NCBI GenBank assembly: GCA_902526535.1
Contig: CABZLG010000008.1
Location: 1 to 37,263 of the forward strand
Length of the DNA: 37,263 bases
Direction: 5' to 3'
Source: an uncultured SAR86 cluster bacterium
Lineage (GTDB): Bacteria > Pseudomonadota > Gammaproteobacteria > Magnimaribacterales > TMED112
Shown: positions 1 through 37,263 of the stretch, one piece after another
Numbering within the stretch: position 1 is the first letter of the stretch
Layout of the letters: each line of letters opens with the position of its first letter
Notes under the pieces: model-generated
What the model saw: only the letters and a program-made list of their open reading frames with translations
Told to the model about the DNA's origin: nothing
The model's database searches: none
Program-made: the position numbers and the translations under genes

Positions 1-1
1 A

Positions 2-817
2 GCAAAATCAGGAAAGAAACTTTTACTGGCTAATAAGGAATCATTAGTTGTTTTTGGTAAATTTATAATGGATGCAGTCTCTTCGTCCGGCACAGAGTTG
101 ATTCCAATTGATTCAGAACATTTTTCACTTTTTTCATCTCTTAGGAATATAAATAAAAATGATATAAAAAAGATTTTTATAACGGCATCAGGAGGGCCAT
201 TTCTAGGACAAAGCCTAGAACAAATTAAAAACAAAAAGGCAGTTGATGCACTAAATCATCCAACATGGAAGATGGGCGATAAGATTACAATTGATTCAGC
301 TACTCTGGTAAATAAATGCTTTGAACTTATTGAGGCAAAATTTCTTTTTGATTTAGATTCTGAAAAATTAGACATATTAATTCAACCACAAAGCATTATT
401 CATTCATTGATAGAGTTAAATGATGGCTCTGTAGAGGCACAATTATCAAAGCCAAGTATGATCATTCCACTTTCTTATGGATTGCTGAATAGAAGATCAG
501 ATGAAGTCAGAAACAAATTTTCGTTAAATATGTTTGAGAATGAAATAAATTTACAATTGAAGTTTTTTCCTGAAGATAGAAAAGAATTATTTAAGATAAC
601 AAGGGAAATTATGAATCTTGGCGGCAATAGAGGACTCATATTTGCAATACTTAATCAAATAGCTGTGAATAATTTTTTAAAAGACAAAATTAAATTTGGA
701 GAAATTTATGAATTTATTTATAACAACTATTTTAATTTTGAAAAAAAAGAATTAAATACATTAGAGGACTTTAGGTCCTCTCGTAAAGAAATACTTGAGA
801 AATTTAATTTATCATGA
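2..817 (+). CDS. dxr: 1-deoxy-D-xylulose 5-phosphate reductoisomerase, 3' part
   Basis: Enzyme of the MEP isoprenoid pathway that converts DXP to MEP with NADPH in the cytoplasm. The reading frame is open from base 2, so the gene starts before the window and about 271 C-terminal residues are present (family usually about 390-400). The first visible residues read LLLANKESLVVFG, the conserved strand before the catalytic domain. Further on come TASGGPF, HPTWKMGDKITIDSATL and the Glu/Asn-rich active-site stretch, then IIHSLIELNDGS and a helical C-terminal domain. The stop overlaps the rseP start as ATGA, so the two are probably translationally coupled. The direct dxr-rseP junction is the Pseudomonas-type order. 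The ATG at 68 is internal, not the start. Confidence 0.96.
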   Translation, partial: AKSGKKLLLANKESLVVFGKFIMDAVSSSGTELIPIDSEHFSLFSSLRNINKNDIKKIFITASGGPFLGQSLEQIKNKKAVDALNHPTWKMGDKITIDSATLVNKCFELIEAKFLFDLDSEKLDILIQPQSIIHSLIELNDGSVEAQLSKPSMIIPLSYGLLNRRSDEVRNKFSLNMFENEINLQLKFFPEDRKELFKITREIMNLGGNRGLIFAILNQIAVNNFLKDKIKFGEIYEFIYNNYFNFEKKELNTLEDFRSSRKEILEKFNLS

Positions 818-2094
818 CTACAATTTTTGGAGCAATAATTTTATTTTTAATACTGGTTACATTCCATGAGTATGGCCATTATTCAGTAGCGCGATTCTTT
901 AAAATTAAAATTTTGAAATTTAGTATAGGCTTTGGTCCAGATATATTTACCTGGAAAAATAAAGACAATGTTCGATTTTCACTTTCTTCAATTCCTTTTG
1001 GAGGGTATGTTGCATTTCATGATCCTCATGATGAAGAGAATTACAAAAAACTATCAGAATCAGAAAAAAAATATGTTTTGGCAAATCGTCCAGCACCAGA
1101 AAAAATGTTAGTTACATTGGCAGGTCCCATATTTAATTTCATACTTTCATTTGTAATTTTTTCGTTTGTTGCACTTTTTATACCTAAACAACCAGATGTA
1201 TTAACCGCAAAATTTAACAAGATTGATGGAGAGCAATATTTTAAAGTTATTTCGGTTAATGAGAGACCTATAAAAAACGTACAAGATTTTGAGATAAGCC
1301 TTCTTAACTTGTCTGGCTTTAATGGGAACATAACATTTGACGTTTATGACTATTCAAGTGGTTCATATAAAACTTTTCAAGAAGAGGTCAAGAATTTATC
1401 ATTTTCGGATGAACAAGCCCCATCCACACATTTTTCAATAGAAGCTTTCAATGATTACTCTCCAATAATTGCTTCAATTTCCACAGGAAGTATAGCTGAA
1501 GAAAATGGTTTAAAAGAGGGTGATAAAATTAATTTTTTAAATAATCGTGAAGTGCTTTCATTGTCACAACTCAATAATCTTTTACAAAATAAGAACCAAA
1601 AATCGTTACAAATAGAGAGAGGTGGAGATATTTTGTTTCTTTCTTTACCTAGAATTGAGCAAGAAGAGTTTTATGGCATTACTTTAAGTCCTGAAAATAA
1701 TAATTTAATAGATTCTTTAAGATATGGATGGGATCAAACTTTGTTTTGGATAGTAAATACCTTTAAGTTTCTTGTAAAAATGATCACTGGCAATTTAAGT
1801 GTGGAAAATTTAAGTGGGCCAGTTGGAATTGCTAAAGTTGCAGGCGATTCTTTAAGCTCTGGCTTAATTCCATTCTTGCTTCTGACTGCCATCCTAAGTA
1901 TAAGTCTTGGAGCGTTTAATCTTTTGCCGCTTCCAATGCTTGACGGTGGTCAATTTTTGTTTATCTTATTTGAGGAAGTAATAGGTGTGCCGATAAATAT
2001 GAAACTAAAAGTTGCTCTTTTCAATCTAAGCTATATGTTTATCCTTGCTTTGTTTATATTTGTTGTTTACAACGATTTAATGAGAATATTTTGA
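814..2094 (+). CDS. rseP: RseP-like site-2 zinc metalloprotease
   Basis: Inner-membrane intramembrane protease that in relatives cleaves anti-sigma factor RseA and remnant signal peptides. It has 426 residues, close to the 450 of E. coli RseP. The zinc motif HEYGH lies in the first membrane helix (about residues 18-22). A degenerate PDZ-like region follows, then a clearer PDZ domain around residues 215-290 (SIAEENGLKEGDKI). The third membrane segment carries the second metal-site motif LLPLPMLDGGQ. Start is the ATG overlapping the dxr stop. It lies in the conserved cluster before bamA, whose TTG start overlaps the rseP stop. No rseA is visible here, so its physiological substrate cannot be read from the window. 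Confidence 0.95.
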   Translation: MTTIFGAIILFLILVTFHEYGHYSVARFFKIKILKFSIGFGPDIFTWKNKDNVRFSLSSIPFGGYVAFHDPHDEENYKKLSESEKKYVLANRPAPEKMLVTLAGPIFNFILSFVIFSFVALFIPKQPDVLTAKFNKIDGEQYFKVISVNERPIKNVQDFEISLLNLSGFNGNITFDVYDYSSGSYKTFQEEVKNLSFSDEQAPSTHFSIEAFNDYSPIIASISTGSIAEENGLKEGDKINFLNNREVLSLSQLNNLLQNKNQKSLQIERGGDILFLSLPRIEQEEFYGITLSPENNNLIDSLRYGWDQTLFWIVNTFKFLVKMITGNLSVENLSGPVGIAKVAGDSLSSGLIPFLLLTAILSISLGAFNLLPLPMLDGGQFLFILFEEVIGVPINMKLKVALFNLSYMFILALFIFVVYNDLMRIF

Positions 2095-4493
2095 ATAAAC
2101 TGAGATTTTTAATTCTTTTGTTATCCAGCTTTTGTTTTGGAGCTCCAATAGTTGTAGAAGATATAAGATTAGTTGGGCTTCAAAGAGTCTCCTTAGGGAG
2201 TGTATTAGATACTATCCCTGTAACTATAGGAGATAAAGTTGATGAAACAGATTATAAAAGAGTCATAAAGACACTCTTTGACACTGGTCAATTCGATGAC
2301 GTACAAATTTCTATAGAGGGAAAGATCATTTTTATTAAAGTACAAGAAAGACCAACCATATCAGGTATCGAAATTGAGGGAAATTCGGCAATTAAGACTG
2401 AGGATTTGTTAAGCGCTCTTGCATCTGAAGGTGTGTCTGAGGGTTCGGTTTTAAAGAGAGTTACTCTTGATTTAATTATAAAAGGATTGCAAGCTCAATA
2501 CTCACAGCAAGGCAGATATGGAGCTTCGGTTGAAGTAAATCAAGTGGAGAGACCTCGTAACCGAGTTGATGTAGATATTGATGTAGATGAGGGTACACCG
2601 ACAACTATTACCTCTATAGAGTTAATTGGAAACCAAGAATTTGGAGATGAGGATTTAAAAGATATTTTTGAACTTTCAGAGGGAAACATTATCTCTGTTT
2701 TTACTGGAGATAATAAATACACCAGAGAAAAATTAAGAACTGATCTGGAAAATCTTGAAGCTTATTATAAAGATAGAGGATTCCTACAATTTAGTATAGA
2801 TTCATCGCAGGTATCAATAAGTAGTGATTTGGAGGAGCTTTACATCACTTTAATACTTAATGAAGGCGAACAATATAAAGTAGGTAATGTAAATATTTCA
2901 GGTGAGCTACCACTTGAAAGAGACTTTTTTGAAAAATTAATAAATATTCCAGAGGGATCTACATACTCAGAATCGATAATTACAAGCTATGAAGAATTTT
3001 TTGCAAATATTCTTGGTAATGAAGGCTATACATTTGCTGAAATAGATGGTGTGCCTACTGTAAGTTCAGAAGAAAAAGTCACAGACATTACTTTTGTATT
3101 TAATCCAGGAAGAAAAAATTACACAAGAAGGGTGATATTTCGTGGAAATGATTTTACAACTGACGAAGTGTTAAGAAGAGAAATGAGGCAGTTTGAAGGA
3201 GCACCTGCCTCAAATCAATTAATTGAACAATCTAAGCTTTTTCTAGAAAGAACTGGCTTCTTTAAAACTGTAAGCGTGGAGACAGTTCCAGTCCCAGGAG
3301 AGGAAGATAAAGTAGATGTTGTATTTGATGTTGAAGAGCAACAATATGGAAATATTATTGGTGGTTTCAGTTATTCTCAGTTTGGCTTTTCGTTTAATTT
3401 CAATATTCAACAAAATAACTTTTTGGGGAGTGGAAATACTGTGGGTATTGGATTACAGACCAGTGACTACTCCAATAATATTTTTCTTCAATATGAGAAT
3501 CCGTATTATACAGTTGATGGTGTAAGTAGGGGGTACTCATTAAACTATCGTGAATTCGACTATGGAGGGTTTGGCCTTTCAGAATATAACACCGAGTCAT
3601 ATGGATTAGGATTAAATTTGGGATATCCAATTTCTGATGTACAAAGACTAGGTTTAAATATTTCAGCAGATCATACAGAACTACAAAGCGGATCTTTAAC
3701 ATCTAGAGAAGTTTTAGATTTCGTTGAAACAGAGGGTAGTGTTTTCGATACATTAAAGTTGCAGGGTTACTGGACAAGAGTAACACTAAATAGGGGAATT
3801 TTTCCTACCAAAGGTTCTTCAAACTCTATATCTTTTCAAACTACTGTTCCGGGTTCAACTTTAAACTATTATCGTGTTGATTATAGAAATGAGTTTTACC
3901 AACCTCTCGGAGGAGACTTTGTATTTAAAATTTCGTCAAGACTTGGTTATACAGGTATTTATGGTGATACTGAGATTCCTCCTTACTTTGAAAATTTCTA
4001 TGCAGGTGGTCCATACTCAATAAAAGGTTATGAAACAAATAGTCTTGGTCCAAGAATAACTCAAGTGCCATGTTATGAATACGTGTCTGCGGAAGATTAT
4101 TGTCCACCACTAATTGATAATGATTTTGATGGAGAGCCGGATACACCGTACTATAATCAGTACAGCACTTATAATATAAACAGACCCATTGGAGGTAATG
4201 TTCTCACTGAGACAAGCCTAAATCTTATTTTCAAAGTTCCGTTTGTTGAAGATCAATCTCAATTCCGTTCTGCATTTTTTATTGATTTGGGAAATGTTTT
4301 TTCCACATACTGTTACCCTTATCAAAATCAGTGTTTTGAACCTAGTGTTGAGGAGCTTAGAGGTTCTTATGGATTGGGCGGAAGTGCTATAACTCCATTT
4401 GGTCCGATAAGTGTATATTTTGCTGTCCCATTCAATAATGACCCTTTTGACAGGACAAAAAGATTTGAATTCACTGTAGGAAATAAGTTCTAA
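2091..4493 (+). CDS. bamA: outer membrane protein assembly factor BamA
   Basis: Omp85-family insertase that folds beta-barrel proteins into the outer membrane. It has 800 residues (E. coli 810). A TTG start overlapping the rseP stop gives MNKLRFLILLLSSFCFG, a signal peptide, and no other in-frame start lies near it. About five POTRA repeats occupy residues 20-400. The C-terminal barrel ends in aromatic residue F (FTVGNKF), the usual barrel signature. Loop 6 carries SIKGYETNSLGPR (near residue 643), matching the conserved VRGF region. After it come two Cys 11 residues apart, as in the E. coli loop-6 disulfide, and an acidic DNDFDGEPD stretch. A second Cys pair (CYPYQNQC) follows. Confidence in identity is very high. 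Confidence 0.97.
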   Translation: MNKLRFLILLLSSFCFGAPIVVEDIRLVGLQRVSLGSVLDTIPVTIGDKVDETDYKRVIKTLFDTGQFDDVQISIEGKIIFIKVQERPTISGIEIEGNSAIKTEDLLSALASEGVSEGSVLKRVTLDLIIKGLQAQYSQQGRYGASVEVNQVERPRNRVDVDIDVDEGTPTTITSIELIGNQEFGDEDLKDIFELSEGNIISVFTGDNKYTREKLRTDLENLEAYYKDRGFLQFSIDSSQVSISSDLEELYITLILNEGEQYKVGNVNISGELPLERDFFEKLINIPEGSTYSESIITSYEEFFANILGNEGYTFAEIDGVPTVSSEEKVTDITFVFNPGRKNYTRRVIFRGNDFTTDEVLRREMRQFEGAPASNQLIEQSKLFLERTGFFKTVSVETVPVPGEEDKVDVVFDVEEQQYGNIIGGFSYSQFGFSFNFNIQQNNFLGSGNTVGIGLQTSDYSNNIFLQYENPYYTVDGVSRGYSLNYREFDYGGFGLSEYNTESYGLGLNLGYPISDVQRLGLNISADHTELQSGSLTSREVLDFVETEGSVFDTLKLQGYWTRVTLNRGIFPTKGSSNSISFQTTVPGSTLNYYRVDYRNEFYQPLGGDFVFKISSRLGYTGIYGDTEIPPYFENFYAGGPYSIKGYETNSLGPRITQVPCYEYVSAEDYCPPLIDNDFDGEPDTPYYNQYSTYNINRPIGGNVLTETSLNLIFKVPFVEDQSQFRSAFFIDLGNVFSTYCYPYQNQCFEPSVEELRGSYGLGGSAITPFGPISVYFAVPFNNDPFDRTKRFEFTVGNKF

Positions 4494-4539
4494 AATTCCT
4501 CGATTATTCAAAAAAAGTCATATAAAATATCGAACTTAT

Positions 4540-5055
4540 ATGAATAAACTATTAATTGCATTTATATTTATATTGTCACTTGGTACCAATGCCGAGGGTA
4601 CATTTGTTTTAAATGCAGAAGGGGCAATGCTGAACACTCAGTATGCAAAAGAGACATTTAAAGAATTAGAAGATGACTCAGATTTTGTGGCTGACAAAGA
4701 GAGATTGGAGCTACTTCAGTCTGAGGGACAAGAGTTAGTTGAAAAGTTTCAGAAAGATAATGAAACATTATCTGATGAGCAGAAACTCGATATGCAAAAG
4801 AAAATTCAAGACAAGCAGAACGAGATTCAATTTTTAGCAAATAAATTACAGACAAAGCAGCAAGAAGCCGCACAAGCAGTAGTCACGGCTCTAGCACAAG
4901 ACTTCCAAGCTGTTTTAAGTGAATTAATAAATGCAAAGAAAATAGAATTGGTTGTTACACCTCAATCACTTTTTTATGCTAAACCAGAATTAGATATCAC
5001 AGATGATGTCACTTCAGGTCTTGATGTCAGGTTAGCTAAAAAATCTGAAGAATAA
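4540..5055 (+). CDS. skp: periplasmic chaperone Skp/OmpH
   Basis: Trimeric periplasmic holdase that shields unfolded outer-membrane proteins before delivery to BamA. It has 171 residues, usual for the family (E. coli 161). The N-terminus MNKLLIAFIFILSLGTNAEG is a signal peptide. Residues about 45-115 are charged, heptad-like helix (QSEGQELVEKF through ANKLQTKQQEAA), forming the tentacle coiled coil, and the ends supply the small beta body. It sits 46 bases after bamA and before lpxD, the conserved position. No good Shine-Dalgarno sequence precedes the ATG. Weak sequence conservation is normal for this family, so the call rests on fold pattern plus context. Confidence 0.9.
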   Translation: MNKLLIAFIFILSLGTNAEGTFVLNAEGAMLNTQYAKETFKELEDDSDFVADKERLELLQSEGQELVEKFQKDNETLSDEQKLDMQKKIQDKQNEIQFLANKLQTKQQEAAQAVVTALAQDFQAVLSELINAKKIELVVTPQSLFYAKPELDITDDVTSGLDVRLAKKSEE

Positions 5056-5063
5056 TCTAGTTA

Positions 5064-5960
5064 ATGCCCACTCTTAGTTTAAGAGATATTGCATCATCAA
5101 TTGAAGGTGAAGTAAAAGGTAATATTGATCTATCTATTAGACACCTCTCGGAAGTACATAAATGCAACAGTGAACAAATCTGTTTTATTAAAGATGAAGG
5201 TTTCATCTCTAAACTTTCAGAGGATGCAGGCGCAGTAATACTTTCTCCTAAAATAGCTAAAAAGGTAAAAATTGAAAATCAAATAATTGTTGACGATCCA
5301 TATCTTGGCTATGCAAGAGCATCAAAATTATTTTTTGACCTTTCCCAAAGTTTTGAAAAAACTGAACCTGAAATTGGCAAAAATTTTATTAGCGGAGAGA
5401 ATGTCTCTATTGGTCATAATTGTGAAATTGGAAAGAATGTAAAAATTCATGACAATGTTTCGATATACCCTAACACTAAAATAGGTGATGATGTAGAAAT
5501 ACACTCAGGAAGTGTTATTGGGTCTGATGGTTTTGGTTTTGCAAAAGACAAAAATTCAGATAAATGGATAAAAATTTATCAACTTGGCTCAACTATTATC
5601 GAAAATGATGTAGAGATAGGCGCCAATTGCACGATAGATAGAGGAGCATTAGGAAATACACATATTGCAACTGGAGTTAAATTAGATAATCAGATCCATA
5701 TTGCGCATAATGTAGTTATTGGGAAAAATACTGTCATTGCCGCACAAACTGCTATAGCAGGAAGTGTGAAAATTGGTAATAATTGCCAGATAGCTGGACA
5801 TGTTTCTATAGTTGGCCATATTGAAATTTGTGATGGTGTTATTATTTTGGCAAAATCATTTGTGACTAAATCTCTTTTAAAACCAGCTGTATATAGCGGG
5901 GTTTTAAAAGTACAGGAACATACTAAAACACTTAAATTAATTGCGAAGTTAAATAGATGA
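5064..5960 (+). CDS. lpxD: UDP-3-O-acylglucosamine N-acyltransferase LpxD
   Basis: Adds the second hydroxyacyl chain in lipid A synthesis, using acyl-ACP, in the cytoplasm. It has 298 residues, shorter than E. coli's 341. An N-terminal uridine-binding domain (about 1-95) precedes a run of hexapeptide repeats forming a left-handed beta helix. The catalytic His motif [13 protein letters not shown] is intact around residues 211-223. The C-terminal helical extension is reduced to about 30 residues, which accounts for most of the length difference. Start is the ATG eight bases after the skp stop. The stop overlaps fabZ as ATGA. It works with LpxA and LpxB encoded just downstream. Confidence 0.96.
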
Positions 5961-6385
5961 AAGTAGAAGCTTTTATACCACATAGAGATCCCTTTTTATT
6001 TATCGATGAGGTTATTGAAGTGTCGAATGAAAAAATAGTAGCAAAAAGATTTATTTCACCTGATGAGGAATTTTTCAAAGGACATTTCCCAGATTTTCCT
6101 ATAATGCCAGGAGTTTTAATTCTTGAAGCAATGGCACAAAGTTGTGGATTATTGGGTTCACATATAATGAAACAGGAAGCTACTAAAGATTCAGTTTATC
6201 TACTTTGTGGTGTGGAAAAGGTTAGGTTTAGACAAAAAGTACTGCCAAACGATACTTTAAAGTTTGAATCGAGGGTTATAAGCTCTAAAAGGGGTATCTG
6301 GAAATTTGAATCATCTGCTTTCAAAGAGGATAAATTAGTTTGTTCTGCAGTGATTATTTGTGCGGATAGAAGTTTAAATGAGTAA
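5957..6385 (+). CDS. fabZ: 3-hydroxyacyl-ACP dehydratase FabZ
   Basis: Dehydrates 3-hydroxyacyl-ACP during fatty acid elongation and competes with LpxA/LpxD for the same substrate pool. It has 142 residues, normal for FabZ. It is a single hot-dog fold with the signature [20 protein letters not shown], including the catalytic His (about 43) and Glu (about 57). The start overlaps the lpxD stop (ATGA), and the end overlaps lpxA by eight bases. Its place between lpxD and lpxA is the conserved gammaproteobacterial arrangement and suggests co-translation to balance membrane lipid and lipid A supply. Confidence 0.97.
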
Positions 6386-7154
6386 TGTCCATCAAACAGC
6401 AGTAATAAATAAAAAAGCTAAGCTTCACGAAAGTGTAAAAGTTGGCCCATATTGTGTTATTGGCCCCGATGTATCAATTGATAAAGAGTGTATTATAAAA
6501 TCTCATGTTGTTATTCAAGGTCCAACAAAGATTGGTACAAACAACAAGTTTTTTTCTTTTTCTGTAATTGGAGAAGACACTCCAGATTTAAAGTATCAAG
6601 GAGAAAAGACTCATTTAGAGATTGGTAATGGAAATACCTTTCGAGAATTCTGTAAAGTTCATAGAGGTACTGCAGCTGACTTAGGTTTTACAAAAGTTGG
6701 CAACAAAAACTTAATCATGCCTGGTGTGATGATTGCCCATGACTGTGTTTTAGGAGATCACAACATTTTAGTTGATAATTGTGCATTAGCTGGACATGTA
6801 AAGATTGGTGATTACGTAACTTTAGGGGGATATACTTTGATACACCAATTCTGTCAGTTGGGTTCTTATAGTTTTGCTGGAATGGGTTCTCAAATAACAA
6901 TGGACGTTGCTGCTTATACACGTGTTGCAGGCAACCCTTTGAAACTTCTTGGAATCAACACAATTGGTTTAGAGAGAAAATTATTTTCTAAAAATCAAAT
7001 TTCTAATATTAAAGACGCATTTAAGATTTTCTTTAAGAGCAAATTAAAATCTGAAGATGCAATTGCTGATTTAGAAAAAAAATTCTCTAAAGATGAAGAT
7101 GTTAAAACATTCATCACATCTGTAAAAAAATCTTCAAGAGGAATTCATAGATAG
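6378..7154 (+). CDS. lpxA: UDP-N-acetylglucosamine acyltransferase LpxA
   Basis: First enzyme of lipid A synthesis; transfers a hydroxyacyl chain from ACP to UDP-GlcNAc. It has 258 residues (E. coli 262). Hexapeptide repeats from the N-terminus to about residue 190 form the beta helix (VHQTAVINKKAKL, VKVGPYCVIG and others). The catalytic His is kept in VMIAHDCVLGDH, followed by ALAGHVKIGDYVTLGG and IHQFC. In that segment the E. coli His at the position three before the catalytic one is not present (it reads VMIAH rather than NHVAH). A helical C-terminal domain follows. The gene overlaps fabZ and directly abuts lpxB. Confidence 0.96.
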   Translation: MSNVHQTAVINKKAKLHESVKVGPYCVIGPDVSIDKECIIKSHVVIQGPTKIGTNNKFFSFSVIGEDTPDLKYQGEKTHLEIGNGNTFREFCKVHRGTAADLGFTKVGNKNLIMPGVMIAHDCVLGDHNILVDNCALAGHVKIGDYVTLGGYTLIHQFCQLGSYSFAGMGSQITMDVAAYTRVAGNPLKLLGINTIGLERKLFSKNQISNIKDAFKIFFKSKLKSEDAIADLEKKFSKDEDVKTFITSVKKSSRGIHR

Positions 7155-8234
7155 TTGAGTATTAAAGTTGGAATTGTATCTGCAGAACCTTCAGGAGACC
7201 TTCTAGGAAGTAGATTAATTAAACAAATAAAAGATAAATTTGGTGATATTAAAGTTATTGGTGTCGGTGATGGAGATCTTTTACAGTATGGCACATCAAA
7301 AAATAGAAAAATAATCGAAGTCATGGGATTTATAGATCCCTTAAAAAATTTTTTTAACATCAAAAAGTTTCAAAAAAAACTAATTAAACAATTTAAAGAT
7401 GAAAAGATAGATATTTTTATTGGTATAGATGCTCCTGATTTTAATTTCGAAATTCACAAACAATTACACAGATTAAATATCCTAACAGTCCATGTAGTAT
7501 GCCCATCTGTTTGGGCATGGCGTAAAGGTAGAGCAAAAAAATTTAAATTCGTTGACTATATGCTCTGTTTATTTCCATTTGAGCTTGATTACTGCAAAAA
7601 GGTGAATAAAGGAGCACTTTGTATTGGACATCCTCTTTTGAGTAATAAAAATCTTTATACCGGTGATAAGGATGATGAGTTGATATGTCTTTTGCCAGGT
7701 AGTAGAAAGTCAGAAATCGAACATCATTTACCAGTAATGATAAAAAGCTTCAAGTTGTTTTCAGAAAACAAAAAATTTAGAGCAATTGTTCCTGCATACG
7801 ACCAAGCAACACTTAAGTTAATAAATTCATATATAAAAAATGAGGTTGGAATTAGCGCAAAAGTTGTAAAAGCTAGAGAGATAATGAGAGAAGCTTCTCT
7901 TGCAATATGCTGTTCTGGAACTGCTACATTAGAATGTATGCTTGCTGAAATTCCAACGACTGTTGTTTATAAAACTAATTTAATTAATTTTTGGATTTAT
8001 AAATTGTTGGTGAATGCTAAATTCGTAGCACTACCTAACCTAATAACGGGAAAACAACTTATGAAAGAACTTCTGCAGAATAAAATGAGTGTAAAAAACA
8101 TTGTTGAGGATATGAAAAATAATTTTAAAAATAAGAAAAAAATTTCAACTGAACTTAAAAAGGCTTCGAACCTGTTAACAAAGCCAAATTTTTCAGGATT
8201 TCTTGATCAAATTAATGATTATTGCAGGCGTTGA
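7155..8234 (+). CDS. lpxB: lipid-A-disaccharide synthase LpxB
   Basis: Glycosyltransferase family 19 enzyme that condenses lipid X with UDP-diacylglucosamine at the inner face of the inner membrane. It has 359 residues (E. coli 382). The TTG at 7155 follows the lpxA stop with no gap and yields SIKVGIVSAEPSGDLLG, the conserved N-terminal motif; the stop just upstream leaves no alternative. CPSVWAWRKGRAKKF, LLPGSRKSEIEHHLP and the UDP-binding CSGTATLECMLAEIPTTVVYK are all present. The 3' end overlaps rnhB. With lpxA and lpxD in the same transcript, this covers the acyl and disaccharide steps of lipid A synthesis except LpxC and LpxH. Confidence 0.96.
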   Translation: MSIKVGIVSAEPSGDLLGSRLIKQIKDKFGDIKVIGVGDGDLLQYGTSKNRKIIEVMGFIDPLKNFFNIKKFQKKLIKQFKDEKIDIFIGIDAPDFNFEIHKQLHRLNILTVHVVCPSVWAWRKGRAKKFKFVDYMLCLFPFELDYCKKVNKGALCIGHPLLSNKNLYTGDKDDELICLLPGSRKSEIEHHLPVMIKSFKLFSENKKFRAIVPAYDQATLKLINSYIKNEVGISAKVVKAREIMREASLAICCSGTATLECMLAEIPTTVVYKTNLINFWIYKLLVNAKFVALPNLITGKQLMKELLQNKMSVKNIVEDMKNNFKNKKKISTELKKASNLLTKPNFSGFLDQINDYCRR

Positions 8235-8754
8235 TGAGGTAGGAGTTGGTTGCCTTGCTGGGCCAGTTGTTGCGAGTTGTGTAATTCTTCCTGAAAAAAT
8301 AAATGAAATATTTAAAGACTCTAAAAGCTCTTCAGAATCATTAAGATCTAAACAATTTCAATTTCTGAGAAGAAATGCATTTGCATCTATAGGTCTTTGT
8401 ACTCCTCAAGAAATTGATGAAATGAATATTCTTAATGCCACGCACCTCGCTATGAAAAGGTCAATTAATAACATTCAGATTAAACCAGAAAAAATACTTA
8501 TTGATGGTAAGTATGTTCCAAGTGAACTATTAAATGCTGAAGCATTTATTGGTGGCGATAAAGTCCATCAACAAATAAGCGCGGCGTCAATTTACGCTAA
8601 ATATTTTAGAGATAATTTGATGGCTCAATACGCAAAGATATTCCCTGTGTATTATTTTGAAAAAAATAAAGGGTATCCCACTCAAATGCATAAAGAGGCA
8701 ATAATTGAATATGGTTTAACAAAGATTCATAGAAAAAGTTTTAAAATGAAATAA
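8215..8754 (+). CDS. rnhB: ribonuclease HII, altered GRG motif
   Basis: Cleaves at ribonucleotides embedded in DNA or in RNA-DNA hybrids. The ATG at 8215 gives MIIAGVDEVG directly at the first strand. A TTG at 8203 adds four residues and is less likely. Length is 179 residues (E. coli 198). The acidic metal ligands are present: Asp7-Glu8 in GVDEVG, LIDGK, and AASIYAKYFRD. The normally conserved Gly-Arg-Gly that contacts the ribonucleotide junction reads Gly-Val-Gly here (Val11). It overlaps lpxB by 20 bases and dnaE by one (TAATG). Identity is clear; activity on single embedded ribonucleotides is uncertain because of the Arg to Val change. Confidence 0.93.
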   Translation: MIIAGVDEVGVGCLAGPVVASCVILPEKINEIFKDSKSSSESLRSKQFQFLRRNAFASIGLCTPQEIDEMNILNATHLAMKRSINNIQIKPEKILIDGKYVPSELLNAEAFIGGDKVHQQISAASIYAKYFRDNLMAQYAKIFPVYYFEKNKGYPTQMHKEAIIEYGLTKIHRKSFKMK

Positions 8755-11700
8755 TGTCAGAATTTGTACATTTACAGGTAAAATCTCACTACAGTTTAAA
8801 ATCTGGATTACCTACTCCAAAAAATATTGTCGATGCAGCATATAAAAAAGGATTAAAGGCGGTCGCTTTAACCGATAAAAACAGCTTTTTTGGCATCATA
8901 AAGTTTTATAACTACGCAATTTCAAAAGGTATAAAACCAATTTGTGGGGTTGATTTTGACATCAAATCAAACTTAAAGGGCCTCTCTAAAGGATTATTGC
9001 TAGCAAAAAATAAAAAAGGTCTGGAAAAGCTATTTTCATTGAGTACAAAAAGCTACTTGCAGGCAAATAAGGGAATTAAGGTAAATGAAAATGAAATACT
9101 AGCTTTAAAAGACGATATTATTTTTATTTTACCTTCTGATAATTTCTCAGACTATAAATCAACTGATATTCAGGAGGGAAAAGATTTTGTGGCGACTATC
9201 GAAGCGCTAAAAAAAGCTTTCTCATCTAATCTATATTTAGGCGTATCGAATTATTCTGAAGACGCATATGATGAAAATTCCTCAAATTTAATAAAATTTT
9301 GCTCAGAAAAGGATATTCATGCTGTTGCATTAAATGATGTGCATTTCATTAAACAAAAAGATTACTTAAACCATCAAGCAAAAGTAGCTATAAATAAAGC
9401 AACACATCTAAGAAGTGAAATGGAAAACCCAAGCTGTTCTAAAGAACAATACTTTAAGACTTTTGATGAAATGAAATCTAATCATAAGGAAGATTTATTG
9501 CTTAATACCCTTGAAATTGCAAAGGGATGCAATGTTTTTCTTAGTGAGCAAGAGTATTTTCTCCCTTCTTATCAAATAGAGGAAGAAATTTCATTAGCCC
9601 AACATCTTGAGAACATTTCAAAAGAGAGGCTGGAGGAATATCTTAAAGAGAATGAAAAACTAGACACAGATGTTTATAGAAAAAGGCTAGCATCAGAATT
9701 AAAGATAATTATAGAAAAAGACTATCCAGGATATTTTCTTATAGTGATGGATTTTGTTAAATGGGCAAAACAAAATTATATTCCTGTGGGACCTGGAAGA
9801 GGATCAGGTGCAGGATCACTTGTAGCATTTGTATTATCAATAACAGAACTTGATCCATTGAAGTATGGACTTATTTTTGAAAGATTCTTAAATCCGGAGA
9901 GAATGTCTTTTCCTGACTTTGATATTGATTTTTGTATTGAAGGAAGAGATAACGTTATTGATTATGTAAAAAATAAATATGGTGAAAAGTCTGTTGCACA
10001 AATTGGGACTATTGGAACAATGGCAGCGAAAGGAGTAATTAGGGATGTAACAAGAATTCTTGATAAGCCATACGGTTTTGGAGATAAGTTAGCTAAGCTT
10101 GTACCAGATACCCCAGGAATTTCACTTCTTGAAGCTATATATGGAGAGGTATTTATTGATAAAAATGGTGATGTTTACATAAAAGGAGTGCTTGATAAAG
10201 ATTTAAAAGGTCTAAAATCTGATGAAGAGGGAAATGTTTCTAAAGATGGAAAAATTGTTGAAAGCTTAAAAAATTCAATATCTAAAAATACTAATTACAC
10301 AATTCCAACTGAAAGCAATGAATTAAAAAAACTTAGGGAAGAAGACGATGAGGCGGCAGAAATAATTGAACTTTCTCTTGCACTTGAAGGCAAAGCTAGA
10401 AGTATAGGGAAGCATGCTGCGGGTGTAGTTATTGCACCAAATGATATTCATGAATTTACACCTTTGCATTTTGATGAGGAGACTGATTCCTTAGCAACTC
10501 AGTTAGACATGTATGACGTTGAAGAAAGTGGTCTCATTAAATTTGATTTCCTTGGGTTAAGAACATTAACAGTAATCAATAATGCTGTTAAATCTATTGA
10601 AAATATTGAACCTGATTTCAAACTAAAATCTATTCCTTTTGACGATAAAAAAGTTTTTAAATTATTAAAGTCAGGTAAAACCAAGGGTATCTTCCAACTT
10701 GAATCCAGAGGGATGGTTGACGTTGTTAAAAGAATGAAACCAGAAAATTTCTCTGACATTATTGCTCTTGTTGCTCTCTATAGACCGGGACCAATGGAAT
10801 CAGGAATGCTAGATCAATACATCAAAAGAAAATTAGGTAAATCTGAAGTTACCGTGCAGCATCCAGCGTTAAGAAAAATTTTAAATGAGACTTATGGAGT
10901 TTTCGTTTATCAGGAACAGGTGATGGAGGCAGCACAGGTTTTAGCATCATATTCACTTGGTGATGCTGATAATTTAAGAAGAGCAATGGGTAAAAAGAAA
11001 GCAGATGTAATGGAACAAGAAAAAGGAACATTTGTTAAAGGTTGTGAACAAAATAATATAGATGCACAAAAAGCTGAAGAGATCTTTGAAAATATAGAGA
11101 CTTTTGCCGGTTATGGATTTAATAAATCACATTCTGCTGCGTATGCTTATCTTGCATATCAAACTGCATACCTAAAAACACACTTTACTGCTCATTTCTT
11201 AGCTTCTGTTCTAACATCAGAACAAGACAAAACAGATAAACTTGAACCACATATCAAAGATTGTGAAGTAATGAAGGTTAAAATTATTCCACCGAATATT
11301 AATTCATCAAATGATGTTTTCTTAGTAAATAAAAATAATTGCATTGAATATAGTCTTGCTGCACTGAAAAATGTTGGAAAGAAGTTTGTTCAAGATTTAT
11401 GTGAAGAAAGAAGGAAGGGAGAATTTAAAAGCTTGATGGATATGGCTTCAAGAGTTGATTTGCGTAAAGGTGGAAAAAGAGCATTAGAAAGTATGGCAAA
11501 AGCTGGAGTCTTTGATGATTTCTGCGATAGGAATGAAGCAATAAGTATGATTTTAAGGGTTCTTGAAGCATCAGATCAAATTCACTCAAGCAAAGAGACA
11601 GGTGCAGTTGATATGTTCGGTGACGTAAATCAAGTTGATATTTCTGGTTATGAAATATATGAATTTACTGAATCGGAGCTTTTAAATAAGGAACTAGAGT

Positions 11701-12305
11701 GCTTTGGTTACTACTTTAGTCAGCATCCGCTAACAACGATAAGAAATTCTATTTCTTCTAGAACTAAACCGATTAATAAATTACAGGTATCAAGCCAAGA
11801 AAAATTTTTGCCAGTTCTTATTCATAAGAAGAGGATTCGTCAGAAAGGTTCTCAAGTCTCAATCTGGCTTGAAGTGTCTGATGAAACAGGCAACTTAGAT
11901 GTTTCAATTCCAAGAGAGCTGCATGATAACAAGAAAGAGCTTTTTAAAGAAAATTCAATTGTAATGCTTAAAGGGAAGTTTTCACATGATGATTTTAGAG
12001 AGGATGCAAGAATAAGGATGAGGGCCTCAGATATCATGTCAATTGAGGATTCAAGGAATTACCTGACAACAAAACTGTGTTTGGAAATAGATAGAGTAAA
12101 TATGAAAAAAATAGGAAATGGACAATTTCCAGAGCTTAAAGAATTAGAGTCAGATAAAGGGGTTGATGTATTCATAAGAATAAGTGATGAGCAGTTAAAT
12201 TTATCTTCAGAATTTAAAGTTGACAATTTTAAGATTTCTCTGGAGGATAGTACGTTCGAAAAGTTAAATAAGCTTTTTGGTGAAGAGAAATATAAGCTTT
12301 TTTGA
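8754..12305 (+). CDS. dnaE: DNA polymerase III alpha subunit
   Basis: Replicative polymerase catalytic subunit, C-family. It has 1183 residues (E. coli 1160). An N-terminal PHP domain (about 1-280; FVHLQVKSHYSL, ALTDKNSFFG) comes first. The palm catalytic Asp pair is in PDFDIDFC (D388, D390) and the third Asp in KFDFLGLRTL (about D598). FNKSHSAAYAYLAYQTAYLK, a helix-hairpin-helix region and a C-terminal OB/tau-binding region follow. Relative to E. coli there is an extra stretch of roughly 55 residues between the second and third catalytic Asp (about 463-519, rich in Lys, Asp and Gly). It starts on the last base of the rnhB stop. Context between rnhB and accA is conserved. Confidence 0.97.
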   Translation: MSEFVHLQVKSHYSLKSGLPTPKNIVDAAYKKGLKAVALTDKNSFFGIIKFYNYAISKGIKPICGVDFDIKSNLKGLSKGLLLAKNKKGLEKLFSLSTKSYLQANKGIKVNENEILALKDDIIFILPSDNFSDYKSTDIQEGKDFVATIEALKKAFSSNLYLGVSNYSEDAYDENSSNLIKFCSEKDIHAVALNDVHFIKQKDYLNHQAKVAINKATHLRSEMENPSCSKEQYFKTFDEMKSNHKEDLLLNTLEIAKGCNVFLSEQEYFLPSYQIEEEISLAQHLENISKERLEEYLKENEKLDTDVYRKRLASELKIIIEKDYPGYFLIVMDFVKWAKQNYIPVGPGRGSGAGSLVAFVLSITELDPLKYGLIFERFLNPERMSFPDFDIDFCIEGRDNVIDYVKNKYGEKSVAQIGTIGTMAAKGVIRDVTRILDKPYGFGDKLAKLVPDTPGISLLEAIYGEVFIDKNGDVYIKGVLDKDLKGLKSDEEGNVSKDGKIVESLKNSISKNTNYTIPTESNELKKLREEDDEAAEIIELSLALEGKARSIGKHAAGVVIAPNDIHEFTPLHFDEETDSLATQLDMYDVEESGLIKFDFLGLRTLTVINNAVKSIENIEPDFKLKSIPFDDKKVFKLLKSGKTKGIFQLESRGMVDVVKRMKPENFSDIIALVALYRPGPMESGMLDQYIKRKLGKSEVTVQHPALRKILNETYGVFVYQEQVMEAAQVLASYSLGDADNLRRAMGKKKADVMEQEKGTFVKGCEQNNIDAQKAEEIFENIETFAGYGFNKSHSAAYAYLAYQTAYLKTHFTAHFLASVLTSEQDKTDKLEPHIKDCEVMKVKIIPPNINSSNDVFLVNKNNCIEYSLAALKNVGKKFVQDLCEERRKGEFKSLMDMASRVDLRKGGKRALESMAKAGVFDDFCDRNEAISMILRVLEASDQIHSSKETGAVDMFGDVNQVDISGYEIYEFTESELLNKELECFGYYFSQHPLTTIRNSISSRTKPINKLQVSSQEKFLPVLIHKKRIRQKGSQVSIWLEVSDETGNLDVSIPRELHDNKKELFKENSIVMLKGKFSHDDFREDARIRMRASDIMSIEDSRNYLTTKLCLEIDRVNMKKIGNGQFPELKELESDKGVDVFIRISDEQLNLSSEFKVDNFKISLEDSTFEKLNKLFGEEKYKLF

Positions 12306-12306
12306 T

Positions 12307-13248
12307 ATGGAACAATATTTAGATTTTGAACAACCAATTTATACCTGCCTTGAGAAAGTTGAAGAGCTTAAAAAAGCAGTTCCTGCTCCAAAAAACTTAT
12401 CTAAAGAAATAAAAAGATTAGAAGCGTTAGCAAAAGAAGAAACAAAGAGAATATATGAGAATCTTACACCTTGGGAAAAAGTATTGGTAGCAAGGCATCC
12501 TAATAGGCCACACACAGCTGACTATGTTGCTAATGTTTTTACAGAATTTGAAGAAATTCACGGTGACCGTAGATCTGAAGACGATAAAGCTATATTAGCA
12601 GGACTTGGTTTTTTTGATGGACAACCAGTTGCTGTTATAGGACATGAAAAAGGTAGGGAGACTGCGGAGAGAGTCGAAAGAAATTTTGGTATGCCACATC
12701 CTTCTGGTTTTAGGAAAGCCAATAGGGTAATGAAGCTTGCAGAAAAATTTTCCTTACCTTTAATTACTTTAATTGATACTCCTGGTGCTTATCCTGGTGT
12801 AAAAGCAGAATACTCTGGCCAGCATGAGGCTATAGCCTCAAGTCTAGAATTAATGTCAGATTTAAAAACCCCCATAATTAATATCGTAATAGGTGAAGGT
12901 GGTTCTGGTGGTGGTTTTGGCATTGGTTTAGCTGACACAATTGGAATGTTAGAGTATTCCATTTATTCAGTTGCTTCCCCAGAGGCATGTGCTTCAATCT
13001 TATGGCGAACAGCTGAAAATGCTGAAGAAGCAGCAGATGCTTTAAAGCTTGATGCTACAAATTTAAAAAAGCTTGAGATAATTGACACAATTATCAAAGA
13101 ACCTACAGGTGGAGCTCATAGAAATCACAGCGAAACATACGATAATATTAAAAAGTTTATTGAGTCTGAGTTAGAAAGATTCAGCAAAAAATCTATCGAA
13201 CAATTAACTGAAAATCGTTACAAAAAATTTCTTAAAATTGGCGCCTAA
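12307..13248 (+). CDS. accA: acetyl-CoA carboxylase carboxyltransferase alpha subunit
   Basis: Transfers the carboxyl group from carboxybiotin to acetyl-CoA, with AccD, to make malonyl-CoA for fatty acid synthesis. It has 313 residues (E. coli 319). The start at ATG 12307, one base after the dnaE stop, gives MEQYLDFEQPIYTCLEKVEEL, which aligns with the family N-terminus. An in-frame start at 12277 inside dnaE adds ten residues unlike the family. Conserved motifs are ARHPNRPHTADYV, IDTPGAYPGVKAEYSGQ, IGEGGSGGGFGIGLAD and SPEACASILWR. Its location after dnaE is widespread in gammaproteobacteria. Confidence 0.97.
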   Translation: MEQYLDFEQPIYTCLEKVEELKKAVPAPKNLSKEIKRLEALAKEETKRIYENLTPWEKVLVARHPNRPHTADYVANVFTEFEEIHGDRRSEDDKAILAGLGFFDGQPVAVIGHEKGRETAERVERNFGMPHPSGFRKANRVMKLAEKFSLPLITLIDTPGAYPGVKAEYSGQHEAIASSLELMSDLKTPIINIVIGEGGSGGGFGIGLADTIGMLEYSIYSVASPEACASILWRTAENAEEAADALKLDATNLKKLEIIDTIIKEPTGGAHRNHSETYDNIKKFIESELERFSKKSIEQLTENRYKKFLKIGA

Positions 13249-13251
13249 TTA

Positions 13252-14220
13252 ATGACATTCATTCATGAAGAGGATAAGAGTTTAATACTTAACGCAACAC
13301 GTATTTATGTCTCATATAGCGGTGGCTCTGACTCGACATATGCACTAGTTCAGATCAAAAAATACCTTGATAGTGCACAGCTGACTTCTAAATTAACTGC
13401 ATTGCACTTTAATCATGGCAATAAACAAAGTAATGCGTTTGAAAGTCATTGTAGTGACTTTTGCAATGAACGAAATATAACTTTTGAATCACAAAATATA
13501 AAGGTTGAGGTATCAGGCGAGGGTTTTGAAGCTGCTGCAAGACACAAGAGAATGAATGTTTTGAAGTCTTTACCTGAAAACTCTCTGATTATCCAAGGAC
13601 ATCACTCAGACGATCAGATAGAAACAGTTTTATTTAGAATTATAAGAGGTACCGGCCTTAAGGGAATATCTGGTATTCCTAGATTAACTACAGTTGGTAA
13701 AAATAAAATTTTGCGTCCTTTTTTAAAAGAAGCTAAAGGAAATATTCTTGAGTTTTTATCAAATAATAAAATCAAATTTGTTGAAGATCATTCAAATAAT
13801 GATATTTCCTACAGTAGAAATTTTTTGAGAAAAGAAGTTATTCCCAAAATTAAGGATAAGTGGCAATCATTGAATGAAAATGTTTCAAAGTTGACTGAAA
13901 TTACTAAAGAACAAAACTCTCTTTATGAGCATTATCTGAGGAAAAAAATCATGGATTTAAAGGATGATGAGGGATTAACTATTGAAGGACTTAAGAAATT
14001 AGATACATTTGAAAGATCGGAGGTAATTAGATTATGGTTAGATATGGAATTAGTTACCACTCCTAATCACAGCCAAATGAAAGAAATTGAAAAATCTTTC
14101 TTTCAATCAAGACAAGATGCAAATCCTGTAATAAAATTTGAAAGAAGTGATAGGCAAAGAGTCGGCGTGACACTTAAAAAAATTAATAGAACCTTAATAA
14201 TGGAGAAATTTAATGAGTAG
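13252..14220 (+). CDS. tilS: tRNA(Ile)-lysidine synthase, short form
   Basis: Modifies C34 of the AUA-reading tRNA-Ile to lysidine, using ATP and lysine. It has 322 residues against 432 in E. coli. The N-terminal PP-loop ATPase domain has SYSGGSDSTYAL (residues about 17-28), LHFNHGNKQSN, IIQGHHSDDQIETVLFRIIRGTG, RPFLKEAKG and the tRNA-contacting SNNDISYSRNFLRKEVIP. A reduced middle domain follows and the C-terminal TilS domain seems to be absent. Shorter TilS forms occur in other bacteria, so function is expected. It starts three bases after accA and overlaps the next gene by eight bases. Confidence 0.92.
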   Translation: MTFIHEEDKSLILNATRIYVSYSGGSDSTYALVQIKKYLDSAQLTSKLTALHFNHGNKQSNAFESHCSDFCNERNITFESQNIKVEVSGEGFEAAARHKRMNVLKSLPENSLIIQGHHSDDQIETVLFRIIRGTGLKGISGIPRLTTVGKNKILRPFLKEAKGNILEFLSNNKIKFVEDHSNNDISYSRNFLRKEVIPKIKDKWQSLNENVSKLTEITKEQNSLYEHYLRKKIMDLKDDEGLTIEGLKKLDTFERSEVIRLWLDMELVTTPNHSQMKEIEKSFFQSRQDANPVIKFERSDRQRVGVTLKKINRTLIMEKFNE

Positions 14221-14995
14221 TGACAAAGTTTTATTTGAAGAGCAAAATGATATTGCAATTATAAAATTAAATAGACCTGAAAAAAGAAATGCTTTGGATC
14301 CTGAAACAGTTTTGTTGTTCAATGATTATTCAGAAAAAGCAAAAGATAAAAAATATAAATCGGTTGTAATTACTGGAAATGGTGGTGCTTTTTGTGGAGG
14401 TGCTGATTTAAAACCCTCAGATAACTCAATGGGCTGGGAAAGTGTTGAGAAAGCACTTAATGAGGGTTACCACATTGGACTAAATAATCTCATCGAAATG
14501 GATAAAGTAGTTATTGCAGCTGTGGAAGGACCATGTGCAGGTATTGGATGCGCGTATTATATGAGTTCAGATATTGTTTTTATGGGACAGTCTAGTTTCT
14601 TTCAGATAGGTTTTTCAAAAATTGGACTTATTCCAGATGGTGGTTCGACATGGCTTCTTCCAAGAATTGTTGGCTATCAAAGAGCCTTCAGAATGGCCTC
14701 TGAAGCGCAAAGAGTATCAGCTGAAGAATGTAAGATTCTAGGTATGTGTGCAGAGGTTTCTGTCGATGGAAAAACTTTAGAAAATGCAATTGAAATGGCA
14801 AAAGTTTACGCAGATTTTGCTCCGGTAGCTCTTATGCGAACAAAACAACTGATGAGAGAGAGCTTTACTAGGTCATATTATGATCAATTAAAAGAAGAAG
14901 CTAAACTCCAAGACGATCTTGTCGGTAGTAAAGATAATCTAGAGGGTGTTCAGGCATTTGTTGAAAAAAGACGACCAAACTTCACTGGCGAGTGA
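14213..14995 (+). CDS. enoyl-CoA hydratase/isomerase family protein
   Basis: Crotonase-fold enzyme of acyl-CoA metabolism; the exact substrate cannot be assigned. It has 260 residues, normal for the family. It has LNRPEKRNALDPE, the oxyanion-hole strand GGAFCGGADLKP, and a second CoA/oxyanion segment AAVEGPCAGIGCAYYMSSD. GLIPDGGSTWLLPRIVG is the place of the second catalytic acid in hydratases; here it reads IPDGGST, with Asp rather than the Glu of classical hydratases, a pattern common in PaaG-like isomerases. A C-terminal helix ends in KRRPNFTGE, typical of the family. The ATG overlaps the tilS stop. Confidence 0.9.
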   Translation: MSSDKVLFEEQNDIAIIKLNRPEKRNALDPETVLLFNDYSEKAKDKKYKSVVITGNGGAFCGGADLKPSDNSMGWESVEKALNEGYHIGLNNLIEMDKVVIAAVEGPCAGIGCAYYMSSDIVFMGQSSFFQIGFSKIGLIPDGGSTWLLPRIVGYQRAFRMASEAQRVSAEECKILGMCAEVSVDGKTLENAIEMAKVYADFAPVALMRTKQLMRESFTRSYYDQLKEEAKLQDDLVGSKDNLEGVQAFVEKRRPNFTGE

Positions 14996-15434
14996 ACTAG
15001 AAGTTCAAAATTTCTCTATAAAGCATCTTGATGCAGTCTTAGATATCGAAAAGGAGGCCAATCCAACTCCTTGGTCGAAAAAGACATTTGAAAATATTCT
15101 TAACAGGAGAACTATGAGTTTTGTATGTCTGCTAAAGGCACAAATTGTTGGTTTTTGCATTGCATCTGAAGTTCTAGATGAATGTCATCTACAAAATATC
15201 TCAGTAAAGAAAGATTTCCGACACAAAGGAGTAGGACGATACATGTTTAGTATCTTATTCCAGCGATCAAAACTATTTGACATAAAAAATACTTTTTTAG
15301 AAGTTCGTGAATCAAACCGTGGTGCTAGAAATTTTTACGATAAGCTTGGATTTAGGGAAATTACAAAAAGAGCAGATTACTATGAAACTGGGAATGGACG
15401 AGAGGCAGCAGTTATTCTTCGCCTAACTCACTAG
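14958..15434 (+). CDS. rimI: RimI-like ribosomal protein alanine N-acetyltransferase
   Basis: GNAT acetyltransferase resembling RimI, which acetylates the N-terminus of ribosomal protein S18. About 158 residues. IEKEANPTPWSKKTF matches the RimI N-terminal strand. NISVKKDFRHKGVGRYMF carries the acetyl-CoA loop (RHKGVG). LEVRESNRGARNFYDKLGF and YYETGNGREAAVILRL close the domain as in RimI. There is no ATG near the start. TTG 14958 is chosen because AGAGGG lies 11 bases before it; GTG 14946, TTG 14961 and CTG 14985 are alternatives. The 5' end lies inside the enoyl-CoA hydratase gene, and the 3' end overlaps the opposing hydrolase by 23 bases. Confidence 0.85.
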   Translation: MLKKDDQTSLASELEVQNFSIKHLDAVLDIEKEANPTPWSKKTFENILNRRTMSFVCLLKAQIVGFCIASEVLDECHLQNISVKKDFRHKGVGRYMFSILFQRSKLFDIKNTFLEVRESNRGARNFYDKLGFREITKRADYYETGNGREAAVILRLTH

Positions 15435-16386
15435 CAGCAATTTTCATTGAGTAGTCATCAAAGGAAAAGTTTTCAGTAAAACTGTTATGCCCACCAAATT
15501 TTGTTTGCAGAAAATTCAAATTATCTATGTTCTGAAGATGCTGTGCTGAGTTAATAGGAACAACTGGATCATCCTCTGACATTATTATACTTATTTTAGT
15601 CTTTAGTTTTTTCATTTTATCTGCAGAGATTTTATACATGTTGAAGAATTCACTTAGGTTAACAAAATCATATTCTGGCAATACAAAAGGTAACCATTCT
15701 TCCATCATTTCTTTAATATCCGTCATCTTGTAAAACTTTCTAAGATCGTAGTCTTTCCACATAGCTTCTTTAGCACGGAATGTATTCACCCACTTTTTAA
15801 TATAATACTTATTAAAAAAATCTGATAACCCTTCAAGGGATTTCTCATGATCAATCATAGGACTAATTGCAACCACTCTTTTAAATTTCGAACCAGCATT
15901 TAGCATTGCAATACGTAATGAAAAGTTTCCTCCAAATGAAAATCCCATTAAATAATGATCACCATCGTTTTTATTTATAAGAATTTCAAGGGCTCTGCCT
16001 ACAATTTTGTGATGTAAGGCATTAAAAAATTTTTTATTCATCATTAAGGTATCACCGTGATCGACTGGATTAAGTCGGTGTATATTCCAGCCTCTTTTTG
16101 AAAAATACATAAGTGCACTAAGCATATATGAGGAGTTATCATTCCCAAGGTAGCCTGGAAGTAAATACAAGTTTTTGACACTCCCTTCAGACAAATTGGT
16201 GTAAGAAGTCATTTTAAAATCATCAACTGCAATGACTCTTCTTATTGTTTTGGCATTAAGAGCTCGTATTGTTCTAAATTTTACTATTCTTCTTAATTTA
16301 CTTAGTAAAGTGGTGCTGAAGGGTTTGTTGAATGGAAAGGGAGGTTTATAGTTTTTGTATTTACTGTAGTTCTGATTGGATGTCAT
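15412..16386 (-). CDS. YheT-like alpha/beta hydrolase
   Basis: Serine hydrolase of the family of E. coli YheT; natural substrate unknown. It has 324 residues from ATG 16386; a TTG at 16392 would add two. The first strand and oxyanion region are LYLLPGYLGNDNSSYM. The nucleophile elbow is MGFSFGGNFSLR with Ser at about 150. The acid is in MSEDDPVVPINS and the catalytic His in KFGGHNSF. A lid-like insertion between about 180 and 250 is rich in aromatic and charged residues. It overlaps the 3' end of the glutathione peroxidase gene by 26 bases on the same strand, so the two are probably one transcript. Confidence 0.85.
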   Translation of the reverse strand: MTSNQNYSKYKNYKPPFPFNKPFSTTLLSKLRRIVKFRTIRALNAKTIRRVIAVDDFKMTSYTNLSEGSVKNLYLLPGYLGNDNSSYMLSALMYFSKRGWNIHRLNPVDHGDTLMMNKKFFNALHHKIVGRALEILINKNDGDHYLMGFSFGGNFSLRIAMLNAGSKFKRVVAISPMIDHEKSLEGLSDFFNKYYIKKWVNTFRAKEAMWKDYDLRKFYKMTDIKEMMEEWLPFVLPEYDFVNLSEFFNMYKISADKMKKLKTKISIIMSEDDPVVPINSAQHLQNIDNLNFLQTKFGGHNSFTENFSFDDYSMKIAASELGEE

Positions 16387-16846
16387 TTTCAAATGATTCT
16401 GGGGCGTCTAATGAGCCAAAACGTTTAATAACTTGTCCCTTTTTAGATATAAGAAACTTAGAAAAATTCCACTTTACTGAGGTAGTTCCCATAAATCCCT
16501 TTGCTGCATCTTTTAGGAACTTAAAAAGTGGTTCAGCTTTTTCACCATTGACATTAATTTTTGAGAATATAGGGAATGAGACCCTATAATTTAGTTCGCA
16601 AAATTTAGCAATTTCCTCATTGGAGCCCTTTTCCTCTTCAGCAAACTGATTGCACGGAAAAGCGAGAATCTCCAACCCTTGATTTTGATACTTATCATAA
16701 AGTCGTTGCAACCCCTTATATTGAGGTGTGAAGTAGCACGCACTTGCAGTATTGACAACAAGCACAACCTTGTTTTTAAAGGTGGACATTGCAACGTCTT
16801 CGCCTTTTATATCTTTTGCTTTGAAATCATAGAAACTTTCTTTCAT
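16361..16846 (-). CDS. glutathione peroxidase family protein (BtuE-like)
   Basis: Thiol peroxidase of the glutathione peroxidase fold, reducing hydroperoxides with thioredoxin or glutathione. It has 161 residues from ATG 16846, matching the family N-terminus (FYDFKAKDIKGED). An in-frame ATG at 16885 would add 13 residues and overlap the divergent elaA-like start by 29 bases. The peroxidatic residue is Cys37 in NTASACYFTPQY (Cys, not selenocysteine). The other catalytic residues are Gln67 in FPCNQF and Trp127-Asn128 in VKWNFSKFLI. A possible resolving Cys lies in AKFCELN (about Cys84). A general oxidative-stress role is known for the family, not shown here. Confidence 0.92.
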   Translation of the reverse strand: MKESFYDFKAKDIKGEDVAMSTFKNKVVLVVNTASACYFTPQYKGLQRLYDKYQNQGLEILAFPCNQFAEEEKGSNEEIAKFCELNYRVSFPIFSKINVNGEKAEPLFKFLKDAAKGFMGTTSVKWNFSKFLISKKGQVIKRFGSLDAPESFENDIQSELQ

Positions 16847-16856
16847 AATTCTTTTA

Positions 16857-17312
16857 ATGTCTTCTTTATTAGAATCCGTAATCATAAAAAAGTTTCATAA
16901 TTTAGACAAGCTCGAACTTTATAAAATTATGCAACTGAGAATTGAGATTTTTGTTGTTGAGCAAGATTGTCCTTATCAGGATTTAGATGGTCTTGATGAG
17001 GTTGGTACGCACTTATGGATTGAGAAATCAGGTGAAATAGCAAGTTATCTGCGAATCAATCCAGCGAAGACTAGATTTGAAGAAGTGTCTTTTGGAAGGA
17101 TTGTTACAAAAGAAGCCGAGCGTAAAAAAGGTCTATCCGAAGCTCTTATAAGAAAGTCTATTGATTTTGTGCAAAAAGAAAAGCTTGGCCCTGTAAGAAT
17201 CTCTGCACAGAGTTATTTAGAAAATTATTATTCAAAATTTGGTTTTAAAACCTGCAGTGAGGAATATATGGAGGATAATATTCCTCATATTGAAATGTTG
17301 AGGAATGAGTAA
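16857..17312 (+). CDS. elaA: ElaA-like GNAT acetyltransferase
   Basis: N-acetyltransferase of the ElaA family; physiological substrate not established. It has 151 residues (E. coli ElaA 153). The diagnostic stretch is QLRIEIFVVEQDCPYQDLDG, followed by THLWIEKSGEIASYLRI, SFGRIVTKEAERKKGLSEALI (acetyl-CoA region) and ISAQSYLENYYSKFGF, ending with DNIPHIEMLRNE. The only ATG upstream of the conserved region is at 16857, ten bases from the chosen start of the divergent peroxidase gene. The promoters of both must therefore lie within coding sequence. The 3' end overlaps the DNA methyltransferase start by eight bases, so the methyltransferase may be translated as part of this transcript. Confidence 0.9.
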   Translation: MSSLLESVIIKKFHNLDKLELYKIMQLRIEIFVVEQDCPYQDLDGLDEVGTHLWIEKSGEIASYLRINPAKTRFEEVSFGRIVTKEAERKKGLSEALIRKSIDFVQKEKLGPVRISAQSYLENYYSKFGFKTCSEEYMEDNIPHIEMLRNE

Positions 17313-18498
17313 ACCTACTGTTGTCGGTCTTTTTGCAGGATGTGGTGGTCTTGATTTAGGCTTTAAAAAGGCTGGTTTTGAAATCATTTGGGCTAATGAT
17401 TTTGATAAAGACTCTGTAAAAACCTACGAAGAAAATATTGGAAAGCACATTGTCCTAGGTGATATAACTAAAATAAAGAGTTCAGAGATACCCTCAGGAT
17501 TTGATGTTTTACTTGGTGGCTTTCCGTGCCAAGGATTTTCAGTTGCGAATATTAAAAGAAGTGTTAAAGATGAAAGAAATTTTCTATATCTTGAAATGCT
17601 GAGAATAATTAAGGATAAGAGGCCAAAATTTTTTGTAGCAGAAAATGTCAAAGGAATTCTTTCCCTTGGTAAAGGGGAAGTTATGAAAATGATCATATCT
17701 GACTTTGAGGATATTGGTTATAAAGTTGACTATAGAATGTTGAAGGCAAGTGATTATGGTGTTCCTCAACACAGAGAAAGAGTTTTTATCATTGGAAATA
17801 GAATTGGTTGTGAAAATCCTTTTCCAGAGAAAACTCATGGGCTATCAAATGACTTATTTAATCAAAATATAAAACCATATGTTACAGCTCAAGAAGCTGT
17901 GGGCCACTTAAAAAGTGTCAGGACCAGAGATAAGCCATTTAAACTCAATGGAAAGACAATTTACAATCATGTGGCAAGAATGAATGTTAGTGACAAATTT
18001 TGGGGTAGAAAACATAAAGTTAATCAATTTGATATTTGTGACTATTTAAAAAAGTGGAGAGAGGGAAGTGGTTGGTCAACAAAAAAAATTGATGAGTACT
18101 TTGGCTATGCCCATACTGCTGGCCACTGGTTTAGAAAAGATAACAATTCAGGGTCTATACCCAATCCTGATGATTGGCGAGAATTAAAAAAATTACTTAA
18201 ATTTGACGATAAATATGACAAACAAGTTACCGAGTTAGAGGAAAAGACAATTGTTTTTGAACAATCTTTACGAATAAGTAATTGGGAGGAACCAAGTGAT
18301 ACTTTGACTGCTACAGGACCTGAAATTCATCCTAATAAAAAAAGACGAATGAGCGTCAGAGAATGCGCAATACTCCAATCGTTTCCTGACAATTTCGTTC
18401 TTCATGGTGCAATCGGCAGTATGTACAAACAAATAGGAAACGCTGTGGCACCTAAACTAGCAGAAAAAATTGCAAAACTAATCTTTAAACTTATTTGA
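17305..18498 (+). CDS. DNA (cytosine-5) methyltransferase, probable type II R-M modification enzyme
   Basis: Methylates cytosine at a specific DNA site, probably protecting the host against the nuclease genes facing it. It has 397 residues. Motif I is GLFAGCGGLDLGF (8-20), motif IV FPCQGFS with nucleophile Cys75, motif VI AENV (112-115), and motif VIII PQHRERVFIIG (154-164). A variable target-recognition region spans about 185-330. Motif IX-like RECAILQSFPDNF and motif X YKQIGNAVAP follow. The recognition region contains an HTH-like segment (about 245-305; YFGYAHTAGHWFRKD, then PNPDDWRELKKLL). It overlaps the elaA-like gene by eight bases and the opposing gene by 21 bases at its end. Target sequence cannot be predicted. 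Confidence 0.95.
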   Translation: MSKPTVVGLFAGCGGLDLGFKKAGFEIIWANDFDKDSVKTYEENIGKHIVLGDITKIKSSEIPSGFDVLLGGFPCQGFSVANIKRSVKDERNFLYLEMLRIIKDKRPKFFVAENVKGILSLGKGEVMKMIISDFEDIGYKVDYRMLKASDYGVPQHRERVFIIGNRIGCENPFPEKTHGLSNDLFNQNIKPYVTAQEAVGHLKSVRTRDKPFKLNGKTIYNHVARMNVSDKFWGRKHKVNQFDICDYLKKWREGSGWSTKKIDEYFGYAHTAGHWFRKDNNSGSIPNPDDWRELKKLLKFDDKYDKQVTELEEKTIVFEQSLRISNWEEPSDTLTATGPEIHPNKKRRMSVRECAILQSFPDNFVLHGAIGSMYKQIGNAVAPKLAEKIAKLIFKLI

Positions 18499-18870
18499 GT
18501 TTTTTTGATCTATTAGCTCCTGCATTTTACTCTTAATTTTCTCCTTATCAGACCCTTTAGTCATTCGATAATATTCAAGTTTCCCTCCCTCATGAAGATG
18601 TGGGAATTCTTTTTTAATTTCTGTTTCAATATCCTCTCTTGTTTTCTTATCAAAATCTACTTCCCAACTTTTATACTCTTTAACATTAATCTTTCTACAG
18701 AAACTACATTTATAGGTCGTATTGTAGCCCTTCAAACGTCCTTCATAATCACTAGTTTCTCCAATTTTAATATGGTCATTCGTAACTTTAAAAGAGTTCT
18801 TTTTGCCCTTTTTAGAATGCATATACCCATTTTCTTGACATTGACATATGTCAAACTCAAAAATATACAT
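18478..18870 (-). CDS. small T5orf172/GIY-YIG-like protein, putative nuclease
   Basis: Unnamed protein of 130 residues from ATG 18870 (a TTG at 18891 would add seven). The pattern resembles the T5orf172 branch of the GIY-YIG fold. MYIFEFD is the first strand with Tyr2, DHIKIGETSDYEGRLKGYN stands for the YIG strand and the following Arg helix (Arg45), and EDIETEIKKEFP has Glu residues (82, 84) where the metal-binding Glu would lie. A CSFC motif (55-58) and Cys9/Cys11 are possible metal ligands. It is last in the minus operon and convergent with the methyltransferase, overlapping its 3' end. GIY-YIG restriction enzymes exist (Eco29kI, Hpy188I), so it could be the restriction enzyme or an accessory nuclease. 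Fold assignment is by eye and moderate. Confidence 0.6.
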   Translation of the reverse strand: MYIFEFDICQCQENGYMHSKKGKKNSFKVTNDHIKIGETSDYEGRLKGYNTTYKCSFCRKINVKEYKSWEVDFDKKTREDIETEIKKEFPHLHEGGKLEYYRMTKGSDKEKIKSKMQELIDQKNSNKFKD

Positions 18871-18912
18871 AGCTTTTTTTGATTTTTCCAAGACAATTTT
18901 CCTGAATAATTA

Positions 18913-19764
18913 TTAGATCTTAAATGTTTTAAAACCTTCCCACTGAACTCCCCCAGAATCGAATCTTTTTCGGAGACTATCATGATCTATTCTTACGGAT
19001 GAAGTTCCTTTAGGTTTAGGCACATCTGGAGGATTATATGACTTTACACCACTTACTATATCAAAGTTATATAAACTCGATATTTCATAATGCGGCATAC
19101 AAGAAAATTTAATATTATCTAGAAATTCATTTTTAACAATAGTTTTATCTTTTGTTTTGTTTGAATAATAAGGTTTTACTGGATGTTTACCATCGTCATA
19201 CCATGAATCTTTTTGATTAATTTCATCAATATGGTAAAGAGTTGATAAGAAAAAAGATAAAACAGGTTTAGATTTGTGATAGTGTTTTAATAAACTTGTA
19301 ACCGGTACTTTTATTTTTTTTCTTTTTGCATAAAAATTTAATTTGTTATCAAACGATGTTTGATTACAACCTATAACTTGCCTATCCCAATCATCTGAAT
19401 TTCCGTCGACGCTTATTGTTTTAGAATCAATATTAATTACAGCATCTTTAGTAACAAATGCTGTATCAGAACTGATCACCGAGGGATATATTGAGGTAAT
19501 GTGTTTCTGCAAAAGTGGATCATTATAAACTCTATAATTAATGTGTCTTTCAACTGCTAAGTCCACTACATTTGTTTTACCCCACAAAGTGTGAATCCTC
19601 CTCCAATTTTGATTTATATCATTCATTATTGCTCTTAATTCATTTTTAAAAGTTTGTTTTGAAAAAATACTAAAGAGAATATCAAAATATTTTTTTTCTA
19701 AATCTAAAACCTTTTTTTGTTTTAAAGTGTAATTTTTATAATTACTATCTTGATATCTTGTCAT
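18913..19764 (-). CDS. putative type II restriction endonuclease, PD-(D/E)xK-like
   Basis: Unnamed 283-residue protein. A DxK-type nuclease core can be seen: Glu72 in LAVERHINY, Asp100 in VISSDTAFVTKD, then the hydrophobic strand AVINIDSKTI with Asp113 and Lys115, followed by IGCNQTSF (Asn134, Gln135). The order Asp, then Asp-x-Lys on a beta strand, is the catalytic pattern of many type II restriction enzymes. The C-terminus has a basic, proline-rich tail. It lies second from the end of the minus operon, next to a C5 methyltransferase, which is the main reason to call it the restriction subunit. The start overlaps the stop of the 88-residue gene by one base. The specific enzyme family is not recognised. 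Confidence 0.65.
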   Translation of the reverse strand: MTRYQDSNYKNYTLKQKKVLDLEKKYFDILFSIFSKQTFKNELRAIMNDINQNWRRIHTLWGKTNVVDLAVERHINYRVYNDPLLQKHITSIYPSVISSDTAFVTKDAVINIDSKTISVDGNSDDWDRQVIGCNQTSFDNKLNFYAKRKKIKVPVTSLLKHYHKSKPVLSFFLSTLYHIDEINQKDSWYDDGKHPVKPYYSNKTKDKTIVKNEFLDNIKFSCMPHYEISSLYNFDIVSGVKSYNPPDVPKPKGTSSVRIDHDSLRKRFDSGGVQWEGFKTFKI

Positions 19765-20030
19765 TAATGTTTTCTTTTATCAGGTAAGCTATCAAGTCTC
19801 TGAATAATTTCATCATGAGCGCAAATTACATCTTCCATTGTGACCGAAAATTTTTCAGGTAATTTTTTTCTGGTAGAGGCAAGTTTTTTAAAAGCATTAA
19901 GCTCAACATTGGTCTCTAATAGAAGCATACAAATTAATTCAGTTTGGTTATTTTCAATCAATTCCATAAGTCGATACATTATCTCGTTAGAGGAGGATCT
20001 CAGACGATCAGAATATTCATTTAATTCCAT
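19764..20030 (-). CDS. small helical protein of unknown function
   Basis: I do not recognise this 88-residue protein. It is predicted by eye to be almost wholly alpha-helical, with a leucine- and glutamate-rich central helix (YRLMELIENNQTELICMLLLE), a Lys/Arg-rich turn (KKLASTRKKLPEK), and a second helix (DEIIQRLDSL) ending in basic KRKH. There is no signal peptide or clear membrane span. It is coupled by one-base stop-start overlaps (TAATG) to both the Cas4-like gene before it and the putative endonuclease after it, so it is surely co-translated with them. A small adaptor, specificity or regulatory subunit is possible, but nothing in the sequence decides. Confidence 0.7.
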   Translation of the reverse strand: MELNEYSDRLRSSSNEIMYRLMELIENNQTELICMLLLETNVELNAFKKLASTRKKLPEKFSVTMEDVICAHDEIIQRLDSLPDKRKH

Positions 20031-20791
20031 TATGCATCCTCCACATTCTGCTGAGACAGATTCCAGCGTGCTTTTAAATAATTACAGTTTTCACAGGTTG
20101 GTGTTGATTTGGGCATAGGACCCTCTAGACTTTTCTTTGTATCTAAAATTGCTTGGTCAACCCAGCTAAAGTCACAATCAACTTTAATAAGGTGAAGATC
20201 AAATTTTATTTCTTGATTGAACATTGGCTCATTTTTTCGACCGTTGTAATAAACTAGGTAGGCTTCTGGAGCAACCTCGAAACCATTTTTCTTTAATAAA
20301 TATTGATACATTTCAAGTTGTCTTTGATAGCTTTTAGGATAATCGTATTCGGCACAAGTTTTTTCCCAATCAAATACTTTTTTTGCCGTTGCTTTAACAT
20401 CTGCAACAATTAGTTCACCTGTTGATTTTTGCCAGACATCATCTATTGCGCCGCCAAAGTTTATGCCATTCTCTTCATCAATAGTCCTAATGCCCTTACG
20501 CCAATTTCGCCAGTCATCAAGTTGCTCGTGAGCGAATGGAACTGCATCAATGCCATGCTCAATAAAAAGAGGATGTGGTTCAGCCTTTGCTCTGTAATAA
20601 TCAAATTCATTTTTACACAGCTCATCAACCGCAATATTCAATGTGAAAGGTAAAGAGAAAGGTTTGATTCTATGTTTCTTATCTAAAACAAAACAACGAG
20701 GGCATTTTATATTTTGTTCAACACTTGTTCTACTTATCTTAATCATGGAAGTAGCTTTTTTAAAACGATCCTTAGCTTCAATTATAGTCAT
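20030..20791 (-). CDS. Cas4/RecB-like PD-(D/E)xK nuclease with two CxxC motifs
   Basis: Member of the PD-(D/E)xK nuclease superfamily resembling Cas4/RecB nuclease domains. Length is 253 residues from ATG 20791; ATG 20746 (starting MIKISRTS) is an equally good choice, and the upstream TTG 20836 is unlikely. CPRC (Cys30, Cys33) and CENC (Cys233, Cys236) flank the core and could bind Fe-S or zinc, as the paired cysteines of Cas4 do. The catalytic core is GGAIDDVW (Asp117/118), LIVADVKAT (Asp131, Lys133) and the QxxxxxY helix SYQRQLEMYQYL (Gln156, Tyr162). There are no cas1, cas2 or CRISPR repeats in the window, so a CRISPR role is not supported. It is the first gene of the minus operon. Confidence 0.8.
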   Translation of the reverse strand: MTIIEAKDRFKKATSMIKISRTSVEQNIKCPRCFVLDKKHRIKPFSLPFTLNIAVDELCKNEFDYYRAKAEPHPLFIEHGIDAVPFAHEQLDDWRNWRKGIRTIDEENGINFGGAIDDVWQKSTGELIVADVKATAKKVFDWEKTCAEYDYPKSYQRQLEMYQYLLKKNGFEVAPEAYLVYYNGRKNEPMFNQEIKFDLHLIKVDCDFSWVDQAILDTKKSLEGPMPKSTPTCENCNYLKARWNLSQQNVEDA

Positions 20792-20803
20792 AAAATTATT
20801 TAA

Positions 20804-20833
20804 TTTATAAGAATGAATAGTCAGGCATGACAA
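20804..20833 (-). promoter_or_regulatory. promoter-like element for the nuclease operon
   Basis: On the minus strand, TTGTCA (20833 down to 20828) lies 18 bases upstream of TATAAA (20809 down to 20804), five of six matches to each sigma-70 hexamer. Transcription would begin near 20797, giving an almost leaderless mRNA for ATG 20791 or a 50-base leader for ATG 20746. The spacer is filled by the left arm of the 20810-20883 inverted repeat, so a protein on that arm would block the promoter. Read by eye only. Confidence 0.45.
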
Positions 20834-20883
20834 CAAGGAGATAGACTTAGTTTTATATAATCCATCATGCCTGACTTCATTCT
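20810..20883. repeat. 19-bp inverted repeat, operator-like
   Basis: The arm at 20810-20830 (AGAATGAATAGTCAGGCATGA, with an extra AT inside) is complementary to 20865-20883. This gives 19 matching base pairs with one two-base bulge across a 34-base spacer. Each arm contains the near-palindrome TCAGGCATGA. The left arm sits between the -35 and -10 hexamers of the minus promoter. The right arm sits just after a plus-strand TATAAT at 20856-20861. This placement suggests paired operators of a divergent control region. A long-stem RNA hairpin or an element end are the other readings. Confidence 0.75.
20856..20861 (+). promoter_or_regulatory. perfect -10 hexamer TATAAT, plus strand
   Basis: TATAAT in the context TTTTATATAATCC. 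Transcription would start near 20868, inside the right arm of the inverted repeat, and run through the 20-codon ORF towards the 388-residue gene. No good -35 hexamer is found 16-18 bases upstream, so it would need an activator or be weak. Confidence 0.4.
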
Positions 20884-20905
20884 AGCAAGAGGAGGATTAA
20901 GGAGT

Positions 20906-20968
20906 ATGAAAAAAACCTTCTTGCTAACTTCATTTATAGCTCCTCCTAAGAGCATGGTTGTTGGTTGA
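20906..20968 (+). CDS. 20-codon small ORF with strong ribosome binding site
   Basis: ATG 20906 to TGA encodes MKKTFLLTSFIAPPKSMVVG. AGGAGG at 20890-20895, ten bases upstream, is a perfect Shine-Dalgarno sequence and contrasts with the SD-poor genes around it. A second AAGGAG (20899-20904) is too close to the ATG to work well. TCCTCCT at 20941-20947, inside codons 12-14, is exactly complementary to AGGAGGA (20890-20896). TAGCAAGA (20883-20890) can instead pair with TCTTGCTA (20919-20926). Two competing RNA folds could thus hide or expose the ribosome site. It could be a leader peptide for the downstream gene or a stand-alone small protein. Function unknown. Confidence 0.5.
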   Translation: MKKTFLLTSFIAPPKSMVVG

Positions 20969-21116
20969 AGTTCCCCAAAAATATTAATTAAAGGCTATTT
21001 AAATATAGCTGTAAAATATATTTATACGGTTATATTATCATAATTGAATCAAAAAACTCCAAATATAGTCAAAAACTGTATGTTTTTTTTCATTTTCGTG
21101 CTTAAATACCCCTTAT
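20969..21116. other. AT-rich leader before the 388-residue gene
   Basis: This is the rest of the divergent gap 20792-21116. It is very AT-rich and has a short palindrome GCTATTTAAATATAGC (20994-21009). TTGAAT (21044-21049) and TATAGT (21064-21069) are only 14 bases apart, too close for a normal promoter. No intrinsic terminator, tRNA or further ORF was found. There is no Shine-Dalgarno sequence before ATG 21117. Confidence 0.5.
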
Positions 21117-22283
21117 ATGGACTTTCAAACATCAAAATTTAGAGAAATAACAACTAAAACACCAGATCCACATGACAGTTCAAAAACTTTAGAACTTAAT
21201 TGGTTCACCGATTTAGACGAAAAGTCATTAATAGTTGAGGAATCAACTATAAAAAGAATTACAGATCCTGAATTTGCAAATTCTGTTGCTTTTAAAACAG
21301 GTAGCTTAAATAAAACAGCATTAACTCATAAGTTTGGTTCTGCAGTTACAATTAATGATTTTCAATATTGGAAATTATCGTTAGCATCAAAAGCTCTGAA
21401 AGTTAAATATAAAAAAAATATTTCCATAGCAAATGTAATTAAAAAGTTTACAAACTTTTCTTTAGGATCAAAAAATATAGATGACCTCACTATTCCTCTA
21501 GCGTATACAGAGACTAGCGATGATGTTTTAATTATTAGAAGTTATCTCAATAAGTATGTTGTTACTCAAGAAGGACCTTTTGCACTAGGATTGGCAAGTC
21601 TTACTTATCATCAGATTCCTGCGATAAGATCTTTATATTTAGCACTTATTGAACCCCAATTACTGGATGTTGAAGATTTATTTCACATTACATCTCTTCT
21701 TGAAGAAACCAAACGTATTCATTGGGTAAATTTATTAGATGAATTAAACGAAAAGCTTAGAAAAGAGAGATTAGAATTTCAATTACTAAAATATACAAAT
21801 TATCCAAAATCTAAAGAAAAAGGTAAGAAGATAAACGAACTAGATGCACTTATTTCAATATGCTCTGACATGATAGAAGAAGAGTGGATAAAAAATTTCA
21901 ATCCTGCTGAATTACAAAATTTTCTAGCAAATGTAAGGTTAGATTTTCAAACTCCATTTAATGCTATAAATAAAGAATACAAAAAATTAAGGACTGAGCT
22001 CGATCAAAGTATAAAGTCTAGTGGATTACTAAATTTTGCTGGGCCACTGCGACCTTCTGCTTTAGTTTTTGCTATGGAGCGAAGATTAAGGCAAGAAAAT
22101 AATGAAAAACAAAAGGAACTTGCTGAATCATACAAAAAAATTAAATACATACAGCACGAACTTAGTGCAAAGAAATTTTTATTAATAGGTATGTCAGCAG
22201 AACAGTTGGAAAAGGCCATAACAAGATTTAAGCTCCTTAAGGATTTAGAGAAAAAAATTGCGGGGCATTTTACTTCAAGTTAA
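21117..22283 (+). CDS. 388-residue protein of unknown function, C-terminal coiled coil
   Basis: Not recognised. The N-terminal half (1-130) is mixed alpha/beta with no known motif. About 130-190 is hydrophobic and helical (ALGLASLTYHQIPAIRSLYLALI). The region from about 195 to the end is highly charged and helical, with coiled-coil-like stretches at about 195-240 and 280-385 (MERRLRQENNEKQKELAESYKKI). There is no signal peptide or definite membrane span, so it is probably cytoplasmic. It is divergent from the nuclease operon, shares its control region, and overlaps the opposing SDR gene by 14 bases. The length and even residue composition argue for a real gene. Position suggests a defence-related or regulatory role, without proof. 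Confidence 0.8.
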   Translation: MDFQTSKFREITTKTPDPHDSSKTLELNWFTDLDEKSLIVEESTIKRITDPEFANSVAFKTGSLNKTALTHKFGSAVTINDFQYWKLSLASKALKVKYKKNISIANVIKKFTNFSLGSKNIDDLTIPLAYTETSDDVLIIRSYLNKYVVTQEGPFALGLASLTYHQIPAIRSLYLALIEPQLLDVEDLFHITSLLEETKRIHWVNLLDELNEKLRKERLEFQLLKYTNYPKSKEKGKKINELDALISICSDMIEEEWIKNFNPAELQNFLANVRLDFQTPFNAINKEYKKLRTELDQSIKSSGLLNFAGPLRPSALVFAMERRLRQENNEKQKELAESYKKIKYIQHELSAKKFLLIGMSAEQLEKAITRFKLLKDLEKKIAGHFTSS

Positions 22284-22923
22284 CCATGCCACCATCGACA
22301 GGAATAACTTGTCCGGTCATCCAGTTTTTATGAGCTTCAAGTAAAAAATCTATTGATTTCGCAATTTGCTCTGGAGAACCTATTTGTTTCATCGGATTTC
22401 TTTCTTTACTAGACTCAACTAGTCTTTCAGTCTTAAGAAGATTTGTAGCCATAGGCGTATTAGCTAAAGAAGGCGCTACAATATTAAAGGATACTTTTGC
22501 ACCAGCATACTCTGCAGCCATAGATCTTGAAAAGGCTTCAAGAGCTGATTTAGCTGGTGATACGCTTGCATGAAAAGGCAAGCCAATACTGGCAGCTACA
22601 GTTGATATAAATACAACTGAGGATCCATCAGCTTCCTTTAATTTTCCAATTAATTTTCTTACTATTTTGACAGCTCCTAAAAAATTAATTTCTAGATCTG
22701 ATTGAAAATCTTGATCTTTCAGCATTGTAAATGGCTTTAAATTTATAGATCCTGGAAAATAAACTAAACCGTTGATGCTTCCTATATCATCTAATTCAGT
22801 AAGGTCGCCATGAATATCAAAATTATTATTCTCTCGTGAAAAGCAAATAAAATCTCTACTAGAAATCTCCTGAAGAGATTTTGCAATTGCTGAGCTAGAA
22901 CCTATTAAAACAACTTTAGACAT
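22270..22923 (-). CDS. short-chain dehydrogenase/reductase-like protein lacking catalytic Tyr
   Basis: Rossmann-fold SDR family member, 217 residues, substrate unknown. The cofactor motif is LIGSSSAIAKSL (6-17). Asn80 in EINFLGA and Ser107 in VFISTVAAS match the catalytic Asn and Ser. The YxxxK position reads Val121-Ser-Pro-Ala-Lys125, so the Lys is kept but the proton-donating Tyr is Val; the codon is GTA. The end GQVIPVDGGMVNL is the usual SDR C-terminal motif. It lies 15 bases after valS on the same strand and may be co-transcribed with it. It could be a non-catalytic or binding paralogue, or use another donor. Confidence 0.9.
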   Translation of the reverse strand: MSKVVLIGSSSAIAKSLQEISSRDFICFSRENNNFDIHGDLTELDDIGSINGLVYFPGSINLKPFTMLKDQDFQSDLEINFLGAVKIVRKLIGKLKEADGSSVVFISTVAASIGLPFHASVSPAKSALEAFSRSMAAEYAGAKVSFNIVAPSLANTPMATNLLKTERLVESSKERNPMKQIGSPEQIAKSIDFLLEAHKNWMTGQVIPVDGGMVNLK

Positions 22924-22938
22924 AAGTCATATTTAGGG

Positions 22939-25161
22939 TCAATCCATTAAAGATCCATCATTAAATATCAATTCGTTTACCTCCTCAGTTATAAAAGGAG
23001 CAAAAGGATGCATTAAAACTAATATTTTTTTTAGCATCGGATGAAGGTTCGATGTTTCTCCAGATACCTTACAGTCTTCAATATATTTATCACAAAACTT
23101 TCCCCAAAAAAATTCATAGACTTCATTCATAGCAAAATCTAAACGATATTCTTCAATATTTTTCGTGATTTGTTTGCTTACTTCTTTAAATTCCTTCTCA
23201 ATCCATTTATCTGCCTCAGTTTTAGCCTTAAATTTATCTTGTTCTTTTGGATAGTTGTTAATAAACCTAGCTGCATTCCAAATTTTATTGCAAAAATTTC
23301 TATACCCTTTTAGCCTTCCTAATTCAAAACTTATATCTCTTGTATGCGTTGCTAAAGAGAAGAAAGTCATACGAACTGCATCGCTACCATACGATTCAAT
23401 ACCATTTGGAAATTGTTTTCGAGTTTTTCTTTCAATTTTTTCAGCTAGACCCTCTTGCATTAAATTAGTAGTTCTTTTTTTGAGTAAATCATCTAGCTCA
23501 ATACCATAAATTAAATCAAGGGGATCAATAATATTTCCTTTTGACTTTGACATTTTTTGGCCATTTTCATCCCTTATTAATCCAGTCACATAAATGTTTT
23601 TAAATGGAATTTGACCTGTAAACTCTAAACTCATCATCATCATTCTTGCTACCCAAAAAAAGATAATATCAAAACCAGTAACCAATAAAGATGTAGGAAA
23701 GTGAGTTTTAAAAGTCGTTGTTTCTTGTGGCCAACCCAGAGACCCAAAAGGCCATAGTGACGATGAAAACCAAGTATCTAAGACATCCTCATCCTGAGTA
23801 AGCTTTCTATCATCGAGTTTATAAAATTCTCTAAGCTCTTTCTCATCATAACCAACAAAAACATTTCCTTTATCATCATGCCATGCAGGTATCCTATGTC
23901 CCCACCAAATTTGTCTGCTTATGCACCAATCTTGAATATTATCCATCCAGTTGAAGTACGTTTTAATCCAATTTTCAGGGTGGAAAACCACTTCTTTTTT
24001 ATTAACGGCTTCATTTACTTTAGCAGCCATCTCTTTAGTTTTTACATACCATTGAAAACTCAATCTAGGTTCAATAACCATATTTGATCTTTCACCACGC
24101 GGCACACTAATCATGTGCTTTTCTTCTTTTGCTAGTAGATTCTGTTCTTTAAGCTTTTCTAAAACGACTTTCCTTACCTTAAACCTATCAAGATTTGCAA
24201 AATCTTTTGGCACTGCGGCATTTGTAAATGCTTCATCAGTAAATATATTTATTGGTTCAAATTTTTCAGTGTCTTTCGAAATCTCAACAGTATCAGATGC
24301 CTGATGTAGAGCATATTTTTTTCCAATCTCGTAATCATTAAAATCATGTCCAGGTGTAATTTTTAGACAACCAGTTCCGAACTCCATATCAACATAATCA
24401 TCACCAAGAACTGGGATTTTTCTGCCCACAAAAGGAAGCTCAACGTACTCCCCAATGAACTTTTGATAACGCTTGTCTTTGGGATTCACAGCAACAGCCA
24501 TATCACCGAACATTGTTTCAGGTCTTGTTGTGGCAACGGTTAATTTTTCTGAGGAATCAACAACAGGATAATCAATATGCCAAATTACACCCTCTTTTTC
24601 TTGCCTTACAACTTCAAGATCGGAAACTGCAGTCTTAAGAATTGGATCCCAGTTTACAAGCCTATATCCTCTATATATCTTTCCAGATCTATATAACTCG
24701 ACAAAAGCCTTGTTTACCGTTTCACAAAATTCATCGTCAAATGTGAATCTGTATTTATCCCACTCAACAGTACAGCCTAGCCGCTTAATTTGGGAAGTAA
24801 TTTTATCTTCTGAAAAATCTTTCCACTTCCAAATTTCCTCTAAAAACTTTTCTCTGCCTAGATCATTTTTAGTTTTTCCTTCATTTGCTAAATTATTTTC
24901 AACAACCATTTGAGTTGCGATCCCTGCATGATCTGATCCTACTTGCCAATATGAATTTGTTCCCTGCATGTGATGATATCTGGTGTAGAAATCCATAATG
25001 GCATACTGAAAACTATGACCCATATGCAAAGTGCCTGTTACATTCGGCGGTGGGATGACTTGTGAAAAGCTGTTTTTATGATTGGTTTTATCAAGCACTC
25101 TGTCTGACCAAATCTTAGACCATTTTTCTTCAATCTCTAAGGGATAATACTTGGCTTCCAC
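22939..25161 (-). CDS. valS: valyl-tRNA synthetase, C-terminally short
   Basis: Charges tRNA-Val and edits mischarged Thr. Class I features are intact: HMGH (46-49) in NVTGTLHMGHS, the CP1 editing domain around 190-330 (TVATTRPETMFGDMAVAV), and KMSKSKG near 535. The start is GTG 25161, overlapping the holC stop by one base. Length is 740 residues against about 880-950 in most bacteria. The protein ends just after HPFAPFITEEVNELIF, within the anticodon-binding domain, so the last part of that domain and the C-terminal coiled-coil tRNA arm are absent. The next gene begins 15 bases on, so no remnant is left. Conserved order pepA-holC-valS. Confidence 0.95.
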   Translation of the reverse strand: MEAKYYPLEIEEKWSKIWSDRVLDKTNHKNSFSQVIPPPNVTGTLHMGHSFQYAIMDFYTRYHHMQGTNSYWQVGSDHAGIATQMVVENNLANEGKTKNDLGREKFLEEIWKWKDFSEDKITSQIKRLGCTVEWDKYRFTFDDEFCETVNKAFVELYRSGKIYRGYRLVNWDPILKTAVSDLEVVRQEKEGVIWHIDYPVVDSSEKLTVATTRPETMFGDMAVAVNPKDKRYQKFIGEYVELPFVGRKIPVLGDDYVDMEFGTGCLKITPGHDFNDYEIGKKYALHQASDTVEISKDTEKFEPINIFTDEAFTNAAVPKDFANLDRFKVRKVVLEKLKEQNLLAKEEKHMISVPRGERSNMVIEPRLSFQWYVKTKEMAAKVNEAVNKKEVVFHPENWIKTYFNWMDNIQDWCISRQIWWGHRIPAWHDDKGNVFVGYDEKELREFYKLDDRKLTQDEDVLDTWFSSSLWPFGSLGWPQETTTFKTHFPTSLLVTGFDIIFFWVARMMMMSLEFTGQIPFKNIYVTGLIRDENGQKMSKSKGNIIDPLDLIYGIELDDLLKKRTTNLMQEGLAEKIERKTRKQFPNGIESYGSDAVRMTFFSLATHTRDISFELGRLKGYRNFCNKIWNAARFINNYPKEQDKFKAKTEADKWIEKEFKEVSKQITKNIEEYRLDFAMNEVYEFFWGKFCDKYIEDCKVSGETSNLHPMLKKILVLMHPFAPFITEEVNELIFNDGSLMD

Positions 25162-25559
25162 TAAATTTTCTCGTGCTTAACGTCTATATTAGCCTTTTGA
25201 AGTTTTGAATAAAGCTCTCTAGAAGTTTTAAGAATATTATTATCAGTTTCAGTGATGTATATAAAAGCTGAAAGAAAATTCTCTTCACTTAAATTAATTT
25301 CTGAACTTAATACATGCGCCTCATCAAATGACTCACCTCCAATCTCCCCATTGATTTGAACATTTTTGTTAAAGAGAAATTCAAGATTATTAGTCTCATG
25401 AAATTTTTTTCTTTTTAAATCTTCAAATTTAGTTAATAAATCATTATCCAGATTTAAAAAAACTTTATTTCTTATTTGAAAATTCGATTGAATCTTTTCC
25501 AACATAAAATCAAGTGCTTCAGATGTATCTGAAAAACCTGAAAAAAAAGTTGCTTGCAT
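25161..25559 (-). CDS. holC: DNA polymerase III chi subunit HolC
   Basis: Clamp-loader accessory subunit that links the polymerase to single-strand binding protein. It has 132 residues (E. coli 147). Sequence similarity is weak but the pattern fits: ATFF at the first strand, RNKVFLNLDNDLL in the nucleotide-fold core, and DEAHVLSSEI followed by ENFLSAFIYITETDNNILKTSRELYSKLQKANI at the C-terminus, like the end of E. coli HolC. Its position between pepA and valS, joined to both by one-base overlaps, is the classic holC locus and carries much of the weight. Confidence 0.8.
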   Translation of the reverse strand: MQATFFSGFSDTSEALDFMLEKIQSNFQIRNKVFLNLDNDLLTKFEDLKRKKFHETNNLEFLFNKNVQINGEIGGESFDEAHVLSSEINLSEENFLSAFIYITETDNNILKTSRELYSKLQKANIDVKHEKI

Positions 25560-27031
25560 TAAAAATTACTTTTTACGTACTCAAACAGTAAGCCTACAGG
25601 AACACCTGTTGACCCTTTAGCTTTACCTTCTCCAATATCAGCTACACCCGCTATATCAATATGAGCCCATCTATAATCCTTTGTAAATCTAGATAAGAAA
25701 CATGCTCCTTCAATTGTTCCAGCTGCCCTTCCTGGAGCGATATTAGCAATATCAGCAAAGTTTGAATCTAAATATGTTTGATATTCATCCCACATAGGTA
25801 ATTGCCAAGCCTTTTCACCAGTAGTTTGTCCAGCTTCAAGTATCTTATTAACTAACTTTTGATCATTGCCCATAACACCAGCAGCAACTGAACCCAGTGC
25901 TACAACTACGGCACCAGTTAGGGTTGCAGTATTAATAACAACTTTAGGATCATATTTTCCTACGTAGGTTAAAGCATCAGATAGCACTAGTCTGCCTTCG
26001 GCATCTGTATTTAGAATCTCAACAGTTTGTCCTGACATACTTGTTACAACATCACCAGGTTTTGTAGCTTTGCTTCCTGGCATATTCTCTGAAAGTGCAA
26101 CTGTACAAACTAAATTTACTGGAAGTTTTGATTTAGCAACCGCGCACATTGTTCCTATTACAGATCCTGCGCCAGACATATCCCATTTCATTTCATCCAT
26201 TTTTTGTGGCGGTTTTAAACTAATCCCTCCAGTATCAAAAGTTACTCCTTTTCCGACTAGAACAATTGGCTTAGCCCCTTTTTTGCCACCCTTATACTCC
26301 ATTGTTACCAATTTAGCTGGTTCAACACTTCCTCGTGAAACAGACAGTAGACAGCCCATGCCAAGTTTTTTCATATCTTTTTCTTCTAATATTTCAACTG
26401 AAAAACCACCAATATCTTCAGCTAGACCCTTTACGGCATTTGCAATGTAAGCAGGAGTTGCATGATTTGCTGGTCTGTCTCCTAAATTTCTTGCAGTGTT
26501 AGCTCCAGAACCAACATTAAATCCAAGTTCAACAATTCTTTTTTGTGCTGCACTGGCTTTTTCTACAGCAAGTGAAACATTTTTTAGAATTAGTTCTTTT
26601 TTGGTATTTGGATTTGTATCTGTATACCTATAGCTAGCTTTTTCCGCAGTTTTAGCTAAATCAAAAAGGAAATTATCATCTTTAGAAAGGTAACTGGTAT
26701 CAGCGTAAATTACGACATTCTCAACAGCATATTTTTCTAAACTTGCAAACAAGCCTTTCATCCAAGTGTATTTTTTGTACTTAGACTTATCTTTGCCAAA
26801 ATCTCTTAATATTAAAAAATCTCCTTCAAGTCCTGTTAGTTCTTTGCTCAAAAAAAACGACGATCTTTTTTCATCTGCAAAAAAGTTTGAAACTTTTTTC
26901 TTAAGTTCTTTGTCAAATAATTTAGAACTTTTAAACCCACTCTTTGAATAGAATGTTAATGCAAATTGATTTTTATCAACTTCTGAATACTTTTTTAGCT
27001 CAACGCTGTCTAATGCTTTATAGAATTTCAT
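25559..27031 (-). CDS. pepA: leucyl aminopeptidase PepA
   Basis: Hexameric M17 metallo-aminopeptidase; in E. coli it also binds DNA (Xer recombination and carAB control). It has 490 residues (E. coli 503). An N-terminal macro-like domain (about 1-160) precedes the catalytic domain. Metal ligands lie in [16 protein letters not shown] and the family signature [25 protein letters not shown] and the ending [15 protein letters not shown] are also typical. AAGGAG (27037-27042 on the opposite strand) lies five bases before the ATG, one of the few strong ribosome sites here. Divergent from lptF with 28 bases between, as in many gammaproteobacteria. carA is also in the window, but no PepA site can be read. 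Confidence 0.97.
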
Positions 27032-27059
27032 TTTTTCTCCTTTTTGATATTCTTAAGAG

Positions 27060-28073
27060 GTGATTATTTCACGCTACATCCGTAATGAAATTATAGTAAA
27101 CATTTGCTGGATTTCTCTAGTACTTTTTGGATTAGTTTTATTTTCACGGTTTAATATTTTCTTGGGGCAAGCCCAAGTAGGGAAGATGTCTTCAGAAATT
27201 ATCTTCATTGTATTGGCATTATTTTCACCTGAATTATTAAGTATTATTTTTCCAATAAGTGTATTTTTAGGTATAGGTTTTGTACTTACACCAATTTATA
27301 AAAGTAGATATGCCGTTTTAGAAGCAAGTTCCTTTTCAGTTGGCAAGCTTCTATATGGTCAAAAATTTCTTTTATTGAGCATCTTCTCTTTTTCGCTATT
27401 TCTGAGCCTTTGGTTTTCTCCATACGCTAAAAATGAAGGCCAGAAATTAATAGATGTAGATAATAATTTTGCTGCAAAGATTGCAGAACCTAAAGGACTT
27501 GTACAAATTCAGAAAAATAAATTTAATGTGTTCGGAACTAAATCTGAAAATGGATATGAGGATCTTATATTTATAAATTCTGATGATGTTGAAAAATTTA
27601 TATATGGTCAATCTGGTTATGTCGACCAACAAAACTTAGTACTAGAAAATGGATTTCTTTACGATAATGAAAATAAAGCAATTTCACGTTTTAATAAAGC
27701 AAATATACCTTTGCAAACTTCAACTAGTGAGAATTATATAAGCTTAATTGATCTATTTAGAAACATTAATTCAGAAAATTTGAGTGAATTATTTAGTAGA
27801 TTAACAATTCCCGTCTTTTGCTTATTATCTGCAATTTTTTCTCTGATTTTTTCAACTTTTAGTAATTTTTTAGGCAGAGAAAAATGTTATTTGATCTTGG
27901 CTCTTATAAATATTTTATACCTGATGTTTGTTTTATCCTCTCTGGGTGCTTTTTCCACATCCTCTATCGCAGTATTTTTTGATTATTTCACAGTTCATAT
28001 TGTCTACTTATTATTACTTTCATCATTATTTTTCAAAAAGACAAAAAGGTTTCTAGGTTATGAAGGTTTATAG
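27060..28073 (+). CDS. lptF: LPS export ABC transporter permease LptF
   Basis: Inner-membrane subunit that, with LptG and the LptB ATPase, extracts LPS and passes it to LptC. It has 337 residues (E. coli 366). GTG 27060 is the only possible start (a stop lies six bases upstream) and gives the conserved N-terminus IISRYIRNEIIVN. Hydrophobic segments lie at about 15-30, 55-80 and 100-120, then a periplasmic beta-jellyroll region (about 130-235), and three more at 245-330, the LptF/G topology. It overlaps lptG by 14 bases. It complements the lipid A genes at the start of the window. Confidence 0.94.
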   Translation: MIISRYIRNEIIVNICWISLVLFGLVLFSRFNIFLGQAQVGKMSSEIIFIVLALFSPELLSIIFPISVFLGIGFVLTPIYKSRYAVLEASSFSVGKLLYGQKFLLLSIFSFSLFLSLWFSPYAKNEGQKLIDVDNNFAAKIAEPKGLVQIQKNKFNVFGTKSENGYEDLIFINSDDVEKFIYGQSGYVDQQNLVLENGFLYDNENKAISRFNKANIPLQTSTSENYISLIDLFRNINSENLSELFSRLTIPVFCLLSAIFSLIFSTFSNFLGREKCYLILALINILYLMFVLSSLGAFSTSSIAVFFDYFTVHIVYLLLLSSLFFKKTKRFLGYEGL

Positions 28074-28965
28074 ATACATTTTTTTCAAAGGACTTCTTTC
28101 AGTTTTAGGTGTGACTTTAATAATCAGTTTGATAGATATATCTTTTAACTTTTTTTCTCAAATAGAAGATATTAGTAGTTCGTATTCTTTTATAGATGCG
28201 CTTGTTTTCGTATTAATGAGCCAACCATTTAGAACTAGAGAGTTTTTATATTTGTGCATAGTCGTGGGATTATTAGCAACTTTCATAGATCAAAGGTTTC
28301 TGAGGTCGATTAATGTTTTGAGGCAGGCAGGGTTAAAAAAATTTAGTCTAGCTTTGTTGCTATTTTTTCCTTTAGCCTTAATAAATTTCTCGACATTTGA
28401 ATTTCTAGTGCCAGATTTAACTCAAGATGCATTTGAATTTCGAAAGTCTAAAGTTGAATCAAGCAATAAAGAACCTCCTAAAGTAATTGAAATTAAGGGA
28501 GACATCCAAGATGGATTTCAAATAGTTTCAGAGAGAGTTCATGTGAAGTTTGGCACTGATGGAACTGTTAAAAATGACAGTCAAGAAACTGAAAATTTTA
28601 AAAATTTAAATTTTAATACAAATTTAAAATATCTCACTTTTTCTGAATTATATGCAAGTACAGATAGTGCATTCGAAAATTTTAATCTAGTGGTCAAGAC
28701 CGAACTATTAAGACGAAGTCTTAATTTTATTTCATACTTTTTTATTTTTTTAATAGGTTTAGAAATTCTTTTTTCATTTAATAAAGCACTAAATGCAAAC
28801 AGAATTTTTGTTTACGGTTTTGGAGCTTGTTTATTTTATTCATTTATAGAAAAAATGATTGTAGATTCGATTGATGTGTTTTCTTTGCCATACCTAATTC
28901 AAGCCTTTCCTATTTTGCTCATTCCAATCTATATATTACTAAGAAGAAGATATTTTTTTAACTAA
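28060..28965 (+). CDS. lptG: LPS export ABC transporter permease LptG
   Basis: Partner of LptF in the LptB2FG transporter. It has 301 residues, shorter than E. coli's 360. The conserved start is VYRYIFFKGLLSVLGVTLIISLID. Three membrane helices in the first 120 residues include SQPFRTREFLYLCIVVGLLA, and RQAGLKKF is the coupling-helix region that touches LptB. The periplasmic domain (about 125-215) is reduced compared with enteric LptG, and three helices close the protein. The ATG lies inside lptF. The 3' end overlaps the opposing RDD gene by 27 bases. Confidence 0.92.
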   Translation: MKVYRYIFFKGLLSVLGVTLIISLIDISFNFFSQIEDISSSYSFIDALVFVLMSQPFRTREFLYLCIVVGLLATFIDQRFLRSINVLRQAGLKKFSLALLLFFPLALINFSTFEFLVPDLTQDAFEFRKSKVESSNKEPPKVIEIKGDIQDGFQIVSERVHVKFGTDGTVKNDSQETENFKNLNFNTNLKYLTFSELYASTDSAFENFNLVVKTELLRRSLNFISYFFIFLIGLEILFSFNKALNANRIFVYGFGACLFYSFIEKMIVDSIDVFSLPYLIQAFPILLIPIYILLRRRYFFN

Positions 28966-29367
28966 TCGCATTTGTAAAATTCTATCAGCAAGACACTTTT
29001 TTTCCTTATCAAAAAAAATCCAGATGAAATTAATTGGCATTGTTATAAGGAATAATGAAAACCTCTTTAATGAATCAAACATAGAAAGAGGAGTCCCACT
29101 ATCATTCTCTACATAATGATTCCAGGTTGCCATTCCAAGTGTAGTTCTGCCATTTGACCAAAAATAAACGTAATAAAAAACAGTAGTAGCGAGTATTACT
29201 AGAATTCCCAAAGGAGTATTTGCATAATCATCATTTCCTGAGAAAAATCTAAAAATAAATAAAACTAAAAATGCATTTAAAAACCAAAAAGAAACGACTA
29301 GAAATGAATCATACGTAAATGACATTAGTCTTGAAAAAAGGCTTGCTTTGGTAAAGTTTTTATTCAT
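28939..29367 (-). CDS. RDD family membrane protein
   Basis: Small inner-membrane protein of the RDD family, function unresolved (some relatives act in ion exchange). It has 142 residues. SRLMSFTYDSFLVVS carries the Arg and Asp of the RDD name in helix 1. Further helices lie at about 50-70 and 100-120. WSNGRTTLGMATWNHYVEN is the conserved cytoplasmic segment, and FDKEKKCLADRILQM the typical C-terminal motif. It overlaps lptG tail to tail and starts 28 bases from the divergent POT transporter gene. Confidence 0.9.
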   Translation of the reverse strand: MNKNFTKASLFSRLMSFTYDSFLVVSFWFLNAFLVLFIFRFFSGNDDYANTPLGILVILATTVFYYVYFWSNGRTTLGMATWNHYVENDSGTPLSMFDSLKRFSLFLITMPINFIWIFFDKEKKCLADRILQMRLVKKISSS

Positions 29368-29395
29368 TTTATGTTAACGTAGGCAATCATAACTT

Positions 29396-30898
29396 ATGAA
29401 TCAGGCTCTGCAAAATACAGATACTTTTTTAGGTCATCCAAAAGGTCTTTTTATATGTTTTCTAACTGAAATGTGGGAGCGTTTTTCCTACTATGGAATG
29501 CGCGCACTCCTTATTCTTTACCTCACAAAACATTGGGAGTTTACTGATACAACTAGTTATTTAATTTATGCCGCTTACACATCACTGGTTTACATTACTC
29601 CAGTGCTTGGAGGGATGCTGGCAGATCAAATTTTAGGTTCAAAAAAAGCTGTAACTTTTGGCGCGATACTTCTAGTATTTGGTCATTTAGGCATGGCTAT
29701 TGAAAACAGTGAGCAAATATTTTATTTATCGTTAGCTTTAATAGTTTCAGGGGTTGGTTATCTGAAGCCTAACATTTCAACAATGGTTGGTGCCCTGTAC
29801 GAAGAGGGAGATTCAAGGAGAGATTCTGGCTTTACAATTTTTTACATGGGTATAAATATAGGCGCATTTACAGCTACTCTTTTGTGTGGTTATTTAGGTG
29901 AAGAAATAGGATGGGCTTATGGTTTTGGTGCTGCTGGTATTGGAATGCTTTTTGGTTTAATTATATTTCTTTGGGGACAAAAATATCTTGCTGGCCTAGC
30001 AGAGCCCCCAACAAACAAATATAAGGAAAAATTTTATTTAAGCGGTCTTGCTGTAGGAACATACGAAATTTGGGCATATATTGCTGGGGTAGCCATGGTC
30101 CTTGTTACTTGGTTTTTAGTACAGAACTCTGCAATTGTAGGTACTTTGCTAGGGGGATTTGGAGCACTTTTTATAGGTGCTTGGCTGCTTTATGCATTGT
30201 TTAGATGTGAACAAGAAGAGCGAGACAGACTGATTGTTGTAGGGATATTGATTTTTTTCTCTTTGATTTTTTGGGCTCTTTTCGAACAAGCTGGCTCTTC
30301 ACTAAATATTCTTACAGATAGAGGTGTAGATAGATTAATTTTTGGTTGGGAAGTTCCAGCCTCAATGTTTCAATCTCTTAATGCAGGTTTTATTTTTACT
30401 ATAGCTCCTCTTTTTGCATTTTTATGGATTTCACTTGCAAAAAGAAATATTGAGCCCTCAACACCAGTCAAATTCTCCATAGGAATACTTTTTGTTGGAT
30501 TAGGTTTTCTTGCACTGGTATATGGAATGGAATCTTCAGATGGATTGCAGACTGGAATTATTTGGATTGTTTTAATTTATTTGCTGCACACACTTGGAGA
30601 ATTATGCTTGTCACCTGTTGGCCTATCATCAGTAACTAAACTTTCTCCACAAAGAATTGTCGGATTCATGATGGGTATGTGGTTTTTTGCTTCCGCTGCA
30701 GGAAATTTTGTTGCAGGTGAGATTGCTAAAGCAACGGCATCTGACGTTTCAGGTGCTTCAGCAGATGTGTACAATCTTGTACAAAAACAATCCTTTATAG
30801 ATGTTTACACAAATGTAGGCCTAATGGCCGTTGGAGTTGCTTTTGTATTGCTTCTTTTATCTCCGCTTCTCAATTCAAGATCACACGGAATAAAGTAG
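29396..30898 (+). CDS. POT family proton-dependent oligopeptide transporter
   Basis: Major-facilitator di/tripeptide importer driven by protons, resembling DtpA/DtpB. It has 500 residues with about 14 hydrophobic spans. The hallmark ExxERFxYYG motif is present as EMWERFSYYGMRALL (about residues 25-39). The PTR2 signature region appears as GVGYLKPNISTMVG and FTIFYMGINIGAFTATLLCGYLGE. FALFEQAGSSLN-like sequence in helix 7 reads ALFEQAGSSLNILTDR. ELCLSPVGLSSVTKLSP is the helix 10 motif with the conserved Glu. It likely scavenges peptides. It is convergent with the lipoprotein gene, one base apart. Confidence 0.95.
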   Translation: MNQALQNTDTFLGHPKGLFICFLTEMWERFSYYGMRALLILYLTKHWEFTDTTSYLIYAAYTSLVYITPVLGGMLADQILGSKKAVTFGAILLVFGHLGMAIENSEQIFYLSLALIVSGVGYLKPNISTMVGALYEEGDSRRDSGFTIFYMGINIGAFTATLLCGYLGEEIGWAYGFGAAGIGMLFGLIIFLWGQKYLAGLAEPPTNKYKEKFYLSGLAVGTYEIWAYIAGVAMVLVTWFLVQNSAIVGTLLGGFGALFIGAWLLYALFRCEQEERDRLIVVGILIFFSLIFWALFEQAGSSLNILTDRGVDRLIFGWEVPASMFQSLNAGFIFTIAPLFAFLWISLAKRNIEPSTPVKFSIGILFVGLGFLALVYGMESSDGLQTGIIWIVLIYLLHTLGELCLSPVGLSSVTKLSPQRIVGFMMGMWFFASAAGNFVAGEIAKATASDVSGASADVYNLVQKQSFIDVYTNVGLMAVGVAFVLLLLSPLLNSRSHGIK

Positions 30899-30899
30899 T

Positions 30900-32489
30900 T
30901 TAATTAGAGGAATTTATCTTTAGAAAGAACTCTAATTTATCACTTTCACCCTCTTCTGAGGCTTTCATAAAAACAACGTCTAAATCAGAATCAATATCAA
31001 GATCTATAAAAACACTTTGTTGATTTTGTAGTGGTAGGTTTTCAATTCCTAGTTCTAAATCATCGAAAGCTTTAAATTCATAAATCGCATTTCCCTCATC
31101 ATCCTGAGATTGTTGTTTTTCAAGGATAATAAAGTTTGCAGAATTAGCGCCAAAGTTATTAAAAGTTAAAATAATATCACCACCATCGAGATCTTGATCA
31201 TAGTCTGCAATGAGTAGGTTTTTGTTTATATTTGAACTACCACTTCTCGTAAAGCTAACATCAGTTCTAGCATCAAAGACATTCACTTCTCCCACCTCAA
31301 AATGGGCAAGTGTATTTGTATTTGAAAGATTAAATAAATCCAAAGGCTGTTCGTCCCCGATTACAAACATGTCTGGACTCACATCATTATCAAAATTTAT
31401 TGTAGTTATCTCTTTTGTAAGAACTTGATTTAGGTATACAGTTGTGCCATCCCAACTACTTAAACCACTTGTTCTTGGAACAGTAACAAAAGCGCCCTGA
31501 TTATTAGCATCATATCCAGAGAGCACTAAATCTTGGTTAGCATTATTGTCAAAATCGAATTCCGTTAGAGAGCTGAGAGTTAAGTCTTTCACATTTGTAT
31601 TGTCATATTCTATAGCTTCGAAGCTTGGACCATCTGCTGCTCCAGCAACAATCCAGTATTCGAAAGTATCACCAAGAATATAAAAATCAGGAACTGTGTC
31701 AGCACTTCTATCAATTTTGCCCATAAGTCTAATTTTTGTGCCATTCAAATCAAAATTTGTTTCGTTAGTAATTAACTCACTATTTTTTGAAAGGCCAACC
31801 AGTTCAGTTCCAGATAAGATACAAAGTTGATGAGTTCTATCTGAACTTAAAGAATCGTTGGAACCAATCAAGACATCCCAAAAAGTGTCATTATTTATAT
31901 CAGCTGAGATCATTTGTGCTGAGGCGTGACATCCCTCTATTTCGAGTTCCTCTATATAAGGAGCTGGTCCTCCTATAACCTGAAAATATTTGGTACGCTT
32001 AAAGCTTGAGTCATTTTCATCTTTAAATTCAACAGCAAATAATGCGTCTCCATTAAAATCTCCATTGAAATCACCCCTTGTGACACTGCTTATACTTGCT
32101 TTTTCTGAAGATGGAAATGAAATGCTTAAATTAGGCTCTGATTGCGCAGCATATATAAAATGCTCTTTTAAAGTTTTGCTCACATCTACTGCAACTCCTC
32201 TATTGATAAATTCGTTATTTCTTCTGCACTCCATAAGGAAGTTAAAAACACCTCTTCTTTTTATTGCAAAACTTTCTGTACCACTCAGAGCTTTTTCTCC
32301 ACTCCAATATCCTTCACCATAACATTGACTACCGTTTGATTCCCAAGAAACCGTAAATTCTTCGTTGTAGGCCACTTCGCCAGAGGATATAGAAATATTT
32401 AAGTAGAGCTCTTCCAGTTCATCTTGTTGAACTCCACAAGAGGTTAGAAGAACTGACAATATTATTAATTTTAACAGTTTAGTTTTCAT
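30900..32489 (-). CDS. lipoprotein with FG-GAP/VCBS-like acidic repeats
   Basis: Probable outer-membrane or periplasmic lipoprotein, 529 residues, function unknown. The signal peptide ends in the lipobox LLTSC (Cys18). After an N-terminal domain with Cys pairs (about 56 and 87), repeated Asp-rich blocks recur at roughly 45-75-residue steps: GDFNGDFNGDALFAV, ADINNDTFWDVLIG, DFDNNANQDLVLSG, NFDNDVSPDMFVIG, ADYDQDLDGGDIILT and DLDIDSDLDVVFM. These match the calcium-binding DxDxDG loops of FG-GAP/VCBS beta-propeller blades. A 12-bp tandem repeat (32047-32070) encodes the doubled FNGD. It lies 14 bases after dapE on the same strand. The next residue after Cys is Gly, giving no inner-membrane retention signal. 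Confidence 0.85.
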   Translation of the reverse strand: MKTKLLKLIILSVLLTSCGVQQDELEELYLNISISSGEVAYNEEFTVSWESNGSQCYGEGYWSGEKALSGTESFAIKRRGVFNFLMECRRNNEFINRGVAVDVSKTLKEHFIYAAQSEPNLSISFPSSEKASISSVTRGDFNGDFNGDALFAVEFKDENDSSFKRTKYFQVIGGPAPYIEELEIEGCHASAQMISADINNDTFWDVLIGSNDSLSSDRTHQLCILSGTELVGLSKNSELITNETNFDLNGTKIRLMGKIDRSADTVPDFYILGDTFEYWIVAGAADGPSFEAIEYDNTNVKDLTLSSLTEFDFDNNANQDLVLSGYDANNQGAFVTVPRTSGLSSWDGTTVYLNQVLTKEITTINFDNDVSPDMFVIGDEQPLDLFNLSNTNTLAHFEVGEVNVFDARTDVSFTRSGSSNINKNLLIADYDQDLDGGDIILTFNNFGANSANFIILEKQQSQDDEGNAIYEFKAFDDLELGIENLPLQNQQSVFIDLDIDSDLDVVFMKASEEGESDKLEFFLKINSSN

Positions 32490-32503
32490 TAAATGAATAC
32501 ATT

Positions 32504-33646
32504 CTATACCAAACTTTTGCTCTTTACCTTACTGTTCAAATTTAATATTGTTTGTTCATAAATCTTAGTTAATCGATTTAATTCTTTTTTTTCAATCTTT
32601 TCATCTATTTTATGAATTGTTTCAAATTTAGGTCCTATTTCAACAATCTCAGCATCAGTTTCCACTACAAACCTCCCATCTGAGGTTCCTCCGCTACAAC
32701 TTATTTTTGGCACTTTGCCCATTACATTTTTTATTGCCTCACTTACTGAATCAGAGAGTAGATTTGGATTTGAATAAAATGGTTTAGCGTTAGAGTCAAA
32801 ATTTATTTCATACTTTATACCATTTTCCTCTAAATAATTAACAATAGTTTTTTGAATTTTTTCATAGCTTGTTTTGGGGCTGTGACGAATATTGATTTTT
32901 AAATTGAGTTCACCTGGAACAACATTATGTGTGCCTAAGCCTCCTTTTATGTCAGCAACTTGCAAGGAAGTTGCTGGAAAATATTCATCTCCTGAATCCC
33001 ACTCGATTGAATTTAGGAAATCAATAAATTTTGCACCTTTATGAATAGGGTTATCTACCTTATCTGGGTAAGCTGAGTGGCCTTGTTTACCTAAAATTTT
33101 TATATCAATATTTACAGAGCCTCTCCTACCAACTCTGATATTATCTGCAGTATTTTCAATAGAAGAGGGCTCCCCAACAATACAGTAGTCAAAACTTTGC
33201 CCTCTATTTACCAATTCTTTTATAACCATCTTTGTCCCATTTTTTGCAGGACCTTCTTCATCAGAAGTTAGTAATACCGCTAGGGAGTATTTGAGCTTTT
33301 CAAGATCAGTATTCTTGAGAGCAGCAAGAAAAGCAGCAACTCCTCCTTTCATATCACAAGCTCCTCTACCATGAATAAATTTTTCATCCTCTACTGCTGC
33401 AAAAGGATCATGAGTCCATAATTTTTCTGGTCCAGTCGGCACAACATCAACATGTCCTAAAAAAAATAACAATGGACCTCCATTGTCATAAACGCTCCAA
33501 ATATTATCTACATCTTCAAAAGGCATAAATTCGTTTTGAAATCCTAATTTCTCTAAGTAATCAGCAGTAAACTTTAAACATCCACCATCAGAGGGAGTAA
33601 TTGATTTTCTTGAAATCAATTCTTTGGCTAATTCTATTTCTAACAT
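32504..33646 (-). CDS. dapE: succinyl-diaminopimelate desuccinylase
   Basis: Removes succinate from N-succinyl-LL-diaminopimelate in lysine and peptidoglycan precursor synthesis. It is an M20 metallohydrolase of 380 residues (E. coli 375). Metal ligands are in LFFLGHVDVVPTG and GRGACDMKGGVAAF, with the catalytic Glu pair in TSDEEGPAKNGT. The dimerization domain (about 180-290) includes GRRGSVNIDIKI and GKQGHSAYP. GGTSDGRF near 325 and GPKFETIHKIDE at the end complete the site. The start overlaps the dapD stop by one base, coupling two steps of the same pathway. Confidence 0.96.
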   Translation of the reverse strand: MLEIELAKELISRKSITPSDGGCLKFTADYLEKLGFQNEFMPFEDVDNIWSVYDNGGPLLFFLGHVDVVPTGPEKLWTHDPFAAVEDEKFIHGRGACDMKGGVAAFLAALKNTDLEKLKYSLAVLLTSDEEGPAKNGTKMVIKELVNRGQSFDYCIVGEPSSIENTADNIRVGRRGSVNIDIKILGKQGHSAYPDKVDNPIHKGAKFIDFLNSIEWDSGDEYFPATSLQVADIKGGLGTHNVVPGELNLKINIRHSPKTSYEKIQKTIVNYLEENGIKYEINFDSNAKPFYSNPNLLSDSVSEAIKNVMGKVPKISCSGGTSDGRFVVETDAEIVEIGPKFETIHKIDEKIEKKELNRLTKIYEQTILNLNSKVKSKSLV

Positions 33647-34602
33647 TAATTATTATCGTGAAGAGTCTTATTCAATTTAAATTTTTTTTTGTTTGATCTT
33701 GCACAAACTTTCCCTGTCACTGAATCTCTAAAATATAAGATGTTATTTTTTCCACTAAGTTCAGTAGCTTTTACAATTTTTTCTTCTTCTACTAAAGATA
33801 TTTTCATTCCTGAAGTGATATATAGTCCAGCCTCAATAATACAATCATCTCCAAGAGAAATTCCAATTCCTGCGTTAGCACCAAGAAGACATCTTCGACC
33901 AATTGAAATTTTTTCTTCATTTCCACCTGATAGTGTTCCCATAGTTGACGAGCCACCTCCTAGATCAGAATCCTTACCAACAAACACTCCAGATGATATT
34001 CTGCCCTCAATCATATTTGGCCCCTCAGTACCAGCATTAAAATTTACAAAACCCTCATGCATTACTGTTGTCCCTTTACCAAGATAAGCACCTAAGCGCA
34101 CCCTTGATACATCTGCAATTCTCACATCTGAAGGTAAGACATGATTTGTCATTGGAGGAAATTTATCAATTAATTTTATATGGTCGTAGTCGGCTCTTAC
34201 CAATCCATCAGATTTAAAATTCTTTCTAAAATCTTTTACATCAAAATTAGGATCTTCTATATTACTATAAGCATAGGCACCATTAATGCTTAAGTAGCTT
34301 TCAGCTCGCCAACCAAATCCCCTTTTATCCCAAACTAAATTTGGCAGGACAGAAAAAATATTTTCAAATTTAAGTTCATTAGGTTTGTAATGCCTTAGAG
34401 AGATTAAATGTAATTTTAACCAAGCAGTAGGAATATCCTCTAATGGCCTATCATCAACAAGATGTATCTCTATAGTAGAATGTCTGTCAATTTTATATTC
34501 ATTTTTCTTTTTACTTGATTTTCCAATTGAATATAATCTCAAATCTAGTATTCCTTTTTCATCTTTTCGCACAAGACCTCGAGCCTTTATTGGCAATTTC
34601 AT
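33646..34602 (-). CDS. dapD: tetrahydrodipicolinate N-succinyltransferase, long DapD type
   Basis: Transfers succinyl from succinyl-CoA to tetrahydrodipicolinate, the step before DapC and DapE. It has 318 residues. It belongs to the DapD type of Pseudomonas and actinobacteria, not the shorter E. coli form. A long N-terminal region (1-160) precedes hexapeptide beta-helix coils with the diagnostic RVRLGAYLGKGTTVMHEGFV, FNAGTEG, MIEGRISSGVFVGKDSDLGGG, STMGTLSGG and LLGANAGIGISLGDDCIIEAG. One-base overlaps join it to map and dapE. Type assignment is from motif memory and is firm. Confidence 0.95.
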   Translation of the reverse strand: MKLPIKARGLVRKDEKGILDLRLYSIGKSSKKKNEYKIDRHSTIEIHLVDDRPLEDIPTAWLKLHLISLRHYKPNELKFENIFSVLPNLVWDKRGFGWRAESYLSINGAYAYSNIEDPNFDVKDFRKNFKSDGLVRADYDHIKLIDKFPPMTNHVLPSDVRIADVSRVRLGAYLGKGTTVMHEGFVNFNAGTEGPNMIEGRISSGVFVGKDSDLGGGSSTMGTLSGGNEEKISIGRRCLLGANAGIGISLGDDCIIEAGLYITSGMKISLVEEEKIVKATELSGKNNILYFRDSVTGKVCARSNKKKFKLNKTLHDNN

Positions 34603-35369
34603 TATTTTTCTTCCTCTCTCAATGTGAGGATTTCAAAACTTTGTTCAGTTATAGCAACTGTGTGCTCCCATTGTGCTGACAACTTCCCGTCTTCAGTAAC
34701 AACCGTCCACCCATCTTTCAATAATTTTGTTTTATGAGAGCCTAAGTTAATCATTGGTTCAATTGTAAAAACCATACCTTCTTCAAGTTTTATGCCTTCT
34801 CCTTTATTTCCAAAGTGAGTAATTTGAGGATCTTCATGATAAATCTTTCCAATTCCGTGACCGCAGTAATTTCTAACAACTGAGTAGTGGTTTTTTTCTG
34901 CATGAGTCTGAATCGCATATCCAATATCTCCAGTGAAAGCCCCAGGCTTGCATACTTCTATTCCTTTAAACATGCATTCTCTTGTAATATCTACAAGTCT
35001 CTGTACGTGCGGCTGTGACTTGCCAATCAAAAACATTTTTGAAGTGTCGCCATGCCAACCATCGACTATTACGGTAATATCAATGTTAACAATATCTCCC
35101 TCTTTAAGAATCTCTTTATCAGATGGAATTCCATGACAAATGACATCATTTATCGAAGTGCAAAGTGTTTTTGGATAATCGTTGTATCCAACATTTGCTG
35201 GAATGCATTTCAATTCTTCAGTTATATATTTATATGCAAGATTATCAATTTCTTCAGTACTAATTCCAACTTGTACAAAATCTTCTAAATATTCCAAAAC
35301 TTTTGCGGCATAATTGCCAGCAATTTTCATTTTTTCAATGTCATTTTTACTTTTTAGAGAAATAGACAT
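34602..35369 (-). CDS. map: methionine aminopeptidase type I
   Basis: Removes N-terminal Met from new proteins. It has 255 residues (E. coli 264). The five metal ligands are visible: Asp in VNIDITVIVDG and Asp in GWHGDTSKMF, His in YCGHGIGKIYHED, Glu in FTIEPMINLG, and Glu in AQWEHTVAIT. The start MSISLKSKNDIEKMKIAG matches the family. It is the first gene of map-dapD-dapE-lipoprotein. In enteric bacteria glnD stands between map and dapD; here it is absent. It is divergent from carA across 62 bases. Confidence 0.96.
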   Translation of the reverse strand: MSISLKSKNDIEKMKIAGNYAAKVLEYLEDFVQVGISTEEIDNLAYKYITEELKCIPANVGYNDYPKTLCTSINDVICHGIPSDKEILKEGDIVNIDITVIVDGWHGDTSKMFLIGKSQPHVQRLVDITRECMFKGIEVCKPGAFTGDIGYAIQTHAEKNHYSVVRNYCGHGIGKIYHEDPQITHFGNKGEGIKLEEGMVFTIEPMINLGSHKTKLLKDGWTVVTEDGKLSAQWEHTVAITEQSFEILTLREEEK

Positions 35370-35431
35370 ACTTGATATTCTAATTGAACTATAAATTATC
35401 TAATAACTTTTCTATAGTATCTGTTAGCAAG

Positions 35432-36523
35432 ATGAACTTTCCAGCTAAACTCCTTCTAGAAGATGAAACAATTTTCGAAGGAGAAGGCTTTGGATATGAA
35501 ACACTAGGTGTTGGTGAAGTTGTTTTCAACACCGCAATGACAGGCTATCAAGAAATAATTACTGACCCATCCTATGATGGTCAGATGATCACATTTACTT
35601 ACCCCCATATAGGTAATACCGGAATAAACTCGACAGATTACGAGTCTAAAAAGATTTTTGCTCGCGGATTAATTGTAAGAGATTTTTGCACCTTCCCAAG
35701 CAGTTGGCGATCTGAACAAAGTTTAGATGATTACCTTAAATTAAATAAAACTATATGTATTTCAAATATCGATACTAGATTTCTAACAAAAAAAATAAGA
35801 GATGAGGGTTGTAAGGTAGGTGTTATATACCCATCAGAAAGAATAACTGATAAAGAAGCTATGAATGAAATAAAAGATTTCGGCTCAATTTCTGATAAAA
35901 ATCTTATTAAAAATGTAGCAACAAACTCAAAATTTATTACTGGAGAGAAAAAAAATAAGGCTCAGAAGAAAATTGCTGCAGTCGATTTTGGTGTGAAAGA
36001 AAATATTCTTAGGATTTTTAAAGATATGGGGGCAGTGATAGAAGTTTTCCCTCCAGACTGTACAGCAGAAGAAATTTTAAATTCAAAACCTGATGGAATA
36101 TTCTTTTCTAATGGGCCAGGTGACCCAGAGGTTTTGTCCCATGCTATATCCCAAATCAAGCTTTTAATGGAAGAAAATATTCCAATGTTTGGAATATGTC
36201 TTGGTCATCAATTAATGTCTCTAGCGTATGGCTTAAAAATTATGAAGATGCCATTTGGTCATCATGGTGCAAATCATCCAGTACATGACTTAGATTCCAA
36301 TGAGGTCTTTATCACATCACAAAACCATAATTTTGCTGTAGAGGAACCAATTAATAATCACAGTATCAGAATTACCCATAAGTCTTTATTTGATAATACC
36401 ATTCAAGGATTAGCTCACAAAGAAAAACCATTTTATTCAATTCAATGTCACCCTGAGGCAAGTCCTGGACCAAAAGAATTTGAAGTGCTATTCAAAAAGT
36501 TTTTTAAGGAAATGGATGCCTAA
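35432..36523 (+). CDS. carA: carbamoyl phosphate synthase small subunit
   Basis: Glutaminase subunit that feeds ammonia to CarB for carbamoyl phosphate, used for pyrimidines and arginine. It has 363 residues. ATG 35432 gives [21 protein letters not shown], aligning with the family start; an in-frame TTG at 35384 would add 16 residues and is not supported. The N-terminal domain has [21 protein letters not shown] and [11 protein letters not shown]. The class I glutamine amidotransferase domain has FSNGPGDPE, the nucleophile Cys in [14 protein letters not shown], and the His/Glu pair in [11 protein letters not shown]. It overlaps carB by eight bases. Confidence 0.96.
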
Positions 36524-37263
36524 AAGAGAGGATATTAAGACAGTATTGATCGTTGGCTCAGGTCCAATAATAATTGGGCAGGCTTGTGAGTTTGACTATT
36601 CAGGAACTCAGGCATGTAAGGCACTTCGTGAACATGGTTATAGAGTTGTCTTAGTTAATTCTAATCCTGCAACAATCATGACTGATCCTGAGATTGCTGA
36701 CGCAACATATATAGAGCCTGTAAACTGGAAAACTTTAGAAAAAATAATTGCCAAAGAAAAGCCTGATGCAATATTGCCAACTATGGGAGGACAAACAGGA
36801 TTAAATGTTTCTTTAGATCTTGCTACCAAGGGAATATTAAAAAAATATTCCGTTGAAATGATAGGAGCTAATCAAGATGCTATTGATAACGCAGAGGATA
36901 GAGAAAAATTTGATACTTGCATTAAAGAGCTTGGATTAGAAACTCCAAAATCAGGATTTGCACATTCCATGGAGGATGCATGGAAAATACAAAAAGAGAT
37001 TAGATTGCCTTGTGTTATAAGGCCATCTTTCACACTTGGCGGAACAGGAGGAGGAATAGCCTACAACTTTAAAGAATTTGAAGAAATTTGCCTAAACGGA
37101 TTAAAGCTTTCTCCAACTAATGAACTTTTAATAGATGAGTCCCTAGTTGGATGGAAAGAATTTGAGATGGAGGTTGTAAGGGATAAAAATGATAACTGCA
37201 TAATCGTATGCTCTATCGAAAATATTGATCCTATGGGGGTACATACTGGAGATTCAATTACAG
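36516..37263 (+). CDS. carB: carbamoyl phosphate synthase large subunit, 5' part
   Basis: ATP-dependent synthase subunit that makes carbamoyl phosphate from bicarbonate, ammonia and two ATP. The first 249 codons are in the window and the gene runs off the end (full length usually about 1070). ATG 36516, inside the end of carA, gives [18 protein letters not shown], the family N-terminus; AAGGA (36505-36509) lies six bases upstream. [42 protein letters not shown] and the ATP-grasp loop [12 protein letters not shown] are all present. The eight-base overlap with carA indicates coupled translation of the two subunits. Confidence 0.97.

What the first reader, a model, noticed from the sequence alone, without database searches (positions are those of the whole stretch)
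17305..22283. Compact restriction/defence-like island with a methyltransferase, three candidate nucleases, a small helical protein and an orphan
Seen: a C5-cytosine methyltransferase faces a four-gene minus operon with overlapping or near-abutting genes (Cas4/RecB-like, 88-residue helical, DxK nuclease-like, GIY-YIG-like), divergent from a 388-residue unknown. All other genes in the window are core-like; this block alone is accessory. Known: type II R-M systems normally need one methyltransferase and one nuclease. Inference: three different nuclease-type proteins tied to one methyltransferase suggests either a type II R-M plus a degradation module, or an undescribed multi-component system.
Basis: partly seen in the sequence, partly recalled or inferred. 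Interest (0 to 1): 0.75.

Follow-up and report, generated by a model that had tools for sequence, protein, structure and literature searches.

The report
Restriction system with swapped DNA-cutting enzyme
This is an ordinary two-gene bacterial DNA-defence system (one enzyme marks the cell's own DNA, the other cuts unmarked DNA) sitting beside unrelated local genes, but comparison with relatives shows that the cutting enzyme is repeatedly exchanged for distant cousins while the marking enzyme next to it hardly changes.

Summary
The window is from a SAR86 marine bacterium. The working unit is a type II restriction-modification pair: the C5-cytosine methyltransferase (17305-18498) and the 283-residue PD-(D/E)XK endonuclease (18913-19764), whose model matches SfiI and BglI (Z 16.3, 15.8; next 8.4). 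Homologous pairs recur in 24 genomes from Prochlorococcus to Clostridia and on a plasmid. The Cas4/RecB-like nuclease is an order-wide SAR86 gene that follows the GNAT gene in 16 relatives and is merely flipped here. The 88- and 388-residue genes occur only in the sister genome; the 137-residue T5orf172/GIY-YIG-like gene is absent even there. The site is a defence-gene hotspot. The unexpected result: the endonuclease is swapped beside a nearly constant methyltransferase (98% methyltransferase but 35% endonuclease identity in two SAR86 genomes; 96% and 32% in Prochlorococcus; 87% and 30% between the window and its sister, where the methyltransferase 3' part was exchanged too). Flanks stay mostly above 90% identical, and trees reject vertical pairing. 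Shared specificity and any reason for the swapping are inferred, not shown.

The parts
17305..18498 (+). C5-cytosine DNA methyltransferase, 397 aa (modification enzyme)
   Evidence: PF00145 5.7e-86, TIGR00675 2.4e-78; PCQ, ENV and QxRxR motifs intact; target-recognition region conserved in 24 aligned MTases
18913..19764 (-). Type II restriction endonuclease, 283 aa, PD-(D/E)XK fold, BglI/SfiI-like; active site E72-D100-D113-K115 (type A of the family)
   Evidence: Homologs beside every close MTase relative; AlphaFold model pLDDT 78.6, VIA Z 16.3 SfiI / 15.8 BglI, next best 8.4; D100 and K115 invariant in 28 sequences, D113 nearly; quartet matches BglI E87/D116/D142/K144 (PMC548270)
17660..19770 (.). 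Segment exchanged between this genome and its sister G004: MTase from about codon 120, the 137-aa gene and the REase
   Evidence: Nucleotide identity 98% up to about 17600, 47-86% inside, 96% from 19800 on
18478..18876 (-). 132/137-aa T5orf172/MUG113/GIY-YIG-like small protein (alternative TTG start at 18891); local accessory gene, function unknown
   Evidence: Below-threshold Pfam hits; conserved Y4, R47, E101 (alignment numbering) in three SAR86 homologs; absent from G004; structure search inconclusive
19764..20030 (-). 88-aa protein, no family, between Cas4-like gene and REase; only here and in G004
20030..20836 (-). PD-(D/E)XK (RecB/Cas4-like) nuclease, order-wide SAR86 gene, flipped here and in G004 relative to 16 relatives; not part of the R-M unit
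21117..22283 (+). 388-aa orphan, found only in G004 (88% identical)
16857..17312 (+). Left boundary of the hotspot: GNAT-like acetyltransferase gene kept in relatives
22270..22923 (-). Right boundary of the hotspot: short-chain dehydrogenase gene kept in relatives, followed by a valyl-tRNA-synthetase-like gene

Best explanation
A type II restriction-modification pair occupies a defence-gene hotspot in a SAR86 genome. The C5-methyltransferase marks a cytosine in a fixed recognition site in the cell's DNA; the BglI/SfiI-like endonuclease, probably as a dimer or tetramer, cuts incoming DNA lacking the mark. The pair sits between GNAT and SDR genes, and the resident Cas4-like gene has been inverted together with it, so that the endonuclease now lies downstream of the Cas4-like and 88-aa genes. 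Across this R-M family the endonuclease gene behaves as a replaceable cassette: recombination in the conserved methyltransferase and flanking genes swaps in distant endonuclease homologs, which should be tolerated because the host is already methylated at the site they cut. Shown by sequence: the pair, the fold and active site, the hotspot, the flip, the swaps. Inferred: enzyme activity, a shared target of all variants, and why swapping is tolerated.
For: MTase and REase families and motifs. REase fold. Co-occurrence: all 24 loci with MTase identity of 56% or more (L034-L058 without L042, whose contig ends) carry a member of the REase family next to the MTase, as does a Vagococcus plasmid. Swapping: L036/L037 MTase 98%, REase 35%; L038/L039 96%/32%; L039/L043 95%/30%; window/G004 87%/30%, with sharp identity steps at the gene. 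Trees: holding the REases of window and G004 as a clade is rejected, p-AU 8.6e-6; L036+L037 7.6e-8; four Prochlorococcus loci 1e-39, whereas the MTases of the same loci group together. MTase target-recognition region about as conserved as the catalytic part in swapped pairs. An Arg in the C-terminal recognition strand (R258 in the window) is seen by eye in nearly all REase types. Hotspot: other defence genes at the same site in G013 and G006, empty or nearly so in others.
Against: No methylome or cleavage data; the recognition sequence is unknown. The window REase is about 30-70 residues shorter than its type-A relatives, in the C-terminal part, and could be impaired. The close-pair sample is small (SAR86, Prochlorococcus, Pelagibacter; one genome per species). 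In the window/G004 case the MTase 3' part was exchanged too, so it is not a swap of the REase alone.
Confidence: 0.85

Rival explanations
1. An undescribed multi-component defence system in which the MTase, three nucleases and the helical protein act together.
For: Tight packing and one-base overlaps of Cas4-like/88-aa/REase; the Cas4-like, 88-aa and R-M genes are kept together in G004.
Against: Cas4-like gene present without this R-M throughout the SAR86 order; REase and MTase present without the 88-aa and GIY-YIG-like genes or a Cas4-like homolog in 23 other loci; GIY-YIG-like gene not in G004.
Confidence: 0.04
2. REase differences between close MTases are fast divergence of one gene rather than replacement.
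For: Restriction endonucleases are known to diverge fast, and all variants share one family.
Against: The G004 REase is 65% identical to Prochlorococcus REases but 30% to the window's; AU tests reject vertical pairing; sharp identity steps at the gene edges.
Confidence: 0.06
3. R-M plus a functionally linked accessory nuclease: the T5orf172/GIY-YIG-like protein between REase and MTase helps the R-M, for example by degrading cut DNA.
For: It lies inside the segment exchanged together with the REase; putative catalytic Y, R and E kept in three homologs; a homolog in G003 overlaps a DpnI-family gene.
Against: Absent from the other MTase loci, including the sister; family assignment below curated cut-offs; fold search inconclusive.
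Confidence: 0.15
4. The REase has been captured into the operon of the core Cas4-like nuclease, which now sets its expression.
For: One-base stop/start overlaps in the window; in G004 the REase abuts the 88-aa gene; same arrangement in both sister genomes.
Against: Only two closely related genomes show it; elsewhere the pair exists without a Cas4-like gene. It is compatible with the best explanation.
Confidence: 0.2

Closest known systems
BglI (GCCNNNNNGGC) and SfiI (GGCCNNNNNGGCC) restriction endonucleases
   Same: Fold (Z 15.8 and 16.3, 220 and 206 residues aligned), E-D-D-K active site, PF14562 (BglI) hit for a sister REase at 5.5e-9, three family members match PF11487 (SfiI) weakly
   Different: 14-18% identity; the base-reading residues given for BglI (K266, D268, R277, R279; PMC548270) are not evidently kept; partner here is a C5-methyltransferase, whereas from memory BglI and SfiI pair with N4-cytosine methyltransferases; specificity unknown
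Type II R-M systems with C5-methyltransferases (e.g. HaeIII, HhaI)
   Same: MTase class and catalytic motifs; best solved-structure matches are M.HaeIII and M.HhaI
   Different: Best aligned stretches cover the catalytic part only; the target-recognition region is of its own type
[quoted passage not shown] 2002, cited in PMC3368837 and PMC4615327)
   Same: An endonuclease gene replaced at an R-M locus
   Different: From memory the replacing gene there is not a homologous endonuclease; here distant homologs of one endonuclease family replace each other

Membership tests
Type II restriction-modification system | DNA methyltransferase with intact catalytic motifs | tested here: met
   PF00145 over residues 6-395, PCQ/ENV/QxRxR present
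Type II restriction-modification system | Separate endonuclease gene adjacent, with intact nuclease active site | tested here: met
   D100, K115 invariant and D113 nearly invariant among 28 homologs; fold of restriction endonucleases
Type II restriction-modification system | The two genes co-occur across genomes | tested here: met
Type II restriction-modification system | Both enzymes act on the same site; methylation blocks cleavage | not testable with these tools
   needs expression, cleavage and methylome data
BglI/SfiI-like endonucleases | Fold of BglI/SfiI well above other restriction enzymes | tested here: met
   Z 16.3 and 15.8 against 8.4 for the next (SwaI)
BglI/SfiI-like endonucleases | Sequence family match above curated cut-off | tested here: inconclusive
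   met by sister L043 (36.1 bits against 25), none for the window protein itself
BglI/SfiI-like endonucleases | Recognises GCC/GGC half-sites split by five bases | not testable with these tools
   base-reading residues not evidently conserved; no cleavage data
GIY-YIG / T5orf172 (137-aa protein) | Profile match above cut-off | tested here: not met
   19.4 bits against 20 for T5orf172; 11.7 against 22.6 for GIY-YIG
GIY-YIG / T5orf172 (137-aa protein) | Fold match | tested here: inconclusive
   best Z 4.0 to designed proteins; UPF0213 3.2 and UvrC GIY-YIG domain 2.5 among the rows
CRISPR Cas4 (268-aa protein) | Score above the Cas4 equivalog cut-off | tested here: not met
   TIGR00372 23.9 bits against 65
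CRISPR Cas4 (268-aa protein) | cas genes in the neighbourhood | tested here: not met
   neighbours in the window and in nine relatives' loci compared are the GNAT, SDR and other kept genes; no cas genes identified

The most novel reading that the evidence does not exclude
The endonuclease slot of this R-M family is under selection for exchange: phage-encoded inhibitors of the nuclease, or another nuclease-directed pressure, favour cells that replace it with a distant homolog of the same specificity, while the methyltransferase stays fixed because the genome is already marked for that site. This would make it an R-M counterpart of cassette-swapping toxins.
Probability: 0.25. Interest if true: 0.72.

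Novelty: new variant of a known kind. Interest (0 to 1): 0.47.

Why it matters
It removes a false lead (a supposed multi-nuclease island) and replaces it with a testable pattern: one methyltransferase type is served by at least four deeply divergent endonuclease types that replace each other at the same locus in two bacterial phyla. If they share a target, these are natural sets for asking how different proteins read one DNA sequence, and whether phages select on the endonuclease itself. The Vagococcus plasmid copy, annotated 'hypothetical protein', shows that the REase family goes unrecognised in at least one public record.

Tried and rejected
Multi-component system: rejected by neighbourhood data. 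Prophage origin: no relatives of the window's Cas4-like, REase, 137-aa, 88-aa or 388-aa proteins in viral contigs, nor of the REase and 137-aa protein in phage records. Relatives of the 388-aa orphan in a sample of 249 genomes of the phylum: none but the window. The REase profile in a phylum sample of 398 genomes found only the window, so the family is sparse. Direct sequence match of the REase family to solved structures: none significant; the fold search and Pfam hits of sister proteins showed it. PADLOC model PDLC03522 in 14 control genomes: none. Structure of the 137-aa protein: no clear match; GIY-YIG neither confirmed nor excluded. BglI recognition residues could not be transferred to predict a site. 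More SAR86-order (203) and Prochlorococcus-family (400) genomes gave no further close MTase, so the swap statistics rest on the loci reported. Laying out the whole genome for a site-avoidance test was not available.
Full report
What is there. The window is a whole 37-kb contig (C8) of a 0.77-Mb genome. The contig of its same-genus relative G004 has the length (33,669) of the SAR86 single-cell contig AG-907-K13_NODE_10 that holds the same locus, so the host is a SAR86-cluster gammaproteobacterium.

The pair. The methyltransferase (17305-18498) is a C5-cytosine enzyme whose best solved relatives are M.HaeIII and M.HhaI, over the catalytic part. The 283-aa protein has no Pfam family but a weak PADLOC REase_II match. 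Its relatives, collected beside MTase homologs, gave a 28-sequence alignment with invariant D100, K115, Q135 and P224 and nearly invariant D113. The AlphaFold model (pLDDT 78.6) matches SfiI and BglI at Z 16.3 and 15.8, the next enzyme being at 8.4; a sister protein hits Pfam's BglI family at 5.5e-9. E72, D100, D113 and K115 correspond to BglI E87, D116, D142 and K144 (PMC548270; the correspondence of E72 is my reading of the alignment). So this is the restriction endonuclease.

The rest of the 'island' is not part of that unit. The Cas4/RecB-like gene is found in 46 of 61 SAR86-order genomes. In 16 same-genus relatives it directly follows the GNAT gene on the same strand; in the window and G004 it is inverted and lies beyond the R-M pair. 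The 88-aa and 388-aa genes occur only in G004. The 137-aa gene is missing even there; distant homologs (31-35%) occur once in an integrase-bearing region and once overlapping a DpnI-family gene.

The place is a hotspot. Between the Cas4-like and SDR genes, relatives hold nothing, a single small gene, a D12-class MTase with other genes (G006), or a large island with MzaE/AIPR, AAA, vWA-like, WYL and C5-MTase genes (G013).

The pair travels. MTases 56-88% identical to the window's occur in SAR86, Prochlorococcus, Pelagibacter, another alphaproteobacterium, Flavobacteria, Bacillales, Clostridia, patescibacteria and a Woesearchaeon. All 24 loci in which the neighbourhood is held have a member of the REase family beside the MTase. 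A Vagococcus plasmid has the pair too, its REase annotated 'hypothetical protein'. Two viral contigs hold an MTase of 58%; the one read (L124) has no REase beside it.

The unexpected result. The REase tree splits into at least four deep types, which I call A-D, plus divergent Pelagibacter-like forms, and they do not follow the MTase tree. Two SAR86 genomes (L036, L037) have 98% identical MTases and flanks of 89-100% nucleotide identity, mostly 97-100%, yet REases of 35% identity. Prochlorococcus loci at one site (rimM-like gene, MTase, REase, glmS-like gene; L047 is cut by the contig end on the left) have 94-96% identical MTases with REases of type B, A, B and D: 26-35% between types, 78% within B. 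Window and G004: MTase 87%, REase 30%; nucleotide identity drops from 98% to 47-86% between about 17660 and 19770 and returns to 96%. AU tests reject that the REases at each of these sites form a clade. Some Firmicutes loci and a Flavobacteriales locus carry two REases of different types (L053, L057, L050, L040), a plausible intermediate. The MTase target-recognition region is about as conserved as the catalytic part in swapped pairs, and an Arg near the C-terminus, at a place where BglI reads bases, is seen by eye in nearly all REase types. I infer, but did not show, that the types share the target site. An alternative that fits equally is that each type reads a longer site containing the MTase's motif.

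Mechanism proposed. Donor DNA from a cell with the same MTase is already methylated and escapes restriction; recombination anchored in the MTase and flanking genes replaces the REase; the host is protected because its methylation already covers the site. Whether selection (for example phage proteins that bind the REase) drives the exchange is open. Gene replacement at R-M loci has a precedent in H. pylori hrgA (cited in PMC4615327), but I found no paper in the held library describing this homolog-for-homolog exchange; that search was limited.

Limits. One genome per species, few close pairs, single-cell and metagenome assemblies, no functional data. The window REase is shorter than its type-A relatives in the C-terminal part, so it could be weakened. 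REase type labels A-F are mine, read from the tree.

Noticed in passing
window 20820-20875 (hairpin arms), region 20815-20990: Intergenic region upstream of the Cas4-like gene folds into strong hairpins (z -2.97); the first has a paired change between window and G004 (20826 C to T with 20869 G to A), so the stem is kept. No Rfam family; found only in these two genomes apart from a 21-base match in G006. A mini-ORF inside it is not conserved.
   Followed up: partly
window 15000-16850: RimI-like, hydrolase-like and glutathione-peroxidase-like genes look like a second recombinant block: the first and last are 51% and 66% identical to G004 and the hydrolase-like gene is missing there, although genes around are 91-98%; the RimI-like and hydrolase-like genes are 91% and 81% identical to G007.
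   Followed up: no
L124, L125 (viral contigs of about 108 kb): Viral contigs carry a related methyltransferase (58%); in L124 no endonuclease lies beside it and ParA/ParB-like genes follow: possibly self-protection against this R-M specificity.
   Followed up: partly
L114 201-1047: A T5orf172-like gene overlaps a DpnI-family gene near a glmS-like gene in SAR86 G003: possible small defence cassette.
   Followed up: no
L053, L057, L050, L040: Loci with two REases of different types of the same family beside one methyltransferase.
   Followed up: partly
L026 10282-18965: Island at the same hotspot with MzaE/AIPR, AAA, vWA/metallopeptidase-like, WYL and C5-MTase genes.
   Followed up: no
L035-L037, upstream of the REase (e.g. 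L037 7186-7449): A different 87-92-aa small gene precedes the REase in three SAR86 loci; no match to the window's 88-aa gene.
   Followed up: no
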